Assembly (NCBI GenBank): GCA_964017235.1
Contig: OZ024927.1
Coordinates: 48,551,293-48,615,292 of the forward strand
Length of the DNA: 64,000 nt
Direction: 5' to 3'
DNA from: Sabellastarte sp. h YS-2021
Taxonomy: Eukaryota > Annelida > Polychaeta > Sabellida > Sabellidae
Shown in pieces: positions 1-64,000 of this stretch; the stretch's first letter is position 1; each line of letters begins with the position of its first letter. The position numbers and the translations under genes were made by a program. The notes beneath the pieces are model-generated. The model did not search any database, was not told where the DNA came from, and saw only the letters and a list, made by a program, of their open reading frames with translations.

Positions 1-248
1 GAAACCAATGGGTACTGAAAATAGCTGTACTTAAGTATTACTCAGTAAGCAAAAGAGGTACAACAGCCAAAAGCAATCCCAAGCAAGCTACTGACCCAAT
101 AAGCCTGCATACCAAATTTGGTGACAATAGCTCTAATACTTTTCCTTTAAATGAGCGGAAACCATGCGTGACGCCGGACATCGGACAACGGACATCGGAC
201 GGCGGAAAAAGCAAAAATAATATATCCACCCCCCAGGGGGTGGACATA
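1..248 (-). mobile_element. HINE-like element, 5' end, cut by window edge
   Basis: Read on the minus strand, this begins at about 247 with a near-perfect palindrome (GTCCACCCCCT/GGGGGGTGGA) followed by a GC-rich segment of repeated GTCCGATGTCCG-like words. The same order (terminal hairpin, ATATTAT or TATGGATT, CpG-rich stretch, then AT-rich repeat) recurs at 9,325, 19,967, 59,300 and 63,450. I interpret it as the 5' end of a Helentron-type non-autonomous element. The rest lies outside the window. It interrupts the MITE copy at 249-540. Confidence 0.5.
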
Positions 249-540
249 ATAACCACGAGTAAACAATATGCAGCTATATGCGGTAAATATGGTAATATCT
301 ACAGAAACCAGTTAAAATAGGTGAAATGATGAATTTTTTTGTTAAAATATAGCATAACTTTCATATAAAATACTTAAAAAATCAGTTTAATACTGATACA
401 CCAAAGAAAACATATAACAGTACACTGAAGGGAAAGAAGAAATATATATTGCTATTATTATTATTATTATTATATATGGTCCCTTGTAATACACATTGAT
501 GTCGACTGTTAGTCGGCACACATGGTAGCGAAAGGGTTAA
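249..540 (+). mobile_element. piggyBac-type MITE, right-hand part
   Basis: About 290 bp closely matches 57,256-57,493 and ends in the same terminal sequence GTAGCGAAAGGGTTAA. The left half of the MITE is missing because the HINE at 1-248 abuts it. The intact copy at 57,059-57,493 shows TTAA at both ends and CCCTTT termini, as in piggyBac-type elements. No coding capacity. Confidence 0.65.
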
Positions 541-965
541 TACTTTTGATGATATTTGACATTTACTTCTTCTGTTATTAGCTATAAATGAGAAAATAGC
601 TATTACTCACTCATGGCATGCAATAGAACCCCAAACTATGTACCATCTTATAGCTAAGGACAAAGTAGCTGAACAACATATTTCAAGAAAAAACTCTAAC
701 TGCAATTTTTTTGGAGTTATGAGTCCTTTACTCAAAGTAGCTAAAATTGCTATTACTCTCTTATCTTTAGGCCTAAGTCCACAAAACCAAAAAAATGTTC
801 AAGGACATGAAAATTTATTAGGACAATCAATTTACAAAAAATCTGTAGTTGTAGCAGTTTTGGAGAAATCTGCCCGACACACTAATGCATGCACGCACCG
901 ACCCACGCACGCACAGGATGCATTTTATAATCTCCCGGGCTAAAGCACGGCGGGAGATAATAAAC
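541..965 (-). mobile_element. HINE-like element, third family, 5' end at 965
   Basis: On the minus strand this starts with a hairpin (TCTCCCGCC...GGGAGATTATAAAA) at 928-964 followed by GCATCCTGTGCGTGCGTG. The same start occurs in plus orientation at 63,849. The interior at 620-900 contains words (GTAGCTAAAATTGCTATTACTC and similar) shared with the degenerate repeat at 18,830-19,150. No CTAG terminus is visible to the left, so the element seems 3'-truncated. Confidence 0.45.
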
Positions 966-2560
966 CTTTGACCTTGAAGGAGAGGTTCAAAACAAAAGCT
1001 AACCCAAGCAATATTTACACCCTTTTGATTTTCCTCGCTTGACATACAGACATCTTAGACTGATAACAAATTAGATACAAATCTAAATTTGGGACAATGG
1101 GATCACTTTAAATAAAACAGTCAAAAATAGTAATTTTTCAGCCAAGATAGACATAATTCATGTTAGAATCCATTATACATTCATTGCTTAAATCTTTGTC
1201 TCAAAAATGTGAATAATCCATATCTCAACACAAATTCTTTGTTTGAAAGGATACATATTTCAATATTTTTTTCATTTGTGCCAGTTTCTTCATGATCACT
1301 TGCTGCGACTCTACCATCTGCAATGAAAGTAATAGGTCCTTATCAAATATGAAGATATTAAAATAGATGTAAATAGAATTTACATAAACCTGTACAATCA
1401 CCACATTCATAAGACATGGTTCATCAACATTTGCAGAATCAAGCTATGTTAGGTCGATGATTCATGAATAACAGAAATTCACAACACCCACAGAAATACC
1501 ATTATCAAAGTTATAGGTATACTGACAGGCACCTTCAGATGGATGGAAGAGTCACATACACTGAGCAACATACATCAATATTACATGCAGTCAAACGAAT
1601 CTAGTCAGGTGTTATGTGACTCAGTATGTGACTCAAATTTTAATTTCATTGTATAGGTTCAATACCTGTACGTGTATTCCATGTTTATTTCTTGTAAGAA
1701 AGTGACATTTTAAACCCTGCATGAGTTGCCCTGAAATAGCTAAAAACTACTAATTTGGTGTGTCACATGCTTAGCTAACATAACCAATATCTATGAAAGC
1801 TAGTACACATTTTTAGATGAACTGGCGAATTAGTCATCAAAATCCATTACATACAGGCAGGTGTATACGGATACACCTTATGGGTTTTGAGGACTAATTG
1901 TGATGATTTTGATAACGATGGTGCATATTTGTTGACGAACTTAGGCATTAATCTTAAAAATCCACTAAGTACAACCTGACAGATGTCAAGTCTTCAGGAC
2001 ACATAAATACTCGGACCAAAAATCTGGAGCAAAAGGAGAGGAAGTATACTGCATTACATCAAACAGAATTTCAACCATAAAAATGCCAAAAGAAACATTA
2101 CTGCTTTTTAAAAATCATTCAAGTGACATACTGCAATTCTCCACAGAGGGTGTTTGTTGTCTATTGGCATTAAAATTGATAACAGTATCACTGAATGAAG
2201 TACCAAGGAGCTATACTGGTTACAGTGTTCCCTATTTTGCACACTGAAATGCAAAACACATGGTCCTTTGAGTGTGGCTACCCAACATAAATGTGGGTGC
2301 TATATTTGATGAAATAGGAGATAAAAGTGACTTGACTAATAGTAATCATACTGTATGACACTCTGCCAAGTATGAAGAAGGTGTGTGCATAAAGCTGGTG
2401 TAACTTATGAATTAAACACAATGACATTTCATGTTTTGGTTGTAAATCTTCAGAAATCCACAATACCAAACCCAATCACCTATTTTTATGTCAGAAGGTA
2501 TATGTTATTTATGAGTGACGAATAATTGATCAGCAGTTTGACAAATGTTTTCATGACTGT
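966..2560. other. Unannotated AT-rich stretch
   Basis: No gene, RNA or clear repeat boundary seen. Reading frames are short, with no recognisable domain. Confidence 0.5.
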
Positions 2561-2567
2561 CATATTG

Positions 2568-2938
2568 ACGTCATCGTGTACCGTGATATCATCATATCGC
2601 CGATGTTTGAAGTCCGCACACGATATCGAGCTTTGTTTTCATAGGTCGATTTCTGGGGTTTAGTTATTATATTAATGAAAAGTATTTATGTGGGTGTACA
2701 TAAGCCAGAACTCGTAACTGGAAATGGCTTTCAGTTTATTCTAAAATGAATATTCTTGGATTTTACCCTTAATAAAGTAAAAATCTTTGTTCTTTCGGAG
2801 AATTTACAGGGTTTATAATGTTTTGAATTAAAAATATGAAGTTGAAATGTAGATATTAACTTAAGTGATAAATACCGCGATATCGCCCACTGTTTTGTTC
2901 ACGGTATCGAGACAGCAAACTTCCCAACGATGACGTGT
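2568..2938. repeat. Possible short inverted-repeat element
   Basis: GACGTCATCGTGTACCGTGATATC near 2,570 is mirrored imperfectly by CACGGTATCGAG...AACGATGACGTG near 2,900-2,937, with ATATCG words in both arms. This looks like a decayed MITE with internally repeated termini. No target duplication resolved. Confidence 0.3.
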
Positions 2939-3484
2939 AATTTTATGTAAATCAGTGAAACAGCTAACACATGCCACAATGCTGCCCTTATTATACACAA
3001 CTATTATAGTGACCTGTGTGATTGCCTTTCATGTGTCACAGTTTCTCCTTACTCAGGAACATTTAGTTAATCCTTCCAAAGGTTAAATTGGCCTCTTTTT
3101 AAGCCTTTAATAATACTACCTCAAAGACAGTTGTTTTAGAACATTCAATCAAAGAGGGACAATTAAAGGTCCCTTGATATTTCAAAGTTATTTATTTTAA
3201 CATTTGTGTGTTATATTTAGTATTCTTTGACGACAAGTTGATTATTTGAAAAGTTTATGTATGAAAGTTTAAAATGAATTTGACTTATGAGTGCTACAAA
3301 ATCAATTCATTATTGTTTTGAAGTTTATTTAAAGTGATGATTTTATGACAATTAATTCATTATTGTATCAAAGTCCATTTAAAGTATTAATTTATATGAA
3401 AACTAATTCATTACAGAATTAAAATCCATGTTAAGTGATCATTTTTCTACAACCTCCTTCTGAAAAATAGCAAAGGGTAAATTG

Positions 3485-3625
3485 TAATAGAAAAATAATA
3501 GAAAGTAATAGATAGAATTTCAATCTATTACTATTACTATTACATTTGAAAAATTTCAATCTATTACTATTACTATTACATCGAAGTTGACTCCAATCTA
3601 TTACTTTTCTATTACTTCTATTACT
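3485..3625. repeat. TATTAC/GTAATA low-complexity palindromic tract
   Basis: AATAGAAAGTAATAGATAGA followed by two near-identical copies of TTTCAATCTATTACTATTAC and a further ATTACTTCTATTACTT run. The two halves are partly complementary and could fold back. Confidence 0.6.
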
Positions 3626-4214
3626 TTGTTTACAAGTCTGCTGCTGGATAGCTGAAGCTCCTATAGTGATCTATGGAGTTTTTGTGTTTGTAAAAATTTA
3701 CATTTAGTTATAATTTCAGATATTTTTGTAGATCAAGTTCACTTTACTTCACACTGAAATATGAATTACAGTTACATTAAAAACATAGTATTTGATCAAA
3801 TTGTACAGTGTCGTAGTTAAACCCTGGGTTAAATAGAAGCAATCACGTAAGGCTGGAAATACACCTGTCCTTATTCTCGTGCATACCTGTACCTGCGTCC
3901 ACACCCATAATACCCTAGATATTTTGGCATAATACAATTTTTTTTTTTTTGTATCCGGACTTTGATGAAATTTACCTGTGCATTTTGAATTTCCCTCTCT
4001 TACTCTCCAATAGCTAAAAGGACACATGTCCTTTTACCTTTTGCCCATACATATGTCATTTTGTCCCCAGACTTTGATGACATTGACAACACCTGTGCAT
4101 TCTAAATTTCCCTCTCTTGTTCTCCAATAGCTAAAACGACACATGTCCTTTTGGCTTTTTTCCCATACATATGTCCTTCTTGCATCAGACTTTCAGGAAT
4201 TGTGGCACAGAGTG

Positions 4215-4430
4215 ATAAATATTTGTCTGCTCACTTGAAGTTAAGCATCAATGGGCTATGTTAGTACTTGGATGGGTGACTGTCTCAGTTCGGGACCAGC
4301 TGTGGGACGTATCTAAGTTGGAATTTCTTTCTGTCATGAGACTTCCACAAATTCTAGTGCACTACTCGTGTCTCTGATGGCTTTGCACTCGCGCTAGGGG
4401 ACCAAAACACCTTTTGGCCTTGTTTTTAAT
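4215..4430 (+). mobile_element. 5S rRNA-derived SINE
   Basis: The segment at 4,233-4,285 reads TGAAGTTAAGCATC, TTAGTACTTGGATGGGTGAC, the diagnostic internal region of eukaryotic 5S rRNA (A and C boxes). It lacks the 5S 5' start and runs into an unrelated body ending CTTTTGGCCTTGTTT. A second copy with the same head-body join is at 59,090-59,235, so this is a SINE3-like 5S-derived retroposon rather than a 5S gene. Confidence 0.65.
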
Positions 4431-4589
4431 AGAGATGGAAGCTCACTGTATTGTACAAAAATATCTAGCTAGGGTTGTTCATTTTTACCATGACATAATG
4501 TCTAATTAATCTTCTGGTCTGCTTGCACTGCTATTTCAGCCCATCAGGTTACTTAATTTTTCTGTATATTTAACTTTCAGTAGTTACCA

Positions 4590-5065
4590 TGATGCATTGT
4601 CCAAATTAATTGGACCTCTGCCATTTTTTTGGCAACTGAAATATTCATTGAAACTTGGTAAGGGTAGTCTTCACAGATACCTTGTGGGTCAAAATTTTGC
4701 CGAAATTGCTCTATCTGGCACAGTTTTCGAGATACAAGCATTTTTGTGTTATGTTAATTTTGCGAAAAAATTGAAAATTCAAAATGGCCGCCATTTTTGG
4801 CAGTACACAAATTTTTGAAAACTGGGTCACCTACTTAGAAGAGGTACCCTATAGATCAAAAATTTTGTCAAAATCGCTCTATCAAGCATGGTTTTTCGAG
4901 AGACAAGCACTTTTGAAAAAAATTTGAAAATTCAAAATGACCGCCATTTTTGGCAAGTGAAATATTCGTTGAAACTTGGAAAGGCTAGTCTTCACAGATA
5001 CCCTGTGGGTCAAAAATTTTGCCGAAATCCCACTAGTAAATTTTTATTTTTTGAAGAAAATTGTT
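4590..5065. repeat. Degenerate satellite, about 3 units of the 169-bp type
   Basis: Repeated words AAAATGGCCGCCATTTTTGG, GGTCAAAATTTTGCCGAAA and CGAGATACAAGCATTTTTGT occur in the order seen in the cleaner array at 17,611-18,400. Open frames across it are translations of the satellite. Confidence 0.7.
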
Positions 5066-6047
5066 TCAAAAAGTACTCATATATCACTTATTGTTCTATA
5101 TGTGTACCTTATGAGCCTATATTTCCCATTTTGTGTAGACCTTGTGCAAGTCCTTCCTTAGTGCTGTTACGGTCACGGGCAAGCACGGTAGCAATTACCG
5201 GTTGTCTTTAAGTTGTAACAGAAAAAGCAAAAAGTTGAACTTAACAAATTTATTTAATAGTCAACAATAACTAGATTGGGCCAACTCGGCGCCAACATAT
5301 CCCCAGACAGGTCATCACTCACGCCACAGGTTTTGATCGGGAATTTTTAAAAACATAATTACCCATTATTATATGAACTTCAGCACATCAATCTACTCTG
5401 TTTATATCTTCCAAGGAAGATGGTGTATCCCCAGACGCCGAATACATAACTCAAATTATATTTTCAATCTTCCTGCAATGATAACTCTAAACCTATTTTC
5501 AAAGTATTTAAATGATTGATGAATGTCCATTCTAAAATAATAATCCCAAAAGAGCATATCTGTTTCTATATTTGTTGACAAATAAAATATTATTTTTAAC
5601 TCAACTCATCATACTTTTCAATCTTCCTTCAAAGTATTTAAATGATTGATGATTCAATGTCCATTCTAAAATTCATAATCCCAAAAGCGCATATCTGTTT
5701 CTATATTTGTTCACAAATAAAATATTATTTAAAAAAAAATTATTTATATTATTATTTTATTATATTATTTTTAGAATTTGCAAATTGTTTTCAGTTATTC
5801 ATTTCCTCTATACCTATATATGTGGTCCATATATATGCAACCTAAATATGTGACACAATCTCAGTTCTGACTCCCCTTTGTGTTATATGTAATGAAGCCC
5901 ACCACCTCCCACCCCCACCCCTCTCCCCTTCTCTACACCTCTCTCACTATTACACAAGATCTGCAACCCCATTGAGTTCTTTGTTTCTCATCTGATATCA
6001 TTAAATACCTTTGTTTATTTAGTGTCACTCAATATAGCTGGAGGTCC

Positions 6048-7183
6048 CAGAGGTGGGTGGGGGGAATCCGGGTGGGGGATGTGGGTTGAGCATAAATGGT
6101 AAACAAACAATCTATATAAAAGGGGTACTCAAATACAAAAAGAATTGAGAATTTTAAGTATGTGATTATCAACTGAAATGAGTTCATAACTGTAGGAGCT
6201 GTGCCAAAATTAACTGAGGCAAGTTGAATAAAACTGGGCTAGTTGAGGGTTAAAAATCCCCTAGTTTTACTACATAAGGATATAATTTCATTAATATTGG
6301 GACTTAAAGCTCACTTAAAGTGTCCATTTTGTCTACTTCAATATGTTTCACCAGTTTCATTTTAAAAAGTGAAAAACTCAGCAAGCAGAGGTGGGTGGGG
6401 GGAATCCGGGTGGGGGATGTGGGTTGGGACTTAGTTTAGTTTATTAGTTTATTATAGTGACATGTATTATGTTGACAAGGATTATACAAAAACTATTGAA
6501 GTAATACCCAGCCCTATATGGGCTTATAAGTCACTTTAAATAGAGAGTTAATAACAAACAGAGCAAACATATTTTGAGGTAAGATACAGTAAATAAAGAC
6601 AGCAATTCAATACATAAAAATTAACAATATAATTTACTTTTTCTTTCTTGCCACAAATCAAAAATAAAATTAATAACCATATTGACATTCATATGAGTTA
6701 ATACCCTTGATAATTGATCTATTAATAATTCAGATTTATCTATATTTAAAATTTTGAAATATTTCATACGAATCAGCTCTAAAGCTGGACAAACACAAAC
6801 AAAATGTATCTCATCTTCTACATCTTTTTTACACAGTTTACATGTTCTCTCAAAGAGATGGAGTGCTACAGCAAAAATGGTAAACAAACAATCTATATAA
6901 AAGGGGTACTCAAATACAAAAAGAATTGAGAATTTTAAGTATGTGATTATCAACTGAAATGAGTTCATAACTGTAGGAGCTGTGTCAAAATTAACTGAGG
7001 CAAGTTGAATAAAACTGGGCTAGTTGAGGGTTAAAAATCCCCTAGTTTTACTACATACGGATATAATTTCATTAATATTGGGACTTAAAGCTCACTTAAA
7101 GTGTCCATTTTGTCTACTTGAATATGTTTAACCGGCGTTTAACCAGTTTCATTTTAAAAAGTTAAAAACTCAGCAAGCAGAGG
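6048..7183. repeat. Tandem duplication of about 340 bp, interrupted by a LINE fragment
   Basis: AGAGGTGGGTGGGGGGAATC begins at about 6,048 and again at about 6,386. The block beginning AATGGTAAACAAACAATC occurs at 6,092-6,386 and 6,875-7,175 with few differences. Between the second GC-rich head and the second body lies the LINE 3' fragment at 6,428-6,872, placing it inside a repeat unit. Confidence 0.75.
6428..6875 (-). pseudogene. Non-LTR retrotransposon 3' fragment (C-terminal zinc-knuckle-like region)
   Basis: The minus-strand frame at 6,621-6,875 encodes about 85 aa with C-x2-C-x8-H-x5-C spacing (CKLCKKDVEDEIHFVCVCP) followed by IRMKYFK. This matches the C-x-x-C...D-E-x-H-F-L-x-x-C-P-x-Y tail found after the reverse transcriptase of many Jockey/I-like LINEs, and a short noncoding 3' region follows. 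No RT domain is present, so it is a 5'-truncated dead insertion. The upstream residues of the frame come from the surrounding repeat. Family placement is inference from the motif; the exact clade cannot be given. Confidence 0.55.
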
Positions 7184-7282
7184 TATAACACACAAAAATA
7201 AGTTCTTAAAAGACTAAGATAGCCATAACATTATTAATATTCAAAATTTAAATAGACAGGCATTTCCTTTTAAAAATTCAAA

Positions 7283-9130
7283 GATTTCAGCTCTATAACC
7301 CACATAGTTTGACAGTTACTGGGCTTTAAAGTGGCATAATGTCCATAAATTGGGTTTCTGTGGGCATTTTACAATTGTTAAAGAGACCTTAGCAATTAAA
7401 CTACAGATCTGAAACTTTTTGGGGGACATACATAACAAACAAAAATTATATATAATACAGTTTAAGACTTGTCACACTAAGCATTTCCAAATAACAGGGC
7501 AAAATACGGAAAAAATGTCCAAAAAGGCACTTGGGCGAGTGTCTATGGCCCTCATACACAGGTTAAATGTCTACTAAAAACCTTGATTTTCGCCATATGT
7601 AAAAAGGACATAATAATGCATTCCCAGATGGGATTTCAGCTCCATCAATCACATAGTTTAACAGTCACAGGGCTTAAAGGTGGCAAAAAGTCCAAATATT
7701 GGGTCTCTGTGGGCCTTTTAGAGATCTCGATGTGGCTTTCAAATTAAAGCTTCAGACTTAAAATTTGTTACATAATAAGATTACACATAGAATATGTATC
7801 TAATAAAGTTTGAAACTTCTCAGACTTACCATTTCCAAGTTACAGAGCAAAATATGTGAAAAATGTCTTAAAAGGGTCACTCAGGTGGGTGTTTAAGGTC
7901 CTCATACACAGGTTAAATGTCTACTTGAAGCCTTGATTTTTGGCACATGTAAAAAGAACATAATAATGTATTCCCAGATGAGATTTCAGCTGTATCAGTC
8001 ACATAGTTTAACAGTCAAAGGCCTTAAAATTGGCAAAAAGTCCAAATACTGGGTCTTTATGGGGCCTTCTAGAGACCTAAATGTGGCCTTCAAATTAAAG
8101 CTTCAGACTTAAAATTTGTCACATACTAAGATTACACATAGAATATGCATCTAATACAGTTTGAAACTTCTTAGACTTACCATTTCCAAGTTACAGGGCA
8201 AAATATGTGAAAAATGTCTAAAAATGGTCACTCGGGTGGGGATTTATGGTCCTCATACACAGGTTAAATGTCTTCTTAAAGCCTTAATTTTTGGCACATA
8301 TATAAATAACATACTAATATCTTCCCAGATAGGATTTGAGCTCTATCAGTCACATAGTTTGACAGTCACAGGGCTTAAAAGTAGCAAAAAGTCCAAATAT
8401 TGGGTCTTTGGGAGCCTTTTAGAGACCTCAATTTGACCTTCAAAATTAAAGCTTCAGACTTAAAATCTGTTACATACTAAGATTACACACAGAATATATA
8501 TCTAATACAGTTTGAAACTTCTCAGACTTACCATTTCCAAGTTACAGGGAAAAAGATGTGAAAAATGTTTTATAAGGGTCACTCGGGTGGGTGTTTATGG
8601 TCCTGATACACAGGTTAACTGTCTATTAAAGGCCTAAATGTTGGGGCACATATAAGAAAACACATAGATATATTCCCAGATGATATTTAACTTAGATGAG
8701 AGACATAGTTTTAAAGCTACAGTGCTTGAAAGTGGCAAAAAGTGCATAAATTGGGTCTTTGTGGGCACTTTTGAGACCTTAAGTCGACCCCTTTGGGTAA
8801 ACCTACAGCCCTAAAATTTTCTACAGACAAGGATTACATATCAAAGTTATACCTAGCACAGTTTGAGACTCATCAGAATTACCACTTCCAAATTATAGGG
8901 CAAAATATGTGAAAAGTATAGCAAAAAATCCCTAAGTGGGGGTATTTATGGGCCTCAAAGACAATTTTCTCCTCAACTTAAAGTCGTGATTTTCGGCACA
9001 TGTACTAAGAACATATTAATGTGTTGTCAGGTAAAATTTCAGCCAGCTGAGCATCATAGTTTGTGACCTACAGGGCTCTAAGTGGCCAAAAGTCCAATTT
9101 TTGACCTTAAGGTGGCCATAAGTTCTTTTT
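7283..9130. repeat. Tandem satellite, about 350-bp unit, about 5.3 copies
   Basis: The phrase GATTTCAGCTCTATNANTCACATAGTTTNACAGTCACAGGGCTTAAA starts at about 7,283, 7,632, 7,982, 8,332, 8,682 and (diverged) 9,029, giving a 347-350 bp period. Other landmarks recur at the same spacing (CTCATACACAGGTTAAATGT, ACTTACCATTTCCAAGTTAC). Copies diverge toward the right end. It forms the core of the HINE at 5,271-9,325. Confidence 0.9.
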
Positions 9131-9329
9131 TACTGGGAGTTTAAGGTCACCTTAAAATAGGGATCTTCCTTTGGGCACCCTTAACATGTGTACCAAGTTT
9201 GAAAAAAAAATATTAATTTGTTTTTGAGTTATCGCGTCCACAAGGAAATTTCTACGGCGGCGGCGGCGGCGGCGGCGCGACGGACCTGAATCCAATATAT
9301 CCCCGACTTTCGTCTGGGGATATAATGAT

Positions 9330-10740
9330 TACAGTCAACTGGTATGCCCTTAACTAAGCACACTAATACAATAACAAGATCTAGCTGACCTGACCACTGA
9401 GATTAAGAATAAGTTTATCCGCCGTATCCCGCAATCTGTTCTGTAATTCGTCCTGTGGTATATTCTGTGATCTGTCCAATGTCCTGTGGTCTGTCCCGTG
9501 ATCTGTCCAGCGTTCACTCACACACAGATATCTATATCCTGTGACCTGTCCCACACTCAACAACACAAAAGGTTCTTGTCCTGCTATCCTTTATATATTC
9601 AATCACACAGAATGTCTGTCTGGAGATATTTAGAGAGTTAACACAACTGTACTGTCTGCTCCAAGATGTGGACAATGTCCAAAATGCAGTAAATTCACTC
9701 TCTGTTATATGAATGTACAATATCCAAAATATCCAAAGTACAATAAATCTGTCCAGATGATGTATCCAGTTCACTCCAGTAAAAGTTCACAGTGATATAA
9801 GCATATATTTTACTCCAAAACACAATAGCTCTCCTTATAGCAAGCGAATACAAAGTTCACTTGTGGTCAGATGTACATTCCTTATATACATTCATAGATT
9901 GCTCTGGAACTGTACAGAACCAACTCAGAAAAGCTTGAGCCATCTAGGCCAAAGGAGGAAGTTCTAGAAACTACTGGCAATTGGGTTTCCCCAAATCTAT
10001 CATAACCACTGAGGGGGGGATTTCCCCCAGTCTGTGAACAGATCAATAAACACTAAAACACAAAAATCAATAACTCCCTTACTTCAAATGTCAACACACA
10101 AAAAGAACCAACAACACAATTATCTTTCATGACAATGTATAAACATAAAGCCCAAATTAAACAATGCACCAATATAGTGCTCAATACATGCAATATACAA
10201 TGTACTAATATAGTGTCCAATATATGTAACAAGTGCATTATGATTCTCTGAGAGCATTTCCCTCCAGAAGGAAGGACCTTGTTCACTCACCTGGAAGTAA
10301 CTAGAGCCACCTATGAAGGAAATAAGAACTATTGTACCCTCAGGTTTTTCAACAGCCATATAACTCAAACTTTCCCTACAAAGTTTATATGGTAACAGTA
10401 TGGCTCACCAGGACTCACCCAAAGTTAAAAGGGCATATCTGCTTCACTTACACAGTGGCTAAGTTTGCTCTTGTTGAGCTGTGAGAGAACTTTGTGGTCT
10501 GATCTCATTTCCCATAAAGTTTATATTGCAAGTGTTTTCAGCAAGACTTACCCAAAGTCAAAAGGGTTTATTTACAAGACTTACACATTCTCTGAATGTG
10601 CTGTTATAGAACTATGAGAGCAATGCCATAGATAAGAGATTAACTGTAGTTTTGTGTTGTGATATAGATGCTGTATTTTCAAACAAGCCCCTGTCTTTTA
10701 GTTTGTTTTAGATCAGACAGAAATATTTTTTCATTCTTAG
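9330..10740. other. Unannotated stretch with local short repeats
   Basis: No gene recognised. 9,430-9,555 is a run of diverged CTGTGGTCTGTCCCGTGATC words. 10,360-10,625 contains two diverged copies of a roughly 160-bp unit (CATAAAGTTTATATNG...CAAGACTTACCCAAAGTNAAAAGGG). Confidence 0.45.
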
Positions 10741-11218
10741 TTCAAATGAAGAGATAGAAATGAATGGAGTAAATATTGCCATGAAACTTTTAAATCACAA
10801 GTTTGAATTAAAACCTTTTCAAATTGAATCCTTGCATAACTTGCTAGATAATAAAGACACATTTTGTTTGTCCCCAAAAAATCTATAATTTATGAACTTG
10901 CTCCTTTGCTGTTTGATTTTAAAAACAAAGGAAACATTGATATGGAAAACCTATACTCAAATGTTATTATCCAGCCTCTGAAGGCCTTAAAGGAAAATGT
11001 GTCTCACTTGAAGTAAAAAAACCTGAGTTGTGTTTATCTGGGAGAAAATGATCAAAATTTAAAAGATGAACTTTTGTCTGGAAAAAGATTTAATTATATT
11101 TTTACATCACCTGAATCTGTGACTGGAGATGGATTTTTTGCTGGCATTTTTTGTAACCGCGCATTTGTGAATAAAGTAAAGTTTCTTGTTGTTGATGAAA
11201 GTCACTGCATTAAAAAGT
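10741..11218 (+). pseudogene. RecQ-like helicase exon, decayed
   Basis: A pyrimidine tract and AG (TTTTTCATTCTTAG) end at 10,740 and a donor GTAAGT begins at about 11,219, so this has the shape of an internal exon. Its translation begins near SNEEIEMNGVNIAMKLL and includes ELKPFQIESLHNLLDNKDTF (helicase motif 0/Q-like region), VIIQPLKALKENV (motif Ia-like), YLGEN, YIFTSPESV (motif Ib/TSPE) and FLVVDESHCI (Walker B/DExH box as in RecQ). Two defects are visible. The Walker A loop is reduced to LSPKKS where T-G-x-G-K-S is expected, and an in-frame TAA lies at about 11,013 after SHLK. No further helicase exons are recognised downstream. It could be a relic of a host RecQ-like paralogue or of a helicase-bearing transposon. 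Confidence 0.6.
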
Positions 11219-11700
11219 GTAAGTTAAATATTATTTATACATTTATTTGCTTTTATACATATATATACAATTACATTTGCAGATATTTCATGTGATCCTA
11301 TGGAGAAATGACAAAGTAAAGTTATCTTATTTTAGCAAAACATACATACAATTTAAAATCCTTTTGTCAAGTATTCAGTATCAGTTTAATATTTATTATT
11401 AACATCAAATAACAGTAACTTGTAGAAATTATCAACAAATCAAAGTGAATCGCCAAATCACAGTAAACCATAGAAATTATAATCAAACCTTTTATATTTA
11501 TACTACTTCCACTGAGACTGTAAAATCCAGACTGTTATAAAATGCACTCATTCATTGTCTCAAAAAAAACAACCCAAAGTAGAGACTTGTGAGCAAGTCT
11601 ACATTTTGTGTTTTGTATTTTTTGTCAAAAATTCAAAAATTGAATACGACCCCCACTTTTGGGGAGGAAAATTTTTTTGAAAATTGAAGAGAGTAATTTG
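11219..11700. other. Probable intron or intergenic sequence
   Basis: Begins with a canonical GTAAGT donor after the helicase exon. It is AT-rich with no recognised element. Confidence 0.4.
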
Positions 11701-13480
11701 CTTACCATATTTATTCGTATAAATGTTGGAGCCCAACTTAGGAGTCAGCCCATCTTAAGATGGGCTATAGCCCAACTTAGGATCCTAAGTTGGGTAGCCT
11801 ATCTTAAGATGGGCTAAGCTCATCTTAAGATGGGCTAGAGCATATCAGCCCAACTTAAGATAAGTAAACTCAGGAATGATTTTAAAACTAAAATTTAATA
11901 TTAACCAGCTATTTTAATATTAATTTATTATGTCACACTCCACTGGTGGTTTTAATCATGAAATTGAAGATAACTATGCTAGTTTATTTGAATACTTATA
12001 TTTCAATTATACAGTATATATTTGTGAAATATTATTTAACATTTGTTGTGCTTATCTCATCTGAAGATTTAGTAACAAATATTAGCCCAACTTATAATTT
12101 GCACACAGAGTTTTTATTTTTGAAATTTAAATATTATTTACTTATTTTTCTACTTAAATGTTACTTCTTTTCTTTACCTCATTAAGTCATTATGCATTGA
12201 TAGTATTAATGTTAATTCCCTTATTGTTTCAAGACACTGCCTCAGTTAATCTGACAATTGGAGGGTCATTAGGTCAAAAGGTGTCTATTGTTCAACCATT
12301 GCTTTCAACTTGATTTGTTTAACTTGTGGGGAGTGATTAGACAACTGGATTAGATTGTGATATATGTGTTATTTCAACAATTCTTTTAAGTTGATTTGTT
12401 TGATTATTTGTGTGAATTGGTAACTGGATTAGTCTTAGAATTACCCCCTCATAGGTTTGATAGAATTAAACCTCAATATATTTAGAAATTACTTTGATCT
12501 TGATTTGTTTCACTTTATGATTTGGAGTATTCCCTATTGTGTACTTCACCCACCCCAAGTGAAACAAATCAACATCAATAGAATGTTGAAATAATAGGCA
12601 CAAATCCAATTAAGAAATCATTCCAATGAAAGACAATGAAATTGACATCAAAGGAATATTTTAATGCTTTCAAGGCTCAGGAAACACAATTCATTTTAGT
12701 TTCTGCAATTAACTACTTTTTGTTGAGGTCAGATAAGCTGAACATATTTATATAAAATAAAAAAGAAGTACAAATTATTTCTGTACAAGTGTCAGTTAAG
12801 TTTATCAATCTTAATGTCATCATTTTCATGGAAAAATAATTTCCTTGCAAATAGTTTATATTGTATTCAACATAAAAATCATTCTTGAATTTTATTATCT
12901 TAAGTTGGGCTGATATGCTCTAGCCCATCTCAAGATGGGCTAGCCCATCTTAAGATAGGCTACCCAACTTAGGATCCTAAGTTGGGCTATAGCCCATCTT
13001 AAGATGGGCTGACTCCTAAGTTGGGCTCCAACATAAACACCCTGGGGGGCGATGCATTTTTCAAAAGGGGGGGCGGGCGGCGACTTACACATAAAAAAAC
13101 AACTCTCGAGGTCCAGTGGCAATGGGCGATAATGGACACTTATAGCCTTGATCTTGCTTGGCAGCATGCATAATGGTGAGAGAGCTTAAAATATTGGAAA
13201 CAAACATTAAATCTGAAGAAATTATAAAGTTTTACCTCGTATTTTGCAGATTTTAATGCGTCTCTGATCAAAACTGCCACATTTTGTTCTGATTTTCTTT
13301 ACTGTAAGCGGTATTCGATTGGGGAAGTACTAAAATGTATCCTTTTTTGGAATCCCGGAATCGCAAAGGTGTTGGCTGTTGAGAGGGATGTAAAACCCCG
13401 AAATATGAAGTTTGCCAAGGGTAGAGGGGGGGGGGGGGATTAATAGGGAGGGAGCGTTTATACGGATAAATACGGTAGAT
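11700..13480. repeat. Outer inverted repeat around the palindromic MITE
   Basis: TACCATATTTATTCGTATAAA at about 11,703 is mirrored by GTTTATACGGATAAATACGG at about 13,456-13,476, outside the arms of the MITE. An older short element with TACCGTATTTATCCGTATAAA termini may therefore have received the MITE. 13,040-13,450 is GC-richer, with poly-G tracts. Confidence 0.4.
11719..13038. mobile_element. MITE with long palindromic terminal inverted repeats
   Basis: The arms at about 11,719-11,865 and 12,893-13,037 are inverted copies of each other (about 145 bp, few mismatches) beginning ATGTTGGAGCCCAACTTAGG. Each arm is itself built from nested palindromes: GCCCATCTTAAGATGGGC and CCCAACTTAGGATCCTAAGT. 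The 1 kb interior is AT-rich with diverged TTGATTTGTTT repeats and no coding frame. It is a foldback-type element with very strong hairpin potential. Confidence 0.75.
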
Positions 13481-13534
13481 CGGTAGGTACCCAGTGGGTC
13501 GAAAATTTTCGACAAAATCTCTCATTTCTTAACC

Positions 13535-13866
13535 TATCCCTGCCAACATTTACAGTTGCCCATATCTTTATACGAGGATGGTATTTGCTAACATTTCAGG
13601 TGGATAGATAAAATGCTTCATAAGTTGTCATCAGGATAAGGATGCCCTTCCAAAAAATGCATTTTTGGTCATGTGACCTTTCTGATTGATGAAAATGTCA
13701 CTGCAGCATATTCAGAAAAACTTCCCAGGGCTACTGCATACACCTGCCAAATATGAAAAAAAATCCGCCTTATGGCTGCAAAGCTATTGTGAAAAGAAAA
13801 GGCAGATCCGGCGGAGTCGCTTCTGCCATATACAAACAACGAACCTCGCGGGACGCTTAATTATGA
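13535..13866 (-). mobile_element. Diverged HINE 5' region (same family as 15,002-18,778)
   Basis: About 330 bp parallels 18,440-18,778 block by block, including TTTTTGGTCATGTGACCT, TGTCACTGCAGCATATTCA, GGCTACTGCNTA and the GC-rich CGGCGGAG, ending in CTCGCGGGACGCTTAA. The terminal hairpin has lost one arm. No satellite core is attached. Confidence 0.55.
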
Positions 13867-13869
13867 AAA

Positions 13870-14880
13870 TATAACGGCTGGTAGTTTGGGTTACCGACAA
13901 TATCAGTTGTTTATGGGAATTACAGGCGATATTTAGGGTTTGATATTGATTGGCCTTTGTTATAATTAAGGGTTTCTCAGGGTTTGATTGTTTAATGGTA
14001 TTAAATATCCTGATATCTGGGGTTTATTTTTTTAAACAAATCAGGGAATTAGTATTTGGTTCAAGGATCTGGGTCAAAGGTGCTGACACCAGAAACTTTA
14101 GTAGTTCACTTTTTGGGTATATAAGGGGTTGCATTTTCCACATTCTGGACTGACTCCTGAACAATTATGTTCTGTTTTAAGTTTAGTTGAGGTACTATTG
14201 TTTTTAGTAATTTTAGTTCTTGGGAGACAACAATTTAGATGGCACTTTTGTACTTTGGATGAATATTAAAGATGTATTAGATGGGGATTATTTGGTTGGT
14301 GAGGAATATTCTTGGGAAGTCAGGTTTGGGGGTTTGGGTAGAGTTACGATCGAAAGTAAATATGGAAACCGGGTCCCGAAAAAAAAAATTTGACGATAAC
14401 CGGATTCGTTCGAATTAGTATATACCAACCTGTTGTCAAACTGTAAAATTTTCTCTGTGTGTACATGAACAATTCAACTAAAATGCGGTTTATTTTATGA
14501 TAAAATCAGATGTTTTGGATATTATTTCATTGTATATTGGCAAAATATTACACAAGTAAATATTTGTAAGTGTTACGGTGTAATATTTTATACGTTTGAT
14601 GTAAAATATCATGTGACATTTCAGGAACCGGTTCTTGAACTTTTGTCACCGGATTTTGTTTACATTTATATTAATCGAATAGAAACCAACTACGTGTATC
14701 TGGTTTGCCGTCTTTACCACTAGGATTGGGTTATATGATTTTCTTTTCATTGAATTAATATGCTGATATAATAATTTCTGTTCTAGTTTGTTTGTCTGTT
14801 GGGCATAATAAATGTCATTAGAATAGGTTTTAATTGTTATTGTGCCTTGATACATAACTTAGCTTGGGTCGCTATAAAAA
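13870..14880. other. Unannotated AT-rich stretch
   Basis: No coding sequence, RNA or clear repeat seen. Short frames lack recognisable domains. Confidence 0.4.
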
Positions 14881-14884
14881 TATA

Positions 14885-15001
14885 TAGCTTTCAAACAAAA
14901 TTAATAAGTGTAACAAGAGTGTCAAAGAAGTCCCAAAAGGCGGGTTGCGCAGGCAATAATAAGGTTAGCAACTGCTGTAATTAAATTTAGAAACAAGGAA
15001 A
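14885..15001. repeat. Left part of a dispersed repeat split by HINEs
   Basis: AGGCGGGTTGCGCAGGCAAT...TTAGAAACAAGGAAA is the reverse complement of 58,755-58,850. Its continuation (GTTACCCAGTTAAGG...) resumes at about 19,968. The uninterrupted copy near 58,680-58,850 therefore acts as the empty site for the HINE insertion. Confidence 0.8.
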
Positions 15002-15342
15002 ACTAGAGGATCGCTCGCAAAAAAAAAAGATAATGTTTTTGCATAGCAAAAACAAAGCGTCCCGAAAAGGATATAAAGGTGAGTGCTAAAGTATTAAGAA
15101 AATGCTTCGTTTCTAGCCTTATACTGTTGTGGCAACCAAAGTCAGCGCAGTCTGCTCTATCTCGCACGGTTTTCAAGATATAAGCATTTTTGTGTTTTGC
15201 AAAAACTTTGAAAATTCAAAATGGCCACCATTTTGGGGGAGACAAAAATTTTTGTCAAGACCACTGCCGCGGTGTGTATCTCCCGCCGAGCATTAAAGCA
15301 GAAGAAATAGCTTTTCCGAGATATTCACAATTTTTCATTTTC

Positions 15343-17610
15343 GTGTATGAAAGCTCTTCCAAAAGTAGGTGAATGAGTTATTTGAGAAAAATTGGCTATC
15401 TGCAATACTATTAAGAGATAATTCGCATTTACTCATTTTGAGTAGGTGAGTAATTAGCTATGGGTCTGAAACTTCACCATGTGAAAGCTCTCCCACAAGT
15501 AGATGAATGAGTATTTGATAAAAATTGGGTATCCGCAATACTTTTACAGATAATTAGCATTTACTCATTTGAGTAGGTGAATAAATAGCTATGGGTCTGA
15601 AACTTCACAGAGTGAAAGCTCTCCCAAAAGTAGGTGAATGAGTTGAGTAAAATTGGCTATCTGCAATACTTTTAGAGATAATTCACATTTACTCATTTTG
15701 AGTAGGTGAATAATTAGCTATGGGTCTGAAACTTCACCAAGTGAAAGCTCTGCCAAAAGTAGGTGAATGAGTTATTTGAGAAAAATTGGCTGTCTGCAAT
15801 ACTTTTAGAGATAATTCGCATTTACTCATTTTGAGTAGGTGAGTAATTAGCTATGGGTCTGAAACTTCACCAAGTGAAAGCTCTCCCAAAAGTAGGTGAA
15901 TGATTTATTTCAGAAAAATTGGCTATCTGCAATACTTTTAGAGATAATTCGCATTTACTCATTTTGAGTAGGTGAGTAACTAGCTATGGGTCTGAAACTT
16001 CACCAAGTGAAAGCTCTCCCAAAAGTAGGTGAATGATTTATTTCAGAAAAATTGGCTATCTGCAATACTTTTAGAGATAATTCGCATTTACTCATTTTGA
16101 GTAGGTGAGTAATTAGCTATGGGTCTGAAACTTCACAGAGTGAAAGCTCTCCCAAAAGTAGGTGAATGAGTTATTTGAGAAAAATTGGCTATCTGCAATA
16201 CTTTTAGAGATAATTCACATTTACTCATTTTGAGTAGGTGAAAAATTAGCTATGGGTCTGAAACTTCACCAAGTGAAAGCTCTGCCAAAAGTAGGTGAAT
16301 GAGTTATTTGAGAAAAATTGGCTCTCTGCAATACTTTTAGAGATAATTCGCATTTACTCATTTTGAGTAGGTGAGTAATTAGCTATGGGTCTGAAACTTC
16401 ACAGAGTGAAAGCTCTCCCAAAAGTAGGTGAATGATTTATTTGAGAAAAATTGGCTATCTGCAATACTTTTAGAGATAATTCGCATTTACTCATTTTGAG
16501 TAGGTGAGTAATTAGCTATGGGTCTGAAACTTCACAGAGTGAAAGCTCTCCCAAAAGTAGGTGAATGAGTTATTTGAGAAAAATTGGCTATCTGCAATAC
16601 TTTTAGAGATAATTCGCATTTACTCATTTTGAGTAGGTGAGTAATTAGCTATGGGTCTGAAACTTCACAGAGTGAAAGCTCTCCCAAAAGTAGGTGAATG
16701 ATTTATTTGAGAAAAATTGGCTATCTGCAATACTTTTAGAGATAATTCGCATTTACTCATTTTGAGTAGGTGAGTAATTAGCTATGGGTCTGAAACTTCA
16801 CAGAGTGAAAGCTCTCCCAAAAGTAGGTGAATGAGTTATTTGAGAAAAATTGGCTATCTGCAATACTTTTAGAGATAATTCGCATTTACTCATTTTGAGT
16901 AGGTGAGTAATTAGCTATGGGTCTGAAACTTCACAGAGTGAAAGCTCTCCCAAAAGTAGGTGAATGAGTTATTTGAGAAAAATTGGCTATCTGCAATACT
17001 TTTAGAGATAATTCGCATTTACTCATTTTGAGTAGGTGAGTAATTAGCTATGGGTCTGAAACTTCACAGAGTGAAAGCTCTCCCAAAAGTAGGTGAATGA
17101 TTTATTTGAGAAAAATTGGCTATCTGCAATACTTTTAGAGATAATTCGCATTTACTCATTTTGAGTAGGTGAGTAATTAGCTATGGGTCTGAAACTTCAC
17201 CATGTGAAAGCTCTCCCACAAGTAGATGAATGAGTTATTTGATAAAAACTGGGTATCCGCAATACTTTTACAGATAATTAGCATTTACTCATTTTGAGTA
17301 GGTAAATAATTAGCTATGGGTCTGAAACTTCACCATGTGAAAGCTCTTCCAAAAGTAGGTGAATGAGTTATTTGAGAAAAATTGGCTATCTGCAATACTT
17401 TTAAGAGATAATTCGCATTTACTCATTTTGAGTAGGTGAGTAATCATCTACGGGTCTGAAACTTCACCATGTGAAAGCTCTCCCAAAAATACATGAATGA
17501 GTTATTTGATAAAAATTGGGTATCCGCAATAGTTTTTGAGATAATTAGCATTTACTCATTTTGAGTAGGTGAGCAATTAGCTATGGGTCTGAAACTTCAC
17601 CAAGTGAAAG
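15343..17610. repeat. Tandem satellite, 133-bp unit, about 17 copies
   Basis: GTAGGTGAATGAGTTATTTG recurs at 133-bp spacing (for example 16,025 and 16,158), with ATTTACTCATTTTGAGTAGG and AGCTATGGGTCTGAAACTTC at fixed offsets. Outer copies are diverged and central copies nearly identical. GAGTTATTT and GATTTATTT variants alternate in part of the array, hinting at dimeric (266-bp) higher-order units. The embedded ACTCATTTTGAGTAGGTGAGT is itself semi-palindromic. Confidence 0.95.
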
Positions 17611-18400
17611 CTCTATGGGATAGCTGCTCTGCAGAGATACCCTGAAGATAAAAAATTTCGTCGAAATCGCTCTATGTAGCACGGTTTTCGAAATATTAGC
17701 ATTTTTGTGTTTTGCAATTTTTGCGCAAAAATTCGAAAATTCAAAATGGCCACCATTTTTGGCAAGACAAAATTTTTTTGAAAATTGGCATGGCTACTCT
17801 GCAGAGATACCCTGTGGGTCAAAAATTTCGTCAAAATCGCTCTATCTAGCACGGTTTTCGAGATATAAGCATTTTTATGTTCTGCAATTTTTGCGAAAAA
17901 TTCGAAAATTCAAAATGGCCGCCATTTTTGGCGAGACAAAAATTTTTTCAAAATTGGGATAACTACTCTGCAGAGATACCCTGTGGGTCAAAAATTTCGT
18001 CGAAATCGCTCTATCTAGCACGGTTTTCGAGATATAAGCATTTTTGTGTTTTGCAATTTTTGTGAAAATTTCGAAAATTCAAAATGGCCGCCATTTTTGG
18101 CGAGACAAAAATTTTTTAAAAATTGGGAAAACTACTCCGCAGAGATATCCTGCGGGTCAAAAATTTCGTCGAAATTGCTCTACCTAGCACGGTTTTTAAG
18201 ATATAAGCATTTTTGTGTTTTGCAATTTTTGCGAAAATTTCGAAAATTCAAAATGGCCGCCATTTTGGGCGAGACAAAAATTTTTTGAAAATTGGGAAAA
18301 CTACTCCATAGAGATACCCTGTGGGTCAAAAATTTCCTCGAAATCGCTCTATCTAGCACGGTTTTCGAGATATAAGCATTTTTGTGTTTTCCTTATTTGG
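17611..18400. repeat. Tandem satellite, 169-bp unit, about 4.6 copies
   Basis: CTGCAGAGATACCCTGTGGG, AAATCGCTCTATCTAGCACG, ATATAAGCATTTTTGTGTTT and AAAATGGCCGCCATTTTTGG recur every 169 bp. Because the unit is not a multiple of three, each copy opens a similar short frame (MFCNFCEKFENSKWPPF...) in a successive phase. These frames are translations of the satellite, not genes. Confidence 0.95.
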
Positions 18401-18778
18401 AAAATTCGTAATGATTAATTAATCATTAATTACTCGGCCATTTCTTGACCAATCAATGCCAAAATCTAATAATTTCCAGATTTTAATAGAATGAATGTAT
18501 TTGCCAAGTTTCAGGTGAATTGATAAAATTCCTTTCAAGTTATCATCCGGACAAGCTTCCCCATCGAAAAAAGACATTTTTGGTCATGTGACCTCTCTGA
18601 TTGGTTGAAATGTCACTGCAGCATATTCAAAAAAATTCCCCAAGGCTACTGCTTAAACCTGCCAAATTTGAAAAGAATCTGCCTAACGGTTACAGAGTTA
18701 TAAGGAAAACAAAATGCGGAGCCGGCGGAGCCTGAAGGTCTCCCATACACAAACAAGCGTCCCTTGCGGGACGCTTAA

Positions 18779-19967
18779 CTAGACTAAGGACGCATCTGTG
18801 GCCAGATGCAAGATGTATCCACCGGCAAAGGCAAAAGTACCTATTACTCAGCTATGCCACGAGCTACAGGTCTGAAATTTTACTATGTTATAGCTGGCCC
18901 AAAAGTAGGTGAATAACATATTTGCACAAAATTCTCTAAATGCAATAGTTTTCAAGTTACAAGTGATTTTACTCATGATGGAAGTTAGTGAAAAGTCCAA
19001 AAGTAGCTATTACTCACTTAGCTATTGAGATAGACACCCAAGTTACTCACCATGTTGTAGCTATGGAAAAAGTAGCTGAATAACATAATTTAACAAAGTG
19101 CTCTAAATGCAATACTTTACAAGTTATAATTGATTTAGTTCATGATTTCATTAATTTTACTACATTAAAAATTATATGAAAAATTCATAAAAAAACTTTA
19201 GCATGTGAAAGCTCTCCAAAATGTATGTGAATGACTTATTTGAGAAATACTGGCTATCTGCAATACTTTTAGAGATAATAGGCATTTACTCATTTTGAGT
19301 AGGTGAGTAAGTAGCTACGGATCTGAAAATTCACTAATTGAAAGCTCTCCAAAATGTATATGAATGAGTTATTTGAGAAAAATTGGCTATCTCCAGTACT
19401 TTTAGAGATAATTCACATTTACTCATTTTCAGTAGGTGAGTAATTAGCTATGGGTCTGAAACTTCACCAAGTAAAAGCTCTCCCAAAAGTAAATGAATGA
19501 GTTATTTGAGAAAAATTGGCTATCTGCAATACTTTTAGAGATAATTCGCATTTACTCATTTTGAGTAGGCGAGTAATTAGCTATGGGTCGGAAACTTCCA
19601 CATTTTAGACATTTTTGTCAACTGCAGGCCTAATTTAGACATAAAGCCTACCAAAAAGATAGGGTGGCGAGTTCTCTAGCATACCAAGCTACCTGCCAAA
19701 TATGAAAGAAATCTGGAAAGAAATGTGGACTGTAGGTCGCTAACAAGCAATATTCCACATTTTAGACATTTTTGTCTACCACAGGCCTAATTTAGACATA
19801 AAGCCTACCAAAAAGATAGGGTGGCGAGTCCTCCACCATATCAAGCCACCTGCCAAATATGAAAGAAATCTGGAAAGAAATGTGGACTGTAGGTCGCTAA
19901 CAAGAAATCTCTGCGGACGCGGACGGTGATGAATCCATAGTATCCCCGCTTCGTGCTGGGGATACAA
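18779..19967 (-). mobile_element. HINE-like element (GTATCCCC family), complete, about 1.19 kb
   Basis: On the minus strand the 5' end at about 19,965 is GTATCCCCAGC...GCGGGGATAC, then TATGGATTCATCACC and GTCCGCGTCCGCAGAG. The 3' end is GGTGGATACATCTT, hairpin GCATCTGGCCACAGATGC, GTCCTTAGT and CTAG at 18,779-18,782, followed by TT. The interior holds a 155-bp direct duplication (19,597 and 19,752) and about three 133-bp satellite units (19,190-19,600). Its 3' terminus lies exactly against the 5' terminus of the neighbouring HINE. Confidence 0.7.
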
Positions 19968-21020
19968 TAATGTTAGTCACCCAGTTAAGGTAAATGTGTT
20001 AGACGTGCTAAGAAATGTAAAACTTGTAATCTAGGTTACATAATTGTATCTATGCTATAAACGGACAAACGAACAGATGGAATTACACCAATTTCGAAAG
20101 GAACCTAGCTATGATGGTGTTCTATTTCCCTGTCAAGTGTGAATTCTATTTGACAAAGCGTTTTCGAGGTTGAGTCCAGAAACAGAAATGTTTATGGACA
20201 AACAGACCAAAAATGGAAAAAACGAAAAAAGACGGAATTACACCAATTTCAAAAGCAACTTCGCTATGATGGTGATCTATCTCTGTCAAGTTTGAATTTG
20301 ATTGGACAAAGCGTTTTCGAGGGAAACCAGGCAGAACGCCACCAAACCATAACACCACCTCCACAACACCACCACGATAACACCACCACTAACCAACATT
20401 AATGTACATAAGCAGGTACATAATTTCTATTTATTGTAATTATTTTTTCTAAACAGTTACAACCTCTCAAAGAAACAAAATCAATAAAATTCCCATTGGC
20501 AGAGTTAAGAGCACAATGCAACATATGACTGTTTGAACATATTTTCTTTATGCACACATGTACAGCATTTCATGAGCCTTTGTTTGCAACTTTTACTTCA
20601 TACAAGACGAGGAAAATCTTTTATGTCTAAACCTTGTTTATTTTTTTATATTCTTATTTATCCCCTGTTTACCTACAGTAAACTCCACCATAGCAGAACA
20701 AGGTTGGCTCAAATATATGTCACAACATGTGGCGGCGTTACGGAGTGGCATTTTGGGGTGGTGTTATGGTTTGGTGGCGTTTTGACTGTATTTCTTTTCG
20801 AGTTAGAGTCTGGAAACGGAAATGTTAACAGATAAATGGACACAAAACAGACAGAATTGCACCAATTTCGAAAGGAACCTAGCTATAATGCTGATCTATC
20901 TCCCTGTCAAGTTTGAATTCGAACGGACAAAGTATTTTTGAGTTAGAGTCCAGAAAGAAAATGTTGACGGACAGACATCGGACGACGGACACATCAATCT
21001 AATAGGCGGGTTACATGCAA
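19968..21020. repeat. Dispersed repeat with about 190-bp tandem units
   Basis: Continuation of 14,885-15,001. Units containing AATTACACCAATTTCGAAAG, GATCTATCTCCCTGTCAAGT and GAGTCCAGAAACGGAAATGT recur at 20,080, 20,235 and 20,850. The same family, in the opposite orientation and with more copies, is at 57,640-58,860. 20,340-20,800 has unrelated insertions with CACCAC runs. Confidence 0.75.
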
Positions 21021-21418
21021 CCCATCTAACAACATGCACCCAATTGTAGTGTATACCATTTGACAATCTATTGGCAGAAAAATTAAATATAAAGATGTTA
21101 ATCTAATTTAAATTCAATATATTAACTTAAATATGGGCGTTTACTTGTAGAATGCCACTAAAATTAACCTTCCCCTTTGCATCGGACCTTCGGAAACTGG
21201 TCAACTCAGTCCCCGCCAACTTGAACCCATCTATGCAAACTCGGCCCCATTCATTTAGAAATTCAACTTGATATTAGGATGGATTCTAATAATCTATAGG
21301 TCTCATTGTGTTCTTCAGTTTTTAATCGTGGACGTCACATAATGGTCTAACATAACCTTGAATCAGGCCTACACAGTTGGAGTATTATGCACAAGAGTGT
21401 TCTATATCAAATCAATTG

Positions 21419-21484
21419 GTAACAGCTTTAATAATGTAGCCATTATAAGTAAACAGCTTTAATAATGTAGCCATTATAAGTAAA
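21419..21484. repeat. Perfect tandem duplication, 2 x about 32 bp
   Basis: AACAGCTTTAATAATGTAGC with its flank CATTATAAGTAA is repeated immediately with no mismatch. Very recent slippage or duplication. Confidence 0.9.
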
Positions 21485-21534
21485 ATACTTCCTTCTAACG
21501 GCCATTTCCATGCAAACTTTTCACTTAAAACACA

Positions 21535-22176
21535 TACTGCTCAGCTACCCAAGTTTGTCGCCTACCCATGTTCGTCACCTGCCTTAGTGGCATTCTACCA
21601 GTAAACACCCACGCTGAAGTTAATATTTGGAATTTACCTTAGATTTACAGCTTTATAGTTTACTCTTCAACCACCAGATTATCAAATGACATACACTACA
21701 ATTAATAACTGAGATACATGTTTGTTGCTTTTTTATATTTTAACATTTTATCTCTATTATCAGCCGTTTTTACTGCAAACCGGAAATACCAGTGAACGCC
21801 CATATTGTACATATGTAGAAGCATTTGTCCTTGACCTCTAACAAAGAAATATAAGGCGGGCGTTCACTGGTAGAAAGCCACTAAAAACTGAAAAGGACCA
21901 GCAATATTGATACTGAAACAAGCTGAATAGGTGGTTTTGGTACACATGTATTGGACCAAGTGAAGAAAGAGGCGCATTCAGTTGAAACGCCACTAAAACA
22001 TGGGTCGAGGGGGGGGGGGGAGGGATCTTCCGTCGGTTTGCCGAGCTGCGCCTCTATCTTCACTTGTCCCCATGTATTACTCTACAAAGAAAGATAATTG
22101 CTAATAGGTTTAAATATTGTCAAAAAATGGAGGTGACCATCTTGGGTTGGCAACAAACTTGGGTAGCTGAGCAGTA
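21535..22176. mobile_element. Foldback MITE, CTGCTCAGCTACCCAAGTTT termini
   Basis: ACTGCTCAGCTACCCAAGTT at about 21,535 is mirrored by AACTTGGGTAGCTGAGCAGT at about 22,154. A similar word appears at 56,826 (GCTGAGCTACCTGGGTTGG). Inside, GTGGCATTCTACCAGTAAAC (21,589) is partly mirrored at 21,860. No coding sequence. Confidence 0.6.
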
Positions 22177-22203
22177 CTGTACATTATTAATATGATGCAT
22201 ATG

Positions 22204-23047
22204 TTACGGGCCGTTTCAGCTCCATGCGCCGTTTCGACCTGGCGCACTCAATATGTGCGCCGTTTCAACACCTTTTCATATATCCTCATGAATATTAATG
22301 AGTTGAGTATATTGCAAGGAAATAGATAAGTATTTTGTCTATGTATATGCAACAAAATTATGACATGTTTTCCATATTTGTGCTGTTAAATTGACAAAAA
22401 CCTACTTGCAAGTCCGAGAATATAAATTATTTGATATGCACGCACCTTATATATCCTTATGTACTAGCTTGCAAGTCCGAGAATTGTATTCTTTTTGTAA
22501 AATATGATATACGTATAAAATATTGTTAGATAAAAAATAAAGTTTTGAATTTGGTTCTGAGTCACACCAACATCTTACGTAAATTAACCATGGTGTTGAA
22601 ACATTTTATGGACAACTCGGCCCACTTCAAACTCGGCCCATTTTAAAGTCGGCCCGTTTCAATGTCGGCCCCCATACAAAGTGAATATGAGAACAACTCA
22701 TCAATATTCATATTTATGTATAAAATATGAAATCAGAGTATTATTTGTCGATTTTCTAACAATAATGTTATAGAAATGCTGCCTGGAGATCAACTATGTT
22801 ACCTGGAAACGTGTACTATGTATGCACAAAAATATGAGGTCACAGAATTCCGTGGGGTTTCCTTACAACATTTTATTAATAGAAATGTTGCTTAAAAGTC
22901 AAATAATTTTGTGAAACTTTGTTTAACCCAACTACCTTAATGAGGCTTATAGTTTGTATGGGGCGTGTTTGCAGGGGGCCGACTTTGAAATGGGCAGAGA
23001 TGACCAGATTCCATTGAAACGGCGCAGTGAGCCGTTTCGACCCGGCG
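22204..23047. mobile_element. MITE-like block with duplicated GCCGTTTC / TCGGCCC words at its edges
   Basis: The left edge carries GGGCCGTTTCAGC, CGCCGTTTCGACCTGGCGC and GCGCCGTTTCAACACC. The right edge carries GAAACGGCGCAGTGAGCCG and TTTCGACCCGGCGC. An inner set, CTCGGCCCACTTCAAACTCG at 22,617-22,672, is mirrored by GGGGGCCGACTTTGAAATGG at 22,975. Related words recur at 30,900-31,060. Nested inverted elements are likely; exact ends unresolved. Confidence 0.45.
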
Positions 23048-23469
23048 CTGTAGTTCTGAAATTCTTCACTTCGAGGGCTTTTTTGATATTTGGACTGTCG
23101 CCCTCTCCGTTCTGACTCTCCTATTAAAACTATTGGTGGAAATCGTTTACGTTTGTTTACACTGCAAGCAGCACCACCTTACGGGAAAAAGTGCAGGTTC
23201 TTTCTACTGTCGAAATTAAAGGCGATAAATAACAGCCGGGAATATAAATTGAGAATGGCCTTCACACCTGCTTCTTTTTTTATTGTGTCAGTTCCTATTT
23301 ATTTAATAAATTATTTACCGCTTTAAAAAGGAAGCTATTGTAGTTTGTGGTGCTTTCTATTTAGGCTTATTAATAACTTGATTAGTTCTCTATATAAAAA
23401 TTATATTTTGCTGTTAAAGTGTCAGAAACCTACGGAGCCCAGAAATGGGCATTGAACTTTTTCATTACC

Positions 23470-24330
23470 TTTTTTATCATGTTACAACAAGATAATAAGT
23501 AGTTACCAAATGATACTAAGTCATTCCCATGAGTTATCAAGTTATTACCACATGATATTAAGTCATTCTCACAACTTAATAAGTCGTGGTAATGACATGC
23601 TAACTCATTGCAATGAGATACTAACTTGTGGTAAGAAGATACTAAGTGGTTACCACAAGACAGTAAATATTTATTTTTATTCATATCCACCCTTTATTAA
23701 ATCATTCCCACCACTTACTATCTTGTTCCCACCACTTATTAACTCATTCCCAGGGATCAATAATATGCAAACAGGGGTTTACAATATTTATTACATAAGA
23801 GTTAAAATAGTTTCTATTAACAGCTTGGCAGTGTTGTCAGTTATTACTGAAACTAGTTAATTATATATAAATCAATTAAAGATTATTCTTACATAAAAGG
23901 CAGAAAAATTATGGAGATCCTGCAAGGTATGCTGTGCCAAAAAGTACTCAATCCAATGTAACATACTAGAATATCTTAGACAGGGGAAAGTGCCATAAAA
24001 TAGGCACCTGTAAATGGCAATAATACAATATACCTGTAATAATAAGTATGTGACCTCTGAAGGTCACTAAAAGCCTACAGGCATATGTAAACTTAAATGG
24101 TATACTAGTAGATGGTGACCTCTATAAAAGTTAGATATCATAGGCAAAGAAACAGCCTTTACATTGGCATCAAAGCATGACTTAGTAAAACTCATGGGAA
24201 TGACTTCATATTTTGTGATAATGACTTGCTATCTTTTGGTTATGACTTGTTAACTTGTGTGAACGTCTTAGTGTCTTTTGGTAACAACTTGTGGTGATGG
24301 CTTACTATCTTGTGGCAACAAGATAAAAAA
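23470..24330. repeat. Degenerate minisatellite, about 25-bp unit, two blocks
   Basis: Blocks at 23,487-23,755 and about 24,175-24,330 contain many diverged copies of words such as AGTNATTACCACNAGNTACTA and its complement CTTACTATCTTGTGGTAACA. Both orientations occur. Short frames with NDLVSCGNNLI-like repeats are translations of this minisatellite. 23,765-24,175 between them is featureless. Confidence 0.7.
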
Positions 24331-25660
24331 TGATAGAAAAACAGTTCTGTGTACCTTCCTGGGCTCCTTAGAAACCAGTGTGAATGGCCATCAAAATGTT
24401 GTATAAATTAATAATATTTAAAACTAGGAAAGTGTTTGTTCTGTCTTCAGTACAATATTTCATCCAAAAAGTACAAAGAATAAGTACTATTTGTATTATG
24501 CAGTACATTTTTTGTTCCACAATCATTATTAATCATAGAAAAGAGCAAGTGTATTGTAAATAAAGACTTTAATAAAGTGTTTCATATAAAACATGTCCAC
24601 AACATCTTAGTACTTCATTTCTTTCTGCTCTTACAGATATCTACATAATTTTTGCCATAGCATATATTAGAAATACCTAAAAGCAGTAAGAAACATTGTG
24701 TATAGATCATATCTTCATTGGTAGGTTGGGTTGGTGCCACAGGAAAACAATGCGAAACATTGTGTAGGTCATATCACTTGAAGCATTCTGGGTTGCAAGT
24801 TTGAGGAAAACATTAGAATACACTACACAGGTCATATCACTAGCAGCTATTTGGGTTGGGTGTTGCCGGAAAGCAATGGAAATCATTGGGTTATGTCAGG
24901 GAAGTAAACAATATCATGGTGCATCACAAATAATTTATCTTAAATACATTAATTTCAGTTTCATGGTGTACTTTTTGAAGCATAAATGCAATACAAAATT
25001 CCTGCAGAATGAAATATTTATTACACTTTCATGGTCTTCAGAAACTCTATCACCATTTTACATACAATTAACCTTTTGTAATGTGGGAATGTGAAATGAG
25101 TGGAGCAGGGGTTTGAGTCATCCACTTCTCTCAGACATTAGTGCGAGGATTGAGAGAGCCCTTTGTCAGGGCGTCTACAAAACACTGATGTTAGTAGATC
25201 ATTGTGGACTTTTTGGAGTGGTGGGATCAAGAAGTCCCTTACATAGCGTGAGTGGGTGTTGAGAGATGCTTATAGAGTATGGGTGGGGTATCAATTATGA
25301 GAGGCGTAGTCCCCTGGATATTATTTTATAAATATGTATGCATAATAAATTAGACCAAGATGATATCCAGATTCCTGATGTTCAAGCCCCCAAACACAAG
25401 AAAAATACACTGTCCATAAAAGCAACCTGAAAACTTGTTTCAGTTATTTTTCCTCTGACATTTTTATTGGCTTTATTTATATAGATTCTAAGAATTGACA
25501 AAAAAGCACATATGGCTATTTACACAAGATTTCAAGTACAAAGTTTTAGAAATCATAGTGCATTACCATTACTATTGCACTGATTAACATATATGAGATA
25601 TTTAAAATGCTGATTTTCAAAGGTGTCATTTTTTATACTTCCACTGCTGTTGTTGTTGAT
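24331..25660. other. Unannotated stretch with weak repeats
   Basis: 24,690-24,900 holds about three diverged units sharing AAACATTGTGTAGGTCATAT and TTGGGTTGGTGTTGCCGGAAA-like words. Otherwise nothing recognised. Confidence 0.4.
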
Positions 25661-25661
25661 G

Positions 25662-25925
25662 ATAATACACATGTCTAGGTCTTACCTTCTTCAAAATCAA
25701 AGCAAAAAAAAACAAACAACAACAAATAATTGTTAATCTGCAAGAAATAAAGAATTATTATAATATTATATTTCTTTCCATCTGTTATGTGAGGTCCTAT
25801 AGGAGTGTTCTAACACATCTGGGTGCAATGTCTCAGTGCTGGGATTCCACGTTAAAATTGTAGGATTTATGTTGCAGGTGACACACTTTAGCTGACCTCT
25901 CCTGTGTTAGGCTCCTTAGGCTCCA
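25662..25925 (+). repeat. Truncated 5' LTR-like direct repeat
   Basis: 264 bp almost identical to 29,685-29,951 (ATAATACACATGTCTAGGTC...CTCCTGTGTTAGGCTCC), ending in CA. The counterpart continues about 240 bp further upstream to a TG start after a polypurine tract, so this left copy seems to lack the 5' part of the LTR. The following sequence does not show an obvious tRNA primer-binding site. Confidence 0.65.
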
Positions 25926-26594
25926 TTATTGAGTTATTTTGTATATCTTGTTTGTGTTGTATTTCATAACAAAACTTGTGGTGATTTACATATTTTGAAC
26001 AATTTTGTGAAAGCCTCACAATATTGTTGTGTTATTTAGCTAATGCATACATATTTTACACAGTATTTATGATAACTTCATAATATTGTTTTATTTTGTA
26101 TAATTAGTTAATCTTGACCTAGAAGTTGTAGTTTAATAGTCTTACTGTAACCTGTCTAGATCTTTACATTCAATTCTGAATTATTTTAAATTATTGGTAA
26201 TTGTAACCCCCTTCCCCCCTCCACTGAACATTGTGGAATATTTTGAAAAGTCGAGTACTCTACTTGCGAGTACTCTACATCTACTTTATATTACTTAACA
26301 TAATTGTACCTACCACCCCCCTTGAAATAATTCTGAAATTTGCAAACTTCTACATTTAATTTTATAGTATTTTACAACAACCCCCCCACCCTAAAAAGTT
26401 GAATTATAAATTTTGTACAAAATTTAAGATAATTGAAATTTGCTTACTTTTCACGTTCATGTACAATTGGACATTTTTTATGATAGCTTCATAAAAATTG
26501 TTTTCACTTGTATTCACATTTGCAAAGTATATACTTTGTTGTCTGGTGTTAAAAAAAAAAAAAAAAAAAAAGACTGTACATACTAAAGTCAAAA
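25926..26594. other. Leader region of the LTR element
   Basis: AT-rich leader between the LTR copy and gag. It ends in a run of 21 A at about 26,551-26,571, shortly before the gag ATG. No small coding frame stands out. Confidence 0.4.
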
Positions 26595-28046
26595 ATGAAC
26601 ATCAATACAGCAGCATTTGATGAGTTGCGCACTTTGACCAATGTTGGACAGTCTCGTGCAAGGTACATCCTGAAGAAGCGCGATGAATGTGATGGGTGTT
26701 TGTCCATGGAGGCCCTACTAGAAATATCCCAGATTCCAAATTCAGTTTGGACAGAAAACGAGGGAAAATTTTACTTGGGAGAGCCTGCTATATGTGATGT
26801 GTCGGATGAGCAAGATGGTCAAACAAAAACGACATCAAACATCAAAAAAGACATACAGGGAGATCTGTCAAAATTATTCCACTGTATGGAAAAGTTGCAA
26901 ATGACTGTTGGCACTATTAATGACAAGTTGGAAAATCTGACGGATCGTGTTGAGGCACTAGAACAGAAAGAACTCTCACCGTATGGTGTCTCACCAGTGA
27001 CAATACCATCTACCTCGGTGCTCAGCAAAGGGTATGTTGACAAGCATGTTTACCACCCATACAAAGAAAGTCATATGCCAGGAGGTCCTTCACTAGGAAA
27101 GGAAGAAAAGGCCAAAAATGTATCGCAAAACTATGGCCCACCAGCTTCCAAATTGCCAACTTTTGATGGGACAAAGAACTGGAATACTTTTATATTCCAA
27201 TTCGAACGTGTGGCCAAGCGCCATGGATGGGACGAAGAGGAAAAATTAAACAGACTGGGAGAAAGTTTTTTGGATGACGCATTAGACTATTTCTCATCAT
27301 TGTCTGAATACATGCGTGGTGACTTCCTGCGTCTCAAGGACAAAATGACTTCCGCATTTGGCCAAAAGGATTCCCAGGCTGTGGTAAGGCGGAAGATACA
27401 AGACCTGAAACAAGGACAAGAGGAGTCCATTGAGGAGTACTCAAGAAGGACATGGAAATTGGCGACTGGGGCATACCGCAATTTCAAAGAGGATGATATT
27501 GAAATTTTGGCTGTGGATGCATTCTTTAAAGGGTGCAAAGATAAGAGTGCCGCTCTTGTAGCGATGAACCAGGAGCCAAAAACTTTGGACCAGGCCTTAC
27601 ATGCTGTGATTGTTTCAACTCAAAATCACAGGATAATACATGGCCAAAAGCCTCAAATTAGGCAAGTCCAATTTGTGGAACCTGAAAAGAAGGGAGATGA
27701 ATTGGATCCTTTCAAAGAAGTCATGGAAAAGCAGTTCAGCCTTTTGAAGAAAATTGCTGAGAAGGTGGATATTAACAATGCCACATATCCAGCATCACCC
27801 ACAGCGAGCCCTACCCGAAACGAGTGTTACCAGTATGGTAAGAGTGGTCATTATTTCAGCAGGTGCCCACAAAGGTCCAGAAGCCCAAGTCTTGAAGGCA
27901 GGACCTGCTACAACTGTGGGAATGAAGGCCATTATGGAAAAGACTGTCCCAATGAGTTCAGGCCATTTGAAACAACACAACCAAATGGGCACATGACGTA
28001 TGAGGGTGGGAAGAAACAAAATGTAAGAAAGAAAGAAATTTGCTAA
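26595..28046 (+). CDS. gag: Gag-like polyprotein of an LTR retroelement
   Basis: A complete 483-aa frame. Residues 1-60 (MNINTAAFDELRTLTNVGQS) resemble a helix-hairpin-helix segment of the ComEA/T2SK type: N-x-N-x-A...L-x-x-L-x-x-V-G. Residues 80-125 are a predicted coiled coil (LEKLQMTVGTINDKLENL, heptad-like). Residues 190-340 (LPTFDGTKNWNTFIFQFERV through LNRLGESFLDDALDYF and RRKIQDLKQGQEESIEEYSR) match the retrotransposon gag capsid-like domain. Near the C-terminus are two zinc knuckles. The second is canonical CYNCGNEGHYGKDC. In the first, CYQYGKSGHYFSRC, the second cysteine is replaced by tyrosine. The frame is intact, which suggests recent activity or domestication, yet no protease, RT or integrase follows. 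It lies 0.7 kb after the LTR-like repeat. Capsid assembly and RNA binding are inferred from family. Confidence 0.85.
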   Translation: MNINTAAFDELRTLTNVGQSRARYILKKRDECDGCLSMEALLEISQIPNSVWTENEGKFYLGEPAICDVSDEQDGQTKTTSNIKKDIQGDLSKLFHCMEKLQMTVGTINDKLENLTDRVEALEQKELSPYGVSPVTIPSTSVLSKGYVDKHVYHPYKESHMPGGPSLGKEEKAKNVSQNYGPPASKLPTFDGTKNWNTFIFQFERVAKRHGWDEEEKLNRLGESFLDDALDYFSSLSEYMRGDFLRLKDKMTSAFGQKDSQAVVRRKIQDLKQGQEESIEEYSRRTWKLATGAYRNFKEDDIEILAVDAFFKGCKDKSAALVAMNQEPKTLDQALHAVIVSTQNHRIIHGQKPQIRQVQFVEPEKKGDELDPFKEVMEKQFSLLKKIAEKVDINNATYPASPTASPTRNECYQYGKSGHYFSRCPQRSRSPSLEGRTCYNCGNEGHYGKDCPNEFRPFETTQPNGHMTYEGGKKQNVRKKEIC

Positions 28047-28188
28047 TTCACACTTGAGACTTTAGGAAATAAGGTTAGATTTAAAAGGTAGTTAAATAAT
28101 TAAGTTTATTACAATTATTGCTTGATGTATTTTTAAATTGTGGGTCTGCAGCGAGTAGATCTACAATAATTGTAGTATTTACTTTCAG

Positions 28189-28713
28189 GGTCAGAGGTGT
28201 AATATAAACCAGTTTATTTTATACAATCCGGAGTATTCATGGGGAGCTCAGAGGGTCTTGCTGAGAACATTGGTACCACTTGCTGTTGTTCATAACAAGG
28301 TTTTGGTTATTCATTGCAGGGAAAGATCTTATGGTGAAAATCAAGCAGGGAAGGAATGTCGGAGTATATTGAAAAAGATTTTGCCAAAATATCATTCCAT
28401 TCATTTACATTGTTTTGTAGGGGGTTTGGATGAGGCAAAAGAATGGGTTGGTCTGTTCCCAAATTGTTGTTTTGGTTTAACGCCAAAGTTTGACTATAGG
28501 TGCCAAACGGTGGATGTGCTTCGCCATTTCCAGTTAGACAGATTTGTCTTGGAGAGTGATTCACCTTATCTTTCTTATCGAAAGGGTGTGGCGAGTCATC
28601 ATGGTCTGGTTTGTGAGGTGGCTAAGGAGGTCGCTTTTGTGTTAGGGATGTCATGGGAGCAGGTTTTAAGTAGGACCACTGTGAACACAAGTAGATTATA
28701 TAGAATTCAATGA
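28189..28713 (+). CDS. TatD-family metal-dependent hydrolase, C-terminal exon
   Basis: An open frame begins directly after a good 3' splice site (TTTACTTTCAG at 28,178-28,188) and runs about 174 aa to TGA at 28,711. Features of the TatD DNase family: VLVIHCRE (metal-binding His), IHLHCFVGGLDEAKEWVGLF (second His and the FxG helix), CCFGLTPKF, and FVLESDSPYL (the conserved E-x-D-x-P-Y with the catalytic Asp). YNPEYSWGAQRVLLRTL precedes the first motif, as in TATDN-like proteins. The N-terminal part with the HxH motif is not found between gag and this exon, so the gene is either incomplete here or spliced from upstream. It sits inside the LTR-bounded unit, 140 bp after gag, in the place where pol would normally be. 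It could be a captured host exon, or a gag insertion in a TATDN2-like gene. Confidence 0.7.
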   Translation, partial: GQRCNINQFILYNPEYSWGAQRVLLRTLVPLAVVHNKVLVIHCRERSYGENQAGKECRSILKKILPKYHSIHLHCFVGGLDEAKEWVGLFPNCCFGLTPKFDYRCQTVDVLRHFQLDRFVLESDSPYLSYRKGVASHHGLVCEVAKEVAFVLGMSWEQVLSRTTVNTSRLYRIQ

Positions 28714-29442
28714 TAGGGAGATTTTAGTTATTAAATTATCAGGTTAATGATAGTTATTTATTGTTTGAGTTGGAATCTGTTGGTCTGCCATTGTGGCTAA
28801 ATCAACAGTTTCTAAATAGGGTTATTATGAAAACATATGTTTATTATTACAGTGTTATTTAGTTGTTACTATATGTTACACATAGAGTAATTGTCTGGTG
28901 ATCAATTGGTCATATTCTTCTTGTGATTCTGTTGGTCACAAAGACATCCGATCAATGTAAAACAAGCAGTGTTATTTTCCAATATATGATCCGATTGTTG
29001 GATATGTATATCATTATTATGTGCTTGTACATTTATGTGAATCTTTGTAATTTGTAGTAGGAACATTAATTTACAAATGTCTTGAAGATAATCTGTGAGT
29101 ATTCTATATTTTCTTTAAAATATTAAATGGAGGTAAATGTTATTGCATGGTCGAGAGAAATGTAAAGTTTAGAGTCATAAGACTTATAGTCAAAGCAATT
29201 AGATGTTCTTGATAATAGATCCATCGTTGTTTGATGCTTTTGATGAGTATTATCAGATAGATACTTATTGTATTTAGAATTAGCATGTATCTTAAAAAGT
29301 ATATCTAGCACTTACTAACACTTTTCAAATTAGTGTTAATCTGTAGTCCTAGGTAGTGTTAATTTAGTCATAACATGTAGTCCTAGTTAGTGTTAGTGTC
29401 ATTCAGAATTAGTATCTCTCCTAAAAATTTAAGGGGAGATAG
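28714..29442 (+). other. Noncoding 3' region with polypurine tract
   Basis: AT-rich. 29,300-29,400 has short repeats of AGTCCTAGNTAGTGTTA. The last bases, TTAAGGGGAGATAG, look like the polypurine tract that precedes a 3' LTR in Gypsy-type elements. Confidence 0.5.
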
Positions 29443-29951
29443 TGTAGTGAATCACGGAGATTTCCGGGATTTCCGGGAGTTTCGGCCGTCAGTACGGCCG
29501 TCATTGAAGACGCATTTTAGTACTCTCCGAGTGTTGTTTGTGTTCCAAAGAATTGGGTGCTTTCTGCAGACGTCGTCATCTGTACTGCTCAACGGCGTAT
29601 TTAAATGACTGCCTGGAATCCAGAAGTGTCCAAGTAACACTCCAGTGGCCATAGAGTCTCCTGTCACAGGTAACTTTCACAATAATAATACACATGTCTA
29701 GGTCTTACCTTCTTCAAAATCAAAGCAAAAAAAAACAAACAACAACAAATAATTGTTAATCTGCAAGAAATAAAGAATTATTATAATATTAGTTATATTT
29801 CTTTCCATCTGTTATGTGAGGTCCTATAGGAGTGTTCTAACACATCTGGGTGCAATGTCTCAGTGCTGGGATTCCACGTTAAAATTGTAGGATTTATGTT
29901 GCAGGTGACACACTTTAGCTAACCTCTCCTGTGTTAGGCTCCTTGGGCTCC
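29443..29951 (+). repeat. 3' LTR candidate, about 509 bp
   Basis: Begins TGTAGTGAATCACGG directly after a polypurine tract and ends GGCTCCA. Its last 267 bp match the repeat at 25,662-25,925. The first part (TTTCCGGGATTTCCGGGAG, TCAGTACGGCCGTCATTG) has no partner on the left. Start and end rules (TG...CA) fit Gypsy-type LTRs. Confidence 0.6.
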
Positions 29952-29952
29952 A

Positions 29953-31693
29953 TCCTTAAGTTTAGTCTTGGTCACCATACACTTAAAATATGGTACTTTT
30001 CACTTACTTTGCTGAGAATTTAATCTTAGGTTTGATGTTACTCTTTAGCCTGACAGTTACCAATTGGACCATGTTTGTATTTTCACTTTCAGTTATAATA
30101 AAGAAGGCTAGAAAATTGGTGATACCAATTTTTTCCTTGATGTATCCTTGTGCAATTAACGGAAATAATATACACACATTTGTTCCAAATGGAAACAGCT
30201 GCATCTGGACAAATATTTATAAATGTAAACATCAGAGAAATTGACAGTGGCCAATATGGTTCCAATATTTCACCAATTTTTATGGGTCAAGTACCATATC
30301 CAAAAATAATAATAATGAATATCTGTAATGCTATATACAGTTTCACAAAATAATACACAGCATAAAGAATAAATAATACGATTATAGTGATCTTTTCAGT
30401 CAAGGCCTTCCCAAGCATTATTTTGTGTTTCTTTACCGAATTCTGTGGTTATCTCCTGGCAAGATTTTATTATAAGTATATTTCACCGGCTAGAATAATA
30501 AACTTGTCACAATGGCTGTCAAGTGAGTGCACTCGATAAGAAATTCTTGAAATTAGACCTAATTGGTATTGTTTTGTGTTTGAATTCATTTACAAACTTG
30601 GATGTAATTATTTTACATTACTTCCTGAAGTTTAGTAAGGTAATGCTTAATATTTCTCTTTATATTTGGGCCGCCAGATTTTTGGGCGCTAGCGTGAGCG
30701 ATATATCATGATAGTTGTTTACATACAAATAAATACTCATTTTATGTCAGATTTATAAGCCGTTTTATACCGCAAAAATGTAGTTTCAACAGTTCTGCAA
30801 TGTACACCCCGAAATACTAGGTTAAAATAACTTTTATGCATCGTTTTTTTATTTTCACCAACACTTTACATAGGAAGCGTCAGAACGGGGAGGGGGGCAA
30901 ATGCGTACCGAGCCGTTCTGTGGTTCAGAACTACCCGGCGCTGGTGCCTAAACGGCCCGATACAGAAGTACAAAAGATATGAAAAACGGTCAACTTGGTG
31001 GGGATGAGTTTTAGGGGAGGCCGAGTTTGAATGAAAATTGGTCAGAGTTGTCGAAGGTCCGAGTTGTTCTGTCAGGCCAGAAGGCTGTTGGTGAAAACTT
31101 ACCAAATGTAAGGTACACGTGAAATGACAACAGCAATAGTGACCAACGGAAGGTAAATGGTGTAGTCATGCTTCCCAAAGTGTTTTTGGTTACTTCATAT
31201 TATTATACTTTAAGCTGTTTATAGTTTACGCGCGTTAAAAACAGCGCAAGATGCGCACTTCGCACGTTGTCTTGTTTACATCGGAAACTACGTGTCTCTT
31301 CCAACCAAAGAAAATAAGCCGTTACTAAAAGTTGAAATACACGCGATAATATTTTCACCTTTATCCCGAAATTAAATGTGAGTTCAAGAAAGCTAAATTT
31401 GAGCGGTTCTGCAAAAGTAATAAAGATAAAAATAAATTAATATACTTAAAATAGGGTATTCATTTTTTATGTAAAAAATGCGTAAATAGGTCGCCATTGA
31501 TTACACAGATTCTAGGTCTTACCAAACAGACAGTAGAACAAATGGTATAAAATTTCATTTTCCAAAATAAACACCAAAAGATGATTATACATTTGGTAAA
31601 AACATTCCTCATCACAAGTAAATGTATATGTTTCAGCCAATCCTGGAAATTACCCCTTCCATGCATGAACCAGGCATCTGACTTGCCTTTTTC
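29953..31693. other. Unannotated stretch
   Basis: No gene recognised. 30,885-31,080 is GC-richer and contains GAGCCGTTCTGTGGTTCAGA, CCCGGCGCTG and GGCCGAGTTTGAATG, words related to the MITE-like block at 22,204-23,047. That suggests another member of the family. Confidence 0.4.
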
Positions 31694-31917
31694 TTATTTA
31701 TTTATTTGGTGGCTTTCAACACTGTACAGGTCATATCACGATGGGTAGTTGGAAGGGCAGAGAAATCCAGTACATAGAGTTTGTCAGGGTTCTGTACTGT
31801 TAACTGCCGACCAACGGCAAGCAACTACCAGCTTTCCCACTTGAGGCCGTGCCGGGAACTGAGCCCCGGCCTCAGGGGTGGGAGGCGAGAGTGTTACCAC
31901 TCTGCCACTGTGGCCCC
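31694..31917 (-). mobile_element. tRNA-derived SINE, complete, with 15-bp target duplication
   Basis: Same family as 32,075-32,306, in the opposite orientation. Read on the minus strand, it starts GGGGCCACAGTGGCAGAGTG (A-box), followed by a B-box-like region and the tail ending in (AAAT)n. Flanked by perfect TGACTTGCCTTTTTC at 31,679-31,693 and 31,918-31,932. Confidence 0.85.
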
Positions 31918-32074
31918 TGACTTGCCTTTTTCATGGAATAGGCAATACCATATATGAAAAAAAAATTCCATGCATAAGTGTTTTATTGCTTGATTATTAC
32001 TGTAAACATGCACCAATTTGTACTGTAATTTTTATTGTTTATACCAAACGAAATGTTACTGCAGAAACTCATGA

Positions 32075-32306
32075 GGGGCCATGGTGGCAGAGTATTAACA
32101 CTCTCGCCTCCCACCTCTGGGATCAGGGTTCGGTTCCCGGCCTGACCTTAAATGGAAAAGCTGGTAGTTGCTTGCCATTGGTCAGCAGTTTACAGTACAG
32201 AACCTTGTCCAACTGTATGTACTAGTTTCCTTTGCCCTCCCAACTACCCATCGTGATATGACCTGTACAGTGTGGAAAGTGACATAAAACCCCAAATAAA
32301 TAAATA
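32075..32306 (+). mobile_element. tRNA-derived SINE, complete, with 13-bp target duplication
   Basis: Head GGGGCCATGGTGGCAGAGTA contains an A-box-like motif, and GGGTTCGGTTCCCGGCC is a strong B box, giving an internal RNA polymerase III promoter. A body (GCTGGTAGTTGCTTGCCATT...GATATGACCTGTACAGTGTG) and an AAATAAATAAAT tail follow. Flanked by CAGAAACTCATGA at 32,062-32,074 and 32,307-32,319. Confidence 0.9.
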
Positions 32307-32339
32307 CAGAAACTCATGATCACAGTACAAGATCTGTAC

Positions 32340-32580
32340 CCAGTAGGCATGGACCTTTAAAATCAGGTTGAAATTAAATGGGTAAAATCTGGTTGAAATG
32401 CATGTAGATTTCGCAAACCATTTTTTGTTGGATCCAATGGTTGAAATCATGTTGAAATCAACAGGTGAAATCAGGTTTAATACAAAGGTGAAATCTGGCT
32501 GAAACTCATGTAGATTTTACAAGCAATTTTAGTTGGATCCAACCAGTGAATTCAGGTTGAATCCACTGGGTGAAATAACA
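32340..32580. repeat. Two diverged copies of an about 108-bp unit with GGTTGAAATC words
   Basis: GGTGAAATCTGGCTGAAACT-like and GTTGGATCCAAYNNGTGAAAT-like words occur in the same order at about 32,376-32,440 and 32,484-32,543. AAATCAGGTTGAA is repeated through the block. Confidence 0.65.
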
Positions 32581-32975
32581 TTGACGTATTTTTTGTATTT
32601 GCAAATTATTATTCATTAGATCCAATGTTTTAGTCTATGTTACTCCAACACAGATTAAGTTTTATGGAGTCATGACATTTATTTAAAACTGGCAATTTAT
32701 TCAAAATCTGGTTCTCATGTGGCTAGCTGAATTCTCACATTAATATGTGAAATGGTAATTTTAGATTTAATTAATGCATATATGATAACTTGTTCATTGA
32801 GGGTTGTTTCATTATATCTGTTCATAATATTCCATGAGCATGCAAATCAAACTTCATCACTCAGTATATGGTTATATGTTATGATCTTCTGTATTTTCCA
32901 TCTAGAGATCCAGTTTTTACGTTCCTATAATGGGTAATCCAATTTCAATAATCTGATGAATTCTTGGCAATATAT
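32581..32975. other. Unannotated AT-rich stretch
   Basis: Nothing recognised. Confidence 0.4.
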
Positions 32976-33840
32976 TTAAGGGGCTATCAATGTAACACAT
33001 CATGTTCAAAGCCAACCAACGTGGTTCACAAGTACTCCAGTTAATTTTCAGAGGGGAAATACTTTGGAGCCTTAAATTTAAATATTATACATAAGTACAG
33101 ATTAGTTTTTGCATGCCTTGTGTTATAAATGGAATAAAAGATGGCCATAAATTAATCTTATTGTTTTTAACTTCTAATATGTATTTTTCAAACAACAAAT
33201 ACCAAAAACAAATACAAAATATATATCATCTATTTTGATTACCTTAAATACAAGACATGACTTTTTTTTGTGACACCAATAACATAAAAGAGAAAACCAA
33301 CACCAGTTTTTTATACACTACTCCAAATAAAAATGTCTCGCCACTATTTTGAATGATTTACATTTTTATTAAATTTAAGTATTTATGTGCAGAAATGAAA
33401 AATAAAATAACTTAAGATTACACGTTTTAAATTTTTTTTCATTTTCACACAAGCCACTTGTTAAAGTGTTGATTTTTCCAAAGTTCTGGTACTACACATC
33501 TTTTCATCAGTGGGGAGGAGAAAAATGCTATTGATTTTTTTGTTCTGCGTGACTGACTGGTTGAGAAATGGATACACAGAATATTGAGTGTTTGCGTGCT
33601 GTTGTCTTGCTGGGGGAGAGAAATAAAAGTACATGAAAGTATTGATTTAGTTTGTTTGACTGTATGTATGGCTCCTTCAAAGTTTGTCTTCATAGAAAGT
33701 GAGGGAGACTGACATACATTTCAATGCATCGTAAACAAATGGAAAATAGTCCGTGCCTAACAACACGGACTGTCTATACTGGGCCATGTGGTGAGCATTA
33801 CGTAAACAAATTTTACGTACTTGCATTGATAGCCCCTTAA
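32976..33840. mobile_element. TTAA-bounded MITE (piggyBac-type), 865 bp
   Basis: Exact terminal inverted repeats TTAAGGGGCTATCAATG at 32,976 and CATTGATAGCCCCTTAA at 33,824-33,840. TTAA at both ends fits piggyBac-type target choice. The interior is AT-rich with no transposase. Confidence 0.75.
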
Positions 33841-36350
33841 ACAAATTAAATATTTGTGAAGTGACATTCTCTGTGTCTAATTATTTTATCCAGTCAAACT
33901 TGTTAAATTGAAAATTTTAATTACTTAATGCTACCTGAATGCCGCAGGACTCCAGCCAACGACCAAGAAAAATGGACGTTTGGATTTGGCCGAGTCCGTG
34001 GTTTAGTATGGACCATGGCATACTGGTTCATCCTTTAACAATAAAGAGACTGGTATCGCCCACGATGACCTCTTCTTATTAATGCTGCATTCTTTTTCAC
34101 GTTGTGAGGTGGTGCTATTTTATCATGAAACCGCATTTTTTCCGGGATGTGAACTAGTAAGTACCCTTGCTGAATAACCAAAAGAATGCATCATTAGGGT
34201 CATTCGCGTGGGAAAATTTGCGGCAAGTAAAATAAGCTCCGCCCACATGCGTAGTAACAACCAGTACTTACTAGAAACTCTGCCACAAAAATGAAAAAAG
34301 TAAGTACTTCCCCATGATGTCATTTCTTTTAAATCTGATTGGCAGTTATTTTTATAAATGAGGTTGATTCCATGTGGGTATTTGGAGGTATTAGAAATAT
34401 GTTCTAAACTTTTTATTTATTTCCTTGGCCCATTTTTAATCAATAACGTTACATATAAACTCACAAATTGTTATGAAAATTGTATAATTGTTGCATAAAC
34501 CATTCAATATTAGGGGTGTCTACATAATATATTTTCCATGGTAAGTGTTATTAAATTGATTTTGAAGCCTTTTACTTCTGATTTTTATCAAATGAAATGA
34601 GTTATTTAATCTTAATAAGTGTGACAAAGGTGTAAAGGTTTTATCTCTTTCATAGCTTTCTACTGATATTGCAATAATAAAAAACTAAACAATTATTGTG
34701 ATGTTCAATAACAATTCTACAATAAAATATGTGATTGCTTCCCTTTTCCTTTGTTTTATCACGTGACTTACTTACTACAAAATCAGAGGAGATATGTCGA
34801 TCACATCAGTACTTACTTGTTTACCCGGAAGCTACCACACAAATAGAAAAAAGTATCTTCCAGTAACTTTTGGCAAGTATAGTAAGTGCTGAAACGCCCA
34901 CCGGAACGTGGGAATTGCTATCCATCATGTATCGTGAAATCTCGATGGTTATTTTAATTATTTATATGCATTTTGTATGCATTCAAAATATTTTCACCAT
35001 ATATTATTGGAGTTATAACATCAAATAATGCCAATTAAACTTTAAAAGATTTTGGGAGGACAAAAGTCTTCAAAAGAAATACACCCGATAACAGTGGATC
35101 CGAATGTTTTATTGATTTTTGCGTCACGTCTGTATTAAACCCAGTCTGTTGTTAAACTTTTGTGTTCTAAAATGGAGACAAATGTTTCACTTAAATATAT
35201 ATAATACTTCAGATTGGTAGGCTAAAACGTTTGTGTACTTGAGTAGTGACTAAAACAAGTACCTACTTAGTGGTTCACATCAGTAAATGGACAGTGAAAC
35301 CAAACAGCAGTGTAAAAACAAATATTTTAACTTTGAACAACTTGGGCAGGGTTCCCCAGTGGTTGGATGATCAAGCATTACATCATAAAATAAAATGAGT
35401 GAGCAGTTGGGATATTTTTGGTATATATGAGGCAGTAGTAAACCTTTACTGTCGCTTGTCGATTATAATATAATGTGGAGATACATTTTATTTATAATCA
35501 AAATTTTAATATTTATTTATTTATTTGGGGTTTTACATCGCTTTCAACACTGTACACGTCATAGAATAAGTATTTAAATTCCATTTTAACTGGGGACCAG
35601 TGGTTATAGGTGAAACCCAGTGATTTTCATTTACTTTACTGTTTGGTATACTTATTTAGAAACTCGTCCATTTGATGCATGGGGAAGGTCACTATTTAAA
35701 AGTAAACTATGAAAAATGTATGAAACACTAAAGGCTCATTAAAACAATGCAGTGGGCCAAGTGTTGGCTCTGTCCACCTCATTTCAGTGCTGACCACACC
35801 CCCCCACACCCCCACACCCCCCACACACACCCCCACACCCCCCCACACCCCACCCCCACACACACCCCCATTGAAACTAGGGACGCCTGGGGAAACCCCA
35901 AAGCAGAATTTCAAAAGAAAGATTTTACCTATCATTAGTGCACAGATGGATTAAAATATATAAAATAATGACATGTAGGTGTTGACGTTACTGTGTATTA
36001 TCCGTGATTTTAAGTACTGTTTGTGTGCTATTTACATTTGCGTTCGCTTTTACTGTCCCGTTCGGATGACTGTTACCGGGTATATGCAATCTCATTACAT
36101 AGTAAAATGGGGATATTGTGTCAAAATATGCACCAAATGTGTTAATTAGAAATATTTTTATTTAATTTTTTCTTGATCATTGCTAGGTAGTAACTACGGA
36201 AGCGTAGTACCCAAGATGGTGGGCGATACCTGACCCTATATTGCAGTGTAGGGTCGGGAACCAGACTATTCGTCCTTCTTCTCTCATGGTAAATTTAGCC
36301 CATACCCCCTCAGCTGAAATACAGTGGGGAGGCTGGGTGGGACTTTCCTC
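33841..36350. other. Unannotated stretch with repeat fragments
   Basis: 33,935-34,012 (CTGAATGCCGCAGGACTCCA through CCGTGGTTTAGTATGGACCA) is an inverted, about 80%-similar copy of 52,797-52,880. TGGTATCGCCCACGATG at 34,049 is mirrored by GATGGTGGGCGATACC at 36,217. The SINE tail AATATTTATTTATTTATTTG with GCTTTCAACACTGTACACGT at 35,507-35,566 is a 3' fragment of the tRNA SINE. 35,790-35,870 is a CA/C-rich simple repeat. No gene. Confidence 0.5.
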
Positions 36351-36782
36351 AGTCCCACATGGTAAGCTTGTAGCTTATAAAAGCTACATTTAAGTAATTA
36401 AAATTTTCAATTTTATTGCGCTACAATAGCTTACCATGTGGGACTGAATGCTGAATTCAACCGCCTGGTGGTGGGATTACAGCTGAGACTGGAAGAATGT
36501 TGTCCATTTTTCTTGAATTTAGAGTTTAAAAATATACCCAAGTGTTGCCAAATTACCAGTCTAAGTCCCACTTACAGAGCCCCAGTTCTAAAGTCTGGTC
36601 TGTAAGTAGCCAAAAACCGAAATTTAATGAATGACAGTACATGTACTGTCTGGATGTTTTGAGAGAAGAGAGTGCAGCCATGCTCATTCAAGGTACTAGC
36701 CCCTAAGGCTACTATAATAAGGCTGCTATAATAATACAGCTCTAGGCTTGAATCTCATCAATTTTGCCACCCTAAAATGAGA

Positions 36783-37878
36783 TTATGGTACACTGGTAAA
36801 CACTAAATACATTATACAGTAAAAAATATAAGAAACCTTACCGTAAACATCTGGAGAGGTAAACAATACCTGGACCTTGGAATAGACTCCTGAAGACTTG
36901 GCTGCAGTGGGTGTGCCCCCCTTCTTTTCTTCCTGAAGATGAGTATGCCAAGGGGAAGGGACTAGGACTTGCTGTGCCGCTACTACTGGTCCCAGATACA
37001 TATTGTTGTTTGACCAAGTAAGGTCATTTAGGTAAAAAAGTGTGTGAGCTTTGGTCCACCGATACCCCACCGTAAAAGGCCTTAGAGGCCTCGAAGGCCC
37101 TAATGTCATGCTTTGAAAGTAGGATAGTTTGTTTAGATAGGAAGAGAGTGTAGCAGGTCTGATGTCTGAGGTGAGTCCTTTCTCAAAGGAGATGAAAAGA
37201 AGGGATGGAGACCCTCTTAGGTCTTTGGTTCGATCCAAATAATACCTCAGGGCCCGTACCAGACATAAGGTCCTGTCTTCTCTGAATTGTCTATCTACAA
37301 TGGTAGTTAGAGCAGGAATAGTCACCGGAGATACACTTGAGAACCTTCTCTTTCTAGTTGGTTTTTGGCTATGAAATCTGAAGAGGGGAACAAGGCAACC
37401 TTTTCCCATTGGCCTATATTAGATACTTTGTTTGCAACCCAGGCATGGATTTCGCTACGGTGCTTGCTGGAGGCCAAGGCTAGCAAGAAACATCTGTGTC
37501 TTTCATAGGCTCAAAGGGTGCTTTTGTGAGCTCATTGAGAACAACAGAAAAGGTTCCATTTAGGAAGATGCCTGGAACTTTTGGGACGATCCCTGTGAAA
37601 CTGGAGAGTAACCTGTTTAGGTCTAAATTCTAAGAGATATGGAGCCCCGCTGGGCCCAGGGTGTCAATAATGGCTGTCCTTTAACCATCAATGGTCGAAG
37701 GGTGCCTGTTTAGATCTTGGTGCAGGTACATAAAGATGTCTGAGACTTGCTTTACAGAGGGAGTGGAGAAATCCACCAAATTTTCTCTGCACCATTTTTC
37801 AAATAGGGCCCACTTTGACTTGTAGATGGTCCTTGTTGACAATCTCTGAGGGGCAGCAATTCTCTCTGCCACCTCCAC
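36783..37878 (-). pseudogene. Tyrosine recombinase of the DIRS element, frameshifted
   Basis: The N-terminal frame (37,878-37,681) reads LSTRTIYKSKWALFEKWCRE and VSDIFMYLHQDLNRHPSTID, the core-binding domain typical of DIRS/Ngaro recombinases. The C-terminal frame (37,409-36,783) contains DRTLCLVRALRYYLDRTKDL, LLFISFEKGL and FYLNDLTWSNNNMYLGPVVA, matching the catalytic domain up to the Y-L-x-D-L region with the nucleophile Tyr. The 37,410-37,680 segment between them is out of frame. The usual H-x-x-R block before the tyrosine is disrupted (PLRPFTVGYRWTKAHTLF). Such recombinases integrate circular DIRS cDNA; this copy is not functional. Confidence 0.8.
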
Positions 37879-39145
37879 AGGGAAGCCTTGTTTTAGAGCT
37901 GTCCACTCCTAGACACCAGGGGAGGAGGTTAAGATGCTGTGGATTGCTGTGGAACACATAATTGTTGGATTGTTTGAGAAGAATTCTTGACATTGGAAGT
38001 TGAAAAGGGATCTCTGTTGAGAGCTGCACTAGGTCCCAAAACCAGGGCATCCTTGGCCAGCCTGGGGCTATTACAGTGACTAGGCAACTGGATTGCCTAA
38101 TTTGGATCACCCTGTAAAGGAGAGCCATGGGAGGGTAAGCATAAGCAGTGAGACCTGTCCAGTTTATGTTCAGAGAATCTATGTCCCAAGCATTTGGTCT
38201 GGGACTGGAGACACGTATAGTGGAACTTTGTGGTTCAGGCGAGTGGCAATAGATCTACCTGAGGAGTGAACCACTTGAGACAGATCTGTTTGAAACATTC
38301 TGTTGATTGGACTTGGTTCGACCTGGACAGAAGGTCGACCATCACATTCAGATACCCTAGAATGTGTCTGGCTTAAAAAAATAAGGTTATCTGATAATGC
38401 TGGCACCAGGACATGATCTTCCACAGGAGAGCACACATCTCCACTGAGTGAGTTCCTCCTTATTTATTTATGTAGGCTATTACTGTTGAGTTGTCTGTAG
38501 CAACCAACACTGTTTGGGTTTAACACTCGTCCCTGAACCTTTGAAGGCCCAGAGGAACCGCCTTTAGCTCTAGAACATTTATGTGTAGCCTTATTACCCA
38601 TTCTGACCAAAGACCCTTTGTAGAGGTGTGCTCTAAGTAAGCGCCCCAGCCTTCGTTGAGGTATCTGTAAAGAATTAGATACTGTGGTCTTGGGATGAAG
38701 GTCTGTGCCTCTCATCACGTTTGTGGGATTCTGTCACCATTCTAGGTGTGCTAAAAAGGTTTTTGTCCAAGGAAGGAGGGTGTCCAACGACTGAGGAAAT
38801 CTCCAGTGCTCCTTGAGGGCCTCATGTGAAGGCACCCCTCTGGGACCATTTTCTCTGTTGAGACAAGCAACCCAATTAGCGACATCAAACATCTTGTAGT
38901 CAAAAACATGTTTGACTTGAGTCGTAGGAACAAATCCTGAAATTTGAGCCATCTCTCTTGAGAGGGTTTTACAAGGGCTGAATCTAGATGGAATTTGTAG
39001 CCCACGAACGAAAACACTTGAGTAGGTTTAGTTCGGACTTCTCCTGATTTATTATCCAGCCTAAGGACTGGATTAGGTCTACCACTGTCTGAGTGTTTAT
39101 TGTGCTTCTTCCTGAGACTGGGCAGTAGTATAAGGACAACGACAA
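37879..39145 (-). pseudogene. DIRS RT C-terminal part, RNase H and linker, many frameshifts
   Basis: Pieces read in order on the minus strand. NTQTVVDLIQSLGWIINQEK at about 39,090-39,030 is the RT segment that normally follows YLDD by about a dozen residues. FVGYKFHLDSALVKPSQERW comes next, then TTRCLMSLIGLLVSTEKMVP (thumb/connection). The RNase H region (about 38,700-38,470) contains GCYRQLNSN-like remnants in shifted frames, and MALLYRVIQIRQSSCLVTVI near 38,128 is the conserved tail before the recombinase. Each piece is in a different frame, so the gene is dead. Confidence 0.7.
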
Positions 39146-39164
39146 ACTTCTATTCCACCATATT

Positions 39165-40660
39165 TTTGAGCGATTTGATTGGTCGAGAGGGGTCACGTGA
39201 CATAGGTGACGTCATCATGGTGACCATGGCAACGGAAGTGACGTCATGTTTGAGGGATCTGATTGGTCGAGATGTAGGTGACGTCATCAAGGTTACCATG
39301 GTGCTGGAAGTGTCGTCATCATGGTGACCATGGTGACGGAAGTGAAGTCATCAGGATTACCATGGTGACGGAAGTGACATCATCATGCAGCAATCTGATT
39401 GGTCGAGACATAGGTGACGTCATCATGGTGTACATGACTACGCTAGATTTTTATTCGCGCATGCGCACTTCCCCTAAATATTTATTCGCGCATGCGCAGT
39501 GGTGTGTAGCAATCTGATTGGTAGATGACGTCACGTGACCAAATGCTGCAATTTGATTGATGACGTCACATGACCCCACTGACATCAGAGTGATTGACAC
39601 ATGGTAAACAATAACAATGGGGGTTAGATATGGTATCCAGGAATAATAATAATAATTATTATTATAATGATGCCAGATAGCAAGTTACATCAGGGTGAAT
39701 TTATAGTAAGAATAGTGTTTTTATATCTAAAATCGCAAAATAGTGGGTTAAAATTTGAGGGACCACCTAATTCTGAGTATTGGCTAACCCGTCTCAAGAT
39801 ATTTTTTGACAAAGTTCCATAAAATCCCCTATTTATGCTCACCGCCATCTTGTATGACATCATGCACGATGTCATGTGATGTGTAGCAATCTGATTGGTT
39901 GATGATGTCACGTGACTAAATGGAGCAATCTGATTGGTTGTTGACATCATATCAAGTGACTACATACTGCAATGTGATTGGTTGATGACTAAATGCTGCA
40001 ATCTGATTGGTTGATGACATCACATCAACCAGGGTGCAGGCATCTGATTGGTTAATGATGTTATATTGTTTGGTTAATGGAGTGATGGTGATTGTTTATT
40101 AGGTCGCGCATGCGTACATTGTTGATTATAGTTTGGTACAGTATATATGTGTAATTTTTATATTTTTAGCCATAACTTCCTTATTTATGGATGGATTTTA
40201 ATGAAATAAAGACCAAAAGAAGCGTTGTGAAGTACACTTTCCGGCAATATAGTTTTTTAAAAAAATAAAATGTATATGGTTGTACATAAACTTGTAATTT
40301 CTTTTGTTATACATATCTTGTTGAATATTATTGTAAATAAAATACATTTTGTTGATATCTTTATTTTGGTTCTCCTCCTCCTCTTTCTTCCTCCTCCTCC
40401 TCCTCCTCCTCCTACTTCCTCCTCCTCCACCTCTTTCCTCCTCTTTCTTCCTCCTCCTCCTCCTCCTCCTAATATTACCCTTGACCCTCATTTCCAATCC
40501 TCCTCCACCACCATCACATTCCACCACCACCACCACCACCACATTTCACCACCACCACATTCCACCACAACCACCACCACCACATTCCACCACCACCACC
40601 ACCACCACCACATTCCACCACCACCTCCACCACCACCACCACCACATTCCACCACCACCA
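39165..40660 (+). repeat. Left inverted terminal repeat of the 11.2-kb element
   Basis: Matches the reverse complement of 48,920-50,338 over most of its length, for example TTATGGAACTTTGTCAAAAA, GGTGGTCCCTCAAATTTTAA (both complement on this side) and GAAGCGTTGTGAAGTACACT. At least ten CCAAT boxes (CTGATTGGT) stand next to CRE-like words, with full TGACGTCA at about 39,207, 39,238, 39,279, 39,413, 39,525 and 39,561. CACGTG follows the CRE at 39,530, and GCGCATGCGC occurs at about 39,457, 39,488 and, in part, 40,095. The inner end passes into (TCC)n then (CCA)n. Frames in the repeats such as FGTLSKNILRRV are mirrored on both arms and look incidental. Confidence 0.9.
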
Positions 40661-40750
40661 CCACATTCCTCCTCCTCCTTTTCCCTCCTCCTCCACCTCT
40701 TTCCTCCTCCTCCTCCTTGACTCTCATTTTCACTCCTCCTCCTCCTCCTA
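40370..40750. repeat. (TCC)n and (CCA)n microsatellite tract at the inner left arm
   Basis: Long TCC, then CCA runs, then TCC again, with ACATTCCACCACC interruptions. The mirror tract is at 48,923-49,205. Apparent His/Pro- or Gly-rich proteins in this tract are low-complexity translations. Confidence 0.95.
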
Positions 40751-40802
40751 ATATTAGTGCATGCATGTATTAAAGTTCAGTATTAAATTCAGTGTATTGA
40801 AG

Positions 40803-41171
40803 ATGGATACAAAAGTAGAAATAGATATTGGTTACAAAGGTTTTGGAGAGCACGTATTAAGTATAAGAAGATATTTTTACAAAGACGGGAAAATAAGTTT
40901 GAGTATGGTAGAATGTCGACATAAACTTTATGATAGATTATATGAGAGTGTAGGTAAAATTAATCATATGATAGAAAAAGGTGCTTTTGAGAAAATTTGG
41001 TTAGATGAGAATGTCTGCATAGAAGTATTGAAATATAAAGGAGAAAGTGAAATTCACATTAGACACACAGATGAGGGTGTGATGTTGACTAAAACACATT
41101 GGGAGACTTTGGTGTGTTTAATGGAAAAATATGCAAAAACGATAGGTTTCGATAGGTATTTTGGTGTATAA
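40803..41171 (+). CDS. Two-module PC4-like protein A, 122 aa
   Basis: First gene inside the left arm. I chose the ATG at 40,803 (AAGATGG context) over the upstream ATG at 40,761, because the 14 extra residues lie close to the repeat and the shorter product has the same length (122 aa) as its downstream paralogue. Residues 3-45 (VEIDIGYKGFGEHVLSIRRY, FYKDGKISLS) and 75-115 (VCIEVLKYKGESEIHIRH, GVMLTKTHWETLVCLM) look like two copies of one module: strands, an I-R-x-x-x-x-x-x-G turn, then G-[IV]-x-L-[ST]-x-x-x-W-x-x-L. That is the pattern of the PC4/Sub1 ssDNA-binding fold (KGISL-x-x-x-x-W). DNA binding is inferred, not shown. An NRF1-like spacer separates it from the next gene. Confidence 0.7.
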   Translation: MDTKVEIDIGYKGFGEHVLSIRRYFYKDGKISLSMVECRHKLYDRLYESVGKINHMIEKGAFEKIWLDENVCIEVLKYKGESEIHIRHTDEGVMLTKTHWETLVCLMEKYAKTIGFDRYFGV

Positions 41172-41400
41172 AAGAAAACAATGGGAGTGCACATGCGCAA
41201 GGTAAACAGTATAAAAAGACGTAGAATGAAGTGCGTGCAAATTTTAGAATGCGCATTTGCAAAATAAAATTTAGAGTGGCACAGAGTGCGCATGCGCGCG
41301 TTAAAAAGTAGAGTTGAGAAGTTGCTTAGATTATTGCGTGGGCATGTGAACTTAGAAGGTGTATAAAAGCAGGTGAAAGAGTGCAAAATAAAAATAAAAA
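41172..41400 (+). promoter_or_regulatory. Intergenic spacer with NRF1-like GCGCATGCGC motifs
   Basis: Contains CACATGCGCAAG (41,191), AATGCGCATTTGC (41,250), AGTGCGCATGCGCGCG (41,287) and GGGCATGTG (41,340), each followed by AT-rich sequence with TATAAAA at 41,210 and 41,363. The same motif lies in both terminal repeats and in the 43,018-43,190 spacer, which suggests a shared promoter element for genes of this element. Confidence 0.6.
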
Positions 41401-41769
41401 ATGAATGTGGAGGTTGAATTTTTTAAGAGCAGAGAACGAAAAGTGGTGGTATTAAGAAAAATAAGTGTGGAAGAGCAAGTGACGGATTTTGATGCAACAA
41501 TAATTTTTGAAGATAAATATGAAATAATATTTCGCGAATCAAAGAGAATAAGTAAATTAATAGAGAAAAACTATCGGGAGTATATGGGTGACAAGCATCA
41601 TTTAAAGGTGGAATTAGACAGTTTGGTGTATATAGGAGATTTTTACTTAACATTTTCTCAGTGGGCAGAATTTTGTACGATTTGGAATGAATTTGAAGCA
41701 AGTGGATTACTATGTGAAAAGTATCAGTTATCAATACCAAAATCTCGAAGAGAATTAAGAAATGATTAG
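41401..41769 (+). CDS. Two-module PC4-like protein B, 122 aa
   Basis: Starts with ATG in an AAAAAATGAATG context, 38 bp after TATAAAA. Length equals protein A. The second module is clear (HLKVELDSLVYIGDFYLTFS then QWAEFCTIWNEF), with the Leu-x-x-x-x-Trp core. The first module (ERKVVVLRKISVEEQ through ATIIFEDKYEIIFRESKRIS) is diverged. The stop codon region overlaps the ATG of the next, frameshifted paralogue at 41,761, so translation of the two would overlap by about nine bases. Function unknown; ssDNA or RNA binding would be the expectation from the fold. Confidence 0.65.
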   Translation: MNVEVEFFKSRERKVVVLRKISVEEQVTDFDATIIFEDKYEIIFRESKRISKLIEKNYREYMGDKHHLKVELDSLVYIGDFYLTFSQWAEFCTIWNEFEASGLLCEKYQLSIPKSRRELRND

Positions 41770-42048
41770 TTTTGAGGTGCAGAAAAACAATTTGATATTT
41801 TCTAAAGGACACCAAAAGGTTATTGTTGCAGGTGAAGATTACAAAAAGTTTAAAAAAATTTTAAGCAGAATAAGTCATGGATTAAAAAAAGTCTAGTCGT
41901 GAATTTTTTGGAGAGACTTGGGGTGGGTGGACAATAGAATTGGTGAAGGTGATAAAAATAGGAGGAATATCATTAAGTCGTGAACATTGGTTAAAGGTGG
42001 TGGCAATTTGTTGTAAATCAGAGAAAGGAGTATATTACCTTGGATGAG
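41761..42048 (+). pseudogene. Third PC4-like paralogue, one-base frameshift
   Basis: Starts ATGATTAGTTTTGAGGTGC inside the end of protein B. The first 45 codons (module 1) run into TAG at 41,894. The second module (GGISLSREHWLKVVAICC) continues in the next frame to TGA at about 42,046. The shift lies at the run of seven A at about 41,883-41,889, so either one base was gained or lost or the ribosome slips there. The length of about 95 codons is shorter than its neighbours. Confidence 0.55.
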
Positions 42049-42226
42049 TTTAAAGGAAATTCAAGTATTAGCAAGGAGACAGGTGGATGCAGTGGAGGTA
42101 GTGAGATTGGTGAATTTAAAGATTGTGTTATTGGTGTATTGTTTTTACCGATTGAATATAGTTTTTCTTGGAACACCTTATTCAAGCTTGGTTATCATTT
42201 CCTGGGTCGATTTCTGAAAATGCAGA
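42044..42226 (+). other. Short frame before the next gene
   Basis: ATG at 42,044 opens about 56 codons (MSLKEIQVLARRQVDAVEVV, then a hydrophobic run IVLLVYCF) and stops at a TGA at about 42,212, five codons before the ATG of the next gene and in the same frame. It may be a separate small membrane peptide or a stop-broken N-terminus of the next protein. Confidence 0.3.
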
Positions 42227-42787
42227 ATGAATTATTTTTCTGATTATTTACAGACGCTTGGTAATGATTTTGAGATAGCAGCCACAGAATTTGATTTAAT
42301 AATTGTAAAGGAAAACACTGAATTGATGTTAATGGGGATGATGGAACAATTAAAAGCGTTAGAAAAACCTTTAAAAGAAAGTATATCAAAAGGGGAATTT
42401 TCAGACTATATGATGACAGATGGATGGAGTTGTTATATTTCAAAAACAGGTTCATTTCATTTATTTTGTTATTCTCAACCTATTTTGAATCTGAGTTTTA
42501 AATCATTTTCATATTTATTGGGTTTAGTAACAAATCATTACAAGGTTTATATGATAAAGTTTGAAGATCAGCTCACAGGACAATTATGTGAGTGTCACTC
42601 TTGCTATAGTGACGAGTATACTTGGAACCATTTGGATCTATTTGAAAAGCGAGGTTTAAAGATAGAATTGGGTGATGTGGTGACAGGAGAAATGTTGTTA
42701 AAGATATTAAGTATTCAAGAGGATCTTTTTCGTTGTTTGCATCATTTTAGACCAAAAAGGTTAGAAGAATTATGTTTGCTAGATTAA
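42227..42787 (+). CDS. Unknown protein C, 186 aa, related to the C-terminal half of protein E
   Basis: ATG at 42,227. No known domain recognised. The segment LIIVKENTELMLMGMMEQLK resembles TPPTKYEFMLMGISYVVREI of the protein at 43,192. GSFHLFCYSQPILNLSFKSF has the strand-strand-L-S pattern of the PC4-like modules. CECHSC at about residue 122 could bind metal only with partners. The end overlaps by 16 bp the start of the next frame (42,772). Together the two frames would have a size close to that of the 284-aa protein, so a frameshifted single gene is an alternative. AT-rich codon use as in neighbours. Confidence 0.6.
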   Translation: MNYFSDYLQTLGNDFEIAATEFDLIIVKENTELMLMGMMEQLKALEKPLKESISKGEFSDYMMTDGWSCYISKTGSFHLFCYSQPILNLSFKSFSYLLGLVTNHYKVYMIKFEDQLTGQLCECHSCYSDEYTWNHLDLFEKRGLKIELGDVVTGEMLLKILSIQEDLFRCLHHFRPKRLEELCLLD

Positions 42788-43017
42788 ATGAACAGGAAAA
42801 GAAAAATTTACCAGAAAGCGTGTACTATAGTTGTTTCAGAGGATCAATGTATCGAGATGTACCATATTTATGGTTTAATTCTACTGCTTTTTCAGTACAC
42901 TGTTTAAGGCGTCCGAAAGAACATCATTGGAAAATTGATAATGAGCATGAATTATGGAAAAAATTTTCCGTTTTTCTAAAGCATAAAGGTATTGTAATAT
43001 CCAAAAGGTGGATTTAA
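42772..43017 (+). CDS. Unknown protein D, 81 aa
   Basis: ATG at 42,772 overlaps the stop of the preceding gene by 16 bp. Contents: YYSCFRGSMYRDVPYLWFNS then HHWKIDNEHELWKKFSVFLK. A strand-rich half followed by a helix with a W-K-K-F pattern recalls one PC4-like module, but more weakly than in proteins A and B. It may be the C-terminal part of the preceding gene after a frameshift. The spacer with NRF1-like sites follows. Confidence 0.5.
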   Translation: MFARLNEQEKKNLPESVYYSCFRGSMYRDVPYLWFNSTAFSVHCLRRPKEHHWKIDNEHELWKKFSVFLKHKGIVISKRWI

Positions 43018-43190
43018 TGCGCATAAGCATACTAAATTTTTGCCATGTGTTACTAAAATTTAGAATGCGCATGCGCAATGAAAAAATAATAGCGTGCGCA
43101 TGTGCGACTTAAATATTAGGAAAAAAGTGTTTAAAAGAGAAAGACAAGAACAATATGAATTATTCGAGATAAAGGATTTGTAGAGAAAGG
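43018..43190 (+). promoter_or_regulatory. Second NRF1-like spacer
   Basis: Contains ATGCGCATAAGC (43,017), AATGCGCATGCGCAATG (43,065) and GTGCGCATGTGCGAC (43,095). Organisation matches 41,172-41,400, and a gene again starts shortly after. Confidence 0.6.
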
Positions 43191-43191
43191 A

Positions 43192-44046
43192 ATGAAAAAA
43201 AATATGGAATTGAGTTCAACTCTTTCAATATCAGTAAGACAGGGATTTGGCAATTATGTGAAACTACTTCGAGAAAAGAATGGGAAATCTTGGTGGATTA
43301 ATTTGAGCAGTAGTTTATTTGAGAAAATGTTTTTGATGAAGGGGGAAATTCATAAATGGATGCAAACAGGGGAAGAAAAGGAATGTTTGAAAATGGGAGC
43401 AGTGATTGTTAAAGTGAAAGAGTATGAAGGGGAAAATTATTTTTGTTTTGAAAAAAAGAATGGGGAATTTGTAAACAGAATTAATATGAATGGAAAAGAA
43501 TGGGTTCAATTACACCAAATGATGGACAAAATTATGGGTCAATTAGATCCTAAAAAAGAAATTTTTGAGAAACCATTTTTAGTGCGGTATTATCCCAAAC
43601 ATGGGGAAGCGTTTTATTTTCATAAAGCATCAGCAGCTGCTGATTATCCAGGTGTTAAAATTTTGAAGAAAAAATTGACTCCTCCAACAAAGTATGAGTT
43701 TATGTTAATGGGGATAAGTTATGTTGTAAGAGAAATATTAAAAACATATTCAAGAAAAAATTGTGAGGGTTGTTTTATGGGGTATTTGAGTCAATTAGAT
43801 CATAATCTTTGTCTTGTGGAGTGGGGTGAACAAGTAGATAATTATTATCATAGGGTAAAATCTACATTAAAAGAGGAAAAAGTGGTAGAATTTTTTGAAG
43901 GGGCTTTAAAAAGTGTAGGGATAAATGAAAGTATTTCATTTGAGAGAATAATGTCCATGGAAGATAAGGAAATAATGGATGTTGTAAAAACTGTAAATTA
44001 TCCTCGTGAATATGAGATGTTGTTTAAACCTTTTGTAAAAGAATAA
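43192..44046 (+). CDS. Large PC4-like paralogue E, 284 aa
   Basis: ATG at 43,192 (alternative at 43,204). Residues 8-55 (SISVRQGFGNYVKLLREKNG, SWWINLSSSLFEKMFLM) and 68-110 (AVIVKVKEYEGENYFCFEKK, then INMNGKEWVQLHQMM) are two PC4-like modules in the same tandem arrangement as protein A. Residues 125-284 form a second half (FLVRYYPKHGEAFYFHKASA, KYEFMLMGISYVVREI, LCLVEWGEQVDNYY) that resembles protein C. The protein therefore looks like a fusion of the two small-gene types, or the small genes are its fragments. No catalytic motif seen. Confidence 0.7.
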   Translation: MKKNMELSSTLSISVRQGFGNYVKLLREKNGKSWWINLSSSLFEKMFLMKGEIHKWMQTGEEKECLKMGAVIVKVKEYEGENYFCFEKKNGEFVNRINMNGKEWVQLHQMMDKIMGQLDPKKEIFEKPFLVRYYPKHGEAFYFHKASAAADYPGVKILKKKLTPPTKYEFMLMGISYVVREILKTYSRKNCEGCFMGYLSQLDHNLCLVEWGEQVDNYYHRVKSTLKEEKVVEFFEGALKSVGINESISFERIMSMEDKEIMDVVKTVNYPREYEMLFKPFVKE

Positions 44047-44084
44047 GAAGAAATGTAAAAATATATCAAAAGTGGTTGTTGTTA

Positions 44085-44295
44085 TGTTTTTTGTGCTTGT
44101 CAATGCAAGTCAAAGTTGCTTGGTGATGTAAAATGTATATAGATACGGTTGTTAACGCAAGTTCAAATTTGCTAGGTGATGTAAAATGTATATAGATACG
44201 GTTGTCAATGCAAGTTCAAAGTTGCTAGGTGATGTAAAATGTATATAGATACTGTTGTCAGTGCAAGTCAAATTTGCTTGGCAACCAAAGTGACG
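44085..44295 (+). promoter_or_regulatory. 53-bp tandem repeat with X-box-like and TATA-like words
   Basis: Nearly four copies of a 53-bp unit: GTTGCTAGGTGATGTAAAAT followed by GTATATAGATAC (copies start near 44,115, 44,168 and 44,221). The last partial copy ends TTTGCTTGGCAACCAAAGTG, resembling an RFX X-box half (GGCAAC), with GTGACGTAA behind it. Placed directly before the next gene, it looks like a repeated promoter. Confidence 0.65.
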
Positions 44296-44313
44296 TAAAA
44301 GGTGTTAAATGAA

Positions 44314-45438
44314 ATGTCAGTCACTTGTACTTTAGTCAAGATGGTGTACACAGTGTTTTTTAGACTCTGTCATAAAGAAGATGTTTTTAACATTTTTCAA
44401 AATTTAAAAGTGCATTTGACAGACGACTATGTAGCTTTAAAGTTAACTAAAGGAAAATTGAGTCTGTTAAAAGTATTTGTCAAAGATATGTCTATTGAGG
44501 AGTCTTTTGGGTTTAAGAGTTTTCAAGTGTCTTCATTAGACTTATTAGACCAAGGATACAGAGGGTACTTAGAAATAGAACGTCGAGGGATTTTTTTCAC
44601 TTCACAGTATCTGGACACTGAAAGTAGTTTAAAAGAATTGCAAAAGTTCTTAAATGAAAACAAAGTAGATTTGATGGAATTTCAAGACACGATTCATGTG
44701 TGTGGTTATCCCGGTCAAGCTAAAGCCATAGAGATCAAGGGATGTTCAAAAGCTATGAAGAAATATTATTTTGCTCCAATGAAGAAAAGTATGGTGACAC
44801 AAGTGATTGAAGAAGACAATCTTCCCACGAGTAAAAGCTTAGGACTTGGAGCACAATGTCTCTGGGTAAATGGAGCAGAAGAAAGAAGTGAAATACTGAT
44901 GCCCTTTTATTTAGGTGCTCATTGTGAAGATCTTGTCAAATCCAGTCATCAATTGATAAAAGCCAAACAAGTGATTTTTATTTTTGTGCAGCAACTTTTG
45001 GGTTATTTTCCCAGTGTGACATTGGAAAAAGAAACACCTGTGGGGAAAAAACCATTACACTCATTAGCCTGGCAGAAAGTCTTTCATTCTGAAGATGTGG
45101 CTAGTTTTTTAAATAAAATAGTGGATCCTCTTCCAGAAAGAAGTTTGAGAATGATGATGATGAATTCAGCATCTCCAAAGACTTTGTTTGAAGAACTGGA
45201 CGAAATATTAACAGATGTACAAATGCAAGACAATGAAGCAGAGAATCTATTAGAGTCATTATTAGCCATGACTGAGGGATCAGAAGGACTTGACAAAGAA
45301 TTCTCTGCACTCCCTGGAGTTGAGAATGTTTTAGCAGATATGAGCAGTTTCCAAATGATGTGCACTGTGTGTTACCAATTATCAAACGAAGGATGTCATT
45401 GCCATGAAATGAGGTGTGAACGATGTTTTGGTTTGTAA
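44314..45438 (+). CDS. Unknown protein F, 374 aa with Cys/His-rich C-terminus
   Basis: The first ATG is at 44,314. A better initiation context (TCAAGATGG) lies nine codons later at 44,341, giving 365 aa. N-terminal residues (MVYTVFFRLCHKEDVFNIFQ) and the following strand-rich region may be a compact globular domain. Residues around 290-340 are acidic (LFEELDEILTDVQMQDNEAE), as in many activation domains. The C-terminus MCTVCYQLSNEGCHCHEMRC followed by ERCFGL offers C-x2-C...C-x-C-H...C-x2-C ligands, a plausible small zinc-binding module. No homologue recognised. The stop is followed within 4 bp by GGTAAG, a possible splice donor whose partner could be TTGATTTCCAG at 45,883. Confidence 0.65.
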   Translation: MSVTCTLVKMVYTVFFRLCHKEDVFNIFQNLKVHLTDDYVALKLTKGKLSLLKVFVKDMSIEESFGFKSFQVSSLDLLDQGYRGYLEIERRGIFFTSQYLDTESSLKELQKFLNENKVDLMEFQDTIHVCGYPGQAKAIEIKGCSKAMKKYYFAPMKKSMVTQVIEEDNLPTSKSLGLGAQCLWVNGAEERSEILMPFYLGAHCEDLVKSSHQLIKAKQVIFIFVQQLLGYFPSVTLEKETPVGKKPLHSLAWQKVFHSEDVASFLNKIVDPLPERSLRMMMMNSASPKTLFEELDEILTDVQMQDNEAENLLESLLAMTEGSEGLDKEFSALPGVENVLADMSSFQMMCTVCYQLSNEGCHCHEMRCERCFGL

Positions 45439-45914
45439 AAGGTAAGAAAATAATTTTTAAAAACCCGCTAAAATACATATGAAAAATATTGTCTATACGT
45501 TGTAAAATTATAAATCATGAAAAAACGATAAGCAAAACAACGTTTATTTAAAAAGTGTTGTGACGTCATAAACCACAAAAAAAATTGCAACGTTGCAAAT
45601 GGTATGACGTTTATTGTAACATTGTCTTTAGAGATGCGTTATTTTATTACATATGTTTTCAATTTTAACGCATAAATGTTTTTTAGGAAAGTCTCAGTCA
45701 GGCAATGTTTATAACAAACTAAACGTATAAATTATAGTTTAAATATGTTTTTTATAAAAGATAAAAGGTTTTTTAATTTTTTGTTTCTTGTTTTGAAACT
45801 AAGGTTTTGTTTATAGATATATCGTCTTGACGACGTAATTTACGTCAAGCTAAAATATTCTTTGTATGTCATTTGATTTCCAGCAGTCAAAGAGGGGGGA
45901 CGTGTTCAATCATC

Positions 45915-46409
45915 ATGTCAAGTCTCAAATGTGAAAAATGTCAAAGATATCTTCATCCAATGAAAAAAAATCTCAGAACTGTTACTGGTGTTTCTGTGCC
46001 CTTCTGTTACTGGTGTTTGAAGTTTTTAAATAAAGAAGATCCCGAAGGACTTGTAATGCATGTATTTCACTGTAAAAATCACCCGTTGAAAGGCAGTCAA
46101 AACAAAATGAGTGCTTTAGAATGGGGACAAATGAGGTGCCACTGCTCCGTTTATCAGAAGCTGCAAGATTATCTGGATGGGAAGATTCCTTATCCCTTTT
46201 TCGGGTGTGATGCCGCAGTTCAAACAGAGGAAGAATCTTTTGTGGAGAATGTCAAAGCTCCCGAACCTATACTGATTCATCCAATTGTTGGTGAAGAAGA
46301 ACTTTCCACTTTAAAAATGAAATTTGAAGACGGGGAATTTGAAGTCAAAGTAGGGAAGAACGGCAAATGCACCAGATGTTTCAATGGTTTTGAATGTGAA
46401 CTGTATTAG
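45915..46409 (+). CDS. Cys-rich zinc-binding-like protein G, 164 aa
   Basis: I chose the ATG at 45,915 because no ATG precedes it in frame. The N-terminus MSSLKCEKCQRYLHPMKKNL, followed after 16 residues by FCYWCLKFL, gives C-x2-C-x(about 23)-C-x2-C, a treble-clef or zinc-ribbon pattern. Further HCKNH and CHCSVY add possible ligands (a second site), and CTRCFNGFEC lies at the very end. The centre is acidic (AAVQTEEESFVENV). No family recognised. The NF-kB-like array starts 18 bp after its stop. If 45,441-45,883 is an intron, this gene and protein F would share one transcript. Confidence 0.65.
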   Translation: MSSLKCEKCQRYLHPMKKNLRTVTGVSVPFCYWCLKFLNKEDPEGLVMHVFHCKNHPLKGSQNKMSALEWGQMRCHCSVYQKLQDYLDGKIPYPFFGCDAAVQTEEESFVENVKAPEPILIHPIVGEEELSTLKMKFEDGEFEVKVGKNGKCTRCFNGFECELY

Positions 46410-46426
46410 TCAAAGAAGCTTTCCAA

Positions 46427-46461
46427 GGGACTTTCCAAGGGGACTTTCCAAGGGACTTTCC
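46427..46461 (+). promoter_or_regulatory. Three tandem NF-kB consensus sites
   Basis: GGGACTTTCC at 46,427-46,436, GGGGACTTTCC at 46,439-46,449 and GGGACTTTCC at 46,452-46,461 are exact matches to the kB consensus GGGRNNYYCC, spaced 12-13 bp. A degenerate fourth (GCTTTCC) precedes them. Binding is inferred from consensus only. Confidence 0.7.
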
Positions 46462-48140
46462 GATGAACTTTTATCTATACGTCTGAAAACAACATCGAGG
46501 ATTCAGAGTGTTGTGTTTTTTATCAAAAGATTTTTCCTACTTTGGAAAATACAAGGGTATGAGAATTATCTATTTTCCCTTCTTGTCTTTTAAAGATGGT
46601 GAGATATTTGTTCAAACTTGCGTCGTTTGCTTTTAAAAGGCACTTTGTACAGTCTCAGCAGGCAAAAAAAAAATGTTAACGTTAAAACCGTCCAAAAAAT
46701 AATAATATATATAAATAATGCATAATTTTTACACCACGTGTAAAAATAATGTAAATTATGGGTACAAAAGTTTGAATATTTAGAAGTAATTAAATCGTTT
46801 TCTTTATTCAAGCTTTATTTCGCTGTAACTTTTGGAATGTTAATGACGTTCTGATCTCAAAGCGCGTGATTCATTTTAAGTGTCTTATGACAAGACTTTT
46901 TTGCCTGCGGGGAATTATTTGTAGTTTACTAAAGGTTTTAAAACGTCTTTTCAAATCTATGTTCTGTGGTGGGAATAAGGTAATATTTTCAAGCATGAAA
47001 AAATTACCTTATCCGTTTATAGAAATTAGATTTAAAAAGCCTTTTTAAAAACCTTTCTAAAAGGGGAATAATTCTTGTATAACGTTTTTTATATGTCTCT
47101 ATGACGTTTTAAACTTTTCTAATATGTAAATGCGCATAAAGTGTCACTGGTGTTGCACGTCTCCAAAAAAAAAAGACGTGACTTTTAAAAAGAGTTTTTT
47201 TTCAAGGGTGAAATATGTAATGATTTTCGCGTCTCCAAAAGACGTGTCTTTAAAAAAAGTTTTTCAAGGTTGAAATCTGTAATAAAACTCAAGTGATGGT
47301 TTTATAAATTTAACTTTAACTTCATTAGCTAAAAAAAACTCTGATAGAAGGTTACCACAGTTCCATTTTCTTGCAACTTTAACGATAAATATTCTTCTTA
47401 AAGCATTGTTCCCAGTCGGTCATTATTTGTGAATTGTCTTTTCCCATATTTGAGTTAATTTATCCGTCTTAAAGTGACTTTTGCTCTGTGTTTTGCATTT
47501 CATGTGTAAAATCCGTAAAGGTGATCATTGTTGATGCATTTTAAAAAAAAAAGCTTTTCAAAGCTTTTCAAATGTAAAATCTATTTTAAGACTTTTTAAA
47601 GTGTAAAAACTGTAAAAGAACGTCACGTCCCCCCCTCTTTGAAAACTTTTTAATGGAATATTCATAAGATAACCTATTTTTAAATCTAAAATAATATAAA
47701 AAATATTTACTCTAAAAAGTGGGGTTAGATTTTATTTCAAATTTTATCTTTATGCGTTTTAAAATTTTTTAAAGATTTATTGATAAAAAAGTTTCAAATA
47801 TATCATTTCATTTTTAATGCGTGAAGATGTGATTATAACCACGTCATTTTTCTGTGATTATCAAATTTTAATGGAAGATGTAAATATAACTACATCATTT
47901 TTCTGTGATTATCAAATTAATTAAGAGACTGTTTTTTGTTAGTATTTTAAAGTTTAAAAATTTCTGTTAACATTTTAAAAAAGGGTTGTCAAAAAATTTT
48001 ATGAAATATTTATTGTAAATTTTCTGTGATGACTTAATTTGTTTTAAAAAAAATTATCGTTAAAATGTATTTGAATAAAACAAGTAGATTTAATCTTGAT
48101 TTTTTTTCATGGTAGGGAATGAAAATTCCCCTTGATGGTT
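46462..48140. other. AT-rich noncoding region with duplicated stem-loops
   Basis: No convincing gene. CACGTCTCC...AAGACGTGAC at 47,155-47,181 and CGCGTCTCCAAAAGACGTGT at 47,228-47,248 are two stem-loop copies in a 73-bp duplication. TTTTTCTGTGATTATCAAAT with an upstream ATAACCACGTCA/ATAACTACATCA is duplicated at 47,836-47,868 and 47,887-47,918. Poly-A/T tracts dominate. A control or replication region is conceivable. Confidence 0.5.
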
Positions 48141-48146
48141 TATATT

Positions 48147-48593
48147 TTAAAAGTACTTTGAAGAAGAGCCGTCCTGCAAATGTTGATAAGGGATCGGCAT
48201 TCGATTTCTTTTCAAAACCACCCTCGCAAGGTATTCCAAGGAAAGGACACGATTGTACACTGCCCTTTTCAATTTCAACCTTGTCACTGTGCTGCCTGCC
48301 CAGTTGTATAAATAATTTTCGTGGTAAAAATCCAGCAGTTCTTCCTTGGAATTAAAGCAGGTCAGATTCAACTCTAATCTGTACTGCCCCAGGGTTTCTC
48401 TCACTATTTTCCTGGTAAACAATTTATCGGGGCCCATTTTTACCACCAAACTTATTTCCTGGTTGACCGAATCAAACAGCACAATAAATGAAAGTGGCTC
48501 CGACAAGAAATCAAAGCAATCTTTCAAATCTTTGACATGAACTATGCAGCTTGACATCTTGAAAAGATTTGAATAAGCGCCTAACGTCATCAT
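48147..48593 (-). CDS. Unknown protein H, 148 aa, minus strand
   Basis: The only substantial minus-strand gene of the core, placed before the right arm and converging with the others. Starts at ATG 48,593 or, more likely, at 48,557 (MSSCIVHVKDLKDCFDFLSE, 136 aa). The middle PLSFIVLFDSVNQEISLVVK and YRLELNLTCFNSKEELLDFY is strand-rich. The tail is basic (TRLKLKRAVYNRVL, RVVLKRNRMPIPYQ). A loose similarity to a sliding-clamp or processivity-factor start is possible, but I cannot support it. Confidence 0.55.
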   Translation of the reverse strand: MMTLGAYSNLFKMSSCIVHVKDLKDCFDFLSEPLSFIVLFDSVNQEISLVVKMGPDKLFTRKIVRETLGQYRLELNLTCFNSKEELLDFYHENYLYNWAGSTVTRLKLKRAVYNRVLSLEYLARVVLKRNRMPIPYQHLQDGSSSKYF

Positions 48594-48919
48594 GACGCAA
48601 AAAAATTCAGTGACGTTGAGATGTAAACTTCGTCACAATGAGCTTAAAATTTGAATGAGGTCATAAAAAATCAAGTTTCTTTTAACGATTTTATTTTTTA
48701 CAAATAATAAACTTATTTACCTTATAACTACTTATACAAAAATAAAAACAGATCTATATACCATTATGAAAATAGACATTTTACTGAAAAAGCTTTGCTT
48801 TGACTATAATAAGTTTATCTTAAATACAATTACGAAAAAACATTTTACTATGAAAACTTTTACCGTTTATACAATTTTGAAAACAGCACCACTACCTCAT
48901 ATTCATAAATGGTGTTGAA
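48594..48919. other. AT-rich spacer before the right arm
   Basis: Upstream region of the minus-strand gene. Contains TGACGTTGAG and CAAAATAAAAACAG-type AT-rich runs, with no other feature. Confidence 0.4.
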
Positions 48920-50338
48920 ATTTGGTGGTGGTGGTGGTGGTGGTGGAATGTGGTGTTGAAATGTGGTAGTGGTGGTGGTGGTGATGGTTGTCATTGTGGT
49001 GGTGGTGGTGGAATGTGGTGGAGGTGGTGGTGGTGGAATGTGGTGGTGGAATGTGGTGGTAGTGGTGGTGGTGGTGGAGGAGTAGTGAAAATGAGGGTCA
49101 AGGGTAATATTAGGAGGAGGAGGAGGAAGAGGAGGAAAGAGGAGGAGGAGGAAAGAGGAGGAGGAGGAGGAGGAGGAGGAGGAAGAAAGAGGAGGAGGAG
49201 AACAAAATAAAGATATCAACAAAATGTATTTTATTTACAATAATATTCAACAACATATGAATAACAAAAGAAATTACAAGTTTATGTGCAACCAGAAACA
49301 TTTTATTTTTAAAAAAACTATATTGCCGGAAAGTGTACTTCACAACGCTTCTTTTGGTCTTCATTTCATTAAAATCCATCCATAAATAAGGAAGTTATGG
49401 CTAAATATATATAAAATTACACATGTATACTGTACCAAACTATAATCAACAATGTGCGCATGCGCGATCTAATAAACAATCACCATCACTCCATTAACCA
49501 ATCAATATGACATCATTAACCAATCAGATGACTGCATCCTGGTTGATGTGATGTCAGCAACCAATAAGATTGCAGCATTTAGTCATCAACCAATCAAATT
49601 GCACCATTTAGTCACGTGACATCATCAACCAATCAGATTGCTACACACCACATGACATCGTGCATGATGTCATACAAGATGGCGGTGAGCAATAATAGGG
49701 GATTTTATGGAACTTTGTCAAAAAATATCTTGAGACGGGTTAGCCAATACTCAGAATTAGGTGGTCCCTCAAATTTTAACCCACTATTTTGCGATTTTAG
49801 ACATAAAAACACTATTCTTACTATAAATTCACCCTGATGTAACTTGCTATCTGGCATCATTATAATAATAATAATTATTATTATTCCTGGATACCATATC
49901 TAACCCCCATTGTTATTGTTTACCATGTGTCAATCACTCTGATGTCAGTGGGGTCATGTGACGTCATCAACCAATCAAATTGCAGCATTTGGTCACGTGA
50001 CGTCATCTACCAATCAGATTGCTACACACCACTGCGCATGCGCGAATAAATATTTAGGGGAAGTGCGCATGCGCGAATAAAAATCTAGCATAGTCATGTA
50101 CACTCTAAATTTTATCGCACGCATGCGCACCTTAGCTAATAGCTAGCTAGGGATATATATAGGGATATATATTACTAGCTAACTAATAGCTAGCTAGGGA
50201 TATATATAGGGATATATATTACTAGCTAGCCAATCACCATGATGACGTCACCTATGTCTCGACCAATCAGATTGCTGCATGATGATGTCACTTCCGTCAC
50301 CATGGTAATCCTGATGACTTCACTTCCATCGCCATGGT
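48920..50338 (-). repeat. Right inverted terminal repeat of the 11.2-kb element
   Basis: Mirror of the left arm, with the same CCAAT/CRE/E-box/NRF1 composition. GCGCATGCGC occurs at 49,456, 50,036, 50,066 and (CGCATGCGC) 50,120. It differs from the left arm by about 135 bp inserted at 50,104-50,238 and by one or two fewer outer units. The inner edge is the (GGT)n/(GGA)n tract at 48,923-49,205. Confidence 0.9.
50134..50230. repeat. 47-bp tandem duplication unique to the right arm
   Basis: CTAATAGCTAGCTAGGGATA followed by TATATAGGGATATATATTACTAG occurs twice, 47 bp apart (50,136 and 50,183). Rich in CTAGCTAG palindromes and absent from the left arm. Confidence 0.9.
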
Positions 50339-50344
50339 CACCAT

Positions 50345-50900
50345 GTCGTCCAGGTACTGGTGAAGACTGATTGACCTTGTCAGGGCCATCAACTTGACTT
50401 CTTCAACAATCATTGTAAAGACCTGAGGGGCCATGGCCAGCCCGAAGGGAAGGGAGGTGAACTGAAAACTTGTGACCTGTGGCAAAACCTTAGGTACTTC
50501 CTTGAGTTTGGGAGAATGGAGATGTGAAGGTAGGCATCTGATACGTCTATCGATGACACCCATTCCCCTATAGAACCTGACAGGCCCTGATGGACTCTGG
50601 TGTTTCCATATGAGCATTTTCGCAAGTAGGAAGGTGTTGAGCCTGCTTAGGTCTATTACTGGCCTCCACCTTTGTGAGGCTTGGGTACAAGAAACAGGCA
50701 ACTGTAAACCCCGAGAGATTTATATTTTCCACCCTTTCTATTGCATTCTTTGACAGAAGAGACTGGATACAAGAGGTTAGAGCTTGTTCTTTTGAAGGGC
50801 CTTGTAACCCGATAGAATCAGTGGAGCTCTGACCAATTTGGTTTGAGATGAATGGAAGAACGTAGCCATTGGTGAAAATGTACATTTGTTTCTGAGCCAG
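50345..50900 (-). pseudogene. DIRS RT N-terminal part, ends at the insertion
   Basis: Minus-strand frames contain ISNQIGQSSTDSIGLQGPSK, KNAIERVENI, RPVIDLSRLN (the RT motif before the fingers), FTSLPFGLAMAPQVFTMIVEE (RT motif with PFGL-x-x-AP) and ISLHQYLDDM (catalytic YLDD). The DIRS reading stops right after YLDD at 50,345, where the sequence changes to the terminal repeat of the inserted element. One frameshift separates the first part from the second (around 50,700). Confidence 0.8.
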
Positions 50901-51860
50901 TTTTTCTGAAAGAATGGAGCCCTCCTACTGGTGGACTGAGGGAGGCTTGAAAGGAGTCATGGGGGGGGGGGGGGGATTTCCATGCCCTTGTCTCTTGAAT
51001 GGGCTTGAAAGAGATCCCTGAAGCCTCTTAAGTTTAATTTCCCCCTACCTGAGGAAAACGATTGGTTACTGCTTGAGAGGAATTTGCCCCATGGGAGTGC
51101 TTCCTATAGGAGCCTGATTCTATTGTGGTGGGGAACACGAAAGGGAAATTTTGATAGGGTCTAAAAAACCCTGTGGGTCTTTGGGGTGCCTTTAAGGAGG
51201 AAGTCTTCTCCATCCTTGACTAATTGTGACTTGAACAGAGGAGAAGCCCAAAAAGGGCGAATTCCTGAGTTCTTGATATCTAGAATCGCCTAGATGTGAT
51301 TGAAGGAGGGTCATGTTGGCCCTGTGTCCTAGCAGGCCAGAGTTTGCCCATTGTATACAATTCCCTTCTGGAGGATATGGGCTACAGATTGTTTAGGCAG
51401 GATAAGGATTTTGCACCCTTCTGAATGTGGCTCTTAACCCCCTAAGGGCGGCCTTAATAGTGTGACAGTTTACCCAAGGAGTGTTACAGGAGGAAGTAGT
51501 CTTGTTCCTTCAGAACTTGTAGGGGAACTGCCCATAGGGGTTCCAGAGGATTTAGGAGAGATACAGATCTTGGCAAAATCTATATTGAGCTCCTGAAGAT
51601 TGTCCTAAAAAACAAGGTTGTCTCACATTGCAATAATTTGCTGTTGAAGTAGGGGTTGATAAATTTACCCTCAGGTAAATTAGAGGCCAGGGAGTCCTAT
51701 TCAAATTTCTCAAAGATATCTTTGATGTATGGACTTGAGGGAGCATAGCTAAAGGGCCACTTGGCCTGAGCTCCTGTTGGCCTTTCATCACCCAGGACCA
51801 GCATGGTAGAAGAGGACCTAAGCAAAGTTTTCCTGGGTCAGGAAAAGTGTAATGGTGAAG
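50900..51860 (-). pseudogene. DIRS gag-like region
   Basis: Upstream of RT on the minus strand, diverged frames include a segment around 51,790-51,720 reading RPTGAQAKWPFSYAPS-like residues in one phase, as in mollusc DIRS gag proteins, plus many stops. Assignment rests mainly on position and this short match. Confidence 0.45.
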
Positions 51861-52875
51861 AATTTAAATGAAAATGTTTAATTATTAATATCTTTAAATT
51901 CCATAAAACACGGGGAAAGTGCCCCAGTAAATTAACTCTCATTGGACTTAACAGTAGAAATCAATAGTCACATAGCACACCGCTTCTATGAGATAGACCT
52001 CTTAGAAATAAACCCAGTAATTGGTGACAAGTAATATGTGTTATTGTACAGTGACTGGTATAAGAGCCTCAGCCTTGAACTATGGAGAGAACGACAACAA
52101 GAAGAGCGACAAGTGAAAGAACATGAAATAGTACACAGAGGGGGAGAGCTTAGTTGACTCTCTCGCTCGAGAGAATGTGTTGAATTGTAATTGGGACTTG
52201 GGTTTATTGAACTAGAATAAACTGTGAAAGAGCTTTTTTTCATATTTAAACCCTATAAATGGTCAAATCATGTAGCAGATAGGAGTTATATTATTTATTT
52301 TATTTCGACAGGTACAGGCCCTGCATATAAGCTACATACACACGTTGGACGTCTCATGTTTTCTTCAAAACAAAGACGACTCGGAAGTTTCCGGAAAAAA
52401 CTCAGACATCAAACACCCGTACTATATAGTAGTTTATTGATATTTTAACCCTTTAAATGGTCCAATAATGTAGCAGATAGGGAATAAGCCCTCAAAATAT
52501 TTTATTTTATTTCAGCAGGTACTGATCCTGTATATATACGAGTTGGATGTTCAACTCTATCTTCACGACTTGACCTGGAAGTGGATTTAATTGTAAAAGA
52601 TGTTAGATATACTTATCTGTTCTGTGATTTGTCACAAAAATAGGATTCTATATATAAATAAAGATATTGATGTAGTTTCAGTATCCAACGACAAGTATAT
52701 CATGAGAAAACAGTAAAATATTGTGAAATTATTTCAATCCCTTTCCAATATGGTGGCCAATGAGAGAAGAAGAACGAACGATCAAACGACACTGCTATGG
52801 TACATACTAAACCACGGACTCAGCCAAGTCCAAACATCCATTTTTCTTAGTTGTTGGCTTGAATCCTGCGGCCTC
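51860..52875. other. DIRS 5' flank and mixed repeats
   Basis: No coding sequence seen. 52,233-52,300 and 52,441-52,515 are diverged copies of one segment (AAACCCTATAAATGGTCAAA; GTAGCAGATAGG). 52,797-52,880 is the inverted homologue of 33,935-34,012. Confidence 0.45.
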
Positions 52876-52926
52876 CCGAGTTAGCATTCAGTCCCACATG
52901 GTAAGCTATTGTAGCGCAATAAAATA

Positions 52927-55725
52927 TTATTTTAAAAAGAAGCATTACAATTACAAAGAAACTCTCGAATAAAATCATAACATTTTCTTGCTGCCACTCA
53001 AGATATTCATCACTGAATAAGGTTTGAAAAAAACACAACCAAGCTTAATGTGTCCAAGCTTAATGTGTTCAACTTCACCACATTGCTATACCACTTTAAT
53101 TAGTTTTCAAATTTAACCTCAAAAGAGTGGACCTAGTTAGTGAAGTCCACTCTATTTTGTTGAAAAAGAGTAAACACTTCCTATTTTGTGCCTGTCAGTG
53201 ATACTTTTAATCATACACCTAGGAGTGAGTCGAGCAAGGAGTACTGATAAGATAACTATGTGAACTCCATGACACCTCAGTCTCAGCTATTGTGTTTTCA
53301 GAGTGATAAAATGTAAAACTGAAGAACTTAGATTTATGCTGTTTTTGATAAGTGATTTTCTAATTCTATCTAAATATACATGTATTTGTCTTGTACAAAG
53401 GAATGACTGTAATATATACAGATTTTATAAATATGCATTCATTACATACTATATTATTTTGATGATCCACAAATGTTCTACTTCTTCACTGCAGATGAAG
53501 TGTACATTATATATTGGAAAGGGTACTTTTTACAAGGGTAGTTTTCAGTTAAAAATTATAATTTAAAAACTGATATCCAGATTGTTATCCTTTCATACAT
53601 GAAATTTTGCAATAACTTTATAGCCAAATATATTGTAGATATAGAATAATTAACTTAGTAATCAAAAGTTTTTCTTGAGGTAAAACAACCAAATTGAAAA
53701 AGAATAATGTAACAACTAAGAAGGAAGAATCAAAATTATCCAGCTGTAACATAATTTGTATTTATTTTTTTTTTTGAAAGTACAACACTTTTGGAGAAAG
53801 TACACAATTAACATACTCATGTCAGACAGTTTCCCATATTCAGTATATTTTTGTTCTGAAACATGACTACTTTTTCCCTTAAGAAATCAAAGTTAGATTT
53901 ACTGTTGAAAAGTGTACATCAATTTTAGGATCAATTTTCAACCCTATATCATCAAGATTTTTTGTCTAAAACATAACTACTTTTTAATGTTGGAAATCTA
54001 AACAAGATTTAGTGTTGATTATTTTTGTGATTATTTTCGCTTTATCACATATGAGGATCTTCTACTGGTATGTTTGTTTTTACAATCTTTCTGTGGTTTA
54101 TGTCCGCTTCTAGAGCTACATGTTTTTCAACTTAAATCCCATCCCAGTCTTCTAGATTTTTGAGTTAAGGTTGAGACAACCAAATGGTGTGATTGAAAGG
54201 CAAAAATTTCAGGGGTCTCTTGTAAGTAGGACTGAAGTCATTCTCTCTTGTTATTTATCCATAATGTCACAGGATTCGTGACCATGAAGTACTTTAATAT
54301 GCCTTGACTACCCAGGTGACATATTTGCCAGAGGTAATGATGTAACAACTGTGTAAACTCTGTTGTACAGATTTTATGAAATAAATCACAAGTATGATCA
54401 AAGAACCAGTTAAACCTTTGCATCCCCGAGAACCCACTTGCAATCACACCTCAGGCTCTTGGCTTACACCTTAACCCCACATAAAATAAATTCTAATCTT
54501 ACAAAAAGGCCATTTCAGTTAATACTTACTCCTTTCTATATATCTAGGACTCATCAGATAAATTAATGTCAATTTGATAAAATATCCTTTCATTCCATAT
54601 GTTTATGTCCACCTCACCAAGGTAAGGGATATGACATACTGTGTTTATTTAAATTTTGTGACATGTATATTTTAAATTTGTATTCTGGAAATAAGCAACT
54701 GTTAAAAAGTAAATATTCCAATTACACTATCTAGACTTTTTATTATTTTACATACATTCATATATAACTACTGATAAAGACTTATAGGATCAAAATAAAG
54801 ACTTAATATCAAAATTGATAAAATGTGTAACTATTATAAAATGTCAAGAGCTAACAATAGATGTGATAATGTATACCTTAGCTTAACTTTATATCAGTCC
54901 AATACATTTATAATTTAAAAAAAAAAAGTGTAAGTTGAATTTTATATTCCAGCATAGATAGTTCTAGTAAAATTGGCATCTTGCATGATTTTAGAACTTA
55001 TGCTGTTCAATGTTTATTATTATTTCCTTCTCTTCTTTATATGCAAAGGTAGTTTTGTGGGTTTTATCTTACCACAACACTCTCAGTTTTCTGAAGGATA
55101 CTAAAACAAACCAGATCGTTTTCGGGAGTTACCCCCTGGTTGCATGTTAGTTTCATCATATTTGATGAAATAGTTTGATATTTCGCTAATAAAACTGGTG
55201 TTGGTTTGTATAAAGTGAAAAGTTGAGTTGTTGTGACTTTAAAGAGACAGATATAGGTATTACAGAAGCAGTTTTGTTATAATAGTCACCTTTTTTAACA
55301 GTGAAGAGCATATTCGTTGTAATATCTTTCATTATCACTCACCATGCTGGTCACCCAAATCAGTGTTACCAAAAAGGGGTCGCCACTCACTGTTCAAATT
55401 TCTGCAATAGATCAGAAAACACCTGTCTGATATCTTACAGTGTTGCTTCAGAATACTCGCTGACGGATCGGAAAACGGTCACTTTCAGAACCACTAGTAG
55501 CGTGTTCCAATGTAACTTCGACGCAATAACGCATAATGTTATTACATGTTTGGATCACATTTTCGTGGGTTTTCTTTGAAAACTTGTAAAAAACATTACA
55601 TTAAAAATATGCTTTATCGTCCAAAATATATCTGCAATCAATTTAAAACCCCTTGGAAGCATTCCAAAAACGACGATATGCATATTATGTCGAAGTTACA
55701 TATGCGTGGAAGTTACATCAGATGA
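52927..55725. other. Unannotated AT-rich stretch
   Basis: Apart from a small duplication (AAGCTTAATGTGTCC at 53,041 and 53,056), nothing was recognised on either strand. Confidence 0.4.
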
Positions 55726-55728
55726 CGA

Positions 55729-56814
55729 TACTGCCTTTCTACAAATTATCGGGGTCCGAATTATCGCCACCAAGAAATAAAACGTTGATATTTCAGTAAT
55801 GGTCTCATATTTGAAGGTTTTTTGTTGGGTATTTATTCTATTCAGTTTGAAAACAGTTTTACCCTAGTAGTGGCGGACCAATTCACGCCCGGGTACCAAT
55901 TCAGGCCCACCCTCAATTATCTTGAAGATTTATTATTTTTCATTGAGAAGAGGTTTACCACATCATAGATAATCATCGAATGGATCATTTGTAATTTATT
56001 GTTTAACTGTGATTGTTTTGGATAAATTTAGGGGTGGGCGTGAATTGGTACCCGGGCGTGAATTGGTCCACCACCACTACTGCCTTGCTACCAATTATCG
56101 CCGGGTACCAATTATCGCCAGACAGAATTCAAATAGATCTAACTTCACCAAAGTTTCATCTCAAGTCTAGCAAATGAGGTAAAGCTATTTCCAAAGTGAA
56201 TGTAACAAATGGCTTTCAAAATATATGACCATTACTGAAATATGAACATTTTATTTTCTGGTGGCGATAATTGGTAGCCGGCGATAATTGGTAGCAAGGC
56301 AGTACTAGTTAAATCGAGTTTCTGTCCCGTCGCATATTGCTGTTGATATTTCTGATGGTACGCAATGGCGAGGGACAGAGTTCATATGTACCTGTATTCT
56401 GTGTAAACCTTGAATTGTGGGGAATCATTGCATTCACTTTAAAATGTTATTATTATGTCTATTATAGCTGTATCCAGTTTCCAATACATATGTTGTTAAA
56501 TTAAACTGCTTTTAGAAGAGAGGAATTTTTTTTTGTAGAGAACTATGTAATGTTGAAGGTTTGTTTACGTTTTGAAAATAGGTTGAAATATATACATGTC
56601 AGTTTGATTGGCATGAAATATAAGTGAACTGCACTGTCCCTCGCCATTGTGTCTATCAGTATATCAATAGCAATTGGCGACGGGACAGAAACTCTGTCTA
56701 CTTACTAGTATTTGCTTGACTCATGATGTCCTATTTGTCAAGTTATGTCTGTTTGAATTCTGTCTGGCGATAATTGGTACCCAACGATAATTGGTAGTAA
56801 GGCAGTACTGAAGT
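55729..56814. mobile_element. Cluster of nested foldback MITEs
   Basis: Several inverted pairs interlock. TACTGCCTTTCTACAAATTATC (55,729) pairs with GATAATTGGTAGCAAGGCAGTA (56,284). GGACCAATTCACGCCCGGGT (55,876) pairs with ACCCGGGCGTGAATTGGTCC (56,049). GCTACCAATTATCGCCGGGT (56,087) also pairs with the 56,760-56,808 arm. CTGTCCCGTCGC (56,325) pairs with GCGACGGGACAG (56,675), and GCAATGGCGAGGGACAG (56,364) pairs with CTGTCCCTCGCCATTG (56,634). Each arm carries a word twice (ACCAATTATCGCC). Confidence 0.65.
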
Positions 56815-57058
56815 AGTGGAAATGCTTACTGCTGAGCTACCTGGGTTGGTTGCCTACCCAAGTTCGTCACTTGCATTTTTTTGTAAGTATTAAAACCTCA
56901 TCATAATTATCTTTCCTTTTACAGTTGTACACCGTCATTATTAGCATTTATGCCACTTGTTTTGGTATCAGTATTGCATATTTTTTTACAGTTTTTAAGG
57001 CATCTGACACACTTGGGAAGGTGATGAACTTGGATATGTGAGCATTACAAATTATTGC

Positions 57059-57493
57059 TTAACCCTTTTGCTACTGAAGGAACATTATTCCCTGGGACTG
57101 TAGCCATATGACGTCATATCACGTCAGAAACGCCAATGAAGTAAAATAATAACTCACTACCTTATACACTTTATTTGCGGTATTTTTCGGTATATTTCAT
57201 TACGAATTGATGAAAGTCGAATGGGAAAATTCTTGGGAATTCCCCAAATAAAATAACCATGAGTAAACAGTATGCAGCTATATGCGGTAAATATGGCAAT
57301 ATCTACAGAAACCAGTTAAAATAGGTGAAATGGTGAATTTTTTTTAAAAATATAGCATAACTTTCATATAAAATACTTTAAAAATCGGTTTAATACTGAT
57401 ACACCAAAGAAAACGTATAACAGTTTACCTTGTTTACCAGTTTACACATTGATGTCGACTGCTAGTCGACATACATGGTAGCGAAAGGGTTAA
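57059..57493. mobile_element. piggyBac-type MITE, complete, 435 bp
   Basis: TTAACCCTTTTGCTAC at the left and GTAGCGAAAGGGTTAA at the right are inverted with one mismatch, with TTAA at both ends. Interior shared with 249-540. Contains GACGTCATATCACGTCAG near the left end and the palindrome GTCGACTGCTAGTCGAC near the right. Confidence 0.8.
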
Positions 57494-57639
57494 AGACCTG
57501 TCATAAGCAAAATGTCCATTTTGATGGCTTTTACATTAAATAATATTATACAATATATTATAATTCAATTTAAATGAATAACAAATAATCATGTTAATGT
57601 AACATATAGCAGTATATTAAATCGAAGTATTGTTTTACC

Positions 57640-58860
57640 TTTCAAAATTGGTGAAATTCCGTCCATTTGTTTGTCTGTTTTTTGTCCATTTGTCTGTCCA
57701 TCCGACTTTCCGTCCACATTTTCGTTTCCGGACTCTAACTCGAAAACGGTTTGTCCAATTGAATTCAAACTTGACAGGGAGATAGATCACCATCATAGGT
57801 AGGTTCCTTTCGAAATAGGTGTAATTCCGTCTGTTCGTTTGGCCGTTTGTCTGTCCGTTTGTCCATTTTTTGTCCGTTTATCTGTCCATCCTTCTGTCCG
57901 TCCACATTTTCGTTTCCGGACTCTTAACTCGAAAATGGTTTGTCCAATCGAATTCAAACTTGACAGGGAGATAGATCACCATCATAGCTAGGTTCCTTTC
58001 GAAATTGGTGAAATTCCGTCTGTTTGTTTGTCCGTTTGTCTGTCCATCCGACTTTCCGTCCACATTTTCATTTCCGGACTCGGAACTTGAAAACGGTTTG
58101 TCCAATTAAATTTAAACTTGACACGGAGATAGATTACCATCATAGCAAGGTTCCTTTCGAAATTGGTGTAATTCCGTCCATTTGTTTGTCCGTTTTTTGT
58201 CCGTTTATCTGTCCATCCGTCTGTCCGTCCACAGTTTCGTTTCCGGACTCTAACTCGAAAATGGTTTGTCCAATCGAATTCAAACTTGACAGGGAGATAG
58301 ATCACCACTATAGCTAGGTTCTTTCGAAATGGGTGTAATTCCGCACTTTCGTTTGTCAGTTTTTTGTCTGTTTGTCTGTCTGTCCACATTTTCATTTCTG
58401 GACTCCAGCTCGAAAACTGTTTGTCCAATTGAATTCCTACTTGACAGGGACATAGATCACCATCATAGCTAGGTTCCTTTTGAAATAGGTGTAATTCTGT
58501 TTGGTCGTTTGTCTGTTTGTTCGTCAACATTTCCGTTTCCGGACTCTAACTTGAAACCGCTTTGTCCAATAGAATTCAAACTTGACAGGGTGATGCATCA
58601 CTATCACAGCTAAGTTGTTTTCGAAATTGGTGTAATTCCATCCTTTCGTTTGTCTGTTTATAGCATAGAAACAATTATGTAACCTAGATTAGAGGTTTTA
58701 GGTTTCTTAGCATGTCTAACACACTCACCTTAACTGGGTAACCTAACATTTCTTTCCTTGTTTCTAAATGTAATTACAGCAATTGCTAACCTTATTGCTG
58801 CCTGCGCAACCCGCCTTATGGGGCATTTCTGACCCTCTTGTTATATTGAAAGATTGGAGG
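57640..58860. repeat. Dispersed element with about 7 tandem units of 150-190 bp
   Basis: GGTTCCTTTCGAAATNGGTG, TTTCCGGACTCTAACTCGAA and TTCAAACTTGACAGGGAGAT recur at 57,640, 57,803, 57,989, 58,150, 58,315, 58,470 and 58,615. The 3' part (58,680-58,850) is unique and provides the uninterrupted version of the HINE insertion site at 15,002-19,967. Apparent long minus-strand frames with FQLDWTNHF-like repeats are repeat translations. Confidence 0.85.
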
Positions 58861-59084
58861 CTTCTTCCAAATATGTAATATTAAAATGTTGTCTTGTAAA
58901 ACATTGTTGCACACACATTTAAGCTTGCAAATGCTTAAAAAAATAAAAGCAGAAAAAGGAATCAGTTTATATTAGAAAAAAATAGATGAATATATTCATA
59001 TATTTAAAGAAAAATAAAATTTTGAAAGTAGATTTTTAAGAGCAAGCTCTAGCGTAGCCCGTGCTTCTAAGAATAACTTTTTTT

Positions 59085-59240
59085 CTTGTTTTATCTGTTC
59101 ACTGAAGTTAAGTGGCAATTGGCTACGTTAATACTGGGGTGGGTGAGGGGTTATGGTTTTACTACTTATGTCTATGATAGTTTTGCAGCTCGCACTAGTA
59201 GACTGAAAACCCTTTCAGCCTTGTATATGGAAATGATAGC
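59085..59240 (+). mobile_element. 5S rRNA-derived SINE, second copy
   Basis: CACTGAAGTTAAGTGGCAAT, TTAATACTGGGGTGGGTGA matches the internal 5S rRNA region, and the body TTTTGCAGCTCGCACTAGTA...CCTTTCAGCCTTGTA parallels 4,380-4,425. More decayed than the copy at 4,215. Confidence 0.55.
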
Positions 59241-59886
59241 ACCGCTACTTTATAGTTTGTTCTTCTGTGACCGAGTTATCAAATGATATTCACTGTAATT
59301 GTATCCACCGGATATCATCCGGTGGAATCTATGGATTTGACTTCGTTACGCCTACGCCGCCGCCGCAGTGTGTAGAGAGATTTCACCGTTACCGCTCTAA
59401 CTAAAAAAATATTATAGCTAGCCTTCTTAAATTTGCAGGATATATTCATAACCATAAAATCTTGCCTGGGAATATTTTTGGCCTCATTTTGAAAAACAAG
59501 ATGACCGCCACGGGTGTTTCTTTGCAGTCATGAAAAGTGCTTATATCTCCCTTATTATTGGTCCTAGAGGTTTGGGATGGTAAACCAACCTATAGAAAAT
59601 CATGGGCTGGGAATCTTTTGGTGTGGTCGGATTTGACCTTGGACCCCTCCTTCAAGGTCAAAAGAGGATAGCCAAACTTAAAAGTGCTTATAACTCGCTT
59701 ATTATTGGTCCTAGAGGTTTGGGATGGTAAACCAACCTATAGGAAATCATGGGCTGGGAATCTTTTGGTGTGGTCGGATTTGACCTTTTGGTGTGGTCAG
59801 ATTTGACCTTGGACCCCTCCTTCAAGGTCAAATGAGCATAGCCAAACCTAAAAGTGCTTATAACTCGCTTATTATCGGTCCTAGAG

Positions 59887-61672
59887 CAGAGTTGCTTCTA
59901 GGATGCGTTTTCTGCGATATCTCGCATTAATTTGCTTTTGCTCGCGGATTTCATCGAAGCATGCGGGGACAAGATTGTAAAAGAACGCATTCAGCACAAG
60001 GCAATGCGGGATATATATACGAAGCGAAAAGACGAGAGATCAAAGAAATCGAAACGATGCGTGGAGCGAGAGTTTGTCGAGGTTTTGATTTTTCCGTCGA
60101 AACGTTCTTCGAATAATGCCTGTAGACGATTTTGGTTTCGTGATCGTTTACAAACTCAAATATATTATGAGGTACAGACTAGTACTGCAACGATAGTTCG
60201 GTGGTTCGGTATATTCGGTCATTTTCGGTGAAACAGAGATCCGCGAACCACTTGGTGGCAAACGAAAGTTCGCGAATCTCATCCCGAGTCGCGGTAACGC
60301 ATATATATTGCATTATCGCCCGCGTTTTCGCTGTAAATATTGGGAAAATTAGATGAATTTTGTTTAAAAATCAAATAAAAGGACACATATATTGTCTTTT
60401 TAACCCAATTCCTCCATGTTTCCTTGCTTCTAAATGCCTTAATTTGATTGGTCGAGCAGAAACGACACTGTCCAATCATACTTCGTTTAACAAAAATTCA
60501 GTATTTATCAATAGAAAACACGTTTATAGTAAGTGATGTAAACTCACCAGTGGATGTAAACTTGCCACTTTTTTCATAGTTTTGTTAAATATATATAGAA
60601 ATAAATATCTATTGCACAACAAGATTTAATTATCCAGTTTTTAATATTTTCACTTTTTAAGGTATATTTTTGCATAATGCCCTCTTACAAGTGACTTCAA
60701 AGACAATTGTTAACAAGTAATAGCAAACATGAACACTGCTCATTTGCGCTTATGTTTGCAAATGACCACTGCACAGGCAAGTTAAATTATGTCAAATTGA
60801 TTCGTGAATCGATTTGGTTTGCAATGATTGATTCGCGGATCGATTCGGTTCGTAATATTTTGATTCGTTGCACCCCTGGTACAGACAGTATTTGGACATA
60901 TTATACCCAAAAATATAAAATTAAGCTGAAAGTGGATGATTATATAAAAAATGACTGCAAGAAAAACGAAACTTACAGTAGACTGGATTGTTACCATAAC
61001 AGGCCATGGCAGTGAAGCCGGTGGTGACCCTATTGGCGTAGTACTACGTATCTGTCGGAATTCCCTAGAAAAATATTTTACTGGATCAAAATTCACGGAC
61101 AACTCATTAATATTAATGAGGTCACAGATTTTCGTGGTGGTTTTAATTCTTAATATTTTCTGATTTAAGATCAAATACTAGAAGGACTACAGAGCTCATG
61201 TATGCGTAAAAAATATTTGACGATTCCATTGGATTTTTTAGCAATATTTTACTTGAAGAATTTGTGGACTACTCATTACTATTCATGAGGTCATGGTATT
61301 CTGTGGGGTTTTCCAACATATTTGTATGAATTGATGGTGTAATGACTGAATTTGTGATGCCATGACTTCAGATGAAAACTTAAAACCATAATGCCATGAC
61401 AGGAGCCACTTTGATGTAAATAACCATTTTCAGTATTTTTTTAAAATTCTATCACTAGCCTTGAAGTTTATTTTTATTGGGCAAGACAATAAAAATTGAC
61501 CACTAATTAATAGAAGTCCACTGTTAAAAATGCCTAAATAAACTGAAAATGTATTTTTTATTAGTTTAAACTTATCATAAAGTCGTCCCCCAGAATTTTT
61601 AGCCCCTCCCCCACATTTTGTGTAGTGGTGGGGGATCGCCCCCACTTTTTGAAATTCCTAGAATCAACACTG
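59887..61672. mobile_element. hAT-like element inside the HINE satellite
   Basis: Left end CAGAGTTGCTTCTAGGA and right end TTCCTAGAATCAACACTG are imperfect inverted repeats starting CAG-GTTG, as in hAT ends. TAGAG occurs immediately outside both ends. The interior has a 99-codon frame (59,932-60,231) with basic EREFVEVLIFPSKRSS-like sequence but no transposase motif, and a nested MITE. Confidence 0.6.
60180..60878. mobile_element. hAT-type MITE nested in the previous element
   Basis: Flanked by the perfect 8-bp duplication GTACAGAC at 60,172-60,179 and 60,879-60,886. Ends TAGTACTGCAACGA and (complement of the right end) CAGGGGTGCAACGA share the typical hAT TGCAACGA core. Subterminal GGTTCGGTATATTCGG and CGATTCGGTTCG repeats. 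699 bp, noncoding. Confidence 0.8.
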
Positions 61673-63048
61673 TAGAGGTTTAAGATGGGAAACCAGCCTA
61701 TAGGAAATCATGGGCTGGGAATCTTTTGGTGTGGTCGGATTTGACCTTGGACCCCTCCTTCAAGGTCAAACGAGGATAGCCAAACTTAAAAGTGCTTATA
61801 ACTTGCTTATTATTGGTCGTAGAGGTTTAGGATGGTAAACCAACCTATAGGAAATCATGGGCTGGGAGTCTTTTGGTGTTGTCGGATTTGACCTTGGACT
61901 CCTTCAAGGTTAAATGAGGATAGCCAAACTTAAAAGTGCTTATAACTCGTTTATTATTGGTCCTAGAGGTTTGCGATGGTAAACCAACCTACATGAAATC
62001 ATGGGCTGGGAATCTTTTGGTGTGGTCGGATTTGACCTTGGACCCCTCCTTCAAGGTCAAACGAGCATAGCCAAACTTAAAAGTGCTCATAACTTGCTTA
62101 TTATTTGTCGTACAGGTTTGGGATGGCAAACCAACTTAAGGAAATCATGGACCGGGAATCTTTTTATGTGGTCAGATTTGACCTTGGACCCCCTCCTTCA
62201 AGGTCAAACGAGGGTAGCCAAACTTAAAAGTGCTCATAACTCTCTTATTATTTGTCATACATGTTTGGGATGGTAAACCAACCTATAGGAAATCATGGAC
62301 CGGGAATCTTTTTATGTTGTCAGATTTGACCTTGGACCCTCTCCTTCAAGGTCAAATAAAGGATACCCAAACTTAAAAGTGCTTATATCATGCTTATTAT
62401 TGGTCCTAGAGGTTTGCAATGTGAAACCAACCTATAGGAAATCATGGGCTGGGAATCTTTTGATGTGATCAGATTTGACCTTGGGCCCTTCCTTCGGGGT
62501 CAAACAAGGATAGCAAAATCTAAAGTGCTAATAAATCGTTTTTTCTTGGTCCTAGTGGTTTGTAATGTGAAAGCATCCTATAGGAAATCATGCGTTAGGA
62601 ATCTTTAGATGTGATCAAATTTGAGCTTTGGCCCCTCTTTCAAGGTCAAATGAGGCTAGTCAAAATTAAAAGTGCTTATAACTCGCTTATTTGTCTTCCT
62701 AGAGGTTTGCAATGTAACACCAACCTATTGGAAATCATGGGCTGAGAATCTTTTGATGTGTTCAGATTTTACCTTGGGCTCCTCTTTCAAGGTTAAGTGA
62801 TGGTTGATTGGCGAGTTTTCTTTCTGATGGATACAATTTGCATCGGTTCTCCAATGCGCTAGGTCTAGTTACATTTGTATCTTTCATTAAGCAAACATTT
62901 TGTTTACTTAGTGTCCGTACAAGTTGCTCCCAAAAACACTTAGGCCCCCTCCCTACAGCTGTATATTTGTGTCAACCATAATACTCTGTATGTCACACTT
63001 CAACCATGTCCTGTCCGGGGATACACTGCGTCGAGACGCAATCTCTAG

Positions 63049-63449
63049 TTAATATATTGTAGCTGATCAGTGTACATATAATATAAATTCCCAATTTTAG
63101 GCACATTAAAAAAATCCCACATGTGGATATGACGTTTCCTTTTTGGGAAAAAAAGCTTTAATTAGTTCAGCTTTTGTTTAGCAGCAGGAGTTGTTGATCT
63201 AGTTACTTATTCACATACACTATGTAAATTGGTCAAATGTATAGACTCGACTTCTTTCAGAAGATAAGATAACTGGAAAAAAAAAATGCTTTCTCATAAA
63301 CAGTTGTTTTATCTTAAGCATATTTATCTTATGAAAATGTTAAATAGGAATGAATTTTCAGAGGCATAAAATGCCTCAAAGATATACAACATATGAATAT
63401 CCCTATCTATAGCCAATTATAGTGTACTGTGGTGTATCTTTATTATTGT
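63049..63449. other. Unannotated AT-rich stretch
   Basis: Nothing recognised between the HINE end and the next HINE start. Confidence 0.4.
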
Positions 63450-63848
63450 ATCCCCGGCGCAAAGTGGGGATATTATGGATTCATCATCATTGTCGCCCGC
63501 GTCCGCAGAGATTTCTTGTTAGCGACCTATAGTTCACATTTCTTTCCAGATTTCTTTCATATTTGGCAGGTGGCTTGGTATGCTAGAGGACTCGCCACCC
63601 TATCTTTTTGTAGGGTTTATGTCTAAATTAGGCCTGTGGTAGACAAAAATGTCTAAAATCACCTACTCAAAATGAGTAAATGCGAATTGAAAGTATTGCA
63701 GATAGCCAATTTTTCTCAAATAACTCATTCACCTACTTTTGGAAGAGCTTTCACATGGTGAAGTTTCAGACCCATAGCTAATTACTCACCTACTCAAAAT
63801 GAGTAAATGCAAATTATCTCTAAAAGTATTGCAGATAGCCAATTTTTA
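63450..63848 (+). mobile_element. HINE-like element (GTATCCCC family), interrupted
   Basis: Starts GTATCCCCGGCGCAAAGTGG with GGATATTATGGATTCATC and GTCCGCAGAGATTTCTTG, almost the minus-strand start of the element ending at 19,967. One unit of the 155-bp repeat and two inverted 133-bp satellite units follow. The third unit is cut by the element at 63,849. Confidence 0.65.
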
Positions 63849-64000
63849 TCTCCCGCCGGCCGGGTGGGAGATTATAAAACGCATTCCGTGCGTGTGTGCG
63901 TGTGTTCGTGTGTTATTGAGTGTGTGTCACGCTTTTATAAAGGGCTGTACATCACACTGGTTGTTTCTCCTTGGCCTTTTCAATGTTTTTTATGACCTTA
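63849..64000 (+). mobile_element. HINE-like element, third family, 5' end, cut by window edge
   Basis: TCTCCCGCCGGCCGGGTGGG then AGATTATAAAACGCATTC and a GTGTGCGTGTG run, like the minus-strand start at 965. Inserted in a TTTTT tract of a 133-bp satellite unit. Confidence 0.6.

What the first reader, a model, noticed from the sequence alone, without database searches (positions are those of the whole stretch)
39150..50340. Unrecognised 11.2-kb, multi-gene element with 1.3-1.4 kb inverted repeats inside a DIRS RT gene
The host DIRS reading runs into YLDD at 50,345 and resumes at the next RT segment at 39,100, so the whole 39.15-50.34 kb block is an insertion. It has long mirrored arms and a private set of about nine AT-rich genes, none of which I can assign to transposase, integrase, polymerase or capsid. 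Polintons/Mavericks have shorter arms and PolB plus integrase; Academ, Kolobok and similar carry large transposases. This suggests an endogenised DNA virus, or a new class of cargo-bearing TIR element mobilised in trans.
Basis: partly seen in the sequence, partly recalled or inferred. Interest (0 to 1): 0.93.

Follow-up and report, generated by a model that had tools for sequence, protein, structure and literature searches.

The report
Second half of a two-part Polinton
The inserted block is one partner of a two-part, virus-like mobile element: one partner carries the shell and insertion genes, the other (found here) carries a separate set of unknown genes, and both keep the same DNA ends, which suggests that they move as a pair.

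Summary
The insertion is real: 39,124-50,345, inside a DIRS reverse-transcriptase gene. It belongs to a multicopy family with Polinton/Maverick-type ends (AGTAGTATAAGG; 6-bp target duplications in 7 of 7 copies with both ends readable, one with a mismatch). Other copies with these ends carry Polinton genes (PolB, rve-chromodomain integrase, adenain-like protease, packaging ATPase, capsid-like proteins); the window copy has none of them, only a 165-bp PolB remnant and eight other genes, P1-P8. In everything the genome searches listed, the two gene sets exclude each other: of 83 P6 places none has an integrase or capsid gene within 16 kb; of 68 end-to-end elements none has both. A second, diverged family (P6 mostly 44-46%, PolB about 58% identity) shows the same split. 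PolB and ends are shared by both kinds within a family. Best reading: segment 2, in a PolB-less form, of a bipartite Polinton, moved by segment-1 integrase; an ancient satellite is the main rival. There is no transcript or particle evidence. P1 and P5 look PC4-like, weakly. Seven searches of an open-access library listed no report of a two-part Polinton.

The parts
39124..50345 (.). whole inserted element (PolB-less segment-2 form, outer right ~196 bp missing)
   Evidence: terminus and arm comparison with 30 loci; DIRS split
39124..39135 (+). left terminus AGTAGTATAAGG
   Evidence: border shown in 26 of 30 loci; 166 genome hits vs 12 control for the longer pattern
39124..40260 (+). left inverted arm with TGACGTCA, CCAATCA and GCGCATGCGC motifs; its 39,469-40,251 core is shared by PolB-less copies of both kinds
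49301..50345 (-). right inverted arm, truncated at its outer end
40355..40756 (+). CCTCCT/CCACCA repeat at the inner side of the left arm; a related stretch lies between PolB and ATPase in full segment 1 (L053)
48911..49214 (-). mirrored CCTCCT/CCACCA repeat at the right arm
40803..41171 (+). P1, 122 aa, weak PC4 match (E 0.0015, below Pfam cut-off)
   Evidence: 19 relatives at 72-94% identity; pooled dN/dS 0.34
41401..41769 (+). P2, 122 aa, unknown
   Evidence: pooled dN/dS 0.43
41764..42050 (+). P2b, broken here; an open 94-codon frame in the family-II copy L057
42221..42787 (+). P3, 188 aa, unknown (one frame with P4 in family II)
   Evidence: pooled dN/dS 0.43
42772..43017 (+). P4, 81 aa, unknown; no sign of constraint in the pooled test (dN/dS 1.03)
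43192..44046 (+). P5, 284 aa, PC4-like four strands and helix at residues 63-118 (low confidence)
   Evidence: pooled dN/dS 0.60, two of four comparisons above 1
44110..44275 (+). three tandem repeats with 53-bp spacing
44314..45438 (+). P6, 374 aa, C-terminal Cys/His cluster; marker gene of segment 2
   Evidence: pooled dN/dS 0.58
45915..46409 (+). P7, 164 aa, Cys-rich, pooled dN/dS 0.28
48147..48593 (-). P8, 148 aa from the first ATG, pooled dN/dS 0.25
47266..47430 (-). decayed PolB fragment, also in L038, L042, L044 and L046 (5 of 8 segment-2 copies examined, counting the window)
37755..39123 (-). host DIRS element, part downstream of YLDD
50346..50671 (-). host DIRS element, RT up to YLDD

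Best explanation
The block is segment 2 (in a PolB-less form) of a two-segment Polinton. Segment 1 carries DNA polymerase B, packaging ATPase, protease, capsid-like proteins and a chromodomain integrase. Segment 2 carries PolB (lost here) plus P1-P8 and no capsid or integrase gene that I could find. Shown: shared termini, shared 6-bp duplications, PolB more alike within a family than between families whatever the segment, mutual exclusion of the two gene sets in the listed places, the same split in two diverged families, pooled dN/dS below 1 for seven of eight P genes, arm exchange between the two kinds. Inferred: PolB copies both segments from their common ends; segment-1 integrase inserts both; segment-1 capsid and ATPase package both; P1-P8 supply early, ssDNA-binding or transcription functions for both. 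The window copy itself could not move without help: no polymerase, no integrase, one damaged end.
For: Termini: 26 of 30 arm loci. 6-bp duplications in 7 of 7 copies with the exact terminus found at both ends: ACTATC, TGTAGG, AACAGG (P-gene copies), ATTCTT and AATAAT (integrase copies), CATAAT (a mixed copy) perfect, TGCAAT/TGCATT (P-gene copy) with one mismatch. Segment-1 genes: rve 2.8e-10 and Chromo 2.4e-7 over their cut-offs, Peptidase_C5 6.4e-4 and Pox_A32 1.5e-4 just under theirs; gene order with PolB in L053. PolB, P8, P7 and P6 on one 10-kb stretch, L056. Exclusion: family I, 31 end-to-end elements from the 100 listed termini: P6 14, INT 13, neither 4, both 0; of 38 unpaired termini P6 14, INT 10, neither 14, both 0. 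Family II, 37 elements: P6 23, INT/MCP 10, PolB alone 1, none 3, both 0. 0 of 83 P6 places within 16 kb of INT or MCP of either family; family II 0 of 47 within 40 kb. PolB identity to a family-I segment-1 query: 27 next to INT/MCP-I median 95% (60-100), 16 next to P6-I 93.5% (79-95), family II 59% and 58%; to a family-II segment-1 query: 37 next to INT/MCP-II median 99% (92-99), 35 next to P6-II 91% (83-92), none next to both. Arm tree of 27 rows: three segment-1 arms inside the segment-2 arms at 100/97 and 99/97 support, five others outside.
Against: No transcript, particle, episome or read evidence. PolB sits on both segments, which a strict division of labour does not need; a satellite would explain that as well. 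P1 was not found in the 4.5 kb upstream of a family-II P6, and most of family-II segment 2 between P6 and PolB was not read. Genome searches score only the best candidates and the terminus lists are cut at 100 of 166 and 100 of 211 hits, so an element with both sets could have been missed. One copy, L035, holds fragments of both sets. PolB was not hit by Pfam at E 0.1; it rests on motifs recalled from the literature and one PHROG match at 6e-4. MCP and penton names are recalled; Pfam had no match for them. P4 shows no constraint and two of four P5 comparisons exceed 1. PolB relations rest on identities to two queries, not on a tree.
Confidence: 0.5

Rival explanations
1. Segment 2 is not half of the virus but an ancient satellite (virophage-like hyperparasite) that has its own PolB and genes and borrows integrase and capsid from the Polinton.
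For: PolB on segment 2 gives it replication of its own; segment 1 alone has the full classic Polinton gene set, so it looks self-sufficient; PolB-less short forms exist.
Against: Both kinds are found in two diverged families with shared PolB and related ends in each and in similar listed numbers (36 and 47 P6 places, 38 and 46 INT places; capped lists). None of this excludes a satellite.
Confidence: 0.33
2. Both kinds are deletion derivatives of a larger parent Polinton (about 20 kb) that carries everything.
For: Polintons reach 15-40 kb (table in PMC12567637, passage seen); both kinds share PolB and ends; L035 mixes ATPase and P3/P4 fragments.
Against: 0 of 68 listed end-to-end elements and 0 of 83 P6 places have both sets; the split recurs in two families; the 19.9-kb copy on C2 has P6 and PolB but no listed INT or MCP.
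Confidence: 0.1
3. Segment 2 is an independent virus with an unrecognised capsid and integration enzyme among P1-P8, which shares ends with the Polinton through recombination.
For: P2-P8 had no firm match in Pfam or PHROGs and the P6 profile none in the PDB; the structure models are low confidence.
Against: Same 6-bp duplication and terminal bases as the integrase-bearing kind in family I and near-identical termini in family II; weak PC4 signals point to DNA binding rather than capsid.
Confidence: 0.05
4. Assembly chimera or chance arrangement.
For: None found; reads were not available.
Against: Many copies with different flanks and target duplications on many chromosomes.
Confidence: 0.01

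Closest known systems
Polinton/Maverick (Eupolintoviridae), including adintoviruses
   Same: 6-bp target duplications (PMC10045372 passage: 6 bp for Polinton), long inverted arms; partners with the same ends carry PolB, rve-chromodomain integrase, protease, ATPase and capsid-like genes
   Different: the window element has none of these genes; a second gene set P1-P8 replaces the capsid-integrase half; two element kinds share ends and PolB
Bidnaviruses (segmented, PolB-bearing, parvovirus-derived)
   Same: more than one linear segment in a PolB-bearing DNA virus group; up to twelve segments in some (PMC11071296 passage)
   Different: parvovirus capsid and NS1 instead of Polinton capsid and integrase; homology not tested here
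Virophages such as mavirus (satellites, some of which integrate)
   Same: possible dependence on a partner for part of the cycle
   Different: known virophages carry their own capsid (recalled); here the dependent partner lacks capsid and integrase
Non-autonomous TIR elements mobilised in trans
   Same: the window copy lacks polymerase and integrase and would have to be moved in trans
   Different: it carries eight genes, seven with pooled dN/dS below 1, and a PolB-bearing longer form exists

Membership tests
Polinton/Maverick | 6-bp target-site duplication | tested here: met
   family level: 7 of 7 copies with the exact terminus at both ends, 6 perfect and one with 1 mismatch; not readable in the window copy, whose right end is truncated
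Polinton/Maverick | long terminal inverted repeats | tested here: met
   arms of about 1.2 kb in the window copy, related arms in 30 loci
Polinton/Maverick | 5'-AG termini (recalled, not looked up) | tested here: met
   AGTAGTATAAGG in family I and AGTAGTATAAAGG in family II
Polinton/Maverick | PolB | tested here: not met
   the window copy has only a decayed fragment; PolB is present in segment-1 and longer segment-2 relatives
Polinton/Maverick | retrovirus-like integrase | tested here: not met
   no match in the window's P1-P8 and none within 16 kb of 83 P6 places; present in segment 1
Polinton/Maverick | capsid, ATPase and protease genes | tested here: not met
   none in the window's P1-P8 by Pfam; present in segment 1
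Adintovirus (definition in PMC11071296 passage: PolB with OTU-like N-terminus, hexon recognisable by BLASTP, rve integrase with chromodomain) | reciprocal BLASTP match of hexon to reference adintoviruses | not tested
   no reference adintovirus was fetched; an IMG/VR scan with the MCP found no relative
Bipartite (segmented) virus genome | two segments with common ends and complementary gene sets | tested here: met
   PolB is on both, so the sets are not strictly complementary
Bipartite (segmented) virus genome | both segments needed for, and carried through, one infection cycle | not testable with these tools
   needs particles or episomes
PC4/Sub1 ssDNA-binding family (P1, P5) | PC4 domain by sequence or fold | tested here: inconclusive
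   P1 Pfam PC4 E 0.0015, 18.4 bits, cut-off 25; P5 model mean pLDDT 52, six PC4/Sub1 chains among the first 12 of 177 Foldseek matches at E 0.97-1.6, the top match being unrelated; P1 against P5 N-terminus by profile E 0.018 but probability 2.5%; P5 13-106 also matches phrog_33262, named PAPS reductase, at E 0.0012

The most novel reading that the evidence does not exclude
Animal Polintons of this clade have a truly bipartite genome: a capsid/integrase segment and a P1-P8 segment, both with PolB, that reassort and exchange ends, and have been inherited as a pair since before the two families split. As far as my searches show, this would be the first segmented genome in the Polinton/adenovirus-like lineage.
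Probability: 0.5. Interest if true: 0.92.

Novelty: new variant of a known kind. Interest (0 to 1): 0.86.

Why it matters
Polintons are held to be self-contained elements from which several large virus groups are thought to have arisen (recalled). A long-lived two-part organisation, with different gene sets under common ends, would show that this lineage can split its genome and would give eight unknown gene families a setting in which to test function. It also explains a class of gene-rich, transposase-less TIR insertions that annotation would leave as unknown repeats or host genes. Whether the second part is a segment or a satellite is directly testable.

Tried and rejected
IMG/VR scans with P5, P6 and the MCP found no relative. 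PDB sequence searches with the P6 profile, P1, MCP and a PolB piece gave nothing usable. The AlphaFold model of P6 was too poor to use (mean pLDDT 39) and was not searched; that of P5 was poor (52) and its fold matches are all above E 0.02. Profile comparison of P1-P8 with each other gave no firm paralogy (best E 0.018 between different genes, probability 2.5%). The early idea that the 10-kb integrase-bearing kind was the whole helper was dropped once the 13-kb kind with PolB was read. I first took the 41-62% relatives of P5 and P6 for another species; since a P6-II group of such identity exists in the same genome, they may be from the same species and I claim no other host. In one search I dropped 7 short P6 fragments (rows covering only parts of residues 13-98) and left out the 26 integrase rows at 48-49%; one search kept the P6 fragments and found no pair with both. 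One family-II pair counted as 'none' (C2:17862287-17872958) holds two of those dropped P6 fragments. Of the four 'neither' pairs, two hold an MCP (C11:102731501, C3:157864320) and one, C1:190237721, ATPase and protease, so these look like segment 1. The PolB remnant was not found in L031, L032, L036 or L052; the L052 copy has a longer PolB stretch just outside the fetched part (C18:44178951), and L037 was not searched.
Full report
WHAT IS IN THE WINDOW. The inverted arms are confirmed, and the block splits a DIRS reverse-transcriptase gene directly after YLDD. Comparison with 30 arm loci from the host genome puts the left end at 39,124, where AGTAGTATAA stands at the border in 26 of 30 loci by my reading. 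The right arm ends at 50,345, at the equivalent of 39,320, so roughly 196 bp of its outer end is lost and the window copy shows no target duplication. Between the arms lie eight open frames P1-P8 and one broken frame. Pfam and PHROGs give no firm match: PC4 for P1 at E 0.0015, below the family cut-off, and phrog_33262 (named PAPS reductase) for P5 residues 13-106 at E 0.0012. All seven exact GCGCATGCGC motifs of the 64-kb window lie in the element, but 11 other element loci have 0 to 10, so I draw no conclusion from it.

A MULTICOPY FAMILY WITH POLINTON ENDS. The arm gives 104 matched stretches in the 1.79-Gb genome. The 21-base terminus pattern with up to one mismatch has 166 hits against 12 for the reversed pattern. 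In seven copies the exact terminus was found at both ends, and each has a 6-bp duplication: ACTATC, TGTAGG, AACAGG, CATAAT, ATTCTT and AATAAT perfect, TGCAAT/TGCATT with one mismatch. A paper passage gives 6 bp as the Polinton value (PMC10045372).

TWO KINDS UNDER THE SAME ENDS. Some copies have P1-P8 genes in the window's order (L038 and L042 all eight; L044 without a P1 hit; L046/L047 without a P1 hit; rearranged in L036). Others (L040, L048) have integrase with chromodomain, protease, packaging ATPase and capsid-like genes (Pfam; the MCP and penton names rest on recalled sequence features, as Pfam had no match for them). A 13.0-kb copy adds PolB in front of the same genes and is a canonical Polinton (L053). 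Inside a 16.4-kb copy, PolB is followed by P8 (58% identity), P7 (41%) and P6 (86%) (L056). The window copy and four others keep a decayed PolB fragment beside P8, 5 of 8 segment-2 copies examined. So both kinds exist with PolB and without. PolB is named from motifs YDFE, DCNALY, KLVGNSAYG and DTDS (motifs recalled) and a PHROG DNA-polymerase match at 6e-4; Pfam gave none at E 0.1.

MUTUAL EXCLUSION. From the 100 termini listed, 31 convergent pairs hold P6 in 14, INT in 13, neither in 4, both in 0; of 38 unpaired termini, 14 have P6, 10 INT, 14 neither and none both within 16 kb inward. P6 was mapped in 110 matches, INT in 114, MCP in 101, PolB in 104. Of 36 family-I and 47 family-II P6 places (7 short fragments left out), none has INT or MCP of either family within 16 kb; 33 of 38 INT-I and 34 of 46 INT-II have MCP; 16 of 36 P6-I and 25 of 47 P6-II, and 23 of 38 INT-I and 19 of 46 INT-II, have PolB. 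The searches score only the best candidates, so these are lower bounds. One copy, L035, holds fragments of both sets in a mirrored arrangement.

A SECOND FAMILY SHOWS THE SAME SPLIT. P6-II is 34-54% identical to P6 (mostly 44-46%), INT-II 53-63%, MCP-II 51-66%, mostly 61-63%, PolB-II 52-60%. L057 shows P2, P2b, a joined P3-P4 frame and P5 upstream of P6-II, P2 starting 392 bp after a terminus AGTAGTATAAAGG; no P1 was found there. That terminus has 211 hits and none for the reversed control. Of 37 pairs among the 100 listed, 23 hold P6-II (20 with PolB, 15 of these 18.6-19.7 kb long), 10 hold INT or MCP (7 with PolB, 12.1-13.1 kb; 3 without, 7.5-8.8 kb), 1 PolB alone, 3 none, 0 both. In the listing the pairs that I looked at differ by kind within the terminus (GCGTG or GCGCG with P6-II, GGGGG with INT-II); I did not tabulate this.

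SHARED PARTS ARE KEPT ALIKE. With a family-I segment-1 PolB as query, 27 PolB places near INT-I or MCP-I have median identity 95% (60-100) and 16 near P6-I 93.5% (79-95); family II 59% (20 places) and 58% (25); 10 places are near none. With a family-II segment-1 query, 37 near INT or MCP have median 99% (92-99) and 35 near P6 91% (83-92), none near both, 5 near neither. Thus PolB goes with the family more than with the segment. In the arm tree of 27 rows, three segment-1 arms sit within segment-2 arms at 100/97 and 99/97 support, and five others lie outside. Arms within one element are 97.1-99.2% identical in four elements tested. The simplest cause is exchange between the two kinds in the same cells.

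ARE THE GENES REAL. Pooled dN/dS of window genes against other copies: P1 0.34, P2 0.43, P3 0.43, P4 1.03, P5 0.60, P6 0.58, P7 0.28, P8 0.25; single comparisons reach 0.98 for P2, 2.52 for P4 and 1.50 for P5. This mixes selection before insertion with decay after it. P1 has 19 relatives at 72-94% identity in a protein database, P5 nine, P6 eleven (the window's own protein family included); these may all be from the same species.

HOW IT LIKELY WORKS. PolB copies both kinds from the common ends; segment-1 integrase joins both to host DNA with 6-bp duplications; capsid and ATPase of segment 1 package both. P1-P8 would be early or regulatory genes; PC4-like ssDNA-binding proteins fit that, on weak evidence. 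All of this paragraph is inference. A satellite reading is the main rival, since segment 2 has PolB of its own.

WHAT IS KNOWN. Seven searches of the held library listed no title or abstract opening on a bipartite or segmented Polinton; several lists were cut (20 of 162, 20 of 62, 10 of 16). Passages seen in PMC11071308, PMC11071296, PMC4028283 and PMC12567637 mention genomes with adenovirus-class virion genes and no recognisable PolB or integrase, and segmented bidnaviruses, but no two-part Polinton; I did not read these papers whole. Most subscription papers are not in that library.

Noticed in passing
G000:C1:190232552 and 190237721 (L050): Two copies of the capsid/integrase kind in the same orientation 5.2 kb apart with identical left flanks: a local tandem duplication, or an assembly duplicate.
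   Followed up: no
L035 (G000:C8:78141097-78149621): Element with a 6-bp duplication whose interior repeats ATPase and P3/P4 fragments in opposite orientations: a recombinant between the two kinds.
   Followed up: partly
L031/L032 (G000:C7:14548723-14563361): A segment-2 copy that itself holds a DIRS element with a 782-codon open frame.
   Followed up: no
G000: A third Polinton family: 26 integrase rows at 48-49% identity and 13 PolB rows with a 1118-codon open frame, several at the same places; equal scores suggest recent spread. Not checked for a P-gene partner.
   Followed up: no
G000 as a whole: Genome of 1.79 Gb; from memory this fits a venerid clam such as Mercenaria mercenaria. Not tested; the genome paper PMC8905726 was seen only in a search listing.
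   Followed up: no
window 39124-50345: All seven exact GCGCATGCGC (NRF1-like, name recalled) motifs of the window lie in the element, in the arms and before P2 and P5.
   Followed up: partly
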